Assembly: GCF_011065895.1 (NCBI RefSeq) | Contig: NZ_JAALCR010000015.1 | Location: 124,001-188,000, forward strand | Source: Paludisphaera rhizosphaerae | GTDB taxonomy: Bacteria > Planctomycetota > Planctomycetia > Isosphaerales > Isosphaeraceae | Length of the DNA: 64,000 nucleotides | Direction of reading: 5' to 3' | Shown: positions 1 through 64,000 of the stretch, piece by piece | Layout: every line of letters begins with the position of its first letter | Numbering within the stretch: the stretch's first letter is position 1 | The notes under the pieces: model-generated | Database searches by the model: none | Told to the model about the DNA's origin: nothing | What the model saw: only the letters and a program-made list of their open reading frames with translations | Position numbers and translations under genes: made by a program

Positions 1-444
1 CCTTCCGCCTCTGATCGTCGAGCATCCCCCCACGATCGAAGGGGTCGGCCCATCCGGGAATGAAACGCCGCAGGCGATTCAAGATGGCCGCAGGCGCGGA
101 CCGAGAAGGTTGGAACAAAATCCTAGAAAATTCGTCAAACCTTTCGAGGATCGCGGCGTAGAACTCCCAACATCGGTTTGGTCGAGTCTTCGATCCCTCC
201 CCCTTGCCGGCGGCGCACTATGTGCTAGTAGTCGATCGCTGGGAGGCTGAGGATGGGTCGGAACGACTGAACCCGTGGGGAATCCCCCGTTCCGAACGAC
301 CGGGGCCGCGTGAATGAGCTATCCTTGGGTCGACATCCAATTCGAACCGTATCATACGTTCGCTGATACTCGTCGGTGATGCGGAGTCCGAACCGCGGCA
401 GCCGAGTCTCGGTGAGATCGAAGAAATACACCAGGAGGTGTAAG

Positions 445-930
445 ATGGCCCGTAAAGACGCTCTGCTTCGCTTGACCTCTCGGTTGGTCGCACGACGGGA
501 CGCTCTCCGCAAGGCCCTCTCCGGGGACCTCGACGGTTTTCGTAAATTCTCCGAGACGGGCGGCGTGGGCGATAACGTCGACGCGGCGGTCGACTCGGCC
601 AACGACGAGATCAGCTCCCGGCTAGTAGAAATCGAGAGTCGCGAACTAGGCCAGATCGAGCACGCCCTGCAGCGGATCGCCGCCGGGGTCTACGGTCGTT
701 GCGAGTTCTGCGGCGGTAAGATTTCCGAGCCTCGTCTGAACGCTCTTCCCTATACGAACAGCTGCATTGATTGCCAGCGCGAGAACGAGCGGCTAGGGCA
801 GGGGGGCCGCGGGCTGGAGACCGATTCCCACCGGTGGGCCAAGGTCTTCTCCAAGCCGGCCGATGACGAAGCCGAAGCCCCGATCAATCTCAGCGACTTC
901 GAGATGGACTTCAGCGACTCCGCCCGCTGA
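445..930 (+). CDS. DksA/TraR-family C4 zinc-finger protein
   Basis: 161 residues. The C-terminal half carries a CxxC-x17-CxxC zinc finger (CEFC...CIDC), the hallmark of DksA/TraR proteins that bind in the RNA polymerase secondary channel. The N-terminal half is rich in charged residues and likely helical, as in DksA's coiled coil, though it is short. The frame is open upstream, but the ATG at 445 follows an AGGAGGTG ribosome binding site with ideal spacing, so I start there. The gene stands alone and ends in a strong hairpin terminator. In the family, such proteins modulate transcription of stable RNA and stress genes; whether this one is ppGpp-responsive cannot be seen. Confidence 0.85.
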   Translation: MARKDALLRLTSRLVARRDALRKALSGDLDGFRKFSETGGVGDNVDAAVDSANDEISSRLVEIESRELGQIEHALQRIAAGVYGRCEFCGGKISEPRLNALPYTNSCIDCQRENERLGQGGRGLETDSHRWAKVFSKPADDEAEAPINLSDFEMDFSDSAR

Positions 931-979
931 GACGGCGACCACGGCGCGGGCCGTTTGAAGAGCGATTGATGGAAACGAC

Positions 980-1027
980 GCAGGCCGCCGAGAGATTGGT
1001 ATCTCTCGGCGGCCTGCTTTGCTTTTG
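980..1027 (+). terminator. Rho-independent terminator of the DksA-like gene
   Basis: A perfect 17-bp stem (980-996 with 1001-1017) closes a TGGT tetraloop and is followed by TTTGCTTTT. It lies 50 bases after the stop codon at 930. The other strand has no T-run after the stem, so it acts for the plus strand. Confidence 0.85.
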
Positions 1028-1097
1028 GCTCAGGGGAGTCGCGAGGTCGACCCTGGATCAAACGCGATAATTCGAGCGAGCGCTGAACGGAGGGCGA

Positions 1098-1499
1098 TCA
1101 ATAGCGGTCGCGACCGCCACGGCCGCCGCCGTAGCCGCCGCCACCGTAGCCGCCGCCGCCGCCACCGTAGCCGCCGCCGCCGCCACGGGAGCCGCCGCCG
1201 CCGTAGCCGCCGCCGCCACCGTAGCCGCCGCCGCCGCCACCGGGTCGGGGCTCACGAGGACGAGCCTCGTTCACCGTGAGACGCCGGCCGCCGTTCTCCT
1301 GGTCGTGCAGTGCCCGGATCGCATCCTGAGCTTCGGCGTCCGTGTCCATCTCGACGAAGCCGAATCCCTTGCTGCGACCGGTCTCGCGGTCCGTGATCAC
1401 CTGGGCGCTCTGGACCGTCCCGAACTGGGAGAACATCTGCTCCAGCTCAGCACTGGTGACCCCGTAGGCGAGGTTCCCGACGTACAATTTCTTGCCCAA
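1098..1499 (-). CDS. Glycine-rich RRM RNA-binding protein (TTG start)
   Basis: 133 residues. A single RNA recognition motif fills residues 1-80, with RNP2 as LYVGNL and RNP1 as KGFGFVEM. It is followed by a tail of about 50 residues built from GGGGGYGG-type repeats with RGG elements and ending GRGGRDRY. This is the architecture of cold-inducible glycine-rich RNA-binding proteins of cyanobacteria and planctomycetes, which bind single-stranded RNA. No ATG fits the RRM edge; the TTG at 1499 lies 8 bases after AGGAG and gives the start LGKKLYVGNL. A longer frame reaches upstream but adds Pro/Arg-rich sequence with no match to the family. Confidence 0.85.
   Translation of the reverse strand: MGKKLYVGNLAYGVTSAELEQMFSQFGTVQSAQVITDRETGRSKGFGFVEMDTDAEAQDAIRALHDQENGGRRLTVNEARPREPRPGGGGGGYGGGGGYGGGGSRGGGGGYGGGGGGYGGGGYGGGRGGRDRY
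1128..1245. repeat. GC-rich triplet repeat encoding the Gly/Tyr tail
   Basis: The DNA is a run of CCGCCGCCGCCACCGTAG-like units, the reverse complement of GGN/TAC codons for the Gly/Tyr tail of the RRM protein. Such tracts can change length by slippage, so tail length probably varies between strains. Confidence 0.7.
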
Positions 1500-1696
1500 C
1501 TTGCAATCTCCTGAGCCTGGTCGTAAAGCGGCCCGCATTTGACTTTCTGGGCCGAGGCGAAAGGGGCCGGATGGAGGCCCGGGGCGGCGGGGCAGGGGAG
1601 TCGGCGATAAGGTCCTACGAGGATCGACGTCGCGAAAACTTCCAGTTCCCAACCATCCCTGATTATACAGTCGCCTTGTGACGCCTCCCAACAAAA

Positions 1697-2329
1697 TCAT
1701 TCGCGTTTTGAGGGATTCGCGAGACCGGTTTCCAACCGTTGACAGGCCTGATGGTACTCCCCCGGCGTATTGAGGTTCAGAATCGTCGAGAGCGTTGGGT
1801 CTACGTGTCGCAACTCGTGTTCAGGGATAAGTTTGCATCGCACCGCGGAGAGAACCGCCGAGAGCCGTCGGGTGCCTGCGGCGAGCAATTCCTCGGCCGC
1901 CGCCCTCACGGGAGAGCAGCGGTAGAGCGCCGCGATGGGGCTGGGACGGCCGTCGACGATCCCGGCGACCGCTTCTTGATCGCCGATCCTCGATGCCAGC
2001 AACTCCAGCCACGCTGGCGAAAAGAAAGGTGCGTCGACAGCGCTAAGGTAAGCCAGTTCCGTCCTCTTTGGGACGGCCCGGAGCCCCGTGACGAATCCGT
2101 GAAGCGGTCCCCACCCGGCCTCGGTGTCTCGCGAGATGACGACATCGGCCGGGAGGTTCGGCACGATCTGATCGGGAGCGGCCGAGATGATGACCGGCGA
2201 TGTTACGGGCGAGAGCAGTCGCACCGCGCGTTGCAGAAGTGATTCGCTCCCCATCGGAAGGTCGGCCTTCGACCTCCCCATGCGTCGACTCTGGCCGCCG
2301 GCGAGGATGATCGCCGCGATCTCGGGCAT
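1697..2329 (-). CDS. mobA: Molybdenum cofactor guanylyltransferase
   Basis: 210 residues, the usual MobA length. The N-terminal nucleotide-binding signature LAGGQSRRMGRSKADLP at residues 10-26 is diagnostic of MobA-type nucleotidyltransferases, and SAVDAPFFSP near residue 92 matches the CDxPF-like metal site. The enzyme joins GMP to molybdopterin to give the guanine dinucleotide cofactor of DMSO-reductase-type enzymes. No other molybdenum cofactor gene is in the window. It is co-directional with the RRM gene but separated from it by about 200 bases. Confidence 0.88.
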   Translation of the reverse strand: MPEIAAIILAGGQSRRMGRSKADLPMGSESLLQRAVRLLSPVTSPVIISAAPDQIVPNLPADVVISRDTEAGWGPLHGFVTGLRAVPKRTELAYLSAVDAPFFSPAWLELLASRIGDQEAVAGIVDGRPSPIAALYRCSPVRAAAEELLAAGTRRLSAVLSAVRCKLIPEHELRHVDPTLSTILNLNTPGEYHQACQRLETGLANPSKRE

Positions 2330-2353
2330 GCTTGGAAACCCCGCGAATCGGAC

Positions 2354-2830
2354 TTACGGCCTGTTCGAATCGGCGACTCGGGGAGGCTCGGATCGACGAA
2401 AGGCGACGACGTCGGCCAGGGGGCCGTCCCCAGGCGCAAAGTCGACAGGGCGCGCCCCGTTGAAGCCCCCGTTGCAGAGGATGAGAGCTTCACCTTCCAG
2501 CTTATAGACCCCCTGAATCTCGGGGATCGCCTGAAAGTCGCCAGCCGAGAAGCCCACCCAGTCCACTCGCTTCGGCGATGTGGACTCGTCGATTCTAATT
2601 TCCCCTCGCGCCTTGATCTTCAAGCCCTGAGGCGTGTGGATGACGACGTGCGCCTGTTTCCCCGTGAACTCAAGGGTCACGCGCAACTCGCGTGAAGCGC
2701 CCGCCTGAGTCTCCCACTTCCCCTGGAGCTTTGCTAGATCCCCGGAGACCAGGCCGTCCTCGCCGGCCTCGGCCCATGCTGCCGTCACGACGAGGAATCC
2801 CAACGCCCACCGAATACGAGTTCCGACCAC
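2354..2830 (-). CDS. Secreted TIGR03067-family protein
   Basis: 158 residues with an N-terminal signal peptide (GFLVVTAAWAEAGE). The body starts LQGKWETQAG and resembles TIGR03067, a domain expanded in planctomycetes whose members begin with a LxGxW motif and form a small beta-barrel-like fold. No catalytic residues are evident and the function is unknown. It lies 69 bases downstream of the sulfatase gene on the same strand, so the two may be co-transcribed. Confidence 0.7.
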   Translation of the reverse strand: MVGTRIRWALGFLVVTAAWAEAGEDGLVSGDLAKLQGKWETQAGASRELRVTLEFTGKQAHVVIHTPQGLKIKARGEIRIDESTSPKRVDWVGFSAGDFQAIPEIQGVYKLEGEALILCNGGFNGARPVDFAPGDGPLADVVAFRRSEPPRVADSNRP

Positions 2831-2899
2831 GTTCGCCTCCCTCGTTGAATCTCGATGCTTCTGAATCGCGCCGATCGGTTGAGCACTCCCGCCTTATGA

Positions 2900-4228
2900 T
2901 CACTTCGCTCCGGTGCCGGCCGTGGGCAGCCAGGCGTCGAGGCTGGACTTGAGAGCCTCGACGTATTCCGGGTGCTGGGCCGAAACGTCCCGTCGTTCAC
3001 CTGGGTCGTGAGCCACATCGTAGAGTTCGGGCTTGCCGCCGCGCGTGACGACGAGCTTCAGGTCGCCCTGCATCGCCGCGATCTGATCTGAGCCCTCGTC
3101 ACGCCACTTCCAGAAGAGTGCTCGAGGCGGCAGAGAGCCCTTCCCGAGCCAGACCGGTAGCACGTCCAGGCCGTCCACATGCCATGAAGGCGGAACGGTC
3201 GCCCCCGCCGCCGCCGCGAAGGTCGGCAGGAGGTCGATGAGTCCGAAAACCTCGTTGGAGGCGCTCCCCGCGGCGATTCGCCCCGGCCATCGCACGACGG
3301 TCGGCACCCGGAGGCCCCCTTCCCACAGGGTCCGTTTTTGACCGCGGAAAGGCCCGTTGCTGTCGAGCGCTGCACTCGCCCCGACGTTCCCCGCTTCGAA
3401 GGTGGCTCCGTTATCGCTCGTGAAGACGATCAGCGTCTCCTCGCGGAGTCCCAGGGCGTCGAGCCGATCGAGGACCCGCCCCACGTTCGTATCAAGTCGG
3501 GTCACCATCGCGGCATAGTGGGAACCGAACTCCTGGCCCGGCGTCGGCTCCGGCACCCGTCCACGGTGCTTCTCAACCTCTTCAGCAGGGGCGGCGACCG
3601 TGAAATGGGGAGCGATATAGGCGAGGTAGAGGAAGAACGGCTCCTCACGACGACGATCCAGGAAATCGAGAGCGCGGTCCGTGAAGAGGTCGTCGGCGTA
3701 CCCCGCGACGGGAACGCGACGGCGGCCATCCCAGAGCTGCTTGGGGAATTTCTCCCAGGCGGCCGTCGCGTCGGTATAGCCGAAGAACGCATCGAACCCC
3801 TGATCGAGAGGATGCACATAGTCGCGTTCGCCTGCGGGTGGTCGGCCGTGATGCCACTTGCCGAAGACGCCCGTTGCGTAGCCGACCGGCTTCAACGCCT
3901 CGGCGATCGTGGTTTGAGCCGAGGGGAGGTCGTCGCTGTTCCTGGCGACTCCGGAGTGGATTGGCGACTTGCCCGTCAGGAAAGCTCCCCGGCTCGGAGC
4001 GCAGATTGGGGCAGCGGCGTAGCATCGATCGAGTTTCAACCCCTGGGCGGCGAGTCGATCGAGATGAGGCGTGGACCACTCCTTCCGCCCGTTGAATCCG
4101 ACATCCCCCCAGCCAAGGTCGTCGGCCACGATCAGCACGACGTTCGGTCGATGCTCACCAGACTTCGCTGAGCCTGTGAACAACAGGCTGACCACCCAGG
4201 TTCCCATCCAGAATCGTGCCTTGCTCAT
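2900..4228 (-). CDS. Secreted type I sulfatase
   Basis: 442 residues. A signal peptide (WVVSLLFTGSAKS) is followed by the metal-binding segment NVVLIVADDLGWGD and the formylglycine signature CAPSRGAFLTGKSP, with Cys76 the residue converted to formylglycine. TSDNGA in the middle gives further metal ligands. It belongs to the arylsulfatase family, which removes sulfate esters from carbohydrates or other substrates; planctomycetes carry many. The substrate cannot be read from the sequence. The maturation enzyme (FGE) is not in this window. Confidence 0.88.
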   Translation of the reverse strand: MSKARFWMGTWVVSLLFTGSAKSGEHRPNVVLIVADDLGWGDVGFNGRKEWSTPHLDRLAAQGLKLDRCYAAAPICAPSRGAFLTGKSPIHSGVARNSDDLPSAQTTIAEALKPVGYATGVFGKWHHGRPPAGERDYVHPLDQGFDAFFGYTDATAAWEKFPKQLWDGRRRVPVAGYADDLFTDRALDFLDRRREEPFFLYLAYIAPHFTVAAPAEEVEKHRGRVPEPTPGQEFGSHYAAMVTRLDTNVGRVLDRLDALGLREETLIVFTSDNGATFEAGNVGASAALDSNGPFRGQKRTLWEGGLRVPTVVRWPGRIAAGSASNEVFGLIDLLPTFAAAAGATVPPSWHVDGLDVLPVWLGKGSLPPRALFWKWRDEGSDQIAAMQGDLKLVVTRGGKPELYDVAHDPGERRDVSAQHPEYVEALKSSLDAWLPTAGTGAK

Positions 4229-4365
4229 GTCTCGTCACGCTCCCCTGGGGGGTCAACTAGGTGACTCATCACAACTGGATTCGACCAGACACGCTCCAGG
4301 TCTTCAGACAATCAATAGTTTGCCTATTGGAAAAGTCAAGAATAGGGTCGGCGACGCGCCGGCTT

Positions 4366-4395
4366 TTGACTTGAGGAGAGTCGGAGAGGTATATT
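4366..4395 (+). promoter_or_regulatory. Sigma-70-like promoter for htrA
   Basis: TTGACT (4366-4371) and TATATT (4390-4395) are separated by 18 bases, close to the sigma-70 consensus, and lie about 90 bases upstream of the htrA start in an otherwise AT-richer stretch. This is pattern evidence only. Confidence 0.5.
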
Positions 4396-4482
4396 GAAGG
4401 GGCGATGGTCCCCTTCGGGCGTTTTTGCGCGATCGTTCGCACACCTGCCGCGTCAGCCGATCTTTAGGCCTGGAGCCTGTTT

Positions 4483-6000
4483 ATGAAGATGCGGTCGGCC
4501 TCGATGATGCTCGCTGCGGGCTCGCTGGCAGTCGGCCTGGGAGTCGGCTTTCAGCTCGGTCGGGGCGGCGGTGTCTTGTCTGCCCAGGTGGCGCCCGCAC
4601 GCGGTGGGGACGGGGCGGAGCTCCACAAGGTCAGCCGAGTGGAGGAGAACGACGCCAAGACCTATGACGAGTTGGCCCGGGAGTACGACCGGTTCAAGCA
4701 CGTCGACCGGATGTTCGAGCTGGTTTCGCGGGCCGTCCGTCCGACGGTCGTCCATATCGTCACCCAGAAGACGACGCGGCAAGAGGAAGGCCAACGGGTC
4801 CGTAAATTCGAGGAGACGGGCTCGGGGGTGATCGTCCGGAGCGACAAGGCTCCGGGATTGTTCGTGCTGACGAATCACCACGTGATCGAAGGGGGACGGC
4901 CCAACCGGGTGCGGGTCTATCTCCACGACGGTCGTTCGTTCGCGCCGGAGAAGATCTGGAGCGACGTCATGGCGGACGTGGCCGTGCTCAAGCTCGACCG
5001 AGACGATCTTCCCGCCGCACGCCTGGGCGACAGCGACACGGTTCAGATTGGGAGCTGGGTTCTGGCCCTGGGCAGCCCGTTCGGACTGACGCATTCGGTC
5101 TCTCAGGGAATCATCAGCGCCCGCAGCCGCCACATGGATGAACTGCAGGACGTCGAGAACCAGGACTTCCTTCAGACCGACGCGGCGATCAATCCCGGAA
5201 ACTCAGGCGGTCCCCTGGTGAACATGCTCGGCGAGGTGATCGGCGTGAACAACTCGATCGCCAGCAGCCACGGCGGCAATGAGGGGGTCGGCTTCAGCAT
5301 CCCGATCAACCTCGCGCGTTGGATCATGAACGAACTGATCGTGAACGGCCGGGTATCTCGCGGTGGGCTGGGCGTGGAACTCGACCCCGACTTCCGGCAG
5401 GAGAAAGCCGTCGAGCGTGGGCTCGATCGCCCCCGAGGCGCACTGATTCAGAGCGTCAGTCCGAATTCGCCGGCTGCGCAGGCCGGCGTCCGCAAGGGTG
5501 ACGTCGTTATTGAGTTCGCCGGCGTTCCGATCCAGGATCTGAACCACCTGATTAACACAGTTTCGATGGCCCCGATCGGCCGGGCCGCCGAGCTTGTGGT
5601 CTGGCGCGATTCGCGGGAAACCAAGCTCCAGGTCACGGTGGCCGAACGGGAACGGACGCTCCGCACTCCCAACGACTCCAACCGCACCGGGGGAAAACCC
5701 GACGGAGCGCCCACTCCCGCCCTTGGGCTCGATCTGATCAGTCTCGACGACGATTCAGCCGTCGCTCACGGGCTTCCTCGCACAACCCGAGGAGCCCTGG
5801 TGGTCGCCGTCGACCCCGACAGCCCGTTCGCCTCGCTCTGCAAGGTCGACGATGTGATTTCCTCCATCAACGATCAGGCGATTCAGTCCGCCGAGCAGGC
5901 GGCGCGGTACCTCGCCCACGAGGACGCATCCCCACTCATCATCCAGATCGACCGCCCCGCCAACGGCCGGATCGAACGCCACATGTTCCGGGTTCCCTGA
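4483..6000 (+). CDS. HtrA/DegP-type serine protease with two PDZ domains
   Basis: 505 residues. After an N-terminal membrane or signal segment (residues 8-25), residues 80-285 form a trypsin-like protease with His133 (TNHHVIEG), Asp165 (MADVAVLK) and Ser241 (NPGNSGGPL). Two PDZ-like domains follow, roughly residues 290-390 and 405-505, the second divergent. HtrA proteases degrade or refold misfolded envelope proteins. The start follows GGAG by 8 bases, and a good promoter lies upstream. The trpD gene begins 3 bases after the stop codon, implying one transcript. Confidence 0.92.
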   Translation: MKMRSASMMLAAGSLAVGLGVGFQLGRGGGVLSAQVAPARGGDGAELHKVSRVEENDAKTYDELAREYDRFKHVDRMFELVSRAVRPTVVHIVTQKTTRQEEGQRVRKFEETGSGVIVRSDKAPGLFVLTNHHVIEGGRPNRVRVYLHDGRSFAPEKIWSDVMADVAVLKLDRDDLPAARLGDSDTVQIGSWVLALGSPFGLTHSVSQGIISARSRHMDELQDVENQDFLQTDAAINPGNSGGPLVNMLGEVIGVNNSIASSHGGNEGVGFSIPINLARWIMNELIVNGRVSRGGLGVELDPDFRQEKAVERGLDRPRGALIQSVSPNSPAAQAGVRKGDVVIEFAGVPIQDLNHLINTVSMAPIGRAAELVVWRDSRETKLQVTVAERERTLRTPNDSNRTGGKPDGAPTPALGLDLISLDDDSAVAHGLPRTTRGALVVAVDPDSPFASLCKVDDVISSINDQAIQSAEQAARYLAHEDASPLIIQIDRPANGRIERHMFRVP

Positions 6001-6003
6001 CGA

Positions 6004-7035
6004 ATGCACGCAATGGAATTGGTCGCGACGGCCGTCGAACGCCTGGCCTCGAACAAGCACCTGGGGCGTGAGGAAGTCCGCGACGCCGTCGCCGCGATGC
6101 TCGACGGCCAGGCGGGAGACGTCGAGACCGCCGCCTTCCTCACGGCCCTTCATATCAAGGGCGAGACCGGCGAAGAATTGCTCGGCGCGGTCGAAGCGAT
6201 CCGCGAGCGGATGATCTCGTTCGACTCAGGCCGATCGGGAGCGATCGACACCTGCGGCACCGGCGGCGACCGGGCCGGAACCGTGAATATCTCGACGGCG
6301 GCGGCGGTCGTCGTGGCGGCCTGCTCGGTTCCTGTCGTCAAGCATGGCAACCGCGCCGCGTCCGGCAAGTCCGGGAGTTCGGACGTTCTGGCGGAGCTGG
6401 GCGTCGCCGTCGAGGCGGAGCCCGCATTACTCCGTTCGATTTTGGATGACCTGGGGATCGCCTTCCTGTTCGCTCCGCGGTTCCACCCGGGTCTGCGAGG
6501 AGTCGCTCCAATCCGACGAAGGTTGCCGTTTCGGACGGTCTTCAACCTGGTCGGGCCGTTGTGCAACCCGGCATCGCCTGCGTTCCAGGTCGTGGGAGTT
6601 CCCCGCGAGTCGCACGCCCGACGAATGGCCGAGGTTCTTGCCCGGACTCCCTCCATCCAACGCGCCGTCGTCGTGCGGGGCGTCGACGGGCTGGATGAGG
6701 TCACGCTCACTGGCCCGACCGAGGTCTTGCTCGTCGAAGGAGGTACGATCTCCGAACTGACGTGGACTCCGGCTGATTTCGGGCTTCCCGAAACCCACGC
6801 GAGGGGACTGGGGGTCGACGGTCCGGCGGCGAGCGCCGCGCTGATTCGGCGGACATTCGCCGGCGAAGACGGTCCGGTCCGGTCGTACATCCTGGCCAAC
6901 GCCGCCGCCGCCTTGTGGACGGTGCAGGGAACGCCGCTCGCCGACGCTGTCGTCTGTGCCGCCGAGGCGATCGATTCGGGTCGGGCCGCTTCGCTTCTGG
7001 AGCGTTGGGCGGAGCTTTCTCAGCCTCAAGCCTGA
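6004..7035 (+). CDS. trpD: Anthranilate phosphoribosyltransferase
   Basis: 343 residues, the usual length. It contains the phosphoribosyl pyrophosphate-binding motif DTCGTGGD followed by NISTAAA, and the anthranilate-binding KHGNRAASGKSGSSD segment. The enzyme transfers phosphoribose to anthranilate, the second committed step of tryptophan synthesis. No other trp gene is near; it sits directly behind htrA. An in-frame ATG at 6013 is an alternative start. The 3' end overlaps the convergent GNAT gene by 10 bases. Confidence 0.93.
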   Translation: MHAMELVATAVERLASNKHLGREEVRDAVAAMLDGQAGDVETAAFLTALHIKGETGEELLGAVEAIRERMISFDSGRSGAIDTCGTGGDRAGTVNISTAAAVVVAACSVPVVKHGNRAASGKSGSSDVLAELGVAVEAEPALLRSILDDLGIAFLFAPRFHPGLRGVAPIRRRLPFRTVFNLVGPLCNPASPAFQVVGVPRESHARRMAEVLARTPSIQRAVVVRGVDGLDEVTLTGPTEVLLVEGGTISELTWTPADFGLPETHARGLGVDGPAASAALIRRTFAGEDGPVRSYILANAAAALWTVQGTPLADAVVCAAEAIDSGRAASLLERWAELSQPQA

Positions 7036-7520
7036 GGCGTGTCGTCGGCCTTCGATGGGTTCAGCCAGAGTTCCTCGAGGACGGAGTATCCGGCGTCAGC
7101 CATTCCCAGGGCCTTGTAAGCGTCCTGGGCTCGGTGGTTTTCGTCCTCGACGTAGAGCCGGATTCCGATGACGTCACCGGCCGCGATCGCCTCTTCGCGA
7201 ATTCGGGCGTAGAGAGCCTTGAAGACGCCCAGGCCGCGGGCGTCGGCCGCAACGTAGACGCTCTGAAGCCACCAGAGCCAGCCGTTGCGCCAGTCGCTCC
7301 ACTCGCGGCTGACCGCCGTCTGGCCGATGACGCCGCCGTCGCGGACGGCAACCCAGTATCGAAGCCGATCGGACTCCGCCAACGCGCGGTCGACGCCCTC
7401 GCGAAGGATCGCAAGGTCGAGCGCTTTGTCCTCAGTCTCCCAGGCGAGCCGGCGGTTGAACTCGACGATCACGTCGAGATCAGTGGGGACGGCGTCCCTG
7501 ATCGTGAAAGGAGTCGTCAA
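7026..7520 (-). CDS. GNAT-family N-acetyltransferase (TTG start)
   Basis: 164 residues. The fold follows the GNAT pattern: an N-terminal strand (FTIRDAVPTDLDVIVEF), a central strand with LWWLQSVYVAADARGLGVFKALY as the acetyl-CoA-binding region (R/Q-x-x-G-x-G/A variant), and the C-terminal EDENHRAQDAYKALGM typical of the family. The substrate is unknown. The start is a TTG whose bases overlap the rhomboid stop codon (TTGA), with GGAG 9 bases upstream, so translation is likely coupled to the rhomboid gene. Confidence 0.82.
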   Translation of the reverse strand: MTTPFTIRDAVPTDLDVIVEFNRRLAWETEDKALDLAILREGVDRALAESDRLRYWVAVRDGGVIGQTAVSREWSDWRNGWLWWLQSVYVAADARGLGVFKALYARIREEAIAAGDVIGIRLYVEDENHRAQDAYKALGMADAGYSVLEELWLNPSKADDTPQA

Positions 7521-8449
7521 CGCCGGTCGCTCCGCCGGTCGCGGGCGCGTCGGCTGGCCTCCTGGAGGACCTTCCGTTCATCGTCGGTGAGGTCGTTGCC
7601 TCCCTCTCGGGCGATCTTGGCGAGGACCTCGTCGAGCCTGGCGTCGAGCTGGTCCTCCGGCAGTACCGAGGTGGTGGGAGTCATCGAGCCGACCGTCTCA
7701 TTGGCGGTTCGGGTCGGGACGGGGGTCCGGGGACGGCTCGCCTCATAGCGAGGAGGTGCAACGACTTTCAGCCGGGGACGGCCGAACCGTCCCTCGATCA
7801 GTCGCGACCATCGGAGATCAAAATGCTTGAAGAGGAAGGCGAAACCCGCCCCCGCCAGGTGCGACTCGATGGCAACGCCTCCCGCGCCTCCCCGTCCCTC
7901 GGCCAGGATCGGCCAGACGAGGTAGATGGCCAGGACCAGCCACATCGGCATGGGAATGAAGCCGAAAAACAGGATCTCTCGCTTGGGGTAGTAAAGCGTG
8001 TAGAGCGTTACGACGGCCAACACCGCCCCAGAGGCTCCGATCATCGGCAACGGATTGGGGGAGAACTCCTGGACCAGGGCCCAACAGAACGTGCTGACGA
8101 TCGCCGCGGCCAGATAGAAGGCCAGGAAGTCGCGCCCGCCGTAGAGCGACTCCATCTCCCGCCCCACGATCCAGAGGAACACCATGTTGACGATGATGTG
8201 CAGGAATTTCTGCTGATCGTGGAGGAATGTAGCCGTCAACAGCTCCCAGATCCGGCCCTGATGGAAGATCCCCCGCGGCGTGGCAGCCAACCAGTCGACG
8301 ACGAATCCGTCGTCGATATTGAGGAGTCGCTGGGCTAGGAAGACGACCACATTGATGAGGATGAGGGTCTTGCACCAGGGGGCTGGACCGCTGAACCACC
8401 CGGGCCCGGTTTTCTCGCCACGATAATACTCGCGGTCGTAGATTCCCAT
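7517..8449 (-). CDS. Rhomboid-family intramembrane serine protease
   Basis: 310 residues. Residues 25-230 hold about six hydrophobic segments with the catalytic GASGAV motif (Ser140) and the partner His197 (ESHLAGAGFAF), plus HIIVNM in the second helix. Rhomboids cleave transmembrane helices within the membrane. A soluble tail of about 85 charged residues follows, ending in DRRSDRR. It is the first gene of a two-gene unit with the GNAT gene, which overlaps its stop codon. Confidence 0.9.
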   Translation of the reverse strand: MGIYDREYYRGEKTGPGWFSGPAPWCKTLILINVVVFLAQRLLNIDDGFVVDWLAATPRGIFHQGRIWELLTATFLHDQQKFLHIIVNMVFLWIVGREMESLYGGRDFLAFYLAAAIVSTFCWALVQEFSPNPLPMIGASGAVLAVVTLYTLYYPKREILFFGFIPMPMWLVLAIYLVWPILAEGRGGAGGVAIESHLAGAGFAFLFKHFDLRWSRLIEGRFGRPRLKVVAPPRYEASRPRTPVPTRTANETVGSMTPTTSVLPEDQLDARLDEVLAKIAREGGNDLTDDERKVLQEASRRARDRRSDRR

Positions 8450-8624
8450 CTTCAGCGGGGCTCCCGGAAAGGCGGCGTCTGGGCAAGTTCTCGGTGGATC
8501 AGCGGCCTGAATCGTTCATCATGGGAGCCGCAGGGGAGACTGTCAACGCCTGCCGTGAAGAGTCGACGCGACGTCGCATCGGCCCTTCGTGCTTGACATC
8601 CGGAACGGCCTGTCGAGGCTGCGG

Positions 8625-9005
8625 TCAGTCGAGCATCAGAGCCTCGATCGCCTCGTTTCGGGTGTCGTAGATCGGCCAGACGATGTCGAGCGAAGTGACG
8701 CGAAGGAGTTCGCGCGTCCGCTCGGTCACGCCCGAGATGGCCATTGACCCGCCCCGAGCCGAAGCCAGCTTCCAGGTCCGGATCAGAAGGGCCAGGAACA
8801 TCGACCCGAAATAGTTGACCCGGCTGAGGTCGAAGAGGATCAGCGGGTTGTCCTGCTTCTTAATCGGGTCGAGGATCATTTCGGCGGCCTGCTCCTCGAG
8901 CCGAAACGAGAGCTTTTCCAGCGCCGGAGTGGCCGTGATCACCGTCACGTCGCCATGTCGCTCGATCGTGAAGGCCTCGTCGGTGTTGGATTTGTTGGTG
9001 ACCAT
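8625..9005 (-). CDS. STAS-domain protein (anti-sigma factor antagonist-like)
   Basis: 126 residues comprising one STAS domain: strand TIERHGDVTVITATP, then LILFDLSRVNYFGSMFLALL, the region that in SpoIIAA-type proteins contains the phosphorylatable serine (here the Ser of YFGSMF). Such proteins act in partner-switching regulation by binding an anti-sigma kinase. No kinase or sigma factor is adjacent. The ATG at 9005 gives a normal domain edge; an upstream ATG at 9080 would add 25 Arg/Ser-rich residues unlike the family. Confidence 0.78.
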   Translation of the reverse strand: MVTNKSNTDEAFTIERHGDVTVITATPALEKLSFRLEEQAAEMILDPIKKQDNPLILFDLSRVNYFGSMFLALLIRTWKLASARGGSMAISGVTERTRELLRVTSLDIVWPIYDTRNEAIEALMLD

Positions 9006-9163
9006 ACGATGTGGCTCGCTTCGAGAGGTGCGAATCGAAAGGGGTCGGGCCGTGGCGGAGTGGCGACGCGCCCGCATCATCTGCCACCTAGCCTAGCGCC
9101 TCATCGGCGCGTCGGCAAGGTCGAAGGAGGGCGGACGCGTCTTGCAGCCGTGGATGGTCTGAT

Positions 9164-9388
9164 TTAGGCGGAGGGTCGGCAATTCGAGAAAGCGCGCACG
9201 ACCTCGTAAAGATCACCGCTCACGAGCAGCTCGTCGTTTTCGAAGTCTCGAAGCCAGACGTAGTTGTCGCGATAAGCCTGGGCCAGCAGGGGATACAGGT
9301 CGCAGAGCCGGATGGGGATGGACGGGGATTCGACTTCCTCGTGGTCTTCCTCGGGATACGGGAAGAGACGCAGCCGTGCGGTCGCCAT
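9164..9388 (-). CDS. Small conserved-looking hypothetical protein
   Basis: 74 residues, acidic in its first third (FPYPEEDHEEVESP), then IRLCDLYPLLAQAYRDNYVWLRDFENDELLVSGDLYEV in pieces suggesting helices. No known domain was recognised. The start has a clear GGAGG ribosome binding site 11 bases upstream, which supports a real gene. It is divergent from apbE. Confidence 0.6.
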   Translation of the reverse strand: MATARLRLFPYPEEDHEEVESPSIPIRLCDLYPLLAQAYRDNYVWLRDFENDELLVSGDLYEVVRAFSNCRPSA

Positions 9389-9708
9389 CGATATTCGTCC
9401 TCCGTGCAAGCCCGCGGGCCGAGATCGGACGATCCCGCGCCGTCTTCGTTTCGCTCGAGGGCCGAGCATGAGCCAAAGGCGCGTCGACGAGACATGAGCT
9501 CGACCCGCCCGGCTCCATCCTGAGACAGATACATCCATCGGCGCCGCACGGGGGTGTGCATCAGGAAAAAGGGCGGTGGGGCGGGGCCGCTGGAGTTTCT
9601 GCCGGTATGGACTCTTCCCGCGCCGGCTCCGTCTGTTATAGTCGAGGGATCGCCCCCGCCGTCCAAGGCCCGGAGCGACCCTCCCACACCCTTGCAAGGG
9701 CCCCCTCC

Positions 9709-10773
9709 GTGAAGGCTCCTCGAAGCGGAGTGAATCGTCGCGATCTTATGCGCCTCCGGCGTATGGGAGATCAGGCCTCGCGCACTCCCGTCGACGCTCA
9801 CGGGCACGCTGGGGCCGCCGACCTGCTGCGCGTCCACCGGCCGGGGATGGGCTCTTCTTTCGAGGTCCGTCTGGGGGCCCGCGTCCCTGGCGGCCTCGAT
9901 CTGGCTTGCCGCGCTTTGGACGTGGTCGAGGCCCTCGAATCCCAACTGACGATCTATCGCGACGATTCCGAGGTCGCCCGCCTCAACCGGACGGCCCATG
10001 AGGCTCCGGTCGTCGTCGAAGAGGGCCTGTTCCGGCTGCTGGAGTTGGCCCGAGCGATTTCGGAGTGGAGCGGCGGCGCGTATGACGTGACCGCTGGGGC
10101 CCTGTCCGAAATCTGGGGATTCGTTCGAGGCCCTCGTCGCGTTCCCTCCGACGCCGAGCGGGCTGACGCCCTCGCTCGTTCGGGGTGGAACAAGCTCCAC
10201 CTCGATCCGGCTCGTCGCTCGGTCGCATTCGACGTGCCGGGGCTTGTGGTGAATTTCGGCAGTATCGGCAAAGGATATGCGATCGACCGGGCCGTCGACG
10301 TGATCCGAGGCCATCTTCTGCCGACCTCGGCTCTGGTGCACGGCGGCCGTTCCAGCCTGTACGCCCTGGGGTCCCCCCCGGGCCGATTCGCCGACCGTTG
10401 GGACGTCGCCTTGAGGAATCCGTTCGACGCCGAAACTCCCCTGGGGGCCTTTCGCGTCCGCAATCGCGCGATCGGTACTTCAGGAGACGCATTCCAGCGG
10501 TTCGAGGTCGGCGGCCGATCATACGGCCACATCCTCGATCCTCGCACGGCCGAACCGGTCGAAGGACCGGCCAGCCTGACCGTCCTCGCCCCCAACGCCG
10601 CCGAGGCCGATGCGCTTTCGACGGCCCTATACGTCCTGGGTCCCGACGCCGCCCGCGACCTGGTCGCGCGCCGGCCCGAGATCGGGGTCGTCATCGTCGA
10701 GGAGGGGCCGTCGGACCGCTCCCCACGCGTCACCGCCATGGGACTCGGCCCCGGCGATTTCTCCCCCACCTGA
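9709..10773 (+). CDS. FAD:protein FMN transferase (ApbE family)
   Basis: About 354 residues from the GTG at 9709; the exact start is uncertain. The N-terminus reads GVNRRDLMRLRRMG, which could be a weak Tat-type signal. ApbE hallmarks are MGSSFEV near residue 45, VNFGSIGKGYAID (flavin-binding) and RAIGTSGDA, plus SYGHILDPRTAEPV carrying the conserved His and Asp. The enzyme attaches FMN covalently to threonine or serine of flavoproteins outside the membrane. DoxX, an oxidoreductase and citrate synthase follow on the same strand. Confidence 0.85.
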   Translation: MKAPRSGVNRRDLMRLRRMGDQASRTPVDAHGHAGAADLLRVHRPGMGSSFEVRLGARVPGGLDLACRALDVVEALESQLTIYRDDSEVARLNRTAHEAPVVVEEGLFRLLELARAISEWSGGAYDVTAGALSEIWGFVRGPRRVPSDAERADALARSGWNKLHLDPARRSVAFDVPGLVVNFGSIGKGYAIDRAVDVIRGHLLPTSALVHGGRSSLYALGSPPGRFADRWDVALRNPFDAETPLGAFRVRNRAIGTSGDAFQRFEVGGRSYGHILDPRTAEPVEGPASLTVLAPNAAEADALSTALYVLGPDAARDLVARRPEIGVVIVEEGPSDRSPRVTAMGLGPGDFSPT

Positions 10774-10818
10774 CCCCCTTCACGCCTGTAAGCTAGTCAG
10801 TAAGAAAGGAGGCGTCCC

Positions 10819-11847
10819 CTGAACGCCGTCAGACGCTACCAGATAGGGTTCCTCGGGGCGCTCTTTCTCGTGCTCCTCCGCATCGCGATCGGCTGGCATT
10901 TCCTCACCGAGGGGCTTGAGAAGTATCATGCCGACAAGACCGGCAAGCCCTTCTCCGCCGAAATGTACCTGAAAAACGCCAACGGTCCTTTCGCCCCCTA
11001 CTTCCGGGGCATGCTGCCGGATCCCAACGGGATCGACCTGCTCACGCCCGAGCGGCTCAAGCAAGCCTGGACCGACGACGTCGCCAGGATCGAGCGGTTC
11101 TACGGTTTCGACGAAGATCAGAAGGGACTCGCCGAAAAGCGCCTGGCCGAGGCCGTCAAGTGGGCCGACCAGTGGTTCGCCATTCCGGACAACGCCCACG
11201 ACCGAGACAAGTACTTCCACGACCTGCGTCAAGCGATGCTCGTCGAGCGCGACCCGAAGGCCATGTCGTTCGAGAAAGAACGAGCCTGGGACGCCCGCAA
11301 GGAGCTGGAAGGCGATCGCAGGAAGCTCACCGCCCCCATCCTTGAACAGGCCGCGGCGCTGCGAGCGGATATCATCGGGAAGGCGACCCCCGACCAGAAG
11401 GAGGCCAAGGCCAAGGCCATCGACCTGACGGGTTCCGGTCCCCAGTATCAGGGACCGACGACCTTTCTGGACGTCGTCAACGTAATGACCAAGTACGGTC
11501 TGATCGTGATGGGCGTCTGCCTGATCCTGGGTCTCATGACGCCGTTCGCGGCCCTCTGCGCGGCGGCCTTCCTGGGGATGATTTATCTCTCGATGCCTCC
11601 CTGGCCGGGCCTCCCAGACAATCCGAAGGTCGAGGGACACTACTTCATCGTCAGCAAGAACCTGATCGAGCTGATCGCCTGCCTGCTGATCGCCTGCACG
11701 CCGAGCGCCCACTGGCTGGGACTCGACGCCCTGCTGTTCGGCGCCCGCCGCCGTCGCCGCCTGGCTCGCCTCGATGCGGCCGAGGCGCGGGCGGAAGCCG
11801 ATGACCTTGCCGCCGACGAATCCGCCCGTTACGCGTCCCGTCACTAA
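10819..11847 (+). CDS. DoxX-family membrane protein with large insertion (apparent CTG start)
   Basis: 342 residues if started at the CTG at 10819. The first membrane helix (GFLGALFLVLLRIAIGWHF) is followed by about 170 charged, helix-prone residues, then three more hydrophobic segments (LIVMGVCLILGLMTPFAAL and following). DoxX proteins are small four-helix membrane proteins linked to thiosulfate:quinone oxidoreductases and redox stress. The frame has no ATG or GTG before 10870 (GTG), which would cut into helix 1; the CTG sits 6 bases after AAAGGAGG. It lies 29 bases before the oxidoreductase gene, a pair typical of planctomycetes. Confidence 0.75.
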   Translation: MNAVRRYQIGFLGALFLVLLRIAIGWHFLTEGLEKYHADKTGKPFSAEMYLKNANGPFAPYFRGMLPDPNGIDLLTPERLKQAWTDDVARIERFYGFDEDQKGLAEKRLAEAVKWADQWFAIPDNAHDRDKYFHDLRQAMLVERDPKAMSFEKERAWDARKELEGDRRKLTAPILEQAAALRADIIGKATPDQKEAKAKAIDLTGSGPQYQGPTTFLDVVNVMTKYGLIVMGVCLILGLMTPFAALCAAAFLGMIYLSMPPWPGLPDNPKVEGHYFIVSKNLIELIACLLIACTPSAHWLGLDALLFGARRRRRLARLDAAEARAEADDLAADESARYASRH

Positions 11848-11876
11848 GAGACGCTTCTTATTCGAGAGGAAATGCC

Positions 11877-13430
11877 ATGACGCATCTGACCCCCGAGCAG
11901 CGCCTCCTGGGCCGTGAGAACGCCGACCGGGCCCTGGGCATGAGCCGTCGCGACTGGTTGGCCGCCGCGGCCGCCGCCCCCGCGATGGGCGCCTACTATT
12001 TCGGCTACAACAAGATGGGGGACAAGCCCCCCGTCAAGGCGGCGATCATCGGCACCGGCGACGAAGGTTGCCAGGCCATGATCCGCTTCCACAACCGCGA
12101 CTACATGAACTTCATCGGGATGTGCGACATCCGCCCCACCCAGCAGGAGCGGGGCCGCAAGGAGTTCGCCAGCCACAAGCAGTACGGCGAGGCCGACGCC
12201 GCCAAGATCAAGCAGTACAAGAACAAGGAAGAGATGTACGCCGACCCGGACGTCGAGGTCGTTGTCATCGCCCTGCCGCTCTGGCTGCACGCCCCGGTCG
12301 CCATCGAGGCCATGAAGGCCGGCAAGCACGTCTTCACCGAGAAGCTGATGGCGCACTCGATCGCCGAGTGCAAGCAGATGTGCCGGGTCGCCCGTGAGAC
12401 CAACAAGCTGCTCGCCGTGGGCCACCAGCGCCACTACTCGGCGCTCTACGACAACGCCAATTACCTGCTCACCAGCGGGCTGATCGGCGACGTTCGCCAC
12501 ATCCGCGCCCTCTGGCATCGCAACAACGCGCTGCCTCGGATTGCCAAGGACAAGGCCGGCAACACGGTCTATGACTCCAACGGCCTGCCCCAGGTCGAGC
12601 GTGACGAGAAGGGAAACATCGTCTACCAGGATTCCTGGAAGCGTCCCATTCCGGACGCCGACAAGGACGTCGACTTCAAGGCCCACGGTTATGAGAGCCT
12701 CGACGAGCTGATCCGCTGGCGGCTCTACAACCGCACCGGCGCCGGCCTGATGGCCGAGCTGGGGAGCCACCAGCTCGACGCCTGCTCGATCTTCCTCGGG
12801 AAGAAGCACCCGCTCGCCGTCACCGGCGTCGGCGGCAAGTTCTTCTACAAGGACGACCGCGAGGTCGACGACCACGTCTTCACGATGTTCGAGTTCCCGG
12901 GGGCCGACGAGTCGGACCGCATCGTCGTCACCTACTCGTCGATCAACACGAATTCCTTCGACGGCTACGGCGAGCAGGTCATGGGCTCGAAGGGGACGAT
13001 GCTCGTCGCCGGCGAGAAGGAACTGCTCCTCTTCAAGGAGGCCGGCGCCGCCGCGCTCTCCAAGACGACCAGCGTCACGGTCGAGACCCAGGGCAAGAAG
13101 CCGGTTCTGGAGACCAGCCCCAGCACCGCCGGCCCCAGCGCCGCGACGGCTATCGGCGGCCTCGCCACGGCCGACCCGTCCCGCGGGTATCGTGAGGAGC
13201 TGGAGCACTTCGCCTACTGCGTCCGCCACGGCGACGCCTCCAACTATCACGCGGACAAGGACCACCAGCCCCGCTGCAAGGGCGAAGTCGCCCTGGCCGA
13301 CGCGGTCATCGCCCTGACCTCCAACATCGCGATGCGCGAGAACCGCCGGATCGTCTTCGATCCCAAGTGGTTCGACTACGCCGACAACGCCACCCCCGAC
13401 GGCTCGACCGTGGTGGTTCAGCGCGGCTGA
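11877..13430 (+). CDS. Gfo/Idh/MocA-family oxidoreductase with Tat signal
   Basis: 517 residues. A twin-arginine signal (MSRRDWLAAAAAAPAMGAYY, near residue 22) is followed by the dinucleotide-binding fold beginning AAIIGTGDEG, the GKHVFTEKLMAHS segment with the conserved EK, and the C-terminal alpha/beta domain. Members oxidise or reduce sugars and related polyols with NAD(P). Export of such an enzyme by Tat with its bound cofactor is common in planctomycetes. The substrate is unknown. It probably shares a transcript with the DoxX gene. Confidence 0.88.
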   Translation: MTHLTPEQRLLGRENADRALGMSRRDWLAAAAAAPAMGAYYFGYNKMGDKPPVKAAIIGTGDEGCQAMIRFHNRDYMNFIGMCDIRPTQQERGRKEFASHKQYGEADAAKIKQYKNKEEMYADPDVEVVVIALPLWLHAPVAIEAMKAGKHVFTEKLMAHSIAECKQMCRVARETNKLLAVGHQRHYSALYDNANYLLTSGLIGDVRHIRALWHRNNALPRIAKDKAGNTVYDSNGLPQVERDEKGNIVYQDSWKRPIPDADKDVDFKAHGYESLDELIRWRLYNRTGAGLMAELGSHQLDACSIFLGKKHPLAVTGVGGKFFYKDDREVDDHVFTMFEFPGADESDRIVVTYSSINTNSFDGYGEQVMGSKGTMLVAGEKELLLFKEAGAAALSKTTSVTVETQGKKPVLETSPSTAGPSAATAIGGLATADPSRGYREELEHFAYCVRHGDASNYHADKDHQPRCKGEVALADAVIALTSNIAMRENRRIVFDPKWFDYADNATPDGSTVVVQRG

Positions 13431-13450
13431 TTCGTCTCTCCGATGATTGC

Positions 13451-13494
13451 GACGGGCGGGACGATCGACCTCGCCCCGCCCGTCCCTCCTTTCT
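13451..13494 (+). terminator. GC-rich hairpin after the oxidoreductase
   Basis: GACGGGCGGG (13451-13460) pairs perfectly with CCCGCCCGTC (13475-13484), followed by CCTCCTTTCT. The stem is strong but the T-run is weak, so terminator function is probable rather than certain. Confidence 0.5.
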
Positions 13495-13593
13495 CGCCCG
13501 TGGTTTCCCGGCGCGGCGGTCCTCTCTCCCTCACCGAGCCGACGTCTCGCGTCGCCCCGTCTTCGTTCGCCGGCTCACGTCGAGGAACCGTTC

Positions 13594-14922
<1,329 letters not shown>

Positions 14923-14940
14923 AAGGGATCTCGCGGAAGG

Positions 14941-17544
14941 TCACTCGGGCGACTTGCGGAGCGGCCTGAAAGCGATCGCCCTCCGGACTGCGGGGGGCGT
15001 CGGCGCATCGGCCCCTTTGATCGCGTGCCAGAGGATTTCGTTCAGCTCGAAGTCGTCGACGAGGTCGTACTCGCGGAAGTCCATCTGCGACGACCGATCA
15101 GCTCCGTACGCCAGCGGCGTGTTCTTGGCGTTGAGATCGATCCGGGCCGGGAGGTGGTCGTAAGCCGTCAGGTCGGCCTGATCGGTGAATGACTCGAACA
15201 TCGGCCTCGCCGCCGCGTCGAACTGGCTGAGAGGGTGCAGGCCGAGGATCAACTCCATCGTTCGAATCATGCTGACGGTCTGGTACTGGGTGCTGTCCAC
15301 GAACTTGCGCTTGGTATACGGGCTGATGACGAGGCCCACGGTGCGGTGGGCGTCGACGTGATCGGGCCCGTTCTGGGCGTCGTCCTCGATGACGAAGATC
15401 GCCGTTTCCTTCCAGTATTTCGACTTGCTCACGGCGTCGACCAGTCGCCCGAGCGCCAGGTCGTTGCTGGCCACGCAGGCCTGGGGAGTGAAGGCTCCCG
15501 GCGTGGTCCCTGAAGTATGGTCCTCGCCCATGCTCATGACGATGAAACGCGGCAGGTCGCCGTCCTGTTCGTAGCGACGGAATTCTTCGAGGAAAGCGTC
15601 GACGTTGTCGGTGTCGCGGTCGCGTTCGCCGGCGACTTTCGGGATCCCGTACTTGGGCGCCATGTGGCCGACCAGGCCCGGGACGGCCGCCTCGAACTTC
15701 ACGGCGCCATCGGCCTCGCTGACGCGGCGACCGGCTTCGCGATAGCTGCGATAGGTCAGCCCGGCACGGGCCGCGGCGTCCCAGATGTAGCCCGAGGGAG
15801 CCTTGGTCAGGTTCGCCTCATCGTCGTCGTCGATCCCCTCGCGGCGCGAGTACGTCAGCATCCAGTCGCGGGCGACGTAGTCGGTGTTGTAGGCCATGGT
15901 TGACCAGGGATGCCCGTCGCGAGAGACCTGGCCGTTGCAGTACAGGTTGTCCAGGAGAACGAACTCCTCGGCCAGCTTGTGGTGGTTCGGCGTCACCTCG
16001 CGGCCGAACATCACCAGGCTGGGATCGCCGTTCCCCTTTTCGATGTCGCCGAAAACCTGGTCGTAGGTTCGGTTCTCCTTGATGATGTAGATGATGTGCT
16101 TGATGGGCGACGGATCCCCAACCTTGGTTGGGATGGCCGTCTTGGTGGGATGCGGGGCGGCGGTCAGTTGCTCGTCAGAGTAAGGGCAGTTCTTGTAGAC
16201 CGTCGCCGTGTAGGCGGCCAGGGCCTTCTCATCGGGAATTGGAACGATCGAAAGCGCGCCCGAGAGGGTCGTGCCGATGTAGGGGTAGAGTTGACCCCTG
16301 GCGTTCGCCTTCTTCGCCGGCGCCTGGGCAGTCTGTTTGTCGGCGTCGCCCTTCGCCTCTTTGGGATAGAAAGGGTTGGGCCTGGTCTGGTTCCCCTTTC
16401 CAACGCCGACGAGCAGGTTCTTGCCGTCGGGTGAAACCGCGACGGCGGTCGGGTACCAGCCGGTCGGGATGAATCCTTTGACGCTGCTTTCGTCTGGCTC
16501 CTCCACGTCGATGACGGCCACGCAGTTGTTATCCGCGTTGGCCACGTAGAGCGTCTCGCCGTCGGGGCTCACGGCCAGGGCGTCGGGCGTGCTTCCTTCA
16601 GGGGCGCGCGGGAACAGGCCCGTGAAGATCGTCTCGGTCACCACTCCGCGAGCGGTGTCGATCACCGCGACGTTGTTGCTCGAGGCGCAGGCGACGAACA
16701 GACGGTCGTCCTTCGGATGTCGGGCGATCTGGTTGGGATGCTCGCCCACGCCGATCTTCGCAACGACGCGGAGGTCGTTGGGTGAGATCGCCAGGACGCT
16801 GCGGCCCGCCCAGTCGGAAACGTAGAGCCGAGCCCCGTTGCGCGAGAGGGCCACATCATAGGGGCGTCCGCCGATCGTCGCGACGCGGTCGGGCGCCTTG
16901 CCGGCGACGTCGATCGCCGTAAGCGTTCCGGCTTCGACGTCCAGGGCGTAGAGAACCTGCTTCACCGGGTCGAACGTGAGACCGCCGTGGAAGTGCTTCG
17001 GCGCGGCCGCCCGCTGCTTTTTGGGGATCGCCGCGGTGGCGGGTTCGTCCTGGCCGATCCGGCGGAGTTCGCGCCCCTTGAGTTCGTATACGTGGCGGAT
17101 CCCGGTCCCACCACCGGCCCACCAGACGCGATTGCTGTCCGGGTCGTGGGCAAGGCCGAACCAACTCTCCCGGACGTTCTGCCGCGCTACGACCGCCTTG
17201 GTCTTGAGGTCGACGAGGTTGAGGTCGTGGTCGTTGTACCCGTTGCACGTGACCAGGGCGTGCTCCCCGTCCGGCAGCGGGAGAATGTTGAGCGGCAGAT
17301 CATGAAGGACGACCTGATCCCCAGCCGGAGAGATCGTCCAGCCGTTGGGGAGCAGGAATCCGCCCTCGACTGGGCCGGCCGCACGAGTCTTCGCGAGTGC
17401 GGGGCTAGCCTTTCGGGGATCTTCCTGCGCTAGAAGCGGCAGGGCCAGGGGGGCCGCCGCGGCGAGTCCGACGGCCATGAATCGGTAAGCGGAGGGAAAT
17501 CGTCGGCCGAGGTTCACGAGTGGGTCCTCCCCGGAGAAGCTCAC
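14941..17544 (-). CDS. YVTN/YncE beta-propeller fused to a phosphoesterase domain
   Basis: 867 residues, GTG start. After a signal-like helix (FMAVGLAAAAPLALPLLA), residues 60-400 form a seven-bladed-type propeller with repeats such as VSPDGETLYVANADNNCVAV. Residues 490-850 match the bacterial phosphoesterase family related to phospholipase C and acid phosphatase (IKHIIYIIKENRTYDQVFGD, then EDDAQNGPDHVDAHRT). It is probably secreted. The propeller may bind substrate or surface; the substrate is unknown. It is convergent with gltA, 18 bases away. Confidence 0.85.
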   Translation of the reverse strand: MSFSGEDPLVNLGRRFPSAYRFMAVGLAAAAPLALPLLAQEDPRKASPALAKTRAAGPVEGGFLLPNGWTISPAGDQVVLHDLPLNILPLPDGEHALVTCNGYNDHDLNLVDLKTKAVVARQNVRESWFGLAHDPDSNRVWWAGGGTGIRHVYELKGRELRRIGQDEPATAAIPKKQRAAAPKHFHGGLTFDPVKQVLYALDVEAGTLTAIDVAGKAPDRVATIGGRPYDVALSRNGARLYVSDWAGRSVLAISPNDLRVVAKIGVGEHPNQIARHPKDDRLFVACASSNNVAVIDTARGVVTETIFTGLFPRAPEGSTPDALAVSPDGETLYVANADNNCVAVIDVEEPDESSVKGFIPTGWYPTAVAVSPDGKNLLVGVGKGNQTRPNPFYPKEAKGDADKQTAQAPAKKANARGQLYPYIGTTLSGALSIVPIPDEKALAAYTATVYKNCPYSDEQLTAAPHPTKTAIPTKVGDPSPIKHIIYIIKENRTYDQVFGDIEKGNGDPSLVMFGREVTPNHHKLAEEFVLLDNLYCNGQVSRDGHPWSTMAYNTDYVARDWMLTYSRREGIDDDDEANLTKAPSGYIWDAAARAGLTYRSYREAGRRVSEADGAVKFEAAVPGLVGHMAPKYGIPKVAGERDRDTDNVDAFLEEFRRYEQDGDLPRFIVMSMGEDHTSGTTPGAFTPQACVASNDLALGRLVDAVSKSKYWKETAIFVIEDDAQNGPDHVDAHRTVGLVISPYTKRKFVDSTQYQTVSMIRTMELILGLHPLSQFDAAARPMFESFTDQADLTAYDHLPARIDLNAKNTPLAYGADRSSQMDFREYDLVDDFELNEILWHAIKGADAPTPPAVRRAIAFRPLRKSPE

Positions 17545-17596
17545 ATCTCAAGTAGGGTTGAAGCTACCGAATTTAAGTTTCGAGTGAGTGTGAAGG

Positions 17597-17615
17597 ATGA
17601 TCATCGCGTGATCAT
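17597..17615. promoter_or_regulatory. Inverted repeat between divergent genes
   Basis: ATGATCA-TCGCG-TGATCAT is a perfect 7-bp inverted repeat in the 325-base gap between the phosphoesterase fusion (minus) and the AhpD-like gene (plus). It could be an operator. Nothing else was recognised in this gap. Confidence 0.3.
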
Positions 17616-17869
17616 GGCGAGTAGAGGCGACACCCTCTGACAAGATCGCCGGCAGCAAAGACTTTACCCCGACCTTGAGCGTCGGTCTGCCGTCCGCTGC
17701 AGATTCCAGGAGGGAACCACAAACGTGAAGATATTCCGAATGGACACGCCACGCCGTCGAGGCTCTTGAGACGGCGATGGTACGGACGTAACGTCTTCTT
17801 ACCAAGAACTCCGGCCGTCAGAGTCTTCGCCTGGTGTTGGTTCTCTCCTCGAAACCGACGGAGTCCGTC

Positions 17870-18172
17870 ATGTACGACCCTGCGAACCTCAAGAAGCTTG
17901 CGAAGTTCGGTGAGCTGGCCCCCGCGGCCTGGGAGGGCTTTCTCGCGTTCGACAAGGCGGCGATGGCCGATGGGGTGATCCCAGCCAGGACGAAGGAGTT
18001 GATCGCCGTCGCGGTGGCGATGACGACGCAGTGCCCCTACTGCATCGAGATCCACTCCCAGCGAGCGAAGGCCGCAGGCTGTTCCGAGGCCGAACTCGCC
18101 GAGGCCGTTCTGGTCGCCGCCGCCTTGCGGGCCGGCGGCGCGGTGACCCACGGAACTCACTGCCTGAAGTGA
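17870..18172 (+). CDS. Carboxymuconolactone decarboxylase/AhpD-like protein
   Basis: 100 residues, one CMD domain. The redox motif is CPYC followed by IEIHSQRAKAAG, as in AhpD-type alkylhydroperoxidases where Cys-x-x-Cys and a downstream His do peroxide or thiol chemistry. The ATG at 17870 gives MYDPANLKKL; an earlier in-frame TTG-type start would add residues unlike the family. It is convergent with lutC, 12 bases away. Confidence 0.82.
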   Translation: MYDPANLKKLAKFGELAPAAWEGFLAFDKAAMADGVIPARTKELIAVAVAMTTQCPYCIEIHSQRAKAAGCSEAELAEAVLVAAALRAGGAVTHGTHCLK

Positions 18173-18184
18173 GGGGGCTTCGCG

Positions 18185-18847
18185 TCAGACCACGTCCAAC
18201 TCGGTCACGACGATCACTTCCAGCGTCCTTGGCCCGTGGACGCCCTCGACGCGGTTCAGCTCGATGTCGGAAGTCGCCGAGGGTCCGGAGATGAACGTGA
18301 TGGGGCGCGAAGGCTCTGCCGCCGCGGCCTCGAGCTTCACGACGGCCTCCGGGACCAGGCCGACGACCTGATCCTGGCGGATCACGCAAAGGTGGTAGTC
18401 GGGGACCAGCGTGATCGCGCGGCGGCCCTGGCCAGGACCGCTGTCGAGCACGATGGTCCCGGTCTGCGCGATCCCGAGTGCGCAGGCGGTTAGAACGCCG
18501 TCGGACTGATCGAGCTGCTCATTCGTCAGGCCGGGCTCGCGGACCAGTTCCACGCCCGGAGGCGCCCAGCCGTCGGGGAGGTCGGCCGGGACGACGAGTC
18601 GCTTCACGCTGCGAGCCGCGCACGATTCGACGATGGCCGCCGCCAGCGCCTCGGGTCGCACGACCTTGACTTTCGCCTTGTAGTCGCGGACGCGATCGAT
18701 GAAGAGTTCGAGCCGCTTATGGACGTCGCCGTCGTCGACGTGCAGGTAGGCGCGGTCGATGTAAACGTCCTTGGGCTGCTCGGTGGGGGGGACGTCCTTC
18801 AAGGCGGCGCGGATCCGGCCGAGGACGACGTCTCGCGGCGAACTCAT
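18185..18847 (-). CDS. lutC: Lactate utilization protein LutC
   Basis: 220 residues, a LUD-domain protein. The N-terminus is short and charged, and the C-terminal half has the family signatures LGIAQTGTIVLDSGPGQ and SGPSATSDIE. LutC is the third subunit of the LutABC iron-sulfur complex that oxidises L-lactate to pyruvate. Its ATG overlaps the lutB stop codon (ATGA), so the two are translationally coupled. Confidence 0.9.
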   Translation of the reverse strand: MSSPRDVVLGRIRAALKDVPPTEQPKDVYIDRAYLHVDDGDVHKRLELFIDRVRDYKAKVKVVRPEALAAAIVESCAARSVKRLVVPADLPDGWAPPGVELVREPGLTNEQLDQSDGVLTACALGIAQTGTIVLDSGPGQGRRAITLVPDYHLCVIRQDQVVGLVPEAVVKLEAAAAEPSRPITFISGPSATSDIELNRVEGVHGPRTLEVIVVTELDVV

Positions 18848-20373
18848 GGCCGGGCCTCCTGGCGGGGAACCGTCTTGGTGTTTGAGACCTTCTCCCGCTG
18901 CTTCCACCATTCGCGGAACGTCTGAGGGGCGATGGGGTAAACGTCTCGCACGGCCGTCCAGCCGCCGAGCTGTCCCGGCAGCCGTTCGATGACCCCTCCC
19001 TTGACCATCAGCTTCTGGCCGAGTCGACCGGCCTTTTGCGCGGCCTCGTAGCGCCGGGGCGAGGCGAACACGCGGGCCACCGTCTGCATGGCGATGTTCT
19101 CCCCCGAGAGCTTGCCCGCCAGGGTCGCCTGCTTGTGGCGAACGACCTCGCCGCGGAGGTGCAGCAGGACTTCGGGGATGTTGATCTTCACCGGGCAGAC
19201 CTCGTAGCAGGCTCCGCAGAGCGACGAGGCGTAGGGGAGCGACCCGGCGTTCTCCACCCCGACGAGTTGCGGCGTCAGGATGGCGCCGATGGGGCCGGGA
19301 TAGACGGAGTTGTAGGCGTGCCCGCCGGTTCGCTCGTAGACGGGGCAGATGTTGAGGCAGGCCGAGCATCGAATGCAGTGCAAGGCCTGCCGGCCGTTGC
19401 GGTCGGCGAGGACCTTGGATCGGCCGTCGTCGAGCAGGATCAGGTGGAACTCGTCGGGCCCGTCCCCCGGTGGTGCGATCCCCGTCCAGAACGAGGTGTA
19501 GGGGTTCATCCGCTCGGCCGTGCTCGACCGCGGCAGCAGTTGGAGGAATACCTCCAGGTCCCGCCAGGTGGGGACGAGTTTTTCGATCCCCATGACGGAG
19601 ACGAGCACCTTGGGGAGGGTCAGGCACATCCGCCCGTTCCCCTCGGACTCGACGATGCAGATGGTCCCCGTGTCGGCGACGCCGAAATTCACGCCGCTGA
19701 CGGCCACCGGGACGGTTAGAAACTTGCGCCGCAGGTGGGCCCTAGCGGCGGCGGCGAGTTCCTTCGGCTCGTCGCCGAGGTGCTCTGTGTTTTCCAGGGT
19801 GCGACGGAAGATCTCGCGGATCTCGGCCCGGCTCTTGTGGATCGCTGGGACGAGAATGTGCGACGACCGTTCGTCGGCGAGCTGGATGATCAGCTCAGCC
19901 AGGTCGGTCTCGTAGGCCTTGATTCCCTGGTGGGCGAGAGCCTCGTTGAGGCCGATCTCGTCGGTCGTGAGCGACTTGATCTTCACGACCTCTTTCGCGC
20001 CGTGGGACTTGACGATCCCGGCGACGATCCGATTGGCGTCCTCGGCGTCGGCCGCCCAGTGGACCTTGCCGCCGACGCGGGTCACAGACTCTTCAAGCTG
20101 GATCAGGTACTTGTCCAGATGGCGAAGGGTCCGGTCCTTGATGGCTCGCCCGGCCTCGCGGAGGTTCTGCCAGTCGGGCATCTCGTCGACGACCTTGTAC
20201 CGCTTGGCGCGGATGGTCGTCGTGGCTTTCCCCATGTTGAAGCGAAGCTGCGTATCCCCCAGCGAGAGCCGCGCGGCATCTTGAAAGGGCATGGCCGGGG
20301 CCGAGACCGGGAGCGGCGGAACTCCCTCACGCGACATCAGCTCGGCGTTGGTGGTCGGCTCGCGACGGCTCAT
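18844..20373 (-). CDS. lutB: Lactate utilization iron-sulfur protein LutB
   Basis: 509 residues. The N-terminal two thirds form a LUD domain (GVNFGVADTGTICIVESEGN), and the C-terminal part has a 4Fe-4S ferredoxin-like pair, CIRCSACLNICPVY and CGACYEVCPVK, near residues 345-400. It is the electron-transfer subunit of LutABC. The ATG at 20373 was chosen because it overlaps the lutA stop codon (ATGA) and has AAGGAGG just upstream; the frame runs further 5' through lutA in another phase. Confidence 0.92.
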   Translation of the reverse strand: MSRREPTTNAELMSREGVPPLPVSAPAMPFQDAARLSLGDTQLRFNMGKATTTIRAKRYKVVDEMPDWQNLREAGRAIKDRTLRHLDKYLIQLEESVTRVGGKVHWAADAEDANRIVAGIVKSHGAKEVVKIKSLTTDEIGLNEALAHQGIKAYETDLAELIIQLADERSSHILVPAIHKSRAEIREIFRRTLENTEHLGDEPKELAAAARAHLRRKFLTVPVAVSGVNFGVADTGTICIVESEGNGRMCLTLPKVLVSVMGIEKLVPTWRDLEVFLQLLPRSSTAERMNPYTSFWTGIAPPGDGPDEFHLILLDDGRSKVLADRNGRQALHCIRCSACLNICPVYERTGGHAYNSVYPGPIGAILTPQLVGVENAGSLPYASSLCGACYEVCPVKINIPEVLLHLRGEVVRHKQATLAGKLSGENIAMQTVARVFASPRRYEAAQKAGRLGQKLMVKGGVIERLPGQLGGWTAVRDVYPIAPQTFREWWKQREKVSNTKTVPRQEARP

Positions 20374-21131
20374 GATCGCACCTCCTTCGCGGCGGGGGCG
20401 TCTTCGTCGGTCGACGCCAGGATCTCGGCGAGGTGGATTGGATTCACGCCGGCACGCTGGCGATGCAAGCCGCCGCCGATGTGCATCAGGCACGAGTTGT
20501 CCGCCGAGGCGCAGTATTCGGCCCGGGTGTCGAGCACGCAGCGAATCTTATCCGAGAGCATCGCGATGGACGTGTCCGCGTTCTTCACGGCGAACGTCCC
20601 GCCGAAGCCGCAGCACTCGTCGGCGCGGGGCAGTTCCACCAGGTCGATCCCGCGCACCTTGCGCAGGAGCTTTTGCGGTGCCTCGCCGATGTGGAGCATC
20701 CGCTTGGAGTGGCAGGTGGTGTGGAAGGTCACTCGGTGGGGGAAGTAGGCGCCGACGTCTTCAACGCCCAGCACGTCCACCAGGAACATCGACAGCTCGT
20801 GGACTCGCGGCGAAAGCGCTGCGACCTCGCGGCGGAGCGATTCGTCGCCGAACTCGGCGGCGACCCTGGGATACACCTCCTGCACCATGCTCACGCATGA
20901 GGCGGACGGCGAGACGACGACCTCGGCGTCGCGGAAGACGTCGACGAAGTGACGCACCAGCGGCAGGCTCTCACGCTGATAGCCGCTGTTGTAGTGCATC
21001 TGGCCGCAGCAGGTCTGGCCCATCGGAAACTCGACCTGATGGCCAAGTCGTTCGAGCAGGGCGACCATGGCCTTGCCGGTGTTGGGGAACAGGGTGTCGT
21101 TGAAGCAGGTGATGAACAGCGAGACGCGCAT
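20370..21131 (-). CDS. lutA: Lactate utilization protein LutA (CCG-domain)
   Basis: 253 residues. Two cysteine-rich CCG domains are visible: QTCCGQMHYNSGY near residue 38 and DECCGFGGTF near residue 186, with THTTCHSKRML-like ligands between them. CCG domains bind a non-cubane iron-sulfur cluster in heterodisulfide reductase-like and LutA proteins. First gene of lutABC. No GntR-type regulator or lactate permease is adjacent. Confidence 0.92.
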   Translation of the reverse strand: MRVSLFITCFNDTLFPNTGKAMVALLERLGHQVEFPMGQTCCGQMHYNSGYQRESLPLVRHFVDVFRDAEVVVSPSASCVSMVQEVYPRVAAEFGDESLRREVAALSPRVHELSMFLVDVLGVEDVGAYFPHRVTFHTTCHSKRMLHIGEAPQKLLRKVRGIDLVELPRADECCGFGGTFAVKNADTSIAMLSDKIRCVLDTRAEYCASADNSCLMHIGGGLHRQRAGVNPIHLAEILASTDEDAPAAKEVRS

Positions 21132-21272
21132 GGACGACCTCTGGCGGGACCCGCGACAGTCGACAAGGAGGGCGACGCCGCGTCGGAAGCAAATCCGACC
21201 GCGCGTCCCGCAGGTCGCGATTCGCTCACGATTATATCGCGGCTGAACGTCGGCGGAAGCGACCGGCCGGGC

Positions 21273-22628
21273 TCAGGGAGCCTCGGTTTCTCCTTCGGCT
21301 TTCGATTCTTCCACAGGTTCGGGACGAATGGGTTCGATCCGGACGCGGCGGACGCGGGTGGGATCAGCCTTCAAGACGATGAACCGGCGACCTTCGATCT
21401 CGACGTGGTCCCCCTCACGGGCCAAACGGCCGAGCAGATCCAGGATCAGGCCGCCAGTCGTCTCGGCGTCGGTCTCGGGAAGCTCGATGCCGACGGCTTC
21501 CTCCAGGCGGTCGAGCGGGCAGGAGGCTTCGACCTCGAAGACGCCGTCTCCCAGGTCGATGACCTCGGGCGCCTCGCGGTCGAACTCGTCCTGGATCGGG
21601 CCGACGAGTTCCTCCAGCACGTTTTCCAGCGTGACCATCCCCACCACGCTGCCGTACTCGTCGAGCAAGAGCGCGAGATGGACCCGATTGCGTTGGAATT
21701 CCAGCAGCAACTGGTCGAGTCGCAGGGTCACGGGGAGGTAGGGAGCTTTGCGCGCAAGCTGACGGAGGTCGACTCGGCCGTTCTGGAAGCCGCCGCTGCG
21801 AAAGACGTCCTTGACATGGATCATCCCGATCACGGTCGTGAGGTCGTCCTCGCAAAGCGGGTAGCGCGTGTGCCCGGCCTGGCGAGCGAGCCGGAGGTTC
21901 TCTTCCAGAGGACGCGAGAGGCTCAGGTAGACGATGTCCGGACGGGGGATCATGACGCGGCGGGCGGTCTTCTCCTCAAGGGTCAGGACGTTCTCGATCA
22001 TGACCCGTTCCGAGCGCGTCAGGTGGCCTCCCTCGACGCTCTCAGCGAGGATGTGGCGCAGCTCCTCGTCGGTATGGCTGATCTCCTCGTGGCTCGCGGA
22101 TCCAAGTCCCATCAGACGCAGGGTCAGATTGCTGGCCGCGTTCAGCAGCCAGATGGCAGGCCAGAAGATGTAGGCCAGGAGGACGAGCGGCGGAGCCGTG
22201 ACGAGCGCCACGATCCTCGGCGCCCGAATCGCCAGGGTCTTCGGCGCCTGTTCGCCCAGCGCCATGTGGAGGAACGTGACGAACGTCAGCGAGAGAATCG
22301 GCACCAGCGCGATCGACATCCCCGCCACGGCCAGCCGGGAATGCCCCAGGCCGACCCAGCTCAGGACGTGCTCCATGAGCGGGTCGATCCACTTCTCGAT
22401 CGCTCGCCCCAGCGCGAGGCTCGCCACCGTGATGCCGATCTGCGAGGCCGACAGGTACAGGTCGAGCCGATCGAGGGCCTTGCTGGTCAGGCGGGCGGCC
22501 CAGTTCCCCTGTTCGGCGAGCTGATCGATCTGGCTGGTCCGCACCTTCACCAGGGCGAACTCGGCAGCCACGAAATAGGCGTTGATCAGGATCAACCCCG
22601 AGATGATGAGGAAGTGGGACGTCTCCAT
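21273..22628 (-). CDS. CNNM/CorC-type membrane protein with CBS domains
   Basis: 451 residues. The N-terminal DUF21 (CNNM) domain has four hydrophobic segments, including FLIISGLILINAYFVAAEFALVK in pieces and the conserved FGE-like HMALGEQAPKTLAI. A CBS pair follows (residues 205-330) and a CorC/HlyC domain at the C-terminus (EYGSVVGMVTLENVLEELVG). Family members take part in magnesium or cobalt transport, despite the older name hemolysin. The ATG at 22628 starts METSHFLIISG. Confidence 0.9.
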   Translation of the reverse strand: METSHFLIISGLILINAYFVAAEFALVKVRTSQIDQLAEQGNWAARLTSKALDRLDLYLSASQIGITVASLALGRAIEKWIDPLMEHVLSWVGLGHSRLAVAGMSIALVPILSLTFVTFLHMALGEQAPKTLAIRAPRIVALVTAPPLVLLAYIFWPAIWLLNAASNLTLRLMGLGSASHEEISHTDEELRHILAESVEGGHLTRSERVMIENVLTLEEKTARRVMIPRPDIVYLSLSRPLEENLRLARQAGHTRYPLCEDDLTTVIGMIHVKDVFRSGGFQNGRVDLRQLARKAPYLPVTLRLDQLLLEFQRNRVHLALLLDEYGSVVGMVTLENVLEELVGPIQDEFDREAPEVIDLGDGVFEVEASCPLDRLEEAVGIELPETDAETTGGLILDLLGRLAREGDHVEIEGRRFIVLKADPTRVRRVRIEPIRPEPVEESKAEGETEAP

Positions 22629-22900
22629 GTCGGGCTTGCTGAATTCCTGATCTCGGGGTGGCCGACGAGGCGGCGAGAGTGGCGAGACGGCCGCAGGACT
22701 GGGGATTCTAACCGATCGCCGGTTGACTGACACTCTCGAATTCCATGCCGGACCAACGTTTAGGAGCAGGGGGAAGTCGAGGCGACAGGCTCGGCGGTTT
22801 CTGCTAAAGTTTCGACCGCCAGACGCCGAGGGGTGCCACCCCGGCGCGGATCGCCCGAAGGATCGGCCCGATCGCGAACGCTCATGGAGGAGTGCTCCGC

Positions 22901-23743
22901 ATGGAAGCCCACTGCTGCGCCCGGCCGTCGACTCGCTTCCTCTCGGTCGTCCTGTCGGTCGGGGCTCTGCCCCTCCTTTGCGGGGCCTCGCATCGGACCA
23001 CCAACTTCGTCGTCGAGGCTCGATCAGCCGACGTGGCGAAGAAGGTCGCCGAGCATGCCGAGGAGTGCCGCCGGACCATCGCTCGCGCCTGGCTCGGCCG
23101 CGAACTGCCTGATTGGGCTGAACCCTGTCCGGTGAAGGTCAAGCTGACCGGCGGCGAGGCGGGCGGGCTGACCTCCTTCGGGTTCGACCACAACCACGTC
23201 AGCGATCAGAGCATGGTCGTTGAGGGCCGCCTCGATCGGATCCTGGCCTCGGCCGTGCCGCACGAGGTGACGCACACCGTTTTCGCTGCGTTCTTCGGCG
23301 GTCCGATGCCTCGCTGGGCCGACGAAGGGGCTTCGCTCCTGAGCGAAGACCAGCGCGAGAGGAGCCGCCACGACCAGATCGCCGTCGATCTCATGGCCCG
23401 TCGGGGCGAGATCTCGCTGGGCGAGCTGTTCCAGATCGATGAGTATCCCAAGGACCTGATGGCCTTCTACGGTCAGGGCTATTCGATCTCGCGGTTCCTG
23501 ATCGAGATCGGCGGCCGGCCGCGGTTCCTGGAGTTCGTCCGCGACGGTCTCGCGACCGGATGGGACGCCGCCACGCTCGACCACTATGGCCTGGCCAGCG
23601 TCCGCGAACTGGATCGTGCCTGGCGATCATGGCACCGGGGCCTCGCCTCCAACCGCAACGCGCCGCCGATCAACGACCCCGCCCTGGCGCTCAGCGAGCC
23701 CGCGCAACCCATCGACGAACCCCGCCGCAACGCGCTGCGGTGA
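22901..23743 (+). CDS. Secreted HEXXH metallopeptidase (MA clan-like)
   Basis: 280 residues. After a signal peptide (FLSVVLSVGALPLLCGAS) lies the zincin signature HEVTH (residues 121-125) with the third ligand Glu142 in PRWADEGAS, matching the gluzincin pattern seen in peptidase-MA and aminopeptidase families. GQGYSISRFLIEIGG further on resembles the helical domain of these families. Substrate unknown. The ATG at 22901 follows GGAGG by 10 bases; a GTG at 22892 is the alternative. It stands alone beside a large repeat. Confidence 0.78.
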   Translation: MEAHCCARPSTRFLSVVLSVGALPLLCGASHRTTNFVVEARSADVAKKVAEHAEECRRTIARAWLGRELPDWAEPCPVKVKLTGGEAGGLTSFGFDHNHVSDQSMVVEGRLDRILASAVPHEVTHTVFAAFFGGPMPRWADEGASLLSEDQRERSRHDQIAVDLMARRGEISLGELFQIDEYPKDLMAFYGQGYSISRFLIEIGGRPRFLEFVRDGLATGWDAATLDHYGLASVRELDRAWRSWHRGLASNRNAPPINDPALALSEPAQPIDEPRRNALR

Positions 23744-23878
23744 GGACGATCGCAGGATTCATCGGAGTGCCCCTCAGCGGGTTCTGTTGAATTGCTGAGA
23801 GTTTCTCGGCGAGCATCAGAAAAGCTCTCCTTCTCTCACGCTGACGCCCCGACGCTTTTTCGGCGGCGGCGTTAAAAC

Positions 23879-24295
23879 GTCTTCCTCCCTCGCGGGGGAA
23901 GACAGACCGCAAAGCGGTCAGATGAGGGGAACGACCGCCAAGGAGTTCTCAGTTGTTAGTTCCCAGTTCTCAGCCGAGGGAACACAGTCGTCTTCCTCTC
24001 TAGAGCGGCGACCGCTTGAGTTTCACACGGCGGAGGAGAAAGGGGACTGGCTCCCGGCGCGAGCGCCTCGGCCCTTGGTATCGACCTGGCGGCCGGGTGC
24101 CTGTCCCCTTTCTCCGGGCATCCCCGAGGCCGCTTCGGAGCCAAGGGGGACAGGCACCTCCGCTGCGCTGCGGAGCCAGTCCCCGTTGACTCCTCCGCTC
24201 TGTGTGCAACCCGAGCGGTCAGCGCTCTAATGACTGAGAACTAAGAACCATTCGTCCCCTTCGGGCCACCTTCCCCCGCCAGGGGGGAAGGCCGT
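23879..24295. repeat. Nested imperfect palindromic repeat element
   Basis: This 0.4-kb non-coding stretch folds on itself. Paired arms include GGGGACTGGCTCC (24042-24054) with GGAGCCAGTCCCC (24172-24184), GGTGCCTGTCCCC (24096-24108) with its complement at 24146-24158, CGGAGGAG (24031) with CTCCTCCG (24190), GACCGCT (24010) with AGCGGTC (24214), and AGTTCTCAG (23965) with CTGAGAACT (24234), nearly all centred on about 24114. Small hairpins of the type CTTCC-GGAAG close both ends, and GACCGC-AAA-GCGGTC lies at 23904-23918. It fits a non-autonomous, MITE-like or dispersed intergenic element. No gene was seen between 23744 and 24352. Confidence 0.7.
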
Positions 24296-24352
24296 TATGG
24301 TTGCGACTTCTGAAAATGTGTTGGGGTGTCAATCGCGCCTTGGCTGCCGCGT

Positions 24353-24880
24353 TCAGCCGATGTACCCCAATCCCCGAAGACGCTCGCGGACCAATTCGTC
24401 GTCCTCGTCCGACTCGGCCGAAAGCCGATCCACCAGGATGTTTCGACCCTCCGAGCCGGGCAGGGGGGGAAGGCCGGCGAGTTCCAGCAGCGTCGCGGTC
24501 AGATCGGCGGGCTTGACTCCCTCGATCGCGCCGAAAGGCGGCAGGTGGGGCGCGGCGAGGATGAACGCCTCGGGCTGATCGCCGGGCGCAGCGACGATCG
24601 CCACGAGAGCGTCTTCGCTGAGGTTTTCGAGGTGCTTCCCGACCTCCTCATCGAGGCGCTGCGGATCTTCGACGCCGCTCAGCTCCGGATCGGTTTCGAT
24701 GAGGATCGGATCCCCGCCGACCTGATTCCGAATCGCCGTGGACGGTTTGATGGACGATCCCTCGACCGCGAGGCGGCCGAAGCAACCGACTTCCATCAGG
24801 CTGCGGATGGTCGTGAGGCTCTCGTCTTCCAGCAGGACGTCGGGAGCGATGCGGTTGAGTTCGATCAAGAGGATCTTCAT
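24353..24880 (-). CDS. Shrunken phosphodiesterase-like protein, probably inactive
   Basis: 175 residues. The N-terminus (MKILLIELNRIAPDVLLEDE, then SLMEVGCFGRLAV) mirrors the first 45 residues of the neighbouring phosphodiesterase, but the first metal ligand Asp is Asn (ELNR versus GLDG). The C-terminus (DLTATLLELAGLPPLPGSEG) matches the end of the same fold. About 400 residues of the catalytic middle are missing. I infer a degenerate paralogue that may pair with or regulate its neighbour. Its ATG overlaps the neighbour's stop codon (ATGA). Confidence 0.65.
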   Translation of the reverse strand: MKILLIELNRIAPDVLLEDESLTTIRSLMEVGCFGRLAVEGSSIKPSTAIRNQVGGDPILIETDPELSGVEDPQRLDEEVGKHLENLSEDALVAIVAAPGDQPEAFILAAPHLPPFGAIEGVKPADLTATLLELAGLPPLPGSEGRNILVDRLSAESDEDDELVRERLRGLGYIG

Positions 24881-26724
24881 GGGTTCAGCGGGCTCCCTTT
24901 CATGTTCTTACCCTTCTCGACGCCCAGCGCGGCGAGGATCGTCGGCGCGAGGTCCTGGAGACTCGCCCCTTCGCGGCGGAACGGTCGGTTCATGAACAGG
25001 ACGCCGGGGACGGCGGCCGGGTCGATGCAGTGGTCGCCGGACCATTTTCGCAGGTTGTCTTCGTGCAGCGGGCCGTCGGAGACGCCCCCCATCGAGGACG
25101 ACCAGGAGATCCGATAGCCGGGCGCGTAGTCGACCACCACGTCGGGCGCCTCGTCGACGTAGGGACCGGTGTAGACGTCTTCGCGAGGGCGGGCTGAATG
25201 GATCGAGACCTGGCCGCGTTCTTCGTCGCGAGCCCCCGACAGCTTCTCGGCGATCGAGCGTCGGAGCGATTCGGCCTCGTCAGGGCGGACGATCCCGCGC
25301 CCTTCGCGACCTTGCAGGTTGAGGAAGAGACCGCTCAGGCCCATCGCGTACGCCCGCGTTTTCTCCCAGTCGATCCCCTGGAGGAATTCGCCCGAGCCGC
25401 CGGGCGCGAGAGTGAGCAAGCCCTCGCGCTGGAGCCATGAGTTCAGGTGGAACTGACGCTGAAAGCTGCTGAAGCCGTGGTCGCTCATAACGATCAGGAG
25501 CGTGCGGTCGTCGACGTGGTCGAGCGCCTGTCCGACGACCTCGTCGCCGCGACGGTAATGATCCTCGATCGCCCCGGCCAGCGCGGGATTCGCGTCGCGT
25601 CCGCGGTTGGCCGGGTGGTCGGGCTCTCGGAAACGCCAGAGCATGTGTTGAACGCGGTCGGGCGTATCGAAGAGGCAGTAGAAGAGTCCGGAGTCGAACC
25701 GCGACAGTTCCCGCTCCATCATCGCCCGACGCTCGCGCCAGGCGTCCTCGCACTGGGCGAGGAATTGCTCCTCCGAGATCCGCTCGTTGATGAGGCCGTT
25801 GTGGTCCTCGACGAATCCCGCCGTATGGAAACGGCCGATGTCCTCGGCCAGCGTTCGTGCGTACTCCGGCGGAGAGCTGATCGGGAACAGGGGGGCGATG
25901 GGGTCGAAGTTGGCCGGCGAGGCGTAGAGGATGACTGTCGGGTCGCGGCGGATCAGGAGGAAGCGGACGATCCCGTGGGCCGATTGGAGCGGGCCGACCT
26001 TGAACTTGATCTTCAGCCAGCCGCTCCACTCGCCCTCTCGGATCTGCAACTCGCGCGGTTCGCCGGGCGATTGGATCGTCAGCACTCCGGGCTCGGGCGA
26101 GCGGGCGAGCTTCACGTCGGCGGTGACGTCGGCGCGGCTGCGAGGGTTCCGGGGGCCGATCAGGCGGGTCGCGATCGGCGAGCGGCCGTCGTCGACGATC
26201 GCAACCACGTTCTCGCTCTCACCGGCCGCACCGGGCTCGACGGCATAGTACGTGGACGTGCCGAAGCCCCCGCGCAGGTCGGGCACCCCCATGCCAGCCA
26301 GCAGCGAGCCGCGGAGACGGTCGGGTGGGTAAGAGCAGGGATGGCGCAGGATCGTCGAGGAAACGCCGGCCGCGGAGAGGACGTCCCAGACCGTCTCCCC
26401 CCGGCGCTGATTGACGGCCTTTGGAGGGAGCAGGGGGGATTTCTGCTCGTAGTGGTTCAGGCCGCTGTCGATGCGGTATGTCGCGGGGTCGCGACGGAGG
26501 AAGTCGAAGACGCCGTGGCCGCCGGGGTCGACTCCGGTGGCGAACGTCGACCAGGCGACGGGCGTCTGTGCGGGGGCCGTGGTGGCGACGCGGGCGACCG
26601 GGCCGTCGCCGGACAGGCGGGCGAAGTTGGGAAGCTCGCCTCGGGCGAGCATCGCCTCGACGATCGTCGGCTCCAGGCCGTCGAGCCCGACGACCACGAC
26701 CTTGCGTAACGGTTGGCTGCTCAA
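24877..26724 (-). CDS. Type I phosphodiesterase/nucleotide pyrophosphatase family protein
   Basis: About 615 residues. The N-terminus carries VVVVGLDGLEPT with the first metal Asp, then TTAPAQTPVAWSTFATG, which supplies the nucleophilic Thr region, and later VMSDHGF with the Asp-His metal ligands. These are marks of alkaline-phosphatase-superfamily phosphodiesterases. The substrate is unknown. I start at the TTG at 26724 just before the first strand; the open frame continues about 200 residues upstream as Arg-rich sequence antisense to the efflux pump and is not coding. The mini-paralogue follows by ATGA overlap. Confidence 0.8.
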   Translation of the reverse strand: MSSQPLRKVVVVGLDGLEPTIVEAMLARGELPNFARLSGDGPVARVATTAPAQTPVAWSTFATGVDPGGHGVFDFLRRDPATYRIDSGLNHYEQKSPLLPPKAVNQRRGETVWDVLSAAGVSSTILRHPCSYPPDRLRGSLLAGMGVPDLRGGFGTSTYYAVEPGAAGESENVVAIVDDGRSPIATRLIGPRNPRSRADVTADVKLARSPEPGVLTIQSPGEPRELQIREGEWSGWLKIKFKVGPLQSAHGIVRFLLIRRDPTVILYASPANFDPIAPLFPISSPPEYARTLAEDIGRFHTAGFVEDHNGLINERISEEQFLAQCEDAWRERRAMMERELSRFDSGLFYCLFDTPDRVQHMLWRFREPDHPANRGRDANPALAGAIEDHYRRGDEVVGQALDHVDDRTLLIVMSDHGFSSFQRQFHLNSWLQREGLLTLAPGGSGEFLQGIDWEKTRAYAMGLSGLFLNLQGREGRGIVRPDEAESLRRSIAEKLSGARDEERGQVSIHSARPREDVYTGPYVDEAPDVVVDYAPGYRISWSSSMGGVSDGPLHEDNLRKWSGDHCIDPAAVPGVLFMNRPFRREGASLQDLAPTILAALGVEKGKNMKGSPLNP

Positions 26725-26858
26725 GGCTCCGTCCCGGTTCTTCCACGCGGGGATTCCCTGGGCGCGCAAAAGCCCCCCCGCGGGGCCGAGACTACCAGGG
26801 GCCGCTGCCTCTGGGCAAGCTCGGTTCCACGGGGGGGCGTGGAGGGGGGATTTCTCGG

Positions 26859-29800
26859 TCAGTCCTGGGGACCGTGGACGGCCGCCTCGGTGGCTCGGTA
26901 GTGGACCAGTCCGTTGCCATCCACGCCGGCCAGGACGGGATGCTCGTCGGAGCGGTCGGCGTCGTGCTCGTGGTCGTCCTCTTCGTCCACGTTCCGGAGC
27001 CGCTTCAAGTAGTCGCTCAACCGCTCGCCGAGGACGTAGTAGATGGGGATGACGAATCGGCCGAGGATCGTGGAGATGGCGATCCCCGCCGCGATGACAA
27101 CGCCCAGCGAGTTTCGGCTGGCGGCGCCGGCGCCGGTGGCCCTGGCCATCGGCAATACGCCCATGACGAAGGCGAACGACGTCATGAGGATCGGCCGGAG
27201 TCGCTCGCGAGAGGCGATCATGGCCGATTCGATGATGCTCTTGCCGTGCTTCTCGCGCTGTTCGACGGCGAACTCGACCAGCAGAATCGCGTTCTTGGTC
27301 TCCAGGCCGATCAGCATGACCAGGCCGATCTGACCGAAGACGTCCAGCGGCATGTCGTACCACCAGAGGCCCACGACCGCACCGAACATGGCCAGGGGGA
27401 CCGTCAGGATAATGACCGCCGGCCGGATCCAGCTTTCATACAGGGCCGCCATGAACAGGAAGACGCAGATGACCGACAGGCTGAAGATGTAGATCGCCTG
27501 ATTGCCCGTCTTGACTTCCTGAAGCGTCGTCCCGGTGAACTCGTAGCCGAAGCCTTCGGGGAGCACCTGGTCGGCGATCTCGCGGAGGGCGTCGAGCGCC
27601 TGGCCGGAGCTGAACCCAGGGGCCGGGTTTCCGGTCATCTTGGCCGATGTGTACAAGTTGTAGTGGGGGACGTCGATCGGGCCGAGGGTGTAGTGGACCT
27701 CGCCCAGGCTGGACAGCGGCACGCGCTCGCCCTTGCGATTGAGCACATACAGGTTGGCGATGTCGTCCGGCTTGGTGCGGACGCCACCTTCAGCCTGCAT
27801 CAGCACGCGCCAGACCTTGCCCTGAAGGTCGAAGTCATTGATGTAGTAGGCGCCCAGGTTCACCTGAAGCGTGGCGAAGACGTCGGAGATCGGCACGTCC
27901 AGGCGGCGGGCCTTGATGCGATCCAGCTCGAAGCGGAGTTGCGGCACGCGGGTCGTGTAGGTCGTGAAGACGCTCGCCAGCTCAGGACGCTTTCTGGCGG
28001 CGTCCTGGAACTGGTCGACGACTCGCTGCAAGGCGTCAACGCCCTTGGCCGCGCGGTCCTCGATCATGATTTCGTGACCGCCGGTCTGACTCAGACCGCG
28101 GATCGGCGGGGGCTGGAGGACCAGCGGGAGAGCGTTGTGAATTTCCTTGAAGAGCATCCCCTGGAACTTCTGCGAGAGCGCTGCGGCCCGCAACTCGGGA
28201 GACCTTCGCTCCGACCAGGGTTTCAACGGCGTGAAGACGACACCCGCGTTGCTCTGGGTCGTGGAGTTCATGATGTTCATGCCGTCCAGAGCCACAACGT
28301 GCTGAATGCCGTCAAGCTCCTGAGCGATCGACATCACCTTCTTGATGACGGCCGAGGTGGCCTCGCGGCTGGTGCCGTCCGGAGTCTGGACGACGCAGAT
28401 CAGGTAGCCCAGGTCTTCGGTCGGCACGAACGCCTTGGGACGCACGGCGACCATGTAGGCCGTCAGGACAAGCAGCCCGAGCGAGGGAACGACGATCGTC
28501 CACCAGTGCTTCTCCGTGAAGAGGAGCACCGAGTCGTACGAATCCTCGATCCACTTCATGCCGCGGTTGAACCAGCGGAAGAGGAAGAACCTCGTCTCGC
28601 CGTGCTTCGCCTTGAGGAACAGCCGGGCCATGGCCGGGCTGAGCGTCAGCGAGTTGATCGCCGAGAAGACGAACGAGAAGACGATCGTCATGGCGAACTG
28701 GTTGTAGAGCTTGCCCGTCATGCCCGGCATGAAGGCGACCGGGACGAACACCGCCGCGAGCACCAGGGTGATCGTGATGATCGGCGTGGTGATCTCGGCC
28801 ATCGCGGCGCGAGTGGCTTCCAGCGGCCGATAGCCGCGGTGGAGGAACTTCTCGACGTTCTCGACGACGATGATGGCGTCGTCGACCACAAGGCCGATCG
28901 CCAGCACCAGGCCGCAGAGCGTCAGCGAGTTGATTGAGAAGCCGAACAGGGCCATCGCCGCGAACGTCGCGATCAGCGAGACGGGAATCGCGATCATCGG
29001 AATGATCGTCGCCCGCACTCCCTGAAGGAAGACGAAGACCACGAGCATGACCAGGCCGAAGGCCTCTAGCAGAGTGTGCTCGACCTCGTCAATGTTCTCT
29101 TCGACATATTTCGTCGTGTCGTAGGCCATCGCGTAGTCGAGGCCTTCGGGGAAGTCCTTCTTCAGCCGTTCCATCTCGTGACGGACGGCCTCGACGATGT
29201 TCAGAGCGTTGGCGTCCGAGTACTGGAAGATCGGCATGGCGCCGGCGGGCTTGCCGTCGAGAAAGCCGGCCGTCTCGTAGTTCTCGGAGGCGAGTTCGAC
29301 GCGGGCCACGTCCCTGAGCCGGACGATCGAGCCGTCGTCGTTGCGGCGGACGACGATCTCCTCGAACTCCGCCGCCTTGGAGAGCCGGCCCTTAACGGTG
29401 ATCGGGAACTCGCGAAGCTGGCCCTCGGGAACCGGCGAGCCGCCGATCTTGCCGGCCGCCGCCTGGAGATTCTCCTGGCGGACGGCGGCGAGAATCTCGT
29501 CGGTGCCGATCTTCATGTTGGCCAGGCGGTCTGGATCGATCCAGATCCGCATGGCGTACTTGCGGCCGAACGACATGACGTCGGAGACGCCCGGGATGCG
29601 CTTGAGGACGTCCGTGACGTAGATCTGGCCGTAGTTGTCCAGGAAGTTCGCGTCATGGCGGCCGTCGGGCGAGGTCAGGTTGACGACGCAGACCATGTCA
29701 GTCGACGTCTTCTTGATGGTGACGCCGTACTGCTTGACTTCGGGAGGAAGCTGGGCGTTGGCCGTCTGCACCTTGTTCTGAATGTCGACGGCCGCGATGT

Positions 29801-30101
29801 CCTGGCTGTAGCCGACGTCGAACGTGGCCACGATGTTCGAGACGCCGTTGCTGGTGCTGTCCGAGCTGAAGTAAAGCAGGCCCTTGGTGCCGTTGACCTG
29901 CTGCTCGATGGGCGTCGTGACCGTCCGGGCGACGCTCAATGCGTCGGCGCCGGTGTAGGTCGTCGTGATCTGGACCTGCGGCGGCGCGATCGGCGGATAC
30001 TGAGCGATCGGCAGCAGGAAGGCGCAGATGCCGCCGATCAGCACCATCAGGATCGCCAGGACGGTGGCGAAGATCGGCCGTCCGATGAAGAAGTTCACCA
30101 T
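26859..30101 (-). CDS. RND efflux pump inner-membrane transporter (HAE1/AcrB type)
   Basis: 1080 residues, the usual length. It starts MVNFFIGRPIFATVLAILMV and has twelve predicted membrane helices in two halves. The proton-relay residues are present: the Asp pair in GLVVDDAIIVVEN (helix 4) and the Lys in GLETKNAILLVEF (helix 10). Large periplasmic loops follow helices 1 and 7. RND pumps export drugs, dyes, bile-salt-like compounds or solvents. The adaptor gene is 48 bases upstream; the outer-membrane TolC partner is not in the window. Confidence 0.95.
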   Translation of the reverse strand: MVNFFIGRPIFATVLAILMVLIGGICAFLLPIAQYPPIAPPQVQITTTYTGADALSVARTVTTPIEQQVNGTKGLLYFSSDSTSNGVSNIVATFDVGYSQDIAAVDIQNKVQTANAQLPPEVKQYGVTIKKTSTDMVCVVNLTSPDGRHDANFLDNYGQIYVTDVLKRIPGVSDVMSFGRKYAMRIWIDPDRLANMKIGTDEILAAVRQENLQAAAGKIGGSPVPEGQLREFPITVKGRLSKAAEFEEIVVRRNDDGSIVRLRDVARVELASENYETAGFLDGKPAGAMPIFQYSDANALNIVEAVRHEMERLKKDFPEGLDYAMAYDTTKYVEENIDEVEHTLLEAFGLVMLVVFVFLQGVRATIIPMIAIPVSLIATFAAMALFGFSINSLTLCGLVLAIGLVVDDAIIVVENVEKFLHRGYRPLEATRAAMAEITTPIITITLVLAAVFVPVAFMPGMTGKLYNQFAMTIVFSFVFSAINSLTLSPAMARLFLKAKHGETRFFLFRWFNRGMKWIEDSYDSVLLFTEKHWWTIVVPSLGLLVLTAYMVAVRPKAFVPTEDLGYLICVVQTPDGTSREATSAVIKKVMSIAQELDGIQHVVALDGMNIMNSTTQSNAGVVFTPLKPWSERRSPELRAAALSQKFQGMLFKEIHNALPLVLQPPPIRGLSQTGGHEIMIEDRAAKGVDALQRVVDQFQDAARKRPELASVFTTYTTRVPQLRFELDRIKARRLDVPISDVFATLQVNLGAYYINDFDLQGKVWRVLMQAEGGVRTKPDDIANLYVLNRKGERVPLSSLGEVHYTLGPIDVPHYNLYTSAKMTGNPAPGFSSGQALDALREIADQVLPEGFGYEFTGTTLQEVKTGNQAIYIFSLSVICVFLFMAALYESWIRPAVIILTVPLAMFGAVVGLWWYDMPLDVFGQIGLVMLIGLETKNAILLVEFAVEQREKHGKSIIESAMIASRERLRPILMTSFAFVMGVLPMARATGAGAASRNSLGVVIAAGIAISTILGRFVIPIYYVLGERLSDYLKRLRNVDEEDDHEHDADRSDEHPVLAGVDGNGLVHYRATEAAVHGPQD

Positions 30102-30149
30102 GATGGGGATGTGCTCGCTGGGTTGAGTTGGCGTCGCCTGTTCGACGGC

Positions 30150-31571
30150 TCAGTGGGAGCCGGAGGCCGGAGCGGCCTTGGACTTCTCGCGTGCGGCGGC
30201 CGGCGCCGACGCGGAGGCTTTCTTCTCGGACTCCTTCGCGGCCGGATCCGCCTTGGTCGGGGTCTCGACCGGCCGGGCGAGGGTCGCCGGAGCGACGGTG
30301 ACGGGCATTCCGGGACGAACCATCTGAAGGCCCTCGACGATCACGGGCACGCCCGCGTCAAGGCCCTCGAAGATCACCCGCACCCCCTGGTAGTTCGACA
30401 TCCCCGCCCGCACGCTCTGGATGGCGACCTTGTTTTCCTTGTCGGCGATGTAGACGACCGGGCCAGACTCGGTCTCCATCACCGCCTGGGCGGGGACGAC
30501 CACCACGTCCTTGAGCTGTTCGATCTCGATCCGGAGCTTCACGTATTCGCCCGGCAACAGGCTGTTGTTGGGGTTGGGAATCCGGGCCCGCGAGAGGAAC
30601 GTCGAGGTGGTCTCCTCGATGAAGTTGTCGATGAAGTAAAGCTGCCCGTTGTAGGGGTGCTGCTCCTCGCCCTCGACGCCCGGGCGGTTCAGGATCACGG
30701 GCGTTTGCTTCTGGACCAACTGGGTCACTCGGTCCAGGTATCGCGAACTGATCGGGATGTCGACGCCCATCGGGTCGAGCTGCTGGATCGTGGCCAGTTC
30801 GGTATACGAGCCCCCCTCCTGGCCGGGGCCGACGAGATTCCCCACCTTGACCCTCGCGACGCCGATGCGGCCGTCGATCGGAGCCGTCATCCGGCAGTAT
30901 CCCAGGTTGAGCTGGGCGTCCCGAACGCCCGCCTTGGCGTCCTCGAGCTGGGCGTTGGCCGCCAGGACGCCGATCTCATAGTCGGCCTGAGCCTGCTCGT
31001 AGCTGGCCTGGTCGGCCTCCACCTGGGCCTCGTACTGCTTGCGGTCGGCCTCGGCCCGGTCCAGGTCTTCCTGCGACCCGGCGTTCCTCGTCAGCAGGAT
31101 TCGAGCCCGCTTCTCCTCGATCCGCTTCAGATTGAGCTGGGCCTGGTCGAGGAGCACCTTGGCGGACGCGGTCTCGCGGACCTTGGAGCGCTCGGCCTTG
31201 CTCACGGCCGCCTCGGCTTCGGCCTGCTTGGCCTGGGCTGAAGCCAGGGCCACCTTGTAGGGCTCTTCATCGATGATGAAGAGGAGATCCCCCTTCTTGA
31301 CGAACGAACCTTCGTCGAAGCGTCGCTCCGTGATGAAGCCCCGAACTCGAGCCCGAAGCGTGACCATTTCCAGGGCCGTCGTCGTGCCGTTGGGCGTGTC
31401 GATGACGGGGATGTCCATCCGCTTCGACTCGACCACGCCCACCAGGGGCGGCGGCGGGACCTTGGGGGCCGCCGGTTTGGAGCAGCCTGCGAGACTCGCT
31501 CCGATCAGCGCGAGGGCCGTCGGGGCGATCGATCGCAGGGCCCTCATCGGCAACGCTCTTCGTGTGCGCAT
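30150..31571 (-). CDS. RND efflux periplasmic adaptor lipoprotein
   Basis: 473 residues. A lipoprotein signal (ALIGASLAGCSKP) is followed by Pro-rich sequence, the lipoyl half (VTLRARVRGFITERRFDEGSFVKKGD in pieces), a long alpha-helical hairpin (residues 110-210) rich in Ala, Glu, Gln and Lys, and the second lipoyl half plus beta-barrel (APIDGRIGVARVKVGNLV). The C-terminal 45 residues are Ala/Lys/Ser-rich. It bridges the RND pump to the outer-membrane channel. The ATG at 31571 gives the lipobox at the right distance. Confidence 0.92.
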   Translation of the reverse strand: MRTRRALPMRALRSIAPTALALIGASLAGCSKPAAPKVPPPPLVGVVESKRMDIPVIDTPNGTTTALEMVTLRARVRGFITERRFDEGSFVKKGDLLFIIDEEPYKVALASAQAKQAEAEAAVSKAERSKVRETASAKVLLDQAQLNLKRIEEKRARILLTRNAGSQEDLDRAEADRKQYEAQVEADQASYEQAQADYEIGVLAANAQLEDAKAGVRDAQLNLGYCRMTAPIDGRIGVARVKVGNLVGPGQEGGSYTELATIQQLDPMGVDIPISSRYLDRVTQLVQKQTPVILNRPGVEGEEQHPYNGQLYFIDNFIEETTSTFLSRARIPNPNNSLLPGEYVKLRIEIEQLKDVVVVPAQAVMETESGPVVYIADKENKVAIQSVRAGMSNYQGVRVIFEGLDAGVPVIVEGLQMVRPGMPVTVAPATLARPVETPTKADPAAKESEKKASASAPAAAREKSKAAPASGSH

Positions 31572-31710
31572 AGATGTCCCGTCCCCTCGCGGGGAGTCCT
31601 CAAAAACGATAGTGATGCCGGACGACGAACACGTTCCGCGCTCGTCGCGAAATTCATGGAGTGAATCAAGGATCAATGTCGCGAGCCGCTCCGCCGGAGA
31701 AAGCGGGACG

Positions 31711-32448
31711 TCAGGGTTGCTCGCCGATGGCCCGCCATTCTTCCGGAAAGATGCTTTCCATCACTCGGACGCGGGTGGCGGCGTACTCCCATTCCGAATA
31801 AAGGGGCCGCCAACCGAAGCCGTCGAGCAACACGTTGATGCTCTCCCGCTTCAGCCAGCAGGTCTTTTCCATGGGGCACTCGCCGAACAGCGGTTCACCG
31901 TGAGCCAACCCGATGTGCGTTCCGACGGCGATCGCGAAAATCGCCGAGGCCAGGCTTTCGGCCGTCCACGGTTCACGCAACTCCAGGTCGCCCGCGGCGA
32001 CGGCCGCCTCCACGATCTCCCGAACCCATTCGGCGCACTCGGTGTCGCGCTCCCGCAGAAGCTTCCGCCTCTGGACGTCGGCGCGGTCCTGAAGGTTCGC
32101 CAGGCGGATGACCATCTCCGCTTTATAATACTGAGGATGCAGCCGGCCGAAGATCTCGTCGGCCACCCCGATCGCGAACATCCGCTCTCGGGGACGACCC
32201 TCGAACTTCATCGCCCGCTCGAACAGCTCTCGGCGATTCTCAATGCTCTGAACCGCAAGGGCCGCGACGAGGTCTTCCTTCGTCGAGAAATGCTGGTAGA
32301 TCGTCCCCTTGGAATACTCCGTCGCCTCGGCCAGGCGGTCCATGCTGAGACCCGAGAAGCCCTGCTCCATGAGCATCTTACGGGCGACGTCCAGCAGGTA
32401 CGCCTCGCGTTGACGGATCTCCCTCTGCTTCCTCGTGGTCGTGCTCAT
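31711..32448 (-). CDS. TetR/AcrR-family regulator of the efflux operon
   Basis: 245 residues. The N-terminal helix-turn-helix is typical (GFSGLSMDRLAEATEYSKGTIYQHF region, residues 30-56), and the remainder is the variable ligand-binding domain with CTWLKRESIN-like helices. It is the first gene of the regulator-adaptor-pump set, 139 bases from the adaptor. A palindromic operator lies about 45 bases upstream of its start, suggesting autoregulation and control of the pump, as for AcrR/TtgR systems. Confidence 0.9.
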   Translation of the reverse strand: MSTTTRKQREIRQREAYLLDVARKMLMEQGFSGLSMDRLAEATEYSKGTIYQHFSTKEDLVAALAVQSIENRRELFERAMKFEGRPRERMFAIGVADEIFGRLHPQYYKAEMVIRLANLQDRADVQRRKLLRERDTECAEWVREIVEAAVAAGDLELREPWTAESLASAIFAIAVGTHIGLAHGEPLFGECPMEKTCWLKRESINVLLDGFGWRPLYSEWEYAATRVRVMESIFPEEWRAIGEQP

Positions 32449-32490
32449 GCGGGGATTATTGACGGATCGTCGAAAATCGTCAAGGAGTCG

Positions 32491-32507
32491 TTTGACGATT
32501 CGTCAAA
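32491..32507. promoter_or_regulatory. Palindromic operator upstream of the TetR gene
   Basis: TTTGACGA-T-TCGTCAAA is a perfect 17-base palindrome, 43 bases upstream of the TetR start codon. Related half-sites TTGACG (32459) and TCGTCAA (about 32477) lie between it and the gene. Size and position fit a TetR-family operator for autoregulation. No copy was seen in the gap before the adaptor gene. Confidence 0.6.
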
Positions 32508-32611
32508 AAGCGCCGAAGCGTCGATCAGCCGTCGACGGAGTCAAAGGCCGTCGCGGTCGACGTTTATGCGTCCTGGTTGGAGGTTCGCCAGCGACGCGCA
32601 AAAGTCATCGA

Positions 32612-33142
32612 TCAGGGCGATACTGGCTTGCCGCTGGGCGATCTGGATTCGATGTATCGAATCATCGCGTCCTGACCCTGTTCGCGGGCGTAGCCCAAGG
32701 CGCTGGTGCTCTGACCGTCGGTGTGGAGTGGGTCGGCCCCCTGATCGATGAGGAGTCGCACGATCTCCCAGTGGCCTTCGCCGGCGGCGAGGGTGACCGC
32801 CGTGAAGAAGTCGAGGTCTTGCCGGTTAGGGTCGGCTCCTCGCTCAAGGAGGACTTTCACGCATTCGGTTCGGCCGGCAAAGGATGCGTGCATCAACGGC
32901 GTCCAGGGGAAACGTCCATCGACGACCCGATTCACGTTGGCGCCCTCGTCCAGCAGCTCGCGGACGCGAACAGCGTCGCCGTCCTCTGCAGCGTGAATGA
33001 GGTCATAGGGGAGCCGTTCCAGCCGTTCCAGCCGGCGGACGTGGCTGATCCAGGCTCCCAGCGCGACCGCGATCAGCGCGATCCATGCGAGGAGGCTGCG
33101 GAGCCGCGGGCGACTTCGCTCTGCGAGGCGGAGAATTTTCAT
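32612..33142 (-). CDS. Membrane-anchored ankyrin-repeat protein
   Basis: 176 residues. A single membrane helix (LLAWIALIAVALGAWI, residues 17-32) precedes about four ankyrin repeats, for example PLMHASFAGRTECVKVLLERGADPN-type segments. Ankyrin repeats mediate protein contacts; no enzymatic part is present. The ATG at 33142 follows GGAG; the frame upstream is not coding. It is 41 bases downstream of the sulfatase gene on the same strand. Confidence 0.85.
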   Translation of the reverse strand: MKILRLAERSRPRLRSLLAWIALIAVALGAWISHVRRLERLERLPYDLIHAAEDGDAVRVRELLDEGANVNRVVDGRFPWTPLMHASFAGRTECVKVLLERGADPNRQDLDFFTAVTLAAGEGHWEIVRLLIDQGADPLHTDGQSTSALGYAREQGQDAMIRYIESRSPSGKPVSP

Positions 33143-33183
33143 GACGAGGCTCCGCTCCAGCAGTGACGCCTTCGATTGAACTC

Positions 33184-34719
33184 TTATTCTCCCGACGGTT
33201 TGCGTCGGAACGTCACTTTCCGGTCGTTGGGTTGTGCTAGTCCGGGAGTGCTCCGGCCGTCGTCGACGTACTTCCGCATGAGAGCCGTGAGCCGGGCGAC
33301 GATCACGGGATGCTCGGCCTGGAGATTCTTCGTTTCGGCCGGATCGTCGGCCAGGTTGTAAAGCTGGATGGGAGGGAGTTTCGAGGCGTCGTCGCGGCCG
33401 GGCCGGGGGGCGCTCCAGCCGCCCGAGTCTGGGCAGAAGATCAGCTTCCACGGCCCCTGACGAATCGCGAACGAACCGTTGATCGAGTGGTGCACCGTCG
33501 CCTCGCGGACCGGGCCGTTCGCTGTGCCCTTGAGGATCGGCACGAGGCTTACGCTGTCCTCGTTCGCGTCCGCTCGAAGGGGCTCGCCGACGATCTCGGC
33601 GGCGGTGGCCATCAGGTCGGTCAGGCAGATGGTCTGGTCGCTGGTGGAGGCCGCGGCGACATTCCCGGGCCAGCGAACGACGAACGGGATGCGGTGGCCT
33701 CCTTCGAAGATGTCCGCCTTGTAGCCGCGGAAGGGACCGCTGGGGTGGTGGCCGAGTTTGACCATGTCGTCGAACCCCGCCGCCGGCGAACAGCCGTTGT
33801 CGCTGGTGAGGACGACCAGCGTGTCGTCGGCCAGTCCATGCCGGTCGAGGGCGTCAAGAACCCGGCCGACGGCTGCATCGGTTTGCATCACGAAATCGCC
33901 GTAAGGGGTCAGGCCGCTCTTTCCCTGCCACTCGGAGGTCGGGACGATCGGCGTGTGCGGCGAGGTGAGCGCCAGGTAGAGGAAGAACGGACGGCCGGTC
34001 TTCGAAGGCTGGGCTCCCGCGGCGATGACCGCTTCAGCTCGCTCGGTCAGGCGAGGGAGGACGTCGACGGCCTCGAAATCGGCCCCCGCAGGCCCCTTGC
34101 GGATCCAGGTCTTCTCCACAGTTGGAGCCTGAACCACCCGATCGTTTTCGAGATAGACGAACGGGGGCATGTCCAGCGAGGCGCTGATGCCGAAGTACGA
34201 GTCGAAGCCTCGGCTCGTCGGTCCCTGGGTGAAGGGGAGCGTGTAGTCCACCTTCCAGTCGACCTTGTCCTTCCCCGCGGCCCCATCCTTGCCGGTCCAG
34301 TCGAAGCCGAGGTGCCACTTGCCGACGGCCGCCGTGGTGTAGCCGGCCTTGCGCAGCAGAGCGGGGACGGTCGGCCGATCCGGGCCGATCAGCGCCGGCG
34401 AGAAGCCGTTGAGCACGCCCTGGGCGAGCGTCGACCGCCACGAATAACGACCCGTCAAGATCCCGTAGCGCGTCGGCGTGCAGACGGCCGAGCCTGAATG
34501 CGCGTCGGTGAACCTCATCCCCTGAGCGGCCAATCGATCGATGTTGGGCGTGGCGATCTTGTTGTCCGGCTGGTAGCAGCGGACGTCGCCGTATCCCAGA
34601 TCGTCCGCCAGGATGTACACGATATTCGGCTTTCCGCCTGCGGCGTTGACGGCTGCAGAGGTCGATATCGCCAGAAGCAGGAGGGCCGAGATCGTCGGGA
34701 GAAGTTTGGGGAGACGCAT
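33184..34719 (-). CDS. Secreted type I sulfatase (CTPTR variant)
   Basis: 511 residues. A signal peptide (TISALLLLAISTSAAVNAAG) is followed by NIVYILADDLGYGD and the formylglycine motif CTPTRYGILTGRY with Cys80. Thr replaces the usual Ser of CxPSR, a variant common among planctomycete and marine Bacteroidetes sulfatases. VLTSDNGCSP provides further metal ligands. Substrate unknown, probably a sulfated glycan. The ATG at 34719 was chosen for the signal peptide; an upstream in-frame ATG at 34767 adds only 16 residues. Confidence 0.88.
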   Translation of the reverse strand: MRLPKLLPTISALLLLAISTSAAVNAAGGKPNIVYILADDLGYGDVRCYQPDNKIATPNIDRLAAQGMRFTDAHSGSAVCTPTRYGILTGRYSWRSTLAQGVLNGFSPALIGPDRPTVPALLRKAGYTTAAVGKWHLGFDWTGKDGAAGKDKVDWKVDYTLPFTQGPTSRGFDSYFGISASLDMPPFVYLENDRVVQAPTVEKTWIRKGPAGADFEAVDVLPRLTERAEAVIAAGAQPSKTGRPFFLYLALTSPHTPIVPTSEWQGKSGLTPYGDFVMQTDAAVGRVLDALDRHGLADDTLVVLTSDNGCSPAAGFDDMVKLGHHPSGPFRGYKADIFEGGHRIPFVVRWPGNVAAASTSDQTICLTDLMATAAEIVGEPLRADANEDSVSLVPILKGTANGPVREATVHHSINGSFAIRQGPWKLIFCPDSGGWSAPRPGRDDASKLPPIQLYNLADDPAETKNLQAEHPVIVARLTALMRKYVDDGRSTPGLAQPNDRKVTFRRKPSGE

Positions 34720-35107
34720 GAAGTCGCTCGTGAAGAGGTTTGCGAAAGGCTCGAACTCGTCGGTCATTCCCGACAGAGCGGGCTCGCCCGCCGACTACGA
34801 CTCGATCACGGCGGCGGTATCCCAATCAAGAGGTTTCCGCGTAGCTTCGACGCGTCCATCGGGGCCCCGTCGGCGCTGACAGGGAACAGTATGATTTAAG
34901 TAATTAGGTGTTGAATCAAACATGGATTATCGATTGGATCCAAGCCGACATTTTGTTTTGGTGCGATAAAATTCGGGTCGATTGCCTCTGGCGTGCTCGC
35001 CATGCTTTGCGCAAGATGGTCGCGTGCGAGGCCGGGTCGGATCATCGACCACACATCTCTTTTTGACCAGCACATCTTGAGATTCTTTCAGGAAAGGCAG
35101 GTCGCTC
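34720..35107. other. Divergent intergenic region
   Basis: No gene was seen. The stretch 34885-34980 is markedly AT-rich for this genome and probably carries promoters for the sulfatase (minus) and the DUF1559 gene (plus), but no convincing -35/-10 pair was found. Confidence 0.4.
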
Positions 35108-36157
35108 ATGCTGCGCTCGCAGCGTCGGGGTTTCACGTTGATTGAGTTGTTGGTGGTGATCGCGATCATCGCGGTTCTCATCGCCCTGCTGCTTCCGGCG
35201 GTCCAGGCGGCTCGCGAGGCCGCCCGGCGGATCCAGTGCACGAACAATCTGAAACAAATCGGACTGGCGCTCCACAACTATCACCAGACGACGGGCGGTC
35301 TCCCCTGGGGCGACGGTCCCGACGAATGGAATCAGTGGTCGTCGCTGGCCCTGATCCTTCCCTACATGGAGCAGGGAAATCTCTACAACGCCATCAACTT
35401 CTTTTACGGCTTGCAGGACTGGAATCTGCCGTACAACACGACGACCCATCGGACGCGGGTCTCGGCCTATTCCTGCCCCTCGGACCTCGATCGGCTGACG
35501 AACGCCGACGGCTCGTCGAGCTACGCGGGGAACGCCGGCTCCAACCCGGCGACCTTCTACGACTGGGACAACAGCGGGGCGTTCAACGGGCTCTTCGGCT
35601 GGTCGGGCAACTCGCGGAAGACCGGCAACTACATCAAGCAGACCCCGGCGATCGGCTTCCAGGCCATCATTGACGGCCTCAGCAACACCGCGTGCTTCAG
35701 CGAGAAGGTGAAGGGGATCGGTTGGTACACGACGGCCCGGGTCAACGACCCCCTGACGCCGCCGTCGACGTATGCCCTGATCACCAAGCCGGCCGCCGCC
35801 GACCTGCTCAACCCGACGGCTGTTTATAATCAGTGCAAGGCTCTCAATCCGTCGGCGCTCTCCACGCCGCAGAACCAGAACAGCCTCTATCCCAACGGCT
35901 CCCTCTGGTACAACGGCTGCCCCAGCAACTCGCGTTTCAACACGGTTCTGCCGCCGAACACCTGGGGGTGCACTTACGGCGGCCGTTGGGGCGACATGGG
36001 AGGCGCTGTACCTCCCACCAGCCGCCATCCGGGCGTCGTAAACGTCACGATGGCCGACGGCTCGGTGAAAGCGATCAAGAGCTCGATCGCTCCCGGCGTT
36101 TGGTGGGCGCTCGGCTCACGCGCCGGCGGCGAGGTGCTCTCTTCCGACTCCTACTGA
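35108..36157 (+). CDS. DUF1559 prepilin-like secreted protein
   Basis: 349 residues. The N-terminus has a type IV prepilin signal, [20 protein letters not shown], with cleavage expected before Phe and Glu at +5, followed by [16 protein letters not shown]. The body is DUF1559 ([14 protein letters not shown]) and ends with the H-x9-DG motif [13 protein letters not shown]. The family is hugely expanded in planctomycetes and is exported by the pseudopilin pathway; its role is unresolved. AGGAAAGGCAGG lies just upstream of the start. Confidence 0.93.
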
Positions 36158-36191
36158 GTCGGGGCGGTGTGAAGTTCCCGCCGCGCCCGTC

Positions 36192-36596
36192 TCAGGGCGC
36201 GGCGGCTTGAACTGGCGGCAGTGCGGCGTCGAACGAGTTGTCGCCGGCTTTCACCTCGCAGTCCAGCGACACGTCCTGCAGCGATGGATCGCGAGTGAGT
36301 TCAGGGACCAGGAACGTCACCCGGTTCATCCCGACGAGCGTTTTGACCTCGTACGTCCCGTCCGGTTGGATCGGGGCGCTGCGAGCCGTCGCATCCCTGC
36401 GCAGGTGGTTCGAGGGATCGAACCGAATGTTCCCCTTGGCGATCGGTTTGCCGCGGAGCGTGACCGTTCCCTTGACCGTGGCTTCCTCGGTCGAGGTGTC
36501 CACCGGCGGCTTCCCCTCGCCGCATCCCAGAACAACCGAGAGGAACCCCGCCGCCGCCAAGGCCGCGGTTCCACGAATCGAGGAACTCCTCGTCAT
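36192..36596 (-). CDS. Lipoprotein with carboxypeptidase regulatory-like domain
   Basis: 134 residues. A lipobox (LSVVLGCGEG) is followed by a single beta-sandwich-like domain starting ATVKGTVTLRGKPIAKGNI, the pattern of carboxypeptidase regulatory-like domains common in planctomycetes next to DUF1559 genes. Here it faces the DUF1559 gene convergently instead of following it. The function is unknown. The ATG at 36596 gives the right lipobox distance. Confidence 0.75.
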   Translation of the reverse strand: MTRSSSIRGTAALAAAGFLSVVLGCGEGKPPVDTSTEEATVKGTVTLRGKPIAKGNIRFDPSNHLRRDATARSAPIQPDGTYEVKTLVGMNRVTFLVPELTRDPSLQDVSLDCEVKAGDNSFDAALPPVQAAAP

Positions 36597-37253
36597 CGGT
36601 CGACCCTTTCTCAAGAGGTGGAGATGCGGCCGCGCGCATTCATGACCACGGCCGAACTCGGCGAAGATTTGAATGAAATTCTCTTCACGCGTCCCTGAGC
36701 CTCCGGAATCGGACGGTCGGGACGACTCGGGCAAAGCCCACGACCAGGGCCTCGCGACAATGCGCCTTCATAACATAACGGCGCAGGGTGGACGTCGCCA
36801 GTGCCGGCAGCCGGATATAGCGTCGATGCGAGCAGAATTCCTGCGGGTTTCCTGGTCAGCCAATCGAGTTTGGGACCAAATTCCTATTGGAAGGACGGGG
36901 CGTTCCGAGGAGTCGGTTGGATCGTTCCGGGGAGGTCGGCTCAAGATGGTGACGAGAAATCAGCGTTGGCGTGGGCGGAGAAATGACCAATCGAAGCCAA
37001 TTTTTCAGAGTCGGTTTCGTGGCGCATCAGGTTTTGTGGTCATGGTTTGCGATAGGTAGGGTTCAAACGTAGGCCGGACGAGGGAACCCAATTCGCGGCG
37101 GGTGCGTTCGCACGCCGAACCTGCCCCCGCCTTCTCGTTCTCCATCGGCCGTCGGCGTATGATCGGGCGAAACGGTCAGTGGCGGCGATGATCGCACGAG
37201 CGGGATCGACCGCCTCGATTCGGCCGCCATCATGCCAGGGGAGGGGTTTCGTG
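36597..37253. other. Long intergenic region without a recognisable gene
   Basis: About 650 bases. Open frames here have no ribosome binding site or domain and atypical composition (for example runs of Arg/Ser). I see no RNA gene, repeat or convincing promoter. Confidence 0.5.
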
Positions 37254-37952
37254 ATGATGTTGATCGGTCGCTCGATCGTCGTGATGGTTGCATTCCATTT
37301 GGCACGGATCTCGTTGGCTCAGGACTCCGTTCCCAGGCCGCTCTTCGACGGCAAGACGCTCGACGGCTGGAAGGCCGAGAGCGGCAAGGCCGAGTATCGC
37401 GTCGAGGACGGCGCGATCGTGGGGAAGACGGTGGAAGGCTCGGGGAACACGTTCCTCTGCAAGGGGCCGTTCCGGGATTTCGTCGTGGATCTGGACGTGA
37501 AGTGCGACCCCGCGTTGAACTCGGGGGTCCAGGTTCGCAGCCACCTCTACGAGGCTGGGAGCGAAGGCGCGAAGCGGCACGGCGTCGGGCGGATCTACGG
37601 CCCTCAGTGCGAGATCGCCGTGAACGGCACGGCCGGCAAGTTCTACGACGAAGCGCGAGTCGGCAAGTGGATCGACGGCGAGGAGCCGAAGTCGTCCGAG
37701 GCCGCCAAGGCGTTCAAGGCCGACGGCTGGAACCACTACCGAATCGTCGTCCAGGGGGACCATTACCGCTCCTGGATCAACGGCGTTCCGACGGCCGATT
37801 TCACCGACGGTCGGGACTCGGAGGGGCTGATCGGTCTTCAGGTCCACGCGATCGCCAAGGGGACGGGCCCGTACGAGGTCCGCTGGAAGAACGTCATGCT
37901 GCTGGAACTGGCCCCCGGTCAGGCCGTTCCAGCGCCGGTCGCGAGGCCGTAA
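37254..37952 (+). CDS. Secreted DUF1080-family (3-keto-disaccharide hydrolase-like) protein
   Basis: 232 residues. A signal peptide (SIVVMVAFHLARISLAQ) is followed by the DUF1080 lectin-like jelly roll, starting PLFDGKTLDGWKAESG and including ALNSGVQVRSHL and WNHYRIVVQGDHYRSWING. Some family members hydrolyse 3-keto-glycosides; most are uncharacterised. GAGGGG lies 7 bases upstream of the ATG at 37254; a GTG at 37251 is possible. Confidence 0.85.
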   Translation: MMLIGRSIVVMVAFHLARISLAQDSVPRPLFDGKTLDGWKAESGKAEYRVEDGAIVGKTVEGSGNTFLCKGPFRDFVVDLDVKCDPALNSGVQVRSHLYEAGSEGAKRHGVGRIYGPQCEIAVNGTAGKFYDEARVGKWIDGEEPKSSEAAKAFKADGWNHYRIVVQGDHYRSWINGVPTADFTDGRDSEGLIGLQVHAIAKGTGPYEVRWKNVMLLELAPGQAVPAPVARP

Positions 37953-38136
37953 CGGGGGCGGGCGACGGATCGGAAGTGAAGGCCGCACTAGGCAAAACGA
38001 CGTGCGGCCAGTACATTCAGACAGCGGGTTTTTTGCGGCGCCGCGGCGTCGCGCCGGTATTTACTTACGAGGACGTCGTCGGCCGGAGGGAGCCGGGGCG
38101 GTCGTCCGGACAGGCTTCAGAGAGACGCAATCTGCC

Positions 38137-38700
38137 ATGATGCTCAAAGCGACCGACATCCGCCGCGGCATGGTGATCACGATGGAAGGCGTGAACTACG
38201 TCGTGGTCGACTTCGCCCACCACACCCCCGGCAATCTTCGGGCGATGGTTCAGACCAAGCTCCGCAACATGAACAATGGGTCGCTCATCGACAAGCGGCT
38301 GCGGTCGGTGGATCAGATCGAGGTCCCCTACGTCGAGACGAAGGAGTTCGAGTACCTGTACTCCGCCGGCGACGAACACGTCTTCATGGACACCGAGACC
38401 TACGACCAGCTCCACTTCGCCCCCGAGATCATCGGGACGGCGATGGAGTTCCTGCTGCCCAACTCCAGGGTGATGGTCAAGTACATCAACGACAAGGCGG
38501 TGTCGATCGAAATCCCCGACTCCGTCGAGTTGACCGTCACCGACACGCCGCCCGCTCTGGCCGGCGCCACGGCGACGAACCAGTACAAGGAAGCCACCCT
38601 GGAGACCGGCCTGAAGGTCCAGGTCCCGCCGTTCATCAAGCCCGGCGAGAAGATCCGGATCGACACCCGCACCAGCGAGTATCTCGAACGCGTGAAGTGA
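38137..38700 (+). CDS. efp: Elongation factor P
   Basis: 187 residues, three-domain EF-P: KOW-like N-terminal domain, OB domain and the C-terminal signature KPGEKIRIDTRTSEYLERVK. EF-P relieves ribosome stalling at polyproline. Aligning PGNLRAMVQTK with E. coli PGKGQAFARVK places Asn33 where the modified Lys34 should be, so neither the Lys nor the Arg tip of known modified EF-Ps is present. A second ATG immediately follows the first and could be the start. The gene lies upstream of the M20 peptidase gene. Confidence 0.92.
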   Translation: MMLKATDIRRGMVITMEGVNYVVVDFAHHTPGNLRAMVQTKLRNMNNGSLIDKRLRSVDQIEVPYVETKEFEYLYSAGDEHVFMDTETYDQLHFAPEIIGTAMEFLLPNSRVMVKYINDKAVSIEIPDSVELTVTDTPPALAGATATNQYKEATLETGLKVQVPPFIKPGEKIRIDTRTSEYLERVK

Positions 38701-38783
38701 CTTCGATGTGAACGACCGCCGCGGCGTCGAGGCCGACGCCGCCCCGCCCAACCTCACCCCACCCAGCCTGAGGAGCGCGGATC

Positions 38784-39935
38784 GTGGACGAGTCGACCCG
38801 CCTCCTGGCCGATCTGGTCGCCATCCCCAGCGTCAATCCGATGGGGAGGCCCGTCAGCGGCCCGGAGTACTTCGAGGGCCGAATCGGCGCCTACCTCGAA
38901 GATTGGTTCCAGCAAGCCGGGATCTCGACCGTTCGCCAGGCCGTCGCGCCGGGGCGGTCGAATATCCTGGTCCGCTATGAGGCGCCCGGATCCTCGGCCC
39001 CGACGATCCTTCTCGACGTTCACCAGGACACCGTCCCGGTGGACGGCATGACCATTCCCCCGTTCGAGCCGCGGGTCGAAGCGGGCCGGCTGTACGGCCG
39101 GGGCTCGTGCGACGTGAAGGCGGGGATGGCGGCCATGCTGCTGGCTTTCCGTCGCCTTTGCTACGAGCGGCCGAAGGGCTCGGCCTCGGTGATCCTGGCC
39201 TGCACGGTCGACGAGGAATACACCCACCTGGGCTCGGACAAACTGGCCGAAACTCAGAAGGGGATCGACCTCGCCGTGGTCGCCGAGCCGACCAAGCTGG
39301 ACGTCGTCCCGTGGCACAAGGGCTCGGTCCGCTGGAAAGTTCGGACGAAGGGCGTGGCCTGCCACAGCTCGACCCCCGAGCGCGGCGCGAACGCCATCTA
39401 CCGGATGGCGAAGGTCGTCGACGCCCTGGAGGCTCACGCTGAAGAGCTATCCCGGTCGGTCCCGCATCCGAAGCTCGGCCCACCGAGCCTCTCGGTCGGT
39501 CGGATCGACGGCGGCCGGAGCGTGAACGTCGTCCCCGACTGGTGCGAGATCGAGATCGACCGCCGCCTGCTCCCCGGCGAGACCTGGGAGGAGGCCGTCG
39601 AACGGGCTCGCGCGTGCGTCGCGTCCCAGGTTGTGGATCCATCGGTCGTCGAGTTCGAGCCCCCCTGGGGTCGAATGCCCGCGCTGGAGACCCCCCTCGG
39701 CCCCTGGCTGGAGCCGCTCACGAAGGCCGTTGAGGCGGCGACGGGTCGGGCCCCCGCGTTGGTGGGCGTCCCGTACGGAACCGACGCAGGCCCGCTCGGG
39801 CAGGTCGGCATTCCGGCGATCGTCTTCGGCCCCGGCGACATCGCCCAGGCGCACACCCGCGACGAGTGGATCGAACTGGATCAGGTGGCTCTGGCCGTGG
39901 AGGCGTATTACCGGATCGCCCTGGCCCTGGGTTGA
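38784..39935 (+). CDS. M20-family metallopeptidase (ArgE/DapE type)
   Basis: 383 residues, GTG start preceded by GAGGAG. Metal-binding motifs are LLDVHQDTVPVDG (first His and its Asp), YGRGSCDVKAGMA (bridging Asp) and TVDEEYTHLGS (catalytic Glu pair), with a dimerisation lid domain starting near residue 175. The family removes acyl groups or cleaves dipeptides; ArgE/DapE-like deacylase is the nearest description. The substrate cannot be assigned. Confidence 0.88.
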   Translation: MDESTRLLADLVAIPSVNPMGRPVSGPEYFEGRIGAYLEDWFQQAGISTVRQAVAPGRSNILVRYEAPGSSAPTILLDVHQDTVPVDGMTIPPFEPRVEAGRLYGRGSCDVKAGMAAMLLAFRRLCYERPKGSASVILACTVDEEYTHLGSDKLAETQKGIDLAVVAEPTKLDVVPWHKGSVRWKVRTKGVACHSSTPERGANAIYRMAKVVDALEAHAEELSRSVPHPKLGPPSLSVGRIDGGRSVNVVPDWCEIEIDRRLLPGETWEEAVERARACVASQVVDPSVVEFEPPWGRMPALETPLGPWLEPLTKAVEAATGRAPALVGVPYGTDAGPLGQVGIPAIVFGPGDIAQAHTRDEWIELDQVALAVEAYYRIALALG

Positions 39936-39956
39936 TCGCATCGAGACCGCGCAACG

Positions 39957-40007
39957 GAAACCGCCCCGGCGGCCTCCCTCTGGGAAAAGGAAGGGCGGGG
40001 CGGTTTC
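39957..40007. terminator. Stem-loop between convergent genes
   Basis: GAAACCGCCCC (39957-39967) pairs with GGGGCGGTTTC (39997-40007); the loop contains a smaller CCTCCCT/AAGG-type stem. It lies between the M20 gene and the convergent secreted-protein gene. There is no long T-run, so a bidirectional terminator is likely but not certain. Confidence 0.4.
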
Positions 40008-40143
40008 GAACGGGAAGCACGCTCACCGTGAATCCTGGGGCGGCGGCCCGGCGATCTTGGCGGTCGTCGGACGCAACCGGGCCCACTGAAGGGTGACGAG
40101 ATCGGTTGCGACCGTCGACCGGGCTTGCCTGTCAGGGGACGGC

Positions 40144-40476
40144 TCAGAAGACGTCCATGGTGAAGTGGTTGCCCTGGTACCACTTCTTCTTGTCCCAGTC
40201 GTGCCAGCCGTGGGGGTGCCGGAACTTGTCCAGGACCCGATAGCCGCCGTAGAAATTATGGTAATACGGCCCCTGGATCTGGGGCACGATCCGCTGCTCG
40301 CGGGGGTACTTGTACCAGCCGTCGTACAGCCCGTTGTACTCGAACCCGTTGCCCGGGACCTGGGGCGGCACATAAGGCCAGTGCAGGTAGTCGTTCCAGT
40401 CCTGGGCCTTGGCCGAGCCGCCCAGCGAAAACGCCAGGGCCAGGGCGAACGCGGTGATCCATGAGCCTCGCGACAC
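40144..40476 (-). CDS. Small secreted Trp/Tyr/His-rich protein
   Basis: 110 residues. A clear signal peptide (AFALALAFSLGGSAKAQ) is followed by a mature part rich in Trp, Tyr, His and Pro (for example YNGLYDGWYKYPREQR and HPHGWHDWDKKKWY). No known domain or function was recognised. The composition suggests a structural or metal/polymer-binding surface protein. It stands alone between convergent and divergent neighbours. Confidence 0.7.
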   Translation of the reverse strand: MSRGSWITAFALALAFSLGGSAKAQDWNDYLHWPYVPPQVPGNGFEYNGLYDGWYKYPREQRIVPQIQGPYYHNFYGGYRVLDKFRHPHGWHDWDKKKWYQGNHFTMDVF

Positions 40477-40582
40477 GTTCCACCTCCGTGTAGGGAACCA
40501 TCACAATCCACGAGTAGGATGACACACGGTTCCCGGCCGTGCGGCGAATTCGCAGACGGATTTCCGGCCCCCAGGAGCGGTT

Positions 40583-41770
40583 ATGCACGACGCATCGACT
40601 CGTTCGCAGAGGTTCGCCCCGAGGGTCCTTTCGGTCGCTCGTCTCGTCGCGGTCGCGACGGTTGCATGCCTCTTCCGTTTAGGGACGGTCTGCGCCGAGG
40701 AACCCGGCCGGATTGAGCTGGAACGCTGGGTGAAACTGCTGGCCTCGCCTGAATTGGAAGGGCGACGCGGAGAAGGGGGGAGGAAGACCGCCGGCGCGAT
40801 CGCCGACGAGTTCCGCCGCCTCGGGCTGAAGCCTCTCTTCGACGGTCAGTACATCCAGGAGATTCCCCCTGCGCCGCCGGCCGATATGCTCGGCCGGAAC
40901 GTGGGGGCGATCCTGCCGGGGAGCGACCCGAAACTCGCGGCAAGGTACGTCATCCTCTCCGCCCACTACGACCACCTGGGAGTAAGGGGGGGCGTCCTCT
41001 ATCCGGGGGCCGACGACAACGCCTCGGGTGTGGCGATGATGCTCGAATCGGCTCGTTGCCTGGCTGAGGCAGCCGAGAAGCCCCAGCGGTCAGTCGTCTT
41101 CATCGCCTTTGACCAGGAGGAGGCGGGGCTCTACGGCTCTCGCTATTTCGTAGCCCATCCGCCTTTCGCCGTTGAGAGCGTCGACCTGTTCGTTACAGCC
41201 GACATGATCGGCCGATCGTTGGGGGGCGTCTGCGGCGACTTCTTCTTCGTCATGGGGACCGAGCACGTCCCGGCCCTTCGCCCATGGCTGACCGAGGCGG
41301 TGGGGGGGCGTCCGCTTCGGATGGGGATCCTCGGCGCGGATCTGCTCGTCCTCAACCGCAGCGACTATGGGCCGTTCCGGTCGAAGAAGGTCCCGTTCCT
41401 CTTCTTCAGTACTGGGGAGAATCCTCGATATCACTCGCCCAGCGACACGCCCGAGACCATCGATTATCCCAAGATGACTGAGATCAGCCGCGTGATTTAC
41501 GGGGTGGTGGCCCGGGCAGGCATGGCCCCGACGCTCCCTGCTTGGAGCGACCAGACGGACAATCCCGTCGAGGAGGCGATGACGATCCGCGAGGTTCTCA
41601 AGTCCCTCGATGCCCACCGTGACGCCCTCAGGCTGAACGCGGCCCAGGGTTATGTGATCGACGGAGCACTCAAGACCCTGGAGGGGGTCGCCGCGCGGGG
41701 AGCGATCACAGCGTCGGAGCGGTCGAGTCTCCTCCGAGCGGCTCGGCTGGTCCTGATGACGGCCTTCTGA
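40583..41770 (+). CDS. Secreted M28-family zinc aminopeptidase
   Basis: 395 residues with an N-terminal signal (VARLVAVATVACLFRLGTVCAEE). Zinc ligands of M28 are visible in order: AHYDHLG, GADDNASGVA, FDQEEAGLYGS, a later Asp in VTADMIG and YHSPSDTPETID. These enzymes remove N-terminal residues or process peptides outside the cell. The C-terminal 80 residues are helical and unassigned. It is convergent with the propeller gene, 3 bases apart. Confidence 0.9.
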   Translation: MHDASTRSQRFAPRVLSVARLVAVATVACLFRLGTVCAEEPGRIELERWVKLLASPELEGRRGEGGRKTAGAIADEFRRLGLKPLFDGQYIQEIPPAPPADMLGRNVGAILPGSDPKLAARYVILSAHYDHLGVRGGVLYPGADDNASGVAMMLESARCLAEAAEKPQRSVVFIAFDQEEAGLYGSRYFVAHPPFAVESVDLFVTADMIGRSLGGVCGDFFFVMGTEHVPALRPWLTEAVGGRPLRMGILGADLLVLNRSDYGPFRSKKVPFLFFSTGENPRYHSPSDTPETIDYPKMTEISRVIYGVVARAGMAPTLPAWSDQTDNPVEEAMTIREVLKSLDAHRDALRLNAAQGYVIDGALKTLEGVAARGAITASERSSLLRAARLVLMTAF

Positions 41771-41773
41771 GGT

Positions 41774-43849
41774 CTACGGTTGGACTTCGAGCGGGACCAC
41801 GCGGAGGCCGGGAACCGGGGGCGGCGTGAAACGTGGGAGCATCCCCGGCGGCTGAATGTCCAGAGGGGGCGGGGGGGCGTCCCCCAGGTTTGGCAACCTC
41901 CGCCGGAAGGGGATGATTCCGAACTCGTCCGGAGGGACGGCGAGGCCGTTCGGGTTGGGTGCGAAGGGGGCGATGGGCATCTGGTCGGGAGCCGGAGCCC
42001 AGCCGCCAAGGTTGATGGCGTCCGCCGTTTCTCCGTGAGATCCCAGTTCGTTGGTGCTCTTACCCGTTCTCTGGAGGGTGCCGTCGCCGGCGATCGTTTC
42101 CAGATGCGTCGCCCAGGCGTTCGTGGGGTCGGCGACGGCGGCCAGGGAATAACCACCCGCCGTCTCCTCAATCGACGACCGCGAACCACGGGTCTCCCGT
42201 TCGAGATAACTCACGATCCCACGCGCTCGGCCGACTTCCCCCTTGCTCATCAGAATCTGGGCGCGAAGACACATCCATCGGAGTCGGTCGCGAGGCGTTT
42301 CGGCCGTGGATTCGACGGCGGCCAGAAGCCGCTCGGCGGCGTCGTAGTCCTGGGCGAGGTAGGCGAAGAAGAGGCGGAAGTCTTCAAGTCCGTCTTCTGG
42401 GGCGGCGGGGGGAGACGTCAGCGGACCAGAGGCGAACTTCGCCAGCCGTTTCAATCGGAACTGCCGGGGGTGGAAGCCGCCCAACTCGCCGAGGATCGGC
42501 AGGACCGTCGCTCGCACGCCTTCGCCATCGCCGGTCGGCGACGGGAGCCAGGTCTGCAGGAGATCCAAGGCGCACGACGCAAGGCGGTCCAGCCATCGGC
42601 GGCGGCTCGACAGATCCGGGGCGACGGGGATGGTTTCCTTGGTCGTAAGATCGAACAAGGCGACAAGGCCCGCACCACCGCCGTCATCCACCCGGAACGC
42701 CAGATTCAGGCCGTCCGGCGAGATCGCCGGCGCGCCAAGCTGCAGTCCGCTATCCAGGGGGTGGAACCGGTCGTAGGTGTTCTGACCGACCAGGCTGCAC
42801 CAGCGCATGACCTGTTCCTGCCCGTCGTTGATGAGGCAAACGCCCTGGTCCTGTTCGGCGTCCATGGTCAGGTCGACCCGGGCCGAGCGAGGTCGGGGAT
42901 CTCCTCCCATAGTGGCAGGCCCTCGCATGCGGCCCGGGACGTTCGTCGGCGAGATCGATTCCAGCGTCGAGACGGGCGTCGCATAGCCCCCCTCAAGCCC
43001 GACGCGAACGAGGCTGACGTTCCTCGTTCGGAACGCTCCTCCGCCCGGTCCAGCGATCATCATGAGCGACTGGCCGTCCTGGCCCCAGGCCAGCAGCGAC
43101 GCGGTCAGAGCCGAGGCGTTGACGCGCAGAACCTGGTCGCTCCCTCCAATCGCGGTGAGGAGATGCACCTGAACCGCCGGCTCGGCTTCGGGAACGGGGA
43201 TTTCCTTCAGGAACGCCATCCGCCGCCCATCGGGAGACCACGCCGGCGCGAAGGCTCCATCGAGCGTCAGGGCGGTTCGGCCGTCCGTCAGGTTCACCAA
43301 CCACAGGCCGGCGACGGCTCCCGGTCGGGGGACGGCCACCCGGCGGCCGTCCGGACTGGGGGCGAGTTTCTGACGTGCGATCGCGACGCGGTCCTCAGCG
43401 TTGAGTTCCAGGTCGGCCTCGACGGCGATCGTCTGTCTGCGGTCCAGGCCCGATCGCACGACCACCTCGAATCGACCATGCTGAGTCGATCCCCCTTCGC
43501 CCTCGGTTGGGTTGAATCGGCCGTAGACGAGGGTCCGGCCGGAGGCGACCCAACTCGGCGACGAGAGCGGCTGGGGAGACTCCTCGATCAGGACCGATTC
43601 CCCGCTCTTAATCTCGGTCGCCCAGATCCGGTAGATCCTTTGCGGGACGACGGGAGCCGAGTGCGTCGCGTCGGGTACGCCGCCCGGCGCGAGCATCCAG
43701 CCTGAGGGCAGGGCGGTGGCGTCTGAGCTCTCTACCGTCGTGTAGGCGATCCAGCGGCTGTCGCGGGACCACTCGACCGGAGCCACGGGGGTCGCCGCGA
43801 CGAGCGCGACCGATAGAACGTGTGCGAGTCCTGCGAGACTCGACGACAT
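41774..43849 (-). CDS. Exported PD40/TolB-like beta-propeller protein
   Basis: 691 residues. A signal peptide (LAGLAHVLSVALVAATP) precedes a propeller with repeats such as WSRDSRWIAYTT, PSPDGRRVAVP, WSPDGRRMAFLKE and ISPDGLNLAFRVD (PD40/WD40-like). The C-terminal third contains helical repeats resembling TPR (RLFFAYLAQDYDAAERLL) and a Pro-rich tail. No catalytic domain is visible; it probably binds partners in the periplasm. The ATG at 43849 follows GGAGAG. Confidence 0.8.
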   Translation of the reverse strand: MSSSLAGLAHVLSVALVAATPVAPVEWSRDSRWIAYTTVESSDATALPSGWMLAPGGVPDATHSAPVVPQRIYRIWATEIKSGESVLIEESPQPLSSPSWVASGRTLVYGRFNPTEGEGGSTQHGRFEVVVRSGLDRRQTIAVEADLELNAEDRVAIARQKLAPSPDGRRVAVPRPGAVAGLWLVNLTDGRTALTLDGAFAPAWSPDGRRMAFLKEIPVPEAEPAVQVHLLTAIGGSDQVLRVNASALTASLLAWGQDGQSLMMIAGPGGGAFRTRNVSLVRVGLEGGYATPVSTLESISPTNVPGRMRGPATMGGDPRPRSARVDLTMDAEQDQGVCLINDGQEQVMRWCSLVGQNTYDRFHPLDSGLQLGAPAISPDGLNLAFRVDDGGGAGLVALFDLTTKETIPVAPDLSSRRRWLDRLASCALDLLQTWLPSPTGDGEGVRATVLPILGELGGFHPRQFRLKRLAKFASGPLTSPPAAPEDGLEDFRLFFAYLAQDYDAAERLLAAVESTAETPRDRLRWMCLRAQILMSKGEVGRARGIVSYLERETRGSRSSIEETAGGYSLAAVADPTNAWATHLETIAGDGTLQRTGKSTNELGSHGETADAINLGGWAPAPDQMPIAPFAPNPNGLAVPPDEFGIIPFRRRLPNLGDAPPPPLDIQPPGMLPRFTPPPVPGLRVVPLEVQP

Positions 43850-44238
43850 GGGGGACTCTCCGCCGGGTCGAGGGCGCGTCGCGTTCCCGCGCCTCGTGGA
43901 ACACCGATCTTCGGTGTCGAGGACGACGCTGTTCAAGTATAAGACGGCTGGCGCCGACTTCCTAGTTGAAAGGTCGAGACGCGACGGCTCGCAGAACCAT
44001 CCTGGAACAGAGGACGGATGGTCCATGTGTTTGACCGTCGGCCTGCAGGTTGTATCCTTCCGGGAACGGGTTACGTCCGTCGCCCCAGGCTGCGCCGCTG
44101 GGCCTGGTCCTTGAAGGAGGGCCAGGCCGAGGATAAGATGCGGGGTCGTCGACGGCGGACGCCCCGACGCTTCGAATCCCGGCCGGCTCGAGAGTCGGGC
44201 CCCTCCAGAGTCTCGCCTTCTTGAATTCGGGAGCTTCC

Positions 44239-44766
44239 ATGCGTTTCGTCCTGATCGACCGGATCGTCGACGTTCAACCCGGCCGTTCGCTGCACGCCGT
44301 CAAGAACCTGTCGCTCGCCGAGGAATATCTGGCCGACCACTTCCCTGGATTTCCGGTTATGCCCGGGGTCCTGATGCTGGAGGCTCTGACTCAGGCCGGC
44401 GCGTGGCTCCTTCGGGACATGGAAGACTTCGCGAACAGCATCATTCTGCTGAAGCAGGCCAAGACGATCAAGTACGGAAGCTTCGTCGAACCTGGTCGGC
44501 AGCTTGAACTTAAGGTCGAGCTGATCTCCGACGCCGCCCCCGACGCCACGTTCAAGGCCGTCGGCGTGATCGACGGCCAGGAGATGGTCAAGGGCCGGAT
44601 CATCCTGACCAGATACAACCTCCGCGACAAGAACCCGCATCTGCACGCGACCGACGCTTCGATTGTGGCTGGGCTTCGCGATCTTTACGCCACCTTGCGC
44701 AAAGGATCGGTCGGCGCCCGCGCGATCTCTCGGACGCCAGAGCCTGCGGGCGTCAAGCTCATCTGA
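44239..44766 (+). CDS. FabZ-like 3-hydroxyacyl-ACP dehydratase 1
   Basis: 175 residues, a single hotdog-fold dehydratase. HFPGFPVMPGVLMLEALTQA carries the catalytic His34 and Glu48 of FabZ. Family role: removal of water from 3-hydroxyacyl-ACP during chain elongation. The C-terminal 35 residues exceed the usual FabZ length and are unassigned. It is the first gene of a co-directional set with an ACP, a second dehydratase, two ketosynthases, a hydrolase and a GH3 protein. GGAG precedes the ATG at 44239. Confidence 0.88.
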   Translation: MRFVLIDRIVDVQPGRSLHAVKNLSLAEEYLADHFPGFPVMPGVLMLEALTQAGAWLLRDMEDFANSIILLKQAKTIKYGSFVEPGRQLELKVELISDAAPDATFKAVGVIDGQEMVKGRIILTRYNLRDKNPHLHATDASIVAGLRDLYATLRKGSVGARAISRTPEPAGVKLI

Positions 44767-45121
44767 CACGTGGTTGGGCGTATGACCCGCCCAGCCGGCG
44801 CACTCGGCGCAGCTTGCCGAGGCGGGCCAGAAAAAAACCAAGGTTCCCGTCAACTTAGGTCGTATCATTAGCTTGAGCTTGCTGAGGTTGCAAGAAATCC
44901 CGATTTTCTGGACAATGCCAGGCGTGCCCAGGATCCAGGCCGAAGGATCGTGGGCAGCCTTCCAATACGAATCGGGCCTCACCTTGCCACCCGCCCCACT
45001 TGAAGTTCGCCGCTCGATCTTGCCGACGATTAAGTGAGCCGACTTAATCGTAGGCCCGTCCGCGTCCCCGATTCGCAGCCGATCGAGTGCGAGCCCTGGT
45101 CCCCTTTTTCCTGAGGATGAC
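44767..45121. other. Intergenic region between dehydratase 1 and the ACP gene
   Basis: 355 bases with no gene. It holds a GC-rich inverted repeat (about 44790-44830) not followed by a T-run, and a perfect 10-bp inverted repeat described separately. A separate promoter for the genes from the ACP onward is likely here. Confidence 0.45.
45026..45051. promoter_or_regulatory. Inverted repeat upstream of the acyl carrier protein
   Basis: ACGATTAAGT (45026-45035) and ACTTAATCGT (45042-45051) form a perfect 10-bp inverted repeat with a 6-base spacer, 70 bases upstream of the ACP start. AT-rich arms in a GC-rich genome and its position suggest an operator for the cluster. The binding protein is unknown. 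Confidence 0.45.
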
Positions 45122-45508
45122 ATGCCCGCATACGAAGAAATCTTCGACAAGGTCCAGTCCACGCTCGTCGACGCTCTTGGCGTGGACGAAGAGGACGTCA
45201 CTCGCGAATCGACCCTCCAGGGCGATCTGGGAGCCGAGTCGATCGACTTCCTCGACATCGTTTTCCGTCTCGAGCGGAACTTCGGGATCAAGATCCCCCG
45301 CGGCGAGCTCTTCCCGGAGAACCTGGTCGCCGATCCCGAGTGGATCGCCGACGGCAAGCTCACGCCGAAGGGCGTCTCCGAGCTGAAGGCCCGCCTGCCG
45401 TTCGCCGACCTCTCGAAGTTCGAGGCTGATCCGGACGTCGAGAAGATGGGCGATCTGTACACGGTCGACATGCTCGTCCATTACGTCCAGAGCAAGCTGG
45501 CCGCCTGA
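45122..45508 (+). CDS. Acyl carrier protein with internal insertion
   Basis: 128 residues against about 77 for a housekeeping ACP. GAESIDFLD contains Ser40, the phosphopantetheine site, in the usual helix II context (LGAESIDFLDIVFRLER). After that, about 47 extra residues (around 65-105, including ELKARLPFADL) lie before the last helix (YTVDMLVHYVQSKL). The insertion could be a docking surface for the partner ketosynthases. It carries the growing acyl chain as a thioester. Confidence 0.9.
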   Translation: MPAYEEIFDKVQSTLVDALGVDEEDVTRESTLQGDLGAESIDFLDIVFRLERNFGIKIPRGELFPENLVADPEWIADGKLTPKGVSELKARLPFADLSKFEADPDVEKMGDLYTVDMLVHYVQSKLAA

Positions 45509-45642
45509 CCATCGCGGCCGACCGCCCCACCAGCCCGGAACGGCCGCGGCCCTTGTCATGGGCCGCGCGTCCGGCGACTGGGCGTGTGGGGGACCGGCCT
45601 CTCCTTCTCCACCTTCCCCCTGGCCCGGCGGCGCGCCCGATC

Positions 45643-46191
45643 ATGCGATGGATCTGGATCGATAAATTCACGGAGTTCCGGAGCGGTCAGTTCGCGCGAG
45701 CGATCAAGAACCTGACCCTTGCCGAGGAACACCTGCACGACCACTTCCCGGGATTTCCGGTCATGCCCGCCTCCCTCATCATCGAGGGGCTGGCGCAGAC
45801 GGGGGGCATCCTGGTGGGCGAAGCCAGCGGCTTCGCGGAGAAGGTCGTGCTCGCCAAGCTCCCTCGCGTCGAGTTCTTCGGCGTCGCCTGCGCCGGCGAC
45901 CAGTTGACCTACGAGGTGACGCTCACCGATCTGCGGTCCGAAGGGGCTGTCGTCGACGCCAAGGCGTTCCTGAACGGCGAACTCCTCTGCGACGCCGAGA
46001 TCGTTTTCGCGCACCTGGACAATACACGGGCCAACCAGATTTTCGGCCCCAAGAACTTCGTTTTCACCCAGCAGCTCCTTGGGGTCCTGGACCTCGCCAA
46101 GGCGCAACAGCGGGCCAAAGAGCAGGCGGACGCGTCCGCCGATGGTCAGGCCAACGGCGAGCCCACCACGCCGACTCCCCCCCAGGGTTGA
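45643..46191 (+). CDS. FabZ-like 3-hydroxyacyl-ACP dehydratase 2
   Basis: 182 residues, hotdog fold. HFPGFPVMPASLIIEGLAQT keeps His34 and Glu48, so it is likely active, though PGV has become PAS next to the active site. It is a paralogue of the dehydratase at 44239 with the same N-terminal layout (KNLTLAEE). The C-terminal 40 residues are Gln/Ala/Pro-rich. The ATG at 45643 gives a domain start matching the paralogue; upstream frame is Arg/Pro-rich. Confidence 0.88.
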   Translation: MRWIWIDKFTEFRSGQFARAIKNLTLAEEHLHDHFPGFPVMPASLIIEGLAQTGGILVGEASGFAEKVVLAKLPRVEFFGVACAGDQLTYEVTLTDLRSEGAVVDAKAFLNGELLCDAEIVFAHLDNTRANQIFGPKNFVFTQQLLGVLDLAKAQQRAKEQADASADGQANGEPTTPTPPQG

Positions 46192-46314
46192 GGCTGCGAC
46201 GGTCGCCAAAGCTGCGAAATTCGGGTAGACTGTCCGCATTCAAGAGTTTTTGACGTTTCGCGCGACGGGACGGATCGGGGCCCAAGCCCCCCAACGGAGT
46301 CCGACGGGTCATTC

Positions 46315-47637
46315 ATGGTTGGTCTTGAACGCCGCGTGGTCATCACCGGTCTGGGATTCGTGACGCCCCTGGGCGATACGCCAGAGACGCTCTGGGAGCG
46401 GATCTCCGCCGGCCAGGGTGCGCTTCGGCGGATCGAAGAGTTCCCCGTCGCGGGGCTCCCCAACGACGTCGTCGCTGAGATCCGGGGCTTCGACTTCATC
46501 AAGGGCTACGCCCTACCCAAGTTCCGCAAGACGCTGGCCAAGAGCCGCAAGTACATGGCCCGCGACATCCAGCTCGCGGTGGCTGCGGCCCAACGCGCCA
46601 TGAGCGACGCGGGACTCGTGGACGGCGGCGTCGATCCGACGCGGATCGGCATCGACCTGGGCGCCGGCCTGATCTCGACGGACCTCGACGAGCTGGCTCC
46701 GGCCATCACGATGGCCACCGAGAAGACGGGCCAGTTCGAGTTCCCCGTCTGGGGAAAGGAAGCCATCGGCGTCATCGAGCCGATCTGGCTTCTGAAGTAC
46801 CTGCCCAACATGCTGGCCTGTCACATCTCGATCCTGATGGACTGCCAGGGGCCCAGCAACACGATCACGGAGGCGGACTCGTCCTCCAACCTCGCCATCG
46901 CCGAGGCCGCCCGGATCATCGCCCGCGGCAAGGCTGACGTGATGATCACCGGCGGGGCCGACTCCAAGATCCATCCGCTCAGTCTGACCCGGATGGCCCT
47001 GTACAACACGATGTCGCGCTGGGAAGGAGAGCCCTCCGCGGGCCTCCGCCCGTTCGACGCTCGCCGCGACGGCACGCTTCCCGGCGAGGGGGCTGGCATT
47101 CTGATCATCGAGGAACTTGGTCACGCCCTTCGACGCGGGGCCAAGATCCACGGCGAGATCCTCGGCGCCGGTTCGGGCTGCGACGCCGTTCCGACCGGGG
47201 GGCTGGACCCGCAGGGCGGGGGGACCGAGATCGCGGTCAAGGCCGCACTCCGCGAGGCTCGTATCAAGCCCGAGGACGTCGGCCACGTCAACGCCCACGG
47301 CGCGGGCTTCAAGGTTGGCGACCTCGCCGAGGCTCGGGCCTTTGAGCGGGTCTTCGGCAAGGGTGCTGTGCCGGTCACCGGCCTGAAGGGCTACCTGGGG
47401 AACATCGCGTCGGGAGCGGGGGCTGTCGAGCTGATCTCCAGCCTCGTCGGCGTGAACCGGGGCCTGATCCCCCCCACGCTCAACTGCGAAGAGGTCGATC
47501 CGGCGTGCCACGTCGACGTCGTGACGGCCGCTCCCCGGCCGACCGACAATCCCATCTTTGTTAACACCAACGTCACCATCAACGGGCAGGCCTCGGCCGT
47601 CGTGGTCAAGGGCGGGCCGATCGCCCCCGAGGGCTGA
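46315..47637 (+). CDS. Ketosynthase-like protein lacking catalytic Cys and one His (KS-beta/CLF-like)
   Basis: 440 residues with the thiolase-like fold of beta-ketoacyl-ACP synthases (RRVVITGLGFVTPLGDT). At the nucleophile, the TACTS-type motif is replaced by ITEADSSSN, giving Asp188. The first His is kept (NAHGAG, His328), but the second (GH in FabF) is Asn363 in YLGNIASGAG. A Cys-less ketosynthase beside an intact one is the hallmark of KS-beta or chain-length factors of type II polyketide synthases, where the pair works as a heterodimer. I infer that role here. Confidence 0.88.
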   Translation: MVGLERRVVITGLGFVTPLGDTPETLWERISAGQGALRRIEEFPVAGLPNDVVAEIRGFDFIKGYALPKFRKTLAKSRKYMARDIQLAVAAAQRAMSDAGLVDGGVDPTRIGIDLGAGLISTDLDELAPAITMATEKTGQFEFPVWGKEAIGVIEPIWLLKYLPNMLACHISILMDCQGPSNTITEADSSSNLAIAEAARIIARGKADVMITGGADSKIHPLSLTRMALYNTMSRWEGEPSAGLRPFDARRDGTLPGEGAGILIIEELGHALRRGAKIHGEILGAGSGCDAVPTGGLDPQGGGTEIAVKAALREARIKPEDVGHVNAHGAGFKVGDLAEARAFERVFGKGAVPVTGLKGYLGNIASGAGAVELISSLVGVNRGLIPPTLNCEEVDPACHVDVVTAAPRPTDNPIFVNTNVTINGQASAVVVKGGPIAPEG

Positions 47638-47707
47638 TCTCGGGCCAGGGCTCGTCCTCGTTTCGGTTTTCCTCAGAGGTCGGGCGAAGGCCCGGGAAGA
47701 TAGCTCC

Positions 47708-49006
47708 ATGCGGCGGGTCGTCGTCACAGGAATGGGAATGGTCACCCCGGTCGGCGGGGACGTTGAGTCGACCTGGCAGGCGCTGCTGGCCGGCAAGAGC
47801 GGCGTCGGGCCGATCTCGCACTTCGACGCTCGCACCTTCCCGACCCGGATTGCCGCCGAGGTGAAGGATTTCGACCTCTCGCGGTATCTCGACGACGCCG
47901 ACCGCTGGGCCGAATACTCGCGGAACACGCGGTTCGCCCTGGCCGCCGGCAAGATGGCGATGGACGACTCGGGGCTGACCGAGTGTCAGGACCTGGACCG
48001 TTCGCGGTTCGGCGTCTATCTCGGCGCGGGCGAGGGGCAGCAGGACTTCGGCCGATTCGTCAAGCTCGTCTACAAGTGCACGAAGGGAGTGGGCGACTCC
48101 CATCTGAAGGTCTCCGAGTCGGAGTTCACCCGGCTGGGCGTCGACAACCTGCACGTCAGGCACGAATCCGAGCAGGAACCGGGCACGCCGGCCGCTCACC
48201 TGGCAGCTCGGTTCGGCGCTCGGGGAGCGAACTCGAACTGCCTCACGGCCTGCGCCGCCAGCTCGCAGGCGATCGGCGAGGCGTACGAGATGATCCGCCA
48301 CGACTGCGCCGACGTGATGCTCTCGGGCGGCACTCATAGCATGATCCACCCTTTCGGCGTCACGGGCTTCATCCTGCTTACGGCTCTCTCGACTCGCAAC
48401 GACGAGCCCCAGAAGGCGAGCCGCCCGTTCGATCGCGAGCGTGATGGATTCATCATCGGCGAAGGGGCGGGCATGCTCGTGCTCGAGGAGCTTGAGCACG
48501 CCAAGGCTCGGGGCGCGAAGATCTACGGCGAGCTTGTCGGCTACGGCTCCACGGCCGACGCGTTTCGGATCACTGACAGTCACGAAGACGGCCGCGGGGC
48601 GATCGCCTGCCTGCGTGAGGCTCTCGACGGCGCTGGGTTGGCTCCCGAACAGATCGACTATATCAACGCTCACGGGACCAGCACGTCGGTCAACGATTCC
48701 GTTGAGACCCTGGCGATCAAGAAGACCTTCGGTGAGACCGCCTATAAGGTCCCCATCTCGAGCACCAAGAGCATGATGGGCCACCTGATCGCCGCCGCCG
48801 GCAGCGTCGAGGCCATCGTCTGCCTCCTGACGATTCGCGACGGCGTCCTCCCTCCCACGATCAACCTGGACAACCCCGACCCCGACTGCGACCTCGACTA
48901 CATTCCCCACGAGGCTCGTAAGAAGCACGTCGACGTCGCGCTTTCCAACAGCTTCGGCTTCGGCGGCCAGAACATCACCCTCATCTTGAAACGCTACACC
49001 GACTGA
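47708..49006 (+). CDS. Beta-ketoacyl-ACP synthase (FabF-like KS-alpha)
   Basis: 432 residues. The intact catalytic triad is Cys182 (LTACAASSQ), His322 (INAHGTSTSVND) and His359 (KSMMGHLIAAAG), with the conserved Lys before the second His. It performs decarboxylative Claisen condensation of malonyl-ACP with an acyl chain. An insertion around residues 135-160 (DNLHVRHESEQEPGTP) is larger than in FabF. It lies 70 bases after the Cys-less ketosynthase gene and probably forms a heterodimer with it. Confidence 0.92.
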   Translation: MRRVVVTGMGMVTPVGGDVESTWQALLAGKSGVGPISHFDARTFPTRIAAEVKDFDLSRYLDDADRWAEYSRNTRFALAAGKMAMDDSGLTECQDLDRSRFGVYLGAGEGQQDFGRFVKLVYKCTKGVGDSHLKVSESEFTRLGVDNLHVRHESEQEPGTPAAHLAARFGARGANSNCLTACAASSQAIGEAYEMIRHDCADVMLSGGTHSMIHPFGVTGFILLTALSTRNDEPQKASRPFDRERDGFIIGEGAGMLVLEELEHAKARGAKIYGELVGYGSTADAFRITDSHEDGRGAIACLREALDGAGLAPEQIDYINAHGTSTSVNDSVETLAIKKTFGETAYKVPISSTKSMMGHLIAAAGSVEAIVCLLTIRDGVLPPTINLDNPDPDCDLDYIPHEARKKHVDVALSNSFGFGGQNITLILKRYTD

Positions 49007-49074
49007 CCGATGTCTCGCCGGGTCCGTTCCTGCCGCGCAGGGGCGATTCTGGCGAATCGAACGGGAGTGCATTC

Positions 49075-50163
49075 GTGACCGGCCTCTCTACCTTGCTTGT
49101 CATCCTGGTCGTCGTCGCGCTGATCCCCGTGGTGGTCTTCGGCGGCTTCCTGCTGTTCTGCATCTGGATGTACTGCCCGGTCATTCGGCGAATCTTCGAA
49201 GAGCGGCCGATGTTCATGCCGCTGAAGCTCACTCCCGAGGACGTCGGCGAGGCGGCCTCGTTCAAGACGGGCGACGGCTTGACCCTCCAGGGGAGCTACT
49301 TCAAAGCCCGTACCGACTCTCGGGTGGGCGTGCTCGTCTACTGCCACGAGTTCCTCAGCGACCGCTGGAGCTACGCCCCGTACCTCGACCATCTGCGCGA
49401 CCGCGGTTTCGACGTCTTCAGCTTCGATTTCCGCGGCCACGGCGAAAGCGCCTCGGAGCCCGGCTACGATCCGCTCCAGTACGCCTCGGATCGTGAGGTC
49501 GACGACCTCCAGAGCGCCCTCGCGTATCTTCGGACTCGTCCCGACCGCGACCTGTCCGGCTACGGCCTGTTCGGCGTCAGCCGCGGGGGCGGTACGGCCC
49601 TGCTGGTCGCCGCCGACGAACCCGACGTCTGGGGCGTCGTCACCGACGGCGCGTTCGCGACTCGCGGCACCATGACCGCGTACATCGTCCGCTGGGCTGA
49701 GATCTTCGTCCGGGTCAAATGGTTCCTGAAGCTCGTTCCCCGTTTCATCTTCGCCATCCTCGGCGACGTGGCTCGGGCCGGCACGGAGCAGCAGCGAGGC
49801 TGCAACTATCCCAGCATCGAGCGTGCGGTTTCCCGTCTCACGCCCCGCCCTTGGCTCCAGATCCACGGCCAGCGCGACGTCTACATCGGCGTCGACATCG
49901 CCCGCGAGTTCTTCTCGTGGGCCGGCGAGCCGAAAGAGCAATGGCTGGTCGCCGACGCCAAGCACAACCGCTGCCGGGAGACGGCTCCCGAGGAATACTC
50001 GCTCCGCCTGGCTGAGTTCGTCGACCTCAACGCTCCTCGGCGTCCGCTCATCGACGCCGAGGACGAACCGGCCGCGACCGATTTCCGTAAGTTCTCCGCC
50101 GTCGAGGGCCGGATCGTCGGCGGCGGCCTGATGACCAACGTCGCCTCCCCCGTCACCGGCTGA
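49075..50163 (+). CDS. Membrane-anchored alpha/beta hydrolase
   Basis: 362 residues, GTG start after GGGAG. A strong N-terminal membrane helix (LLVILVVVALIPVVVFGG) is followed by an alpha/beta-hydrolase domain: oxyanion region VYCHEFLSD, DFRGHGES, nucleophile elbow GVSRGG (Ser), a later acid near QIHGQRDVYIG and the His in DAKHNRC. Within the cluster it could be a thioesterase or acyl-transfer enzyme that releases the ACP-bound chain at the membrane; this is inference. Confidence 0.82.
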   Translation: MTGLSTLLVILVVVALIPVVVFGGFLLFCIWMYCPVIRRIFEERPMFMPLKLTPEDVGEAASFKTGDGLTLQGSYFKARTDSRVGVLVYCHEFLSDRWSYAPYLDHLRDRGFDVFSFDFRGHGESASEPGYDPLQYASDREVDDLQSALAYLRTRPDRDLSGYGLFGVSRGGGTALLVAADEPDVWGVVTDGAFATRGTMTAYIVRWAEIFVRVKWFLKLVPRFIFAILGDVARAGTEQQRGCNYPSIERAVSRLTPRPWLQIHGQRDVYIGVDIAREFFSWAGEPKEQWLVADAKHNRCRETAPEEYSLRLAEFVDLNAPRRPLIDAEDEPAATDFRKFSAVEGRIVGGGLMTNVASPVTG

Positions 50164-50189
50164 ACCCTTCACCTCCGGGACGCCGACCC

Positions 50190-51884
50190 ATGCTCAGGTT
50201 CATCAAGCGGCTCGTCGGCCGCCCGATCGCGAACCGCGCCCGTCGCCTCGCCGGCGAATTCCTCCAGCAGACGGAGCAAGCCGGCAAGGTTCAGCGCGAC
50301 CTGCTCCTGTCGCGGATCGCGCGCAACGCCGACAGCGACTTCGGGCGCGACCACCACTTCGCCGAGATCCGCACCCCGGAAGACTTCCGCCGCCGCGTCC
50401 CCATCGGCGATTACAACCGCCACGAACCTTATATCGACCGCGTGCGAAACGGCGAGGTCTCGGCCCTCTTCGGTCCCGGGACCGAAGTGCTCATGTTCGC
50501 GATGACCTCGGGGACCACCAATCGTCCCAAGACGATCCCCGTCACCCGCGAAGCTCTTCAAGACTATCGCGAAGGCTGGCTCGTCTGGGGGATCCAGGCG
50601 TTCGACGCGCATCCCGACATGATCCAGGACGGGATGCGCCCAATCCTTCAGATCGCCAGCGATTGGCGTGAGAGCTACACGACCGCCGGCATCCCCTGCG
50701 GCGCGATCACCGGCCTCACGGCCTCGATGCAGAACCGGATGGTGCGGACGACCTACTGCATGCCCCCCTCGGGATCTCGGATCAAGGACGTCGAGTCGAA
50801 GTATTACGTCGCCCTCCGATACTCGATCTACAAGAACTTGGGGACGATCATCGCGGCCAACCCCAGCACCATCCTGAACATGGTCCGGCTCGGCGACCGC
50901 GAGCGCGAGACCCTCGTCCGCGACCTCTACAATGGGACGCTCGATCCCAAGTGGGCGGTCCCCGACGACGTCCGCCGCGAGATTCGCTTCCGGACGCGGA
51001 TTCGTCGCAAGGAGACAGCCCGACGACTGGAGTCGATCATCGCCGAGCACGGCCGACTCCTCCCGCGCGACTACTGGCCCAACCTGGAGTTCCTCTCCAA
51101 CTGGATGGGAGGAACGATGCGGGCCTATCTCAGGGGCTACCCTGAGTTCTTCGGCGAGAAGCCCGTGCGGGACGTCGGCCTGATCGCCTCCGAGGGCCGG
51201 ATGACGATCCCAATCGAGGACGGGACGCCCGCCGGGGTGCTCGACATCCGCCACCACTACTTCGAGTTCATCCCCGAGGAAGAAGCGGAGAAGCCCGACC
51301 CCCAGACCGTCGAGGCCGTCGATCTCGTCGAGGGGAAGAACTACTTCATCCTCCTGACGACGGCCGGCGGGCTCTATCGCTACAACATCTTCGACCTCGT
51401 TCGCTGTGTGGGGTTCCACGGCGAGGCGCCGGTCGTCGAGTTCCTGAACAAGGGGGCGCATTTCTCCAGCATGACTGGGGAAAAGCTATCCGAACATCAG
51501 GTCATCACGGCCGTCGAGACGGCCCAGCGGTCGGTCGGGCTTCGGCTGCGGTCGTACCTCCTGCTCCCCATCTGGGGCGATCCTCCTGCGTATGGGATCC
51601 TGGTGGAGAACTCCGACCTTCCCGACGACGAGCGAGCCGACAGGTTCGTCGCCGCGGTGGAGGATCAGCTCCGAACGCTTAACGTGGAGTATGCGGCCAA
51701 GCGAGACAGCCTCCGTCTCGGCCCTCTCCGCACGATCCGAATCCAGGACGGCGGCTGGGGCGAATTCCAGAAACGGCGGCTCGCCCGCAGCGGCGGAACA
51801 GTCGAACAGTATAAGCAGCCGCACCTGATCCCCGACGTTGAGGCTATTCACGCCTTCCCGATCGTCGCGACGATCAATTCCTGA
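50190..51884 (+). CDS. GH3-family acyl-adenylating enzyme
   Basis: 564 residues. GH3 proteins are ANL-type adenylating enzymes best known in plants for joining amino acids to auxin and jasmonate. Here MTSGTTNRPKTIPVT is the phosphate-binding loop, GLIASEGRM and YRYNIFDLVRCVGF correspond to the adenylate-binding and hinge motifs. The likely reaction is activation of a carboxylic acid as acyl-AMP and transfer to an amine or thiol. It starts 26 bases after the hydrolase, so it belongs to the same transcript. Its partner acid is unknown. Confidence 0.88.
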   Translation: MLRFIKRLVGRPIANRARRLAGEFLQQTEQAGKVQRDLLLSRIARNADSDFGRDHHFAEIRTPEDFRRRVPIGDYNRHEPYIDRVRNGEVSALFGPGTEVLMFAMTSGTTNRPKTIPVTREALQDYREGWLVWGIQAFDAHPDMIQDGMRPILQIASDWRESYTTAGIPCGAITGLTASMQNRMVRTTYCMPPSGSRIKDVESKYYVALRYSIYKNLGTIIAANPSTILNMVRLGDRERETLVRDLYNGTLDPKWAVPDDVRREIRFRTRIRRKETARRLESIIAEHGRLLPRDYWPNLEFLSNWMGGTMRAYLRGYPEFFGEKPVRDVGLIASEGRMTIPIEDGTPAGVLDIRHHYFEFIPEEEAEKPDPQTVEAVDLVEGKNYFILLTTAGGLYRYNIFDLVRCVGFHGEAPVVEFLNKGAHFSSMTGEKLSEHQVITAVETAQRSVGLRLRSYLLLPIWGDPPAYGILVENSDLPDDERADRFVAAVEDQLRTLNVEYAAKRDSLRLGPLRTIRIQDGGWGEFQKRRLARSGGTVEQYKQPHLIPDVEAIHAFPIVATINS

Positions 51885-52058
51885 TCGATCGGTGCGGTCC
51901 AGCCCGCGACGAACGCCAGCCCGGCTGTGCGTTCGCCTTGCCGGTTTGCGGCGGATGTGGTATGCGTGCGCGTGTGTTACGGATGATCCAGGCCAGGGCT
52001 CCAGGCCGCCGACCGGACGGACCGTCCGACGGAATCCCCACTGAAGGGGAGCGATGAC

Positions 52059-53453
52059 ATGAATCCGGCGAACAACGCCGCATCGAAGACCAGGTCCGCA
52101 GGGCTCGCCGCCCTGACGCTTGCCGCTGCTTTGAGCACCGCCGGCTGTGCGACGAGCGGCGGCGAACTCTGGCATTCAGGATCGAGTTCCCTCACAAACC
52201 TGCTCTGGCCTCGCGAGCGAGCCGAGCCGGGTTACGACCTGTACGCCCAGAACATGGCCGGCTCGAAGGGCGTCAAGCAGGCCGAATCCGCGGCGCAGGC
52301 TGGCGCCGATCAGGAGAATCCTTCAAAGCCCGCGGCGACTCGCTCCGCGGCCGAGGTCGCGGCCGACGATCGTGGGGCGGGGGCCGCTTCGGCCTTTGCC
52401 GAATCCAAGCCGCGTGGGGTCAACGACGCCCGGGTTCGCGTCACGCTGGGACGTCCTGAAAGCGTTCCTGTCCTGAAGGACGCCGACGGCCGACCGGGCC
52501 CACTCATCGCTTCGACCGCGCCCGATATTCAGGGGCCGCTTGCGCAGGCGACTGATCCGGCCCCTGCGCCGGGCGCTGCTCAGCGACAGGGAGTTGCGGA
52601 AGCGAAGCCTGAACCTGCGCCGGCCCTAGCCGCCGCCGATTTGGCGCCTGAGCCGGCGCCTGCTCCCGCAGCACCTGCACTCGCTCAGGCCGAGCCGGCC
52701 GCCGAGACCCAGGCCGCCCCGCCCGAGGCGAACCTCAAGACGATCCTGGACGGCGCTCGCGAGCGTCTGGAGGGGATGTCGACCTATCAGGTCGCGATCA
52801 CGCGCGTCGAGCGCGTCGGCAGTCAGGTTCTGCCCGAGGAGAAGGCTCTGCTGAGCATCCGGCGAAATCCGAAGGCGGTCCGGCTGGAATGGCCGGAGGG
52901 GGCGAACAAGGGGCGCGAGGTCATCTACTCGGCCGCGATCAACGACAAGGTGATGCACGTCAACGTCGCCAATTCGGCGATCCCGATCCCTCGCATGACG
53001 CTCCCCGTCGACAGCCCGCTCGCCATGCGGAACAGCCGCCACGCCATCACCGAGGCCGGCTTCGACACGATCTTCAACAACCTCTCCAAGCAGGTCGACT
53101 CTCAGGGTCGCCCTACTGGCGCGGAGGGGAGGCTCACCTACAAGGGGCTCCAGCAACCGGAGGGGGGCGATCGGCCCTGCCATCTGATTCAGCGGATCAC
53201 TCCGGCCAAGGAAGTCTGGCGCGTCTATCTCGACGAGGACACTCTGATGCCGGTCGTCGTCACCGCCCATCAGGCTGACGGCGGTTTGCTGGAGTCGTAT
53301 CGGTACGAGAACCTCAAGGCTGATCCGACCGAGTTGGCCGCCGCCGAGGCGTTCGACCCCGACAAGCGTTGGGGACCTTCGCAGGGGCTTTTCTCGCGGA
53401 TCGCTCGGGCCGCCGCCGCGACCGCCGAACAACCCGCCGCAACGACCCGCTGA
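52059..53453 (+). CDS. DUF1571-family lipoprotein
   Basis: 464 residues. A lipobox (AAALSTAGCATSG) precedes about 170 residues of low-complexity Ala/Pro/Glu-rich linker, then the DUF1571 domain (LKTILDGARERLEGMSTYQV onward), a family resembling LolA-type lipoprotein carriers in layout and common in planctomycetes. Function unknown. It is separated from the GH3 gene by 175 bases and is probably an independent unit. Confidence 0.75.
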   Translation: MNPANNAASKTRSAGLAALTLAAALSTAGCATSGGELWHSGSSSLTNLLWPRERAEPGYDLYAQNMAGSKGVKQAESAAQAGADQENPSKPAATRSAAEVAADDRGAGAASAFAESKPRGVNDARVRVTLGRPESVPVLKDADGRPGPLIASTAPDIQGPLAQATDPAPAPGAAQRQGVAEAKPEPAPALAAADLAPEPAPAPAAPALAQAEPAAETQAAPPEANLKTILDGARERLEGMSTYQVAITRVERVGSQVLPEEKALLSIRRNPKAVRLEWPEGANKGREVIYSAAINDKVMHVNVANSAIPIPRMTLPVDSPLAMRNSRHAITEAGFDTIFNNLSKQVDSQGRPTGAEGRLTYKGLQQPEGGDRPCHLIQRITPAKEVWRVYLDEDTLMPVVVTAHQADGGLLESYRYENLKADPTELAAAEAFDPDKRWGPSQGLFSRIARAAAATAEQPAATTR

Positions 53454-53658
53454 CTGCCAAATCGGCCGGCAACGAGCCATTCAAAGACTTTCACCGGTCG
53501 CCGAACGTCGCTTTTTTGAGAATTCCAAAGGCTGACCTTGTAAGAAGTTGTCGTGATGGAGTCTGATATCGGAGGCGACGTCTCAGAGGCTGGCGCGAGA
53601 TTTGCTCTTGTTTGCCGGCCGACAGGATTCTCGGTGCGGATCAACGTGGATCGGGACT

Positions 53659-54051
53659 ATGCCGTCACCAGCAGTGCAGGACTATTCGATTCTCATCACG
53701 GACGATGACGCCGGAGTGCGTGAAACGCTCCGCGACATCTTCGTCCCGCATGGGTATCGTACGTTCCTGGCGGAGAGCGGCGAGGAAGCCATCGACATCG
53801 TCCGGGTCCACCCCGTTCACGTCGCCCTTTTCGACATGCACCTGCCCCGGCTCTCCGGGCTGGAAACCCTCGCCGTCGTCCGCCAGATGCGCGGAGCGCT
53901 GCCGGCCATCCTGATTTCAGGCGCCTGCGACGAGAACCTGCTGCGTCGCGCCCTCTCCGAGCACGCCTTCTGCGTACTGGAAAAGCCCGTCAGCCGACAC
54001 GTCGTCGTCCACGTGGTCCATCGGGCTTTGCAAAAGTACTACCAGAACTGA
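53659..54051 (+). CDS. Receiver-domain response regulator (no output domain)
   Basis: 130 residues, only a receiver domain: acidic pair in LITDDDAGV, phospho-acceptor Asp in HVALFDMHLPRLSG, Thr/Ser switch in ILISGACDE and Lys in VLEKPVS. It receives phosphate from a histidine kinase; without an output domain it likely acts through protein contacts. No kinase is adjacent. The ATG at 53659 gives a standard domain edge. Confidence 0.88.
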   Translation: MPSPAVQDYSILITDDDAGVRETLRDIFVPHGYRTFLAESGEEAIDIVRVHPVHVALFDMHLPRLSGLETLAVVRQMRGALPAILISGACDENLLRRALSEHAFCVLEKPVSRHVVVHVVHRALQKYYQN

Positions 54052-54079
54052 CAGCCGACGGCCGTTTGACTCGGACGAC

Positions 54080-56314
54080 TCAGGACATTTCGTCGATGTC
54101 CACGTCGGGCTCGGTCCCTTCCCACTTCTTCACGATCACGCGGGAGCCCTGCACGTCGACGACCTCGACGAGGCTGTCAGGCTCGATGTAGAAGTTGTCG
54201 GCCGTCACGTCCAGGAGGAGTTTCCCGAAACGGGCCTTCCCTGTCGGCCGTAGCGGCGACGTGGTGCGGCCGGTCTCGCCGATCAGGTAGGCGAGTGAAT
54301 CGTAGCCTTCCATCGGCGGCTTCACGGTGGGATCGAGAGTCTCCCCTCCCGCGCCCGTCCAGGGTTCGGGTTTGAGGATCAGCTTGTTGAAGATCGGGAT
54401 CGCCGGGAAGTAGTGGGCCAGCACCACCGCGCCGACCGTTACTCCGATGAGGGCGACGATCAACTGGATGAGGGTTAAGCCCATCTCACGGTATTCGTAA
54501 TCCTGAGTCGGCCACGTAAAGGTGTGGCTGGCCATCACGATGCTGCCGAGCATCAAGACGATGCCCGACATGCCGAAGATCCCGAAGCCCGGAAGCACGA
54601 AGAGTTCCACAGCCAGCGAGATCAGTCCCAGCAGAAAGAGGATGATCTCAAGCTGATCCGCGGTGCCGCTGAGGTAGTGGCTCCAGAAGAACAGCAAGAA
54701 GGCCAGGGCTGAGACGATCGCCGGCAGACCGATCCCCGGCAGCTTCAACTCCACCACCATCATGAACAGGCCGACGAAGAGGAGCAGCCAGCTCACGTAA
54801 GGGTCGGTCAACAAGGTGACCAGGGAGTCGACCCAACCAGGGCCTTCCACGCGGATCGCAACCCCCTGGAGACCATAGAGGGTCTTCAATTCCTCGAAGT
54901 CCCGGACGACCTGATTGAATCCGTACGCCGAAGCCTCGGCTGCGTCGATGGTCAACGGACCGCCGGCGCGATTGCGGGGTTCCAGGTTGGTGAATCGATT
55001 GGGATCGGCTTCCGCTTCGCGGAGCAGGACCAGTCGGCGGCCCTGGGTGTTTTGATCGGTCGCTTCGACGACCTCGGCTCGAGGGTCGATCATCGCTCGG
55101 GCGACGGCTTCCGAATGGCCCTTCTTCGCAGCCAGGAAAGCCGCCTTTTCGGCGAGGCCGGCGATCTGGACTTCGGTCAGATCCTCGAGTCGCCCTCGCG
55201 CCGTGATGAACTGGGCGACGTCGCCCATCCGGGCTCCCTCTTTGAAGACCACGTCGCGACAGGCGAGCGGCAGAAGCGCTGCTACGCCGAGCGCCCGTTC
55301 GTTGAGATAGGCCACGGTCTTCATGTCGTCGATGCCGGCGATCAGGTCGGCGACCGTGTCGGCCGTCTCCACCATTCCTCCCGGGCTGTCGATCTCGAAG
55401 AAGACGAGGTTCGACCTCTCGCGGCGGGCCTGGTCGAGTCGTCTCCCCAGGTAGGAGATCATCGCCGATTCGATGGGCCCCTCGATCTTGATCCAGACCG
55501 GGCGGACGTTCTGGCCGAGCGTCGGGTCGTCGACCGTGGACCCGCCCGCGATGTGGTAAAGAGCGGCGACCTCGGCGGGTGAGTGGGCGATTCGTTTGCA
55601 GAAGCCCTCCTCACGCGCCCGGTCGGCCGTCAGGACGCCTCGCCGTCCCCCTTCCCAGGCCGGGCGATCGTCGAGGGCCTGGTTCGACTTGAGGAACTCC
55701 GGCATATGCTCGGCCATGACGTAGCGGATGCCCTTGTCCGGCGTCCGGATAAGCCGGAGGTCGGCGTCACGGTCAAGCATTCCCAGGATCAGGTCGGGGT
55801 CGCGGGTCTTGCGAACGGCCAGGAATCGCACGGGCTCGCGCAGGGCCGGATCGAACGATTGGGTCTCGGGAGTGATCGGCCCCAGGCTGGCGTTCGGCCC
55901 CATGACGATCTCGGTGCAGGCCACCACCGGGAGGACCGCGAACCCGGTGATTGGGTCGGGTACGTAGGCGACCGTTGATTTCGCGCCGCCGAGTTCGCGG
56001 GAGATGTAGTTCGCCAGATCGTAGGCGGCGCCGAAGTCGGTCGTTCCCGGCGCGGATTCGCCTGGAAGGAACTGGAAGACGAGGATCGGGCTCTGTCCCT
56101 GGGCGTCAGCCGAGGTCTTTTTGACGAGACCTCGCGTCTTGGATTGGATCTTGGCGATCTGGTCGTGCGTGATCGGTTCGGTGATCGTGAAGAACTGACC
56201 GGGAGTCACTTCGGCCCTGGCGGCGGGGGCCTCGGCCCGGCTCGCCGTCGGTATGAAGGAGGCCGCGGTCGAGACGAGCAAGACGGCGAGAGGGGCGACG
56301 GCTGGTCGTATCAT
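54080..56314 (-). CDS. NfeD-like membrane protein with tandem degenerate ClpP domains
   Basis: 744 residues. A signal peptide (APLAVLLVSTAASFIPTAS) is followed by two ClpP/crotonase-like domains (about residues 45-230 and 265-480), then four membrane helices (for example LLLFVGLFMMVVELKLPGIGL) and a C-terminal OB-fold NfeD domain (GKARFGKLLLDVTADNFYIE). Active NfeD/SppA proteases have a Ser nucleophile; here the matching stretches read ITGFAVLP and ALGVAALLP, with no Ser. The protein may be a scaffold. The ATG at 56314 follows GGAGGGAG. Confidence 0.8.
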   Translation of the reverse strand: MIRPAVAPLAVLLVSTAASFIPTASRAEAPAARAEVTPGQFFTITEPITHDQIAKIQSKTRGLVKKTSADAQGQSPILVFQFLPGESAPGTTDFGAAYDLANYISRELGGAKSTVAYVPDPITGFAVLPVVACTEIVMGPNASLGPITPETQSFDPALREPVRFLAVRKTRDPDLILGMLDRDADLRLIRTPDKGIRYVMAEHMPEFLKSNQALDDRPAWEGGRRGVLTADRAREEGFCKRIAHSPAEVAALYHIAGGSTVDDPTLGQNVRPVWIKIEGPIESAMISYLGRRLDQARRERSNLVFFEIDSPGGMVETADTVADLIAGIDDMKTVAYLNERALGVAALLPLACRDVVFKEGARMGDVAQFITARGRLEDLTEVQIAGLAEKAAFLAAKKGHSEAVARAMIDPRAEVVEATDQNTQGRRLVLLREAEADPNRFTNLEPRNRAGGPLTIDAAEASAYGFNQVVRDFEELKTLYGLQGVAIRVEGPGWVDSLVTLLTDPYVSWLLLFVGLFMMVVELKLPGIGLPAIVSALAFLLFFWSHYLSGTADQLEIILFLLGLISLAVELFVLPGFGIFGMSGIVLMLGSIVMASHTFTWPTQDYEYREMGLTLIQLIVALIGVTVGAVVLAHYFPAIPIFNKLILKPEPWTGAGGETLDPTVKPPMEGYDSLAYLIGETGRTTSPLRPTGKARFGKLLLDVTADNFYIEPDSLVEVVDVQGSRVIVKKWEGTEPDVDIDEMS

Positions 56315-56585
56315 CAGGGTCAGACTCCCTCCGCGGACACACGTCATGAACAGCCCTGGGCGGGATCCGAGCGTCCGTTCGGACGTTGTGGGCCGAACCC
56401 CAAGGGGGCCTCGGCGGACATCCCGAGAGGGCGACGTCGCGGATCGAGCCGGATGCGTCCCTGATCGCTACCGCGCTGATTATAGAGCCGGTTGAAATGA
56501 CCGTCAAACGAACGCCCGGCGCGCGAAAGAGCCCTCCGAGGGGAGGGCTCGATTGGATCTCGATTGTTTTGGGCGTCTGCTCGGG

Positions 56586-57563
56586 TCAACGCCGGGGGGC
56601 GGCGCCAGGAGTACGGGCCGCGCTGGCGGGGGCAGCGGCGGCCGGGCGGGCCGCCGGGTTGCCGGCTGGGGCGCCGGGCGGGCGGGTCCCCGGAGCGTTG
56701 CGGGGCCGGTTCTCACCCATCGGGTTGTGAACCACCTTCCAGCCCTTGGCGGCGAAAGCCGCCACGTTGGGAGTGAAGTTCTCGTCGTTGACCGCGACGT
56801 TAGGCTTCACGGGGTTCAGGCGGAAATTCTTCGTCCCCTTGCCGGTGGGGGCGTAGAGGATGATCTGGATCGGCAGGATGAAGGAACTGTCCAGCAAGAC
56901 GTACGACTTGCTGAAGCTCTCCCGGTCGACGTCGAGCTTGGGAATGATGCTCACCGCGTAGGAGTTCGCATCGGGCGCCTTGATCATCTCGATGGTATAG
57001 CGCTGCTTGGCTTCTTCGGCCTTCATGTTGAAGAGGAACGGCAGCGGGCCTTCCTCGATCGCCTTGGCGGCCTGATCTTTCTCGAGCGGGTAGACGAAGA
57101 TCTGGCCGGTGTCGCTCTTGAACTGCACCACCTCGTTCCCGGTGCAGACGATCCGCTCGTCGTCGATGCTGTCCCAGGAGCCGTCGGCCTTCTTGGCCGG
57201 CTTCTTGCCCGCGTCCTGCTTGATCTTCTTGAAGTTGATGAAGGCCAGGTTGGGGTTCTTGAAGATGGCCCGACCCTCGTAGTACTCAATCTCGTCGAAC
57301 TCGGGGATGTCGTCGCGGCGGAAGATCGAGACGTCCAGGGTTTTGAGCTTGGAGCTTTGCTCCTCCCACTTCCGCAGCAAGGTCTCGACGTCGATGTTCG
57401 GCGCCGCGGGGGCGGCTTGATCCTGAGCGGCTTGTGCTGGGGCGGCGCCCTGTTGGCGAGCGCCGGCGGCGGGCCTCGCCGCCTGGCCGAACGCAAGGGT
57501 CCCAGCCATCGTCCAGGCCGCTAGCAGCCCGCTCGTCCCGATCATTACTCCTCGTCGATCCAT
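56586..57563 (-). CDS. TIGR03009-family planctomycete protein
   Basis: 325 residues. An N-terminal Arg-containing signal-like segment (DRRGVMIGTSGLLAAWTMAG) is followed by an Ala/Gln/Pro-rich linker, then the conserved body starting VETLLRKWEEQSSKLKTLDV, and a Pro/Ala-rich tail. It resembles TIGR03009, known only from planctomycetes and similar in outline to outer-membrane lipoprotein sorting proteins. Function unknown. GGGGAGGAAG precedes the ATG at 57563. Confidence 0.75.
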   Translation of the reverse strand: MDRRGVMIGTSGLLAAWTMAGTLAFGQAARPAAGARQQGAAPAQAAQDQAAPAAPNIDVETLLRKWEEQSSKLKTLDVSIFRRDDIPEFDEIEYYEGRAIFKNPNLAFINFKKIKQDAGKKPAKKADGSWDSIDDERIVCTGNEVVQFKSDTGQIFVYPLEKDQAAKAIEEGPLPFLFNMKAEEAKQRYTIEMIKAPDANSYAVSIIPKLDVDRESFSKSYVLLDSSFILPIQIILYAPTGKGTKNFRLNPVKPNVAVNDENFTPNVAAFAAKGWKVVHNPMGENRPRNAPGTRPPGAPAGNPAARPAAAAPASAARTPGAAPRR

Positions 57564-57968
57564 GACTTCCTCCCCGTCCTGAGCCAGGCGCCGTTCCGAG
57601 TGTTTCCGGGTTCTCCTGAACCTGGGGAAGCGGCCTCTCGGCGCGCGGCCCCCCGACACTTGAGGTCTAATTACCAAAGGACCGGATTTCCCACCAGATC
57701 AGCCGCCGATCTCCTCACCCTCCTCTGTCGGGCCGAGTGTCGTCTTTTCGATCAGTCCGCCCGCGGAAAGAGCGTGGATCGCCGATTCTTGCGGACTCGG
57801 GGCTGGAACGGTCACATCGCAACTCCTTGTAAAACAGAGAATTTGGTCGATATTACGGTTTGGCGCGAACCTTGCATGAGATCCGTTCGTCTGTCGAGGC
57901 TGCCGATCCCACGAACCGAGCCGGCCCCGTTTCTGGAGGCCGATCTCCGAACGAGGAAGGAGTGCGAC
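57564..57968. other. Intergenic region with a possible promoter
   Basis: No full-length gene was seen. TTGTAA (57827) and TATTAC (57851) with an 18-base spacer in an AT-rich pocket could be a promoter for the small frame at 57969 and the gene at 58173. Confidence 0.35.
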
Positions 57969-58061
57969 ATGCGACCTGGACCCATTCAAGAGATGGCCCC
58001 TCCGACCTGGCCCCTTCCGCTGATCGCCAGCGAGCCGCGAGGGCCGCGGCAGGCCGCGTGA
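57969..58061 (+). CDS. Possible 30-residue small protein
   Basis: ATG at 57969 lies 8 bases after GAAGGAG, an unusually good ribosome binding site. The frame gives a Pro-rich peptide (MRPGPIQEMAPPTWPLPLIA and ten more residues). No homologue is known to me. It could be a leader peptide or a small protein; the binding-site quality is the only support. Confidence 0.35.
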   Translation: MRPGPIQEMAPPTWPLPLIASEPRGPRQAA

Positions 58062-58172
58062 GGCGGGCTAAGACAGGCCGACCGACTTGACGCAAACGGT
58101 CTTCGCGCCAAAGATCTCGTAGTCGTGCTAGGCGTACACCTCCCCCGCCCACGTCACGAGATTCGGTGATCC

Positions 58173-59438
58173 ATGCCCGCTTCGGAACGTCCCCGGCTCC
58201 GTCCGCTCTCTGCGCGTCGCATCGAGAACCACGAACCTCCGTTGATGGTCCTGGACGACCCGCGACGCTTTTGTTCCTCCCCGATCATCCTGCCGCTCGA
58301 CGTCTTTCACCACGTCGTTCGCCACTTCAACGGCCGAAACAGTCTTGCCGACGTGGAACGACTCGCCTTTGAGTCGAGCGGGCAGCGACTGGGCCTCCAT
58401 TACGTGCGTCGACTGGTCAACGACCTTGACCGCGCCCTGGCTCTCGAAGGACCTACCCTCGACGCCGCCGTGCAAGCCTATCACGACGCCTCTGAACGTC
58501 CCGCCGCTCTTGCTGGCCGGTCTTATCCCTCCGACCGCCTGCGACTCGCCGCCGATCTCGACCGCTACTTCCGAGCGCGAGGCGGGGCGGGCCCGATGGC
58601 GCTGGCCGGGCCGGATCGCGGGCAGGACACGCGGGCCGACTCTCCCCGCCTTCGCGCGGTGGTCAGCCCGCACATCGACTTCCCCCGCGGCGGAGCGACT
58701 TACTCCTGGGCCTACAAACGCCTCGTCGCGGAGAGCGACGCCGAGATCTTCGTCGTCCTGGGCGTCGCGCACCAGTTCTGCCGCAGCCGGTTTGTCCTCA
58801 CGCGGAAGGATTTCGCGACTCCGTTCGGGACCGTGAAGACCGACCAGCCGTTCCTCGATCAGATCGTCGCCCACGCCGGCGAGGGCCTGTTCAACGACGA
58901 ACTTGTCCACAGGTCGGAGCACTCGATCGAGTTCCAGGCCGTGTTTCTGAAGCACGTCCTGGGGAATCGGCCCTTCACGATCGTGCCGATCCTGGTCGGC
59001 TCGTTCCACGACTTCGTCGAACGCCAAATCGACCCGATCGAGGATCCCGAGATCGCCCGGTTCATCTCCGCGCTCAAGGAGGCCGAGCGGGAAAGCGGCA
59101 AGAAGGTCGCTTATATCGGCGGCGTGGACATGTGCCACGTTGGGCCGGAGTTCGGCGATCCCGACCGCGTGGACGCCGGCTTTCGCGACCGAATCCGTCG
59201 TTTCGACCGGGAGATGATCGACCGCGCCGAGGCGTGCGACCCCGCCGGCTGGTTCCGGACGGCCGCCGAGGTGGGCGATCGATGGAGAGTCTGCGGCCTG
59301 GCCGCCACGTACACCATGCTTCACGCTCTGGGACCAGCGCAGGGCCGATTGCTGCGGTACGATCAGGCCGTCGACGACCACGAGCGAAGCTGCGTGAGCT
59401 TCGCCAGCATGGTTTTTCATGAGGCTCCGACGGCTTAA
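58173..59438 (+). CDS. MEMO1/AmmeMemoRadiSam system protein B with N-terminal extension
   Basis: 421 residues. Residues 165-400 are a MEMO1-like domain with the metal-site signatures VVSPHIDFPRGGATYS, HSIEFQAVFLKHV and GGVDMCHVGPEFGDPD. The first 120 residues (LPLDVFHHVVRHFNGRNSLADVE) look like a helical, winged-helix or PqqD-like domain. In many bacteria MEMO homologues sit with AMMECR1 and a radical SAM protein; neither is adjacent here. The metal (copper or iron) and reaction are not settled for this family. Confidence 0.85.
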   Translation: MPASERPRLRPLSARRIENHEPPLMVLDDPRRFCSSPIILPLDVFHHVVRHFNGRNSLADVERLAFESSGQRLGLHYVRRLVNDLDRALALEGPTLDAAVQAYHDASERPAALAGRSYPSDRLRLAADLDRYFRARGGAGPMALAGPDRGQDTRADSPRLRAVVSPHIDFPRGGATYSWAYKRLVAESDAEIFVVLGVAHQFCRSRFVLTRKDFATPFGTVKTDQPFLDQIVAHAGEGLFNDELVHRSEHSIEFQAVFLKHVLGNRPFTIVPILVGSFHDFVERQIDPIEDPEIARFISALKEAERESGKKVAYIGGVDMCHVGPEFGDPDRVDAGFRDRIRRFDREMIDRAEACDPAGWFRTAAEVGDRWRVCGLAATYTMLHALGPAQGRLLRYDQAVDDHERSCVSFASMVFHEAPTA

Positions 59439-59561
59439 GCCGCGGCGGCGACGCCGTGGGGCGGTCCCTGGTTGACTCCGCGGCGGTGGGCTACAATGGA
59501 CGGCCCCGCAGCGCCCGGCAGAGTCGCCGGCCGTGCATCGCCCAGGAGAAGCGAGAGCTCG

Positions 59562-60830
59562 ATGAGCGCAGAGGCTCGGTCCAAGCTGGTGATCCTCGGG
59601 ATCGGAGACGACGGAACCGCCGGGTTGACCGAAGCTTCGCGGAAGCTCCTGGCCGAGGCCGACGTGATTCTGGGAGCCCGCTCGACGCTGGATCAGGTCG
59701 GGCGCGTCGCCGGCAGGAAGCAAGTGCTGGAGGCCGAGATGCCCGCCGCGCTGGAGCAAGTGCGCGAGGCCCGCTCGGCCCTTCGGCCGGTCCTTGTCTG
59801 CGGCGGCGACCCTCTGTTCTACGGAGTCGCCCGCTACCTGTGCGATCGCCTGGGTAAGGACGGATTCGAGGTCGTCCCGCACGTCAGCAGCATGCAGTTG
59901 GCCTTCGCCCGGGTGAAGGAAAGCTGGGAAGACGCCTACCTCACCAGCCTGGCCGGCAGGCCGCTGGAGCCGGTGCTCGATCGGATCCGCACCGCTGAGA
60001 AGGTGGGCCTCTTCTCCAGCGATCAGCACCAGCCGAACAAGGTGGCGCGCGCGCTGCTGGACCACGGCGTGGATTACTTTCGGGCGTACGTCTGCGAGAA
60101 CCTGGGCTCGCCCGACGAGCGCGTGACGCAGGCCGAACTCTCCGAACTGGCGGAGATGGAATTCTCGCCGCTGAACGTGTTGATTTTGATCCGCAAGCCG
60201 GGACGTCCCGACCGGCCCAATCTCGGCGGCGGTCGGCGGATCTTCGGCAATCCTGACGACGTGTTCGAGCAAAGCCGGCCGGCGTCGGGCCTTGTGACGC
60301 AGGCGGAGGTGCGGGCGATGGCCCTGGCCCAACTCGACATCCGGCCGACGAGCGTGGTGTGGGACATTGGCGCCGGCAGCGGTTCGCTGGCCATCGAAGC
60401 GGCGCAGCTCGCCAGTTTAGGCACCGTTTTTGCGATTGAGCCTGAAGCCGCCGACGTGGCGCTGATCGAATCGAATGCGCAGGCGTTCGGGACGGCCAAC
60501 GTCCGAACCGTCGCCGGCCGCGCGCCGGAGGCGCTGGCTGATTTGCCCGATCCGGACGCTGTGTTCATTGGTGGCCTGGCGCGGCAATTCGAGCCGCTCA
60601 TCGAGGCGGCGTTCGGCCGGCTCCGCAGCGGCGGGACGCTGGTGCTCAACGTGGCGACCGTGGAGTCGCTGTCGTCGTCCTATCAGGCGATGAAACGGTT
60701 GGGGGTTCCCGTCCGCGTCTGGAACGTCATGATCGCCCGGGGCGTCGAGCAGATGGACACTCTCCGATTCGATGCGATTCCCCCGTCGTTTCTGCTGGCC
60801 GCGACGAAGGCGGCCTCGGGCCGGAGCTGA
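59562..60830 (+). CDS. cobL: Bifunctional precorrin methyltransferase CobL (CbiE-CbiT fusion)
   Basis: 422 residues. The N-terminal half (LVILGIGDDGTAGLTEAS, GGDPLFYGVARYL, HVSSMQLAFARV) is a CbiE-type tetrapyrrole C5 methyltransferase. The C-terminal half (VWDIGAGSGSLAIEAA, IEPEAADVALIESNA) is the CbiT C15 methyltransferase/decarboxylase. Together they convert precorrin-6Y to precorrin-8 in cobalamin synthesis. No other B12 gene is in the window. The ATG at 59562 was chosen over an upstream Arg/Pro-rich extension. Confidence 0.92.
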   Translation: MSAEARSKLVILGIGDDGTAGLTEASRKLLAEADVILGARSTLDQVGRVAGRKQVLEAEMPAALEQVREARSALRPVLVCGGDPLFYGVARYLCDRLGKDGFEVVPHVSSMQLAFARVKESWEDAYLTSLAGRPLEPVLDRIRTAEKVGLFSSDQHQPNKVARALLDHGVDYFRAYVCENLGSPDERVTQAELSELAEMEFSPLNVLILIRKPGRPDRPNLGGGRRIFGNPDDVFEQSRPASGLVTQAEVRAMALAQLDIRPTSVVWDIGAGSGSLAIEAAQLASLGTVFAIEPEAADVALIESNAQAFGTANVRTVAGRAPEALADLPDPDAVFIGGLARQFEPLIEAAFGRLRSGGTLVLNVATVESLSSSYQAMKRLGVPVRVWNVMIARGVEQMDTLRFDAIPPSFLLAATKAASGRS

Positions 60831-60863
60831 AGCCGGGGAGCGACCCCGAGGAAGATTCAAGGC

Positions 60864-61607
60864 ATGCCAGCGACCGACGTGGAACTGGACCTGATCGCCG
60901 TGGGGGCGCACCCCGACGACATCGAAATCGCCTGCGGCGGTACGCTCGCCAAGCTGGCCCGCAAGGGCTACGCCGTGGGGATCGTCGACCTGACCGACGG
61001 CGAGCCGACTCCGCAGTCGCCCGGTCCCGACGTCCGCCTGGAGGAGGCTCGCCGCGCCGCCGAGATCCTGGGCGTGCAGACGCGGATCAACCTGAATCTT
61101 CCCAATCGACGCCTGTTCGACTGCTTCGAGGCCCGGCTCGCCCTGGCGAAGGTCTTTCGTCGCCATCGTCCCAAGGTCGTGATCGGCTTCGGGGGCAAAA
61201 CGGTAATGGCCTCGCCCGACCACTATCAGGCCATGCTGATCACGGACGCGGCCGTCTTCTATAGTCGGCTCACGAAGTGGGACGAGCACTTCGAGGGGCT
61301 GCCGCCGCACACGATCCAGAACCAGTTGAGTTTTCCGCTGGCGTTGCACGGGCTCGACTTGCCGGAATCTTCAGGGTTTATTATCGCCGACATGGGAAGC
61401 ACGCTGGACGTTAAACTGGAATCAATTCGCTGCTACCAGACACAATTCCCTCCAAGCAAGGTAGGAATCTTCAAGGCCGTGGAAACCATGAATCGGTATC
61501 ATGGACTAACGGCGGGGTTTGAGGCGGGCGAGATTTTCCTGACGTATCGGTCCGTCGGCGTCGACGATGTGATGAGGTGGGCGAGCCCGGCCCACGCGCG
61601 GACCTGA
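60864..61607 (+). CDS. PIG-L family deacetylase, BshB1-like
   Basis: 247 residues. The zinc-binding motif GAHPDDIEIACGG at residues 14-26 and the second ligand in SPDHYQAMLIT are diagnostic of the LmbE/PIG-L family. Overall it most resembles BshB1, which deacetylates GlcNAc-malate in bacillithiol synthesis (VGIVDLTDGEPTP). The BshA glycosyltransferase and BshC are not in the window, so another N-acetylglucosaminide is possible. GAGGAAG lies upstream. Confidence 0.82.
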   Translation: MPATDVELDLIAVGAHPDDIEIACGGTLAKLARKGYAVGIVDLTDGEPTPQSPGPDVRLEEARRAAEILGVQTRINLNLPNRRLFDCFEARLALAKVFRRHRPKVVIGFGGKTVMASPDHYQAMLITDAAVFYSRLTKWDEHFEGLPPHTIQNQLSFPLALHGLDLPESSGFIIADMGSTLDVKLESIRCYQTQFPPSKVGIFKAVETMNRYHGLTAGFEAGEIFLTYRSVGVDDVMRWASPAHART

Positions 61608-61694
61608 GAGGGGAAGCCGGCGACGGCCGCCTGAGGGCGGTGCCGTCAGCCGTTGGACGCGTAGCGTAATTTCGAATAGCAATAGGCGGTCGTC

Positions 61695-62633
61695 GTGGCC
61701 TTTTTATCGAATTTGAAGCGATGGTGGCGGCAGACGTTCGGGGGATGGTCGAGCGACCAGGACCTCGAAGCGACCGACGAGTTCGCCACTCTGTCGTCGC
61801 TCACCCTCGACCCGGGCCGCCTCCGTCTCAAGGTCGGGGTCGTCTCGGTCCGCGGCAACTATCGCGAACATAACGAAGACAACTATTTCGTCCCCGGCCG
61901 CCGCCCCGTCCGCCACGACGTTCTGAATGAGAGCGGCGAGCATCCGACGATGACGCTGGAACCCTCGAACTTATTTATCGTCGCCGATGGCATGGGGGGC
62001 CAGCAGGGGGGCGAACAGGCCAGCCTGATGGCCGTTGAGATGATCCCCCGCGAGATCGCCAAGCGGCTCCCCGCCGACCAGACCGAGCCCCGCCACGTCC
62101 AGGAGGCGATCCGAGAGGCCGTCGCCCAGGTGAACCAGGAGATCCTGGGCAGTTCCGGAGCTCTGACCGAATTCGCCAACATGGGGACGACTGTGGTCCT
62201 GGCGCAGTTCCGGCCGGACAAGGTCTACGTCGCCGGAATTGGAGACTCTCGCGCCTACCGCCTGCGAGACGGAGTCCTGGAACGGCTGACGAAGGATCAC
62301 TCGTTGGCCGACGCCCTGGTCGAGGCCGGCACGATCACGCCCGAGGAACTTCAGAACCACAAGTTCAAGAACGTCCTCTACCTTTACCTGGGGAGCAAGG
62401 ACGCGCGGAGCGGGCCGGAGGACTTCCGGGTGATGGACGTCCGCCTGGGCGACCGCTTTCTGATGGCGAGCGACGGACTCACCGGCGTCGTCTCGGATCT
62501 GGAACTCGGGAGGGTTCTCGGATCGGTCAACGACCCCCAGGAAGCGGCGGTGATGCTGAAAAACCTCGCTCTGGCGAACGACTCGAAGGACAATGTCACC
62601 TGCCTCGTGGTCCACGTGGTGGCGCAGGCGTGA
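61695..62633 (+). CDS. PP2C-family serine/threonine phosphatase
   Basis: 312 residues, GTG start with AGGCGG upstream. PP2C motifs in order: RGNYREHNEDNYF, FIVADGMGGQQGG, TTVVLAQ, IGDSRAYRLRDG, LMASDGLTG and DNVTCLVV, which hold the metal-binding aspartates. It removes phosphate from Ser/Thr. A 78-base gap separates it from the Ser/Thr kinase gene, a classic kinase-phosphatase pair. The first 55 residues are a short N-terminal extension. Confidence 0.92.
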   Translation: MAFLSNLKRWWRQTFGGWSSDQDLEATDEFATLSSLTLDPGRLRLKVGVVSVRGNYREHNEDNYFVPGRRPVRHDVLNESGEHPTMTLEPSNLFIVADGMGGQQGGEQASLMAVEMIPREIAKRLPADQTEPRHVQEAIREAVAQVNQEILGSSGALTEFANMGTTVVLAQFRPDKVYVAGIGDSRAYRLRDGVLERLTKDHSLADALVEAGTITPEELQNHKFKNVLYLYLGSKDARSGPEDFRVMDVRLGDRFLMASDGLTGVVSDLELGRVLGSVNDPQEAAVMLKNLALANDSKDNVTCLVVHVVAQA

Positions 62634-62712
62634 CCGGATCGATCGACCGCCGCGGGCGTGTCCCCGGGCTTCACGAGATCGATCCACGGCCTGAAGCGAT
62701 GAGAGTCGGTTG

Positions 62713-64000
62713 ATGATCGGGGTGGAAGAGTTTCTGGAGGGCGTCGACCGCTCGGGCCTGGTCTCGCGAGCGGACCTGGCGCCTTACCGCGCGCGCAACG
62801 TCCGCGACGACGCCGCCAACCTGGCGCGCCGGCTGGTCCAGCAGAAGCTGCTCACTCAATACCAGGCCCGCAAGCTGCTCGCCGGGGCGACGAGAGGCTT
62901 CTTTCTGGGAGGCTATCGGATCCTCCGCCCGCTTGGCGAAGGGGGCATGGGAAAGGTGTATCTCGCCGCCCATGAGGCCGACGGGACTCAGGTCGCCATC
63001 AAGGTTCTCCCACCGCGGCGGGCGTTGGAGGAGGTCAACAGCCTCGCCCGCTTCAAACGCGAGATGGAGCTCTCCTCGCGCTGCAACCACCCCAACGTGG
63101 CGAGGACGCTCACCTTCGGCAACGACGGCGACGTCCACTTCATGGTCCTGGAATACATCCCAGGCATGAGTCTGTTCGACATGGTCAAGAGCGAGCAATA
63201 CGGCCCGCTCCGGGTCGCCTCCGCGTCACGGCTCTTCCTGCGGATCCTCAACGGGCTGGAAGCCGCCCACGCCGCGGGATTGATCCACCGCGACATCAAG
63301 CCGTCGAACGTCATGATCACGCCCGACGGCGACGCCAAGATCCTGGACCTCGGACTGGCCAAGGCGCTCGGCGAGGAAGGGGGGCTGACCCGCGCCAACT
63401 CGATCCTCGGGACGCTCGACTACGCCAGTCCAGAGCAGCTCCGCGACGCCGCTGGCGCCGACGCCCGCAGTGATATCTACAGCCTGGGGTGCACCCTCTA
63501 CTTCGCCCTGGCCGGGGAGCCTCCGTTCAGCGGCGGCGATCCCATCAACAAGATCTTCAAGCAGCGCATGGTGGATCCGGACCCGATCGAGAAGGTCGTC
63601 AAGGGAGTCCCCGCGGCGTTCGGGGCCGTCGTTCGCAAGCTGATGGCGAAGGAGCCGGAGGATCGCCACCAGACCTGCGCCGAGGTTCGCTCCGACCTGG
63701 AGCGATGGACCGACCCGCTGTTCGTCCGCTCGCTGCTGGGCTCGGTTCCTGAGACGGCCCACGTTTTCCATCCGCCGCCGCCCGTGCTGGAGGAGGAAGA
63801 CCTCCGGCTCCTCTCGGCCGACGCCAACCCCAGCGTGATCTCGCTCCGCGACCTCGGTGAAGCCGAGCCCACCCCAGCTCCTCGCCGACCCATACCCCCT
63901 ACGCCGCTCCCCGCCAAATACCGCCAGCCGCCCCCCGAGGAAAGCTCGGGTTTCCTGGAGGACAATCGCTGGCTGGTGCACTTTTCGCTGGTTGTCCTGG
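62713..64000 (+). CDS. Serine/threonine protein kinase (3' end outside window)
   Basis: 429 residues visible. A 68-residue N-terminal segment typical of planctomycete kinases (LLTQYQARKLLAG) precedes the kinase domain: Gly-loop LGEGGMGKVYLA, Lys97 in VAIKVLP, HRDIKPSN with Asp194, and DLG in place of DFG (Asp212), then GTLDYASPEQ. A Pro-rich linker follows, and a membrane helix appears to begin at the window edge (WLVHFSLVVL), so a periplasmic part is expected. Likely partner of the PP2C phosphatase. Confidence 0.9.
   Translation, partial: MIGVEEFLEGVDRSGLVSRADLAPYRARNVRDDAANLARRLVQQKLLTQYQARKLLAGATRGFFLGGYRILRPLGEGGMGKVYLAAHEADGTQVAIKVLPPRRALEEVNSLARFKREMELSSRCNHPNVARTLTFGNDGDVHFMVLEYIPGMSLFDMVKSEQYGPLRVASASRLFLRILNGLEAAHAAGLIHRDIKPSNVMITPDGDAKILDLGLAKALGEEGGLTRANSILGTLDYASPEQLRDAAGADARSDIYSLGCTLYFALAGEPPFSGGDPINKIFKQRMVDPDPIEKVVKGVPAAFGAVVRKLMAKEPEDRHQTCAEVRSDLERWTDPLFVRSLLGSVPETAHVFHPPPPVLEEEDLRLLSADANPSVISLRDLGEAEPTPAPRRPIPPTPLPAKYRQPPPEESSGFLEDNRWLVHFSLVVL

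What the first reader, a model, noticed from the sequence alone, without database searches (positions are those of the whole stretch)
46315..47637. Ketosynthase with Asp at the nucleophile and Asn at the second His
Alignment by eye with FabF puts Asp188 at the catalytic Cys and Asn363 at the second His, while the first His (His328) and the Lys before the second site remain. The known chain-length factors usually have Gln at the Cys site; Asp is unusual. The change predicts loss of condensation but possible decarboxylase-like or structural activity. The GAC codon is clear in the sequence (46876-46878).
Basis: partly seen in the sequence, partly recalled or inferred. Interest (0 to 1): 0.65.

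Follow-up and report, generated by a model that had tools for sequence, protein, structure and literature searches.

The report
Acidic, Cys-less ketosynthase partner in planctomycetes
This gene encodes a fatty-acid-type ketosynthase that has lost its catalytic cysteine for an aspartate; its relatives in planctomycete bacteria nearly always keep an acidic residue there and occur together with a normal ketosynthase, so it is probably a non-catalytic partner subunit, much like the chain-length factors of polyketide makers but of separate origin.

Summary
In the 440-aa ORF at 46315-47637, Asp188 aligns with the nucleophilic Cys of E. coli FabF, with His328, Lys358 and Asn363 at the first His, the Lys and the second His. 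This is a family trait: Cys-less sequences form one clade of 86 tree tips (84 Asp or Glu, none Cys), in which Asp and Glu swapped often. Its sister group keeps Cys and already has the same interface motif.

An intact ketosynthase (KSalpha) lies directly downstream. In 246 planctomycete genomes the Cys-less gene and KSalpha occur together in 34; five more have a Cys-bearing counterpart with KSalpha; two lack KSalpha; none has KSalpha alone. The usual setting is a FabZ-(FabG)-ACP-FabZ-KSbeta-KSalpha operon, often with an alpha/beta-hydrolase and a GH3 ligase. In 43 of 80 named loci, however, the gene stands apart from KSalpha, and some paralogues sit beside the housekeeping fabF.

Most likely it is a non-condensing partner subunit working like a chain-length factor (CLF), of independent origin. 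The heterodimer, chain-length control and product are inferred. Asp and Glu at this site in two Rhodopirellula baltica paralogues were printed in 2009; the conserved family, operon and partner are the addition.

The parts
46315..47637 (+). KSbeta: FabF-fold protein, 440 aa, Asp188 at the nucleophile site, His328, Lys358, Asn363
46876..46878 (+). GAC codon of Asp188 at the FabF Cys163 position
   Evidence: column check against E. coli FabF
46780..46827 (+). conserved beta motif P156-I-W158-L-L-K161-Y162-L-P-N-M-L-A-C169-H170-I at the FabF 131-146 stretch; W158 at FabF Phe133
   Evidence: W in 128 of 128 beta rows and 10 of 10 Cys-bearing sister rows
47708..49006 (+). KSalpha: intact FabF-type ketosynthase with Cys-His-Lys-His
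   Evidence: (TIGR03150, 520.4 bits, cut-off 493.75)
45553..46191 (+). FabZ2: FabA/FabZ-like dehydratase with the His and Glu of the FabZ motif (motif recalled); listed ORF, the true start may be internal
45122..45508 (+). ACP, 128 aa, phosphopantetheine Ser in GAESID
44221..44766 (+). FabZ1: FabA/FabZ-like dehydratase; listed ORF, the true start may be internal
49075..50163 (+). alpha/beta-hydrolase (possible release or transfer enzyme); no significant BLASTP match to this genome's OlsI
50190..51884 (+). GH3-family protein, probable acyl-amide ligase, paralogue of OlsH (100 bits against a 620-bit cut-off)

Best explanation
KSbeta is a non-condensing partner subunit of the intact KSalpha encoded next to it. 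Shown by sequence: loss of the nucleophile in one ancestor, an acid nearly always kept since, loss of the gate loop, tandem or same-genome pairing with KSalpha, and an operon with ACP and dehydratases. Inferred: the two form a heterodimer across the FabF-type interface. KSalpha does the Claisen condensation on the operon's ACP. KSbeta's invariant Trp158, at the place where FabF puts Phe133 into the partner's acyl tunnel (recalled, not from a call), helps set the tunnel's end and so the chain length. The acid at 188 is not a nucleophile; it more likely makes a buried hydrogen-bond or ion pair with the mostly retained Lys and His, holding the dead site closed. With two FabZ (and FabG in several lineages) and no enoyl reductase seen in the operon, the product would be a hydroxylated or unsaturated acyl chain, handed on where present to the hydrolase and GH3 ligase.
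For: Site: 30 of 30 best loci D or E, window included; 124 of 128 later. Tree: Cys-less rows form one clade of 86 (E 47, D 37, S 1, N 1; SH-aLRT 99), sister to 7 Cys-bearing KS, then 36 KSalpha, all Cys; a mixture-model tree of 45 rows agrees (beta 100/99). Gate loop lost: Phe400 kept in 7 of 123, while Lys335 is kept in 115. Pairing: beta is followed directly by KSalpha in 36 of 80 named loci, one more ends inside beta. Per genome, of 246: Cys-less beta with KSalpha 34, Cys-type beta with KSalpha 5, beta alone 2, KSalpha alone 0. Interface: where FabF has I108, V134, S136, I138, KSalpha has Glu in 72, 73, 70 and 70 of 78 rows; beta has L/M/F at 134, K/R at 136 (126 of 128) and L at 138. The model's Z to the actinorhodin CLF (1tqy_B, 58.7) ties with many FabFs.
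Against: No complex was modelled: the folding tool takes single chains. In 43 of 80 named loci beta is not followed by KSalpha. In five loci an acidic paralogue lies beside the housekeeping fabF on the same strand (L061, L066, L090, L095, L141) and in L147 3.4 kb from it, so there the partner could be FabF. Basic 136 also occurs in 11 of 17 other KS rows, so only the acidic KSalpha side is unusual, and KSalpha of lineage f20 lacks most of those acids. His1 is kept in 99 of 123, more than a purely structural part might need.
Confidence: 0.7

Rival explanations
1. KSbeta is not tied to KSalpha: it is a homodimer or ACP-binding protein with a function of its own, or a partner of other ketosynthases such as the housekeeping FabF.
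For: In 43 of 80 named loci it lies away from KSalpha, in several among unrelated genes. Acidic paralogues lie beside plsX/fabD/acpP/fabF-type genes in L061, L066, L090, L095 and L141. Genomes G038 and G186 (family f2) carry two acidic paralogues.
Against: KSalpha is still present in 16 of 16 genomes of the window's class, and the interface motif is kept in stand-alone copies too (W in 128 of 128).
Confidence: 0.15
2. The acid is catalytic: KSbeta decarboxylates malonyl-ACP to supply primer or extender units, in the way the Gln of KSQ domains is held to support decarboxylation (recalled).
For: First His and Lys are mostly retained (99 and 115 of 123).
Against: The second His is H in only 30 of 123, and the gate Phe (7 of 123) and Thr270 are lost; a negative charge should repel malonate (inference).
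Confidence: 0.07
3. KSbeta is a true CLF of the type II polyketide family by descent, whose Gln has drifted to Asp/Glu.
For: Same logic (Cys-less KS beside an intact KS) and same fold as 1tqy_B. With a simple model the joint clade is not rejected (p-AU 0.08).
Against: Actinobacterial CLFs group with their own KS, and holding beta with the CLFs is rejected under a mixture model (p-AU 0.003). The closest relatives of beta keep Cys.
Confidence: 0.06
4. Decaying pseudogene or sequencing error.
For: Only that a catalytic residue is missing.
Against: Intact frame, confident fold, acid conserved over a whole clade.
Confidence: 0.01

Closest known systems
Rhodopirellula baltica FabF paralogues RB3714 and RB4527 (Rattray et al. 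2009, PMC2649909)
   Same: Planctomycete KS paralogues with Asp and Glu at Cys163, first His kept (Table 2, section 9 read). RB4527 has Lys and Asn at the other two sites, as here. Probably the same family, but their sequences were not compared.
   Different: RB3714 has Ile for the Lys and keeps the second His. Reported as deviations in a study of ladderane synthesis; the passages and section I saw do not place them in an operon or with a KS partner.
Chain length factor (CLF/KSbeta) of type II polyketide synthases, e.g. actinorhodin CLF 1tqy_B
   Same: Cys-less KS-fold subunit encoded beside an intact KS and an ACP; Lys335 position kept.
   Different: Asp/Glu instead of Gln, first His usually kept (Asp in the 4 CLFs), gene order beta before alpha (CLF follows KS), separate branch in the tree.
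KS-CLF of highly reducing type II PKS (ishigamide Iga11-Iga12, aryl polyene ApeO-ApeC)
   Same: KS pair with ketoreductase, dehydratase and ACP (paper passages).
   Different: Those CLF sequences were not compared here.
AmcF-AmcG (KS-CYF) of cispentacin synthesis (PMC10698177)
   Same: A KS that works as a heterodimer with a partner lacking the KS motifs (passages).
   Different: CYF lacks some secondary structures of CLF; KSbeta here is full length.
FabF (KASII)
   Same: Fold and overall sequence (305.5 bits to TIGR03150).
   Different: Below the 493.75-bit cut-off; nucleophile, second His and gate loop changed.

Membership tests
FabF beta-ketoacyl-ACP synthase II (TIGR03150) | Score above the curated cut-off | tested here: not met
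   305.5 against 493.75 bits; the neighbour KSalpha scores 520.4
FabF beta-ketoacyl-ACP synthase II (TIGR03150) | Cys-His-His catalytic triad | tested here: not met
   Asp-His-Asn
FabF beta-ketoacyl-ACP synthase II (TIGR03150) | Ketosynthase fold | tested here: met
   Z 56.9-62.3 over 397-412 aligned residues in the 50 listed entries
CLF of type II PKS | Cys-less KS-fold subunit next to an intact KS | tested here: met
   KSalpha at 47708-49006
CLF of type II PKS | Gln (usually) at the nucleophile site | tested here: not met
   Asp here; D or E in 124 of 128, Gln in 1; the CLFs have Gln in 3 of 4
CLF of type II PKS | Common descent with actinobacterial CLFs | tested here: not met
   p-AU 0.003 with a mixture model on 45 rows; p-AU 0.08 with LG+G4 on 62 rows, so not decisive under the simpler model; four CLFs, all actinobacterial
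CLF of type II PKS | Obligate heterodimer with KS and control of chain length | not testable with these tools
   single-chain folding only; needs biochemistry
KSQ-type decarboxylase | Gln at the nucleophile with both His kept (recalled) | tested here: not met
   Asp188, Asn363; second His kept in 30 of 123 homologues
OlsH/OlsI ornithine-lipid synthesis (flanking GH3 and hydrolase) | GH3 above the OlsH cut-off; hydrolase related to OlsI | tested here: not met
   100.4 against 620 bits; BLASTP E 1.6 to the genome's own OlsI. The OlsH-OlsG-OlsI operon is on another contig

The most novel reading that the evidence does not exclude
A second, independent invention of the CLF principle: in Planctomycetota a tandem pair of active ketosynthases (a state still seen in lineage f20) became a one-active, one-dead heterodimer, and the dead site was locked by an acid that selection defends by charge (Asp and Glu freely swapped). 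It would belong to a dedicated, widespread reducing type II synthase whose acyl product, passed on in some lineages to a GH3 amide ligase, is unknown; a paralogue of the dead subunit may even have been recruited to the housekeeping FabF.
Probability: 0.45. Interest if true: 0.65.

Novelty: new variant of a known kind. Interest (0 to 1): 0.45.

Why it matters
It gives a natural series for how an active ketosynthase turns into a non-catalytic partner: the same operon with two Cys enzymes in one lineage and a Cys-less partner in the others. That makes testable what the dead subunit of such pairs is for, and why an acid rather than Gln is kept. It also marks an uncharacterised acyl-chain pathway: KSbeta and KSalpha are found in 16 of 16 sampled genomes of the window's class.

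Tried and rejected
One search read minus-strand loci in the wrong orientation; its rows for those loci are invalid and were redone. Another Cys as nucleophile: Cys169 and Cys177 sit at FabF Gly144 and Leu152, not at the site, and position 152 is mostly Ala in homologues. OlsH/OlsI identity of the flanking genes: rejected; the genome has a separate OlsH-OlsG-OlsI operon. Likeness to the rhizobial very-long-chain fatty acid cluster (recalled): not followed up. Linking KSalpha Glu108 to the pocket acid Asp113 of Iga11 (passages): the paper is not held and the positions were not matched. A relation of Asp versus Glu to the state of the two His: none apparent by eye in the table. Print searches; of the papers I opened, only Rattray 2009 states the Asp/Glu change. 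FabZ residue counts include cross-hits between dehydratases, so no figure is claimed from them. Rows dropped: the survey left out sequences whose BLAST alignment ran through a stop codon (beta of L066, L080, L096 and L136, the last read again as L150; all E at the site), and searches also rows of 380 aa or fewer and near-copies; two KSalpha fragments (L137, L139) fell into the 17 'other' rows.

Full report
Observation. The ORF at 46315-47637 (+) is intact and 440 aa long. Pfam finds both halves of a ketoacyl synthase. Against E. coli FabF, Asp188, His328, Lys358 and Asn363 fall on Cys163, His303, Lys335 and His340 in the usual numbering. Asp188 is encoded by GAC at 46876-46878. The AlphaFold model built with 37 sequences has mean pLDDT 93.1; its listed PDB matches are mostly FabFs, Z 56.9-62.3, with the actinorhodin CLF 1tqy_B at Z 58.7.

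Surroundings. On the same strand lie FabZ1 (44221-44766), ACP (45122-45508), FabZ2 (45553-46191), KSbeta, KSalpha (47708-49006), an alpha/beta-hydrolase (49075-50163) and a GH3-family protein (50190-51884). KSalpha scores 520.4 bits against the FabF model (cut-off 493.75); KSbeta scores 305.5.

Residue survey. The first search covered 40 genomes and its best 30 loci, the window's own included, have D or E at the site in 30 of 30. With loci from a 246-genome phylum sample and fetched stretches, 128 distinct beta rows have E 63, D 61, S 2, N 1, Q 1. Two caveats. In some searches most rows were assigned to beta by having D, E, N or S at the site, so the absence of Cys there is partly by definition; the independent test is the tree. 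And rows whose BLAST alignment ran through a stop codon were dropped; the four distinct beta loci lost that way which I re-read (L066, L080, L096, L136) are all E.

Tree. In a tree of 144 representatives (pairwise under 75% identity, IQ-TREE quick, LG+G4), the Cys-less rows of planctomycetes form one clade of 86 (E 47, D 37, S 1, N 1; SH-aLRT 99), with no Cys inside. Its sister is a group of 7 Cys-bearing KS, and outside these lies KSalpha (36 rows, all Cys; 99). The label D needs at least 17 changes and E 18 on that tree; well-supported branches alone force 11 each. A mixture-model tree of 45 rows gives beta 100/99, sister 100/97, alpha 100/99. Actinobacterial CLFs group with their own KS. 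Holding beta and CLFs together is rejected with the mixture model (p-AU 0.0034) but not with LG+G4 on 62 rows (p-AU 0.082). Only four CLFs, all actinobacterial, were used.

What else changed. Of 123 beta rows, His303 is H in 99, Lys335 is K in 115, His340 is H in 30 and N in 72, Phe400 is F in 7, and Gly402 is kept in 122. FabF 131-145 has become a strict motif: P131, W133, L138, P139, N140, M141 and H145 in 123 of 123; W133, L138, P139, N140, M141 and H145 in 128 of 128 of the larger set. The ten Cys-bearing sister rows share W133, L138, P139, N140 and M141 (10 of 10), so this motif is older than the loss of Cys. Of 78 KSalpha rows, Glu is found at 108 in 72, at 134 in 73, at 136 in 70 and at 138 in 70. 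Beta has K or R at 136 in 126 of 128, but so do 11 of 17 other KS rows, so the basic side alone is not special. In lineage f20 KSalpha lacks most of these acids.

Operon and pairing. In the 80 named loci beta is followed directly by KSalpha in 36, and one more locus ends inside beta; in the other 43 it is not (recounted by script). In those 37, FabZ2 lies upstream in 37, ACP in 36, FabZ1 in 33 and a FabG-like gene in 16. Of the 36, the hydrolase is found in 30 (four of the six others run into a contig end) and GH3 in 25. Two FabG-like genes (L051, L103) were checked with Pfam. Six of the ten loci fetched around a KSalpha that is not next to beta (L174, L199-L207) show FabZ1, ACP, FabZ2 and KSalpha with no beta between FabZ2 and KSalpha.

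A result that complicates the picture: some acidic paralogues lie beside the housekeeping fatty acid genes instead. In L061, L066, L090, L095 and L141 a fabF-like gene with acpP, in L066, L095 and L141 also fabD and plsX, precedes beta on the same strand, and in L147 such genes lie 3.4 kb away (PlsX and FabD of L066 also by Pfam). There beta might pair with FabF. I did not test this.

Co-occurrence. In the 246-genome phylum sample I took beta as present at E below 1e-110 and KSalpha at E below 1e-150, cut-offs set after seeing the gaps, and looked at the four f9 genomes separately. KSalpha and a Cys-less beta occur together in 34 genomes. The site was read in 31 of these: 29 have D or E (G028 also has a second copy with S), G069 has N and G263 has Q; G205, G218 and G274 were not read. 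Five f20 genomes have KSalpha with a Cys-type beta. Beta alone is in 2 (G111 and G128, incomplete assemblies with beta at a contig end and N or S at the site), KSalpha alone in 0, neither in 205. Related genomes are not independent, so this is no significance test. In f20, five of five loci carry two adjacent Cys-bearing KS; in the three whose flanks were read, FabZ1, ACP and FabZ2 precede them.

Mechanism. What is shown is loss of the nucleophile and gate, an acid kept since, and lasting presence with an active KS. A heterodimer in which KSalpha condenses and KSbeta supplies the far wall of the tunnel follows from the biology of KS-CLF pairs (PMC12664062, passages: obligate heterodimer, channel at the interface sets chain length). 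That FabF Phe133 reaches into the partner's tunnel is recalled and not from a call. The role of the acid as a structural charge is inference from free D/E exchange with rare N, S or Q.

Product. The operon codes for KS, ACP, two dehydratases and, in several lineages, a ketoreductase-like protein; I saw no enoyl reductase in it, though only 8 window proteins and 20 of 123 predicted flanking ORFs of other loci were given to Pfam. This resembles highly reducing type II PKS (passages). The neighbouring GH3 is a paralogue of OlsH, which makes N-acyl ornithine in Singulisphaera acidiphila, the hydrolase OlsI then adding the second acyl chain (PMC12493201, abstract and section 4). The OlsH (995 bits), OlsG and OlsI of this genome lie on contig C23, so the window's GH3 may join an acyl chain to some other amine. 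This is a lead, not a result.

Prior art. Rattray et al. 2009 (PMC2649909; passages, section 9) list R. baltica paralogues with Asp163 and Glu163, both with His298. A 2023 catalogue reports KS-CLF pairs in Planctomycetes among 14 phyla (PMC10132072, passages). My searches, limited to open-licence papers, brought up no description of the family, its operon or its partner that I saw in listings or opened passages. The finding is therefore real, partly printed, and best rated as a new variant of a known kind.

Noticed in passing
L214:5044-8192 (G000:C23:10043-13191): The window's genome carries an OlsH-OlsG-OlsI ornithine-lipid operon (995, 363 and 438 bits, each above its cut-off), separate from the window's GH3-hydrolase pair.
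   Followed up: yes
L061, L066, L090, L095, L141, L147: Acidic KSbeta paralogues lie beside or near the housekeeping plsX/fabD/acpP/fabF-type genes, so a second Cys-less subunit may serve ordinary fatty acid synthesis.
   Followed up: partly
L196:8809-9978 (-): One beta homologue (G263) has Gln at the nucleophile site, as CLFs do, with Gly, Arg and Glu at the other three positions.
   Followed up: partly
L138, L194, L195: Lineage f37 has Asn or Ser at the site instead of an acid, and Asn or Asp at the first His.
   Followed up: partly
L126-L130, L152-L154: Lineage f20 keeps two adjacent Cys-bearing KS in the same operon position: a natural ancestral-state control.
   Followed up: partly
L165:4981-6249 (G000:C6): A second KSalpha-like protein (66% identical to the window's KSalpha) in the same genome, with none of the operon genes found in the 11-kb stretch read.
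   Followed up: no
L164 (G000:C5:194915-196192): A Cys-bearing paralogue in the window's genome belongs to the sister group of the beta clade and shares most of its interface motif.
   Followed up: partly
window 41774-44026 (-): A 750-aa ORF on the opposite strand just upstream of FabZ1 has a homologue in the same place and orientation in many loci of the window's family; function not examined.
   Followed up: no
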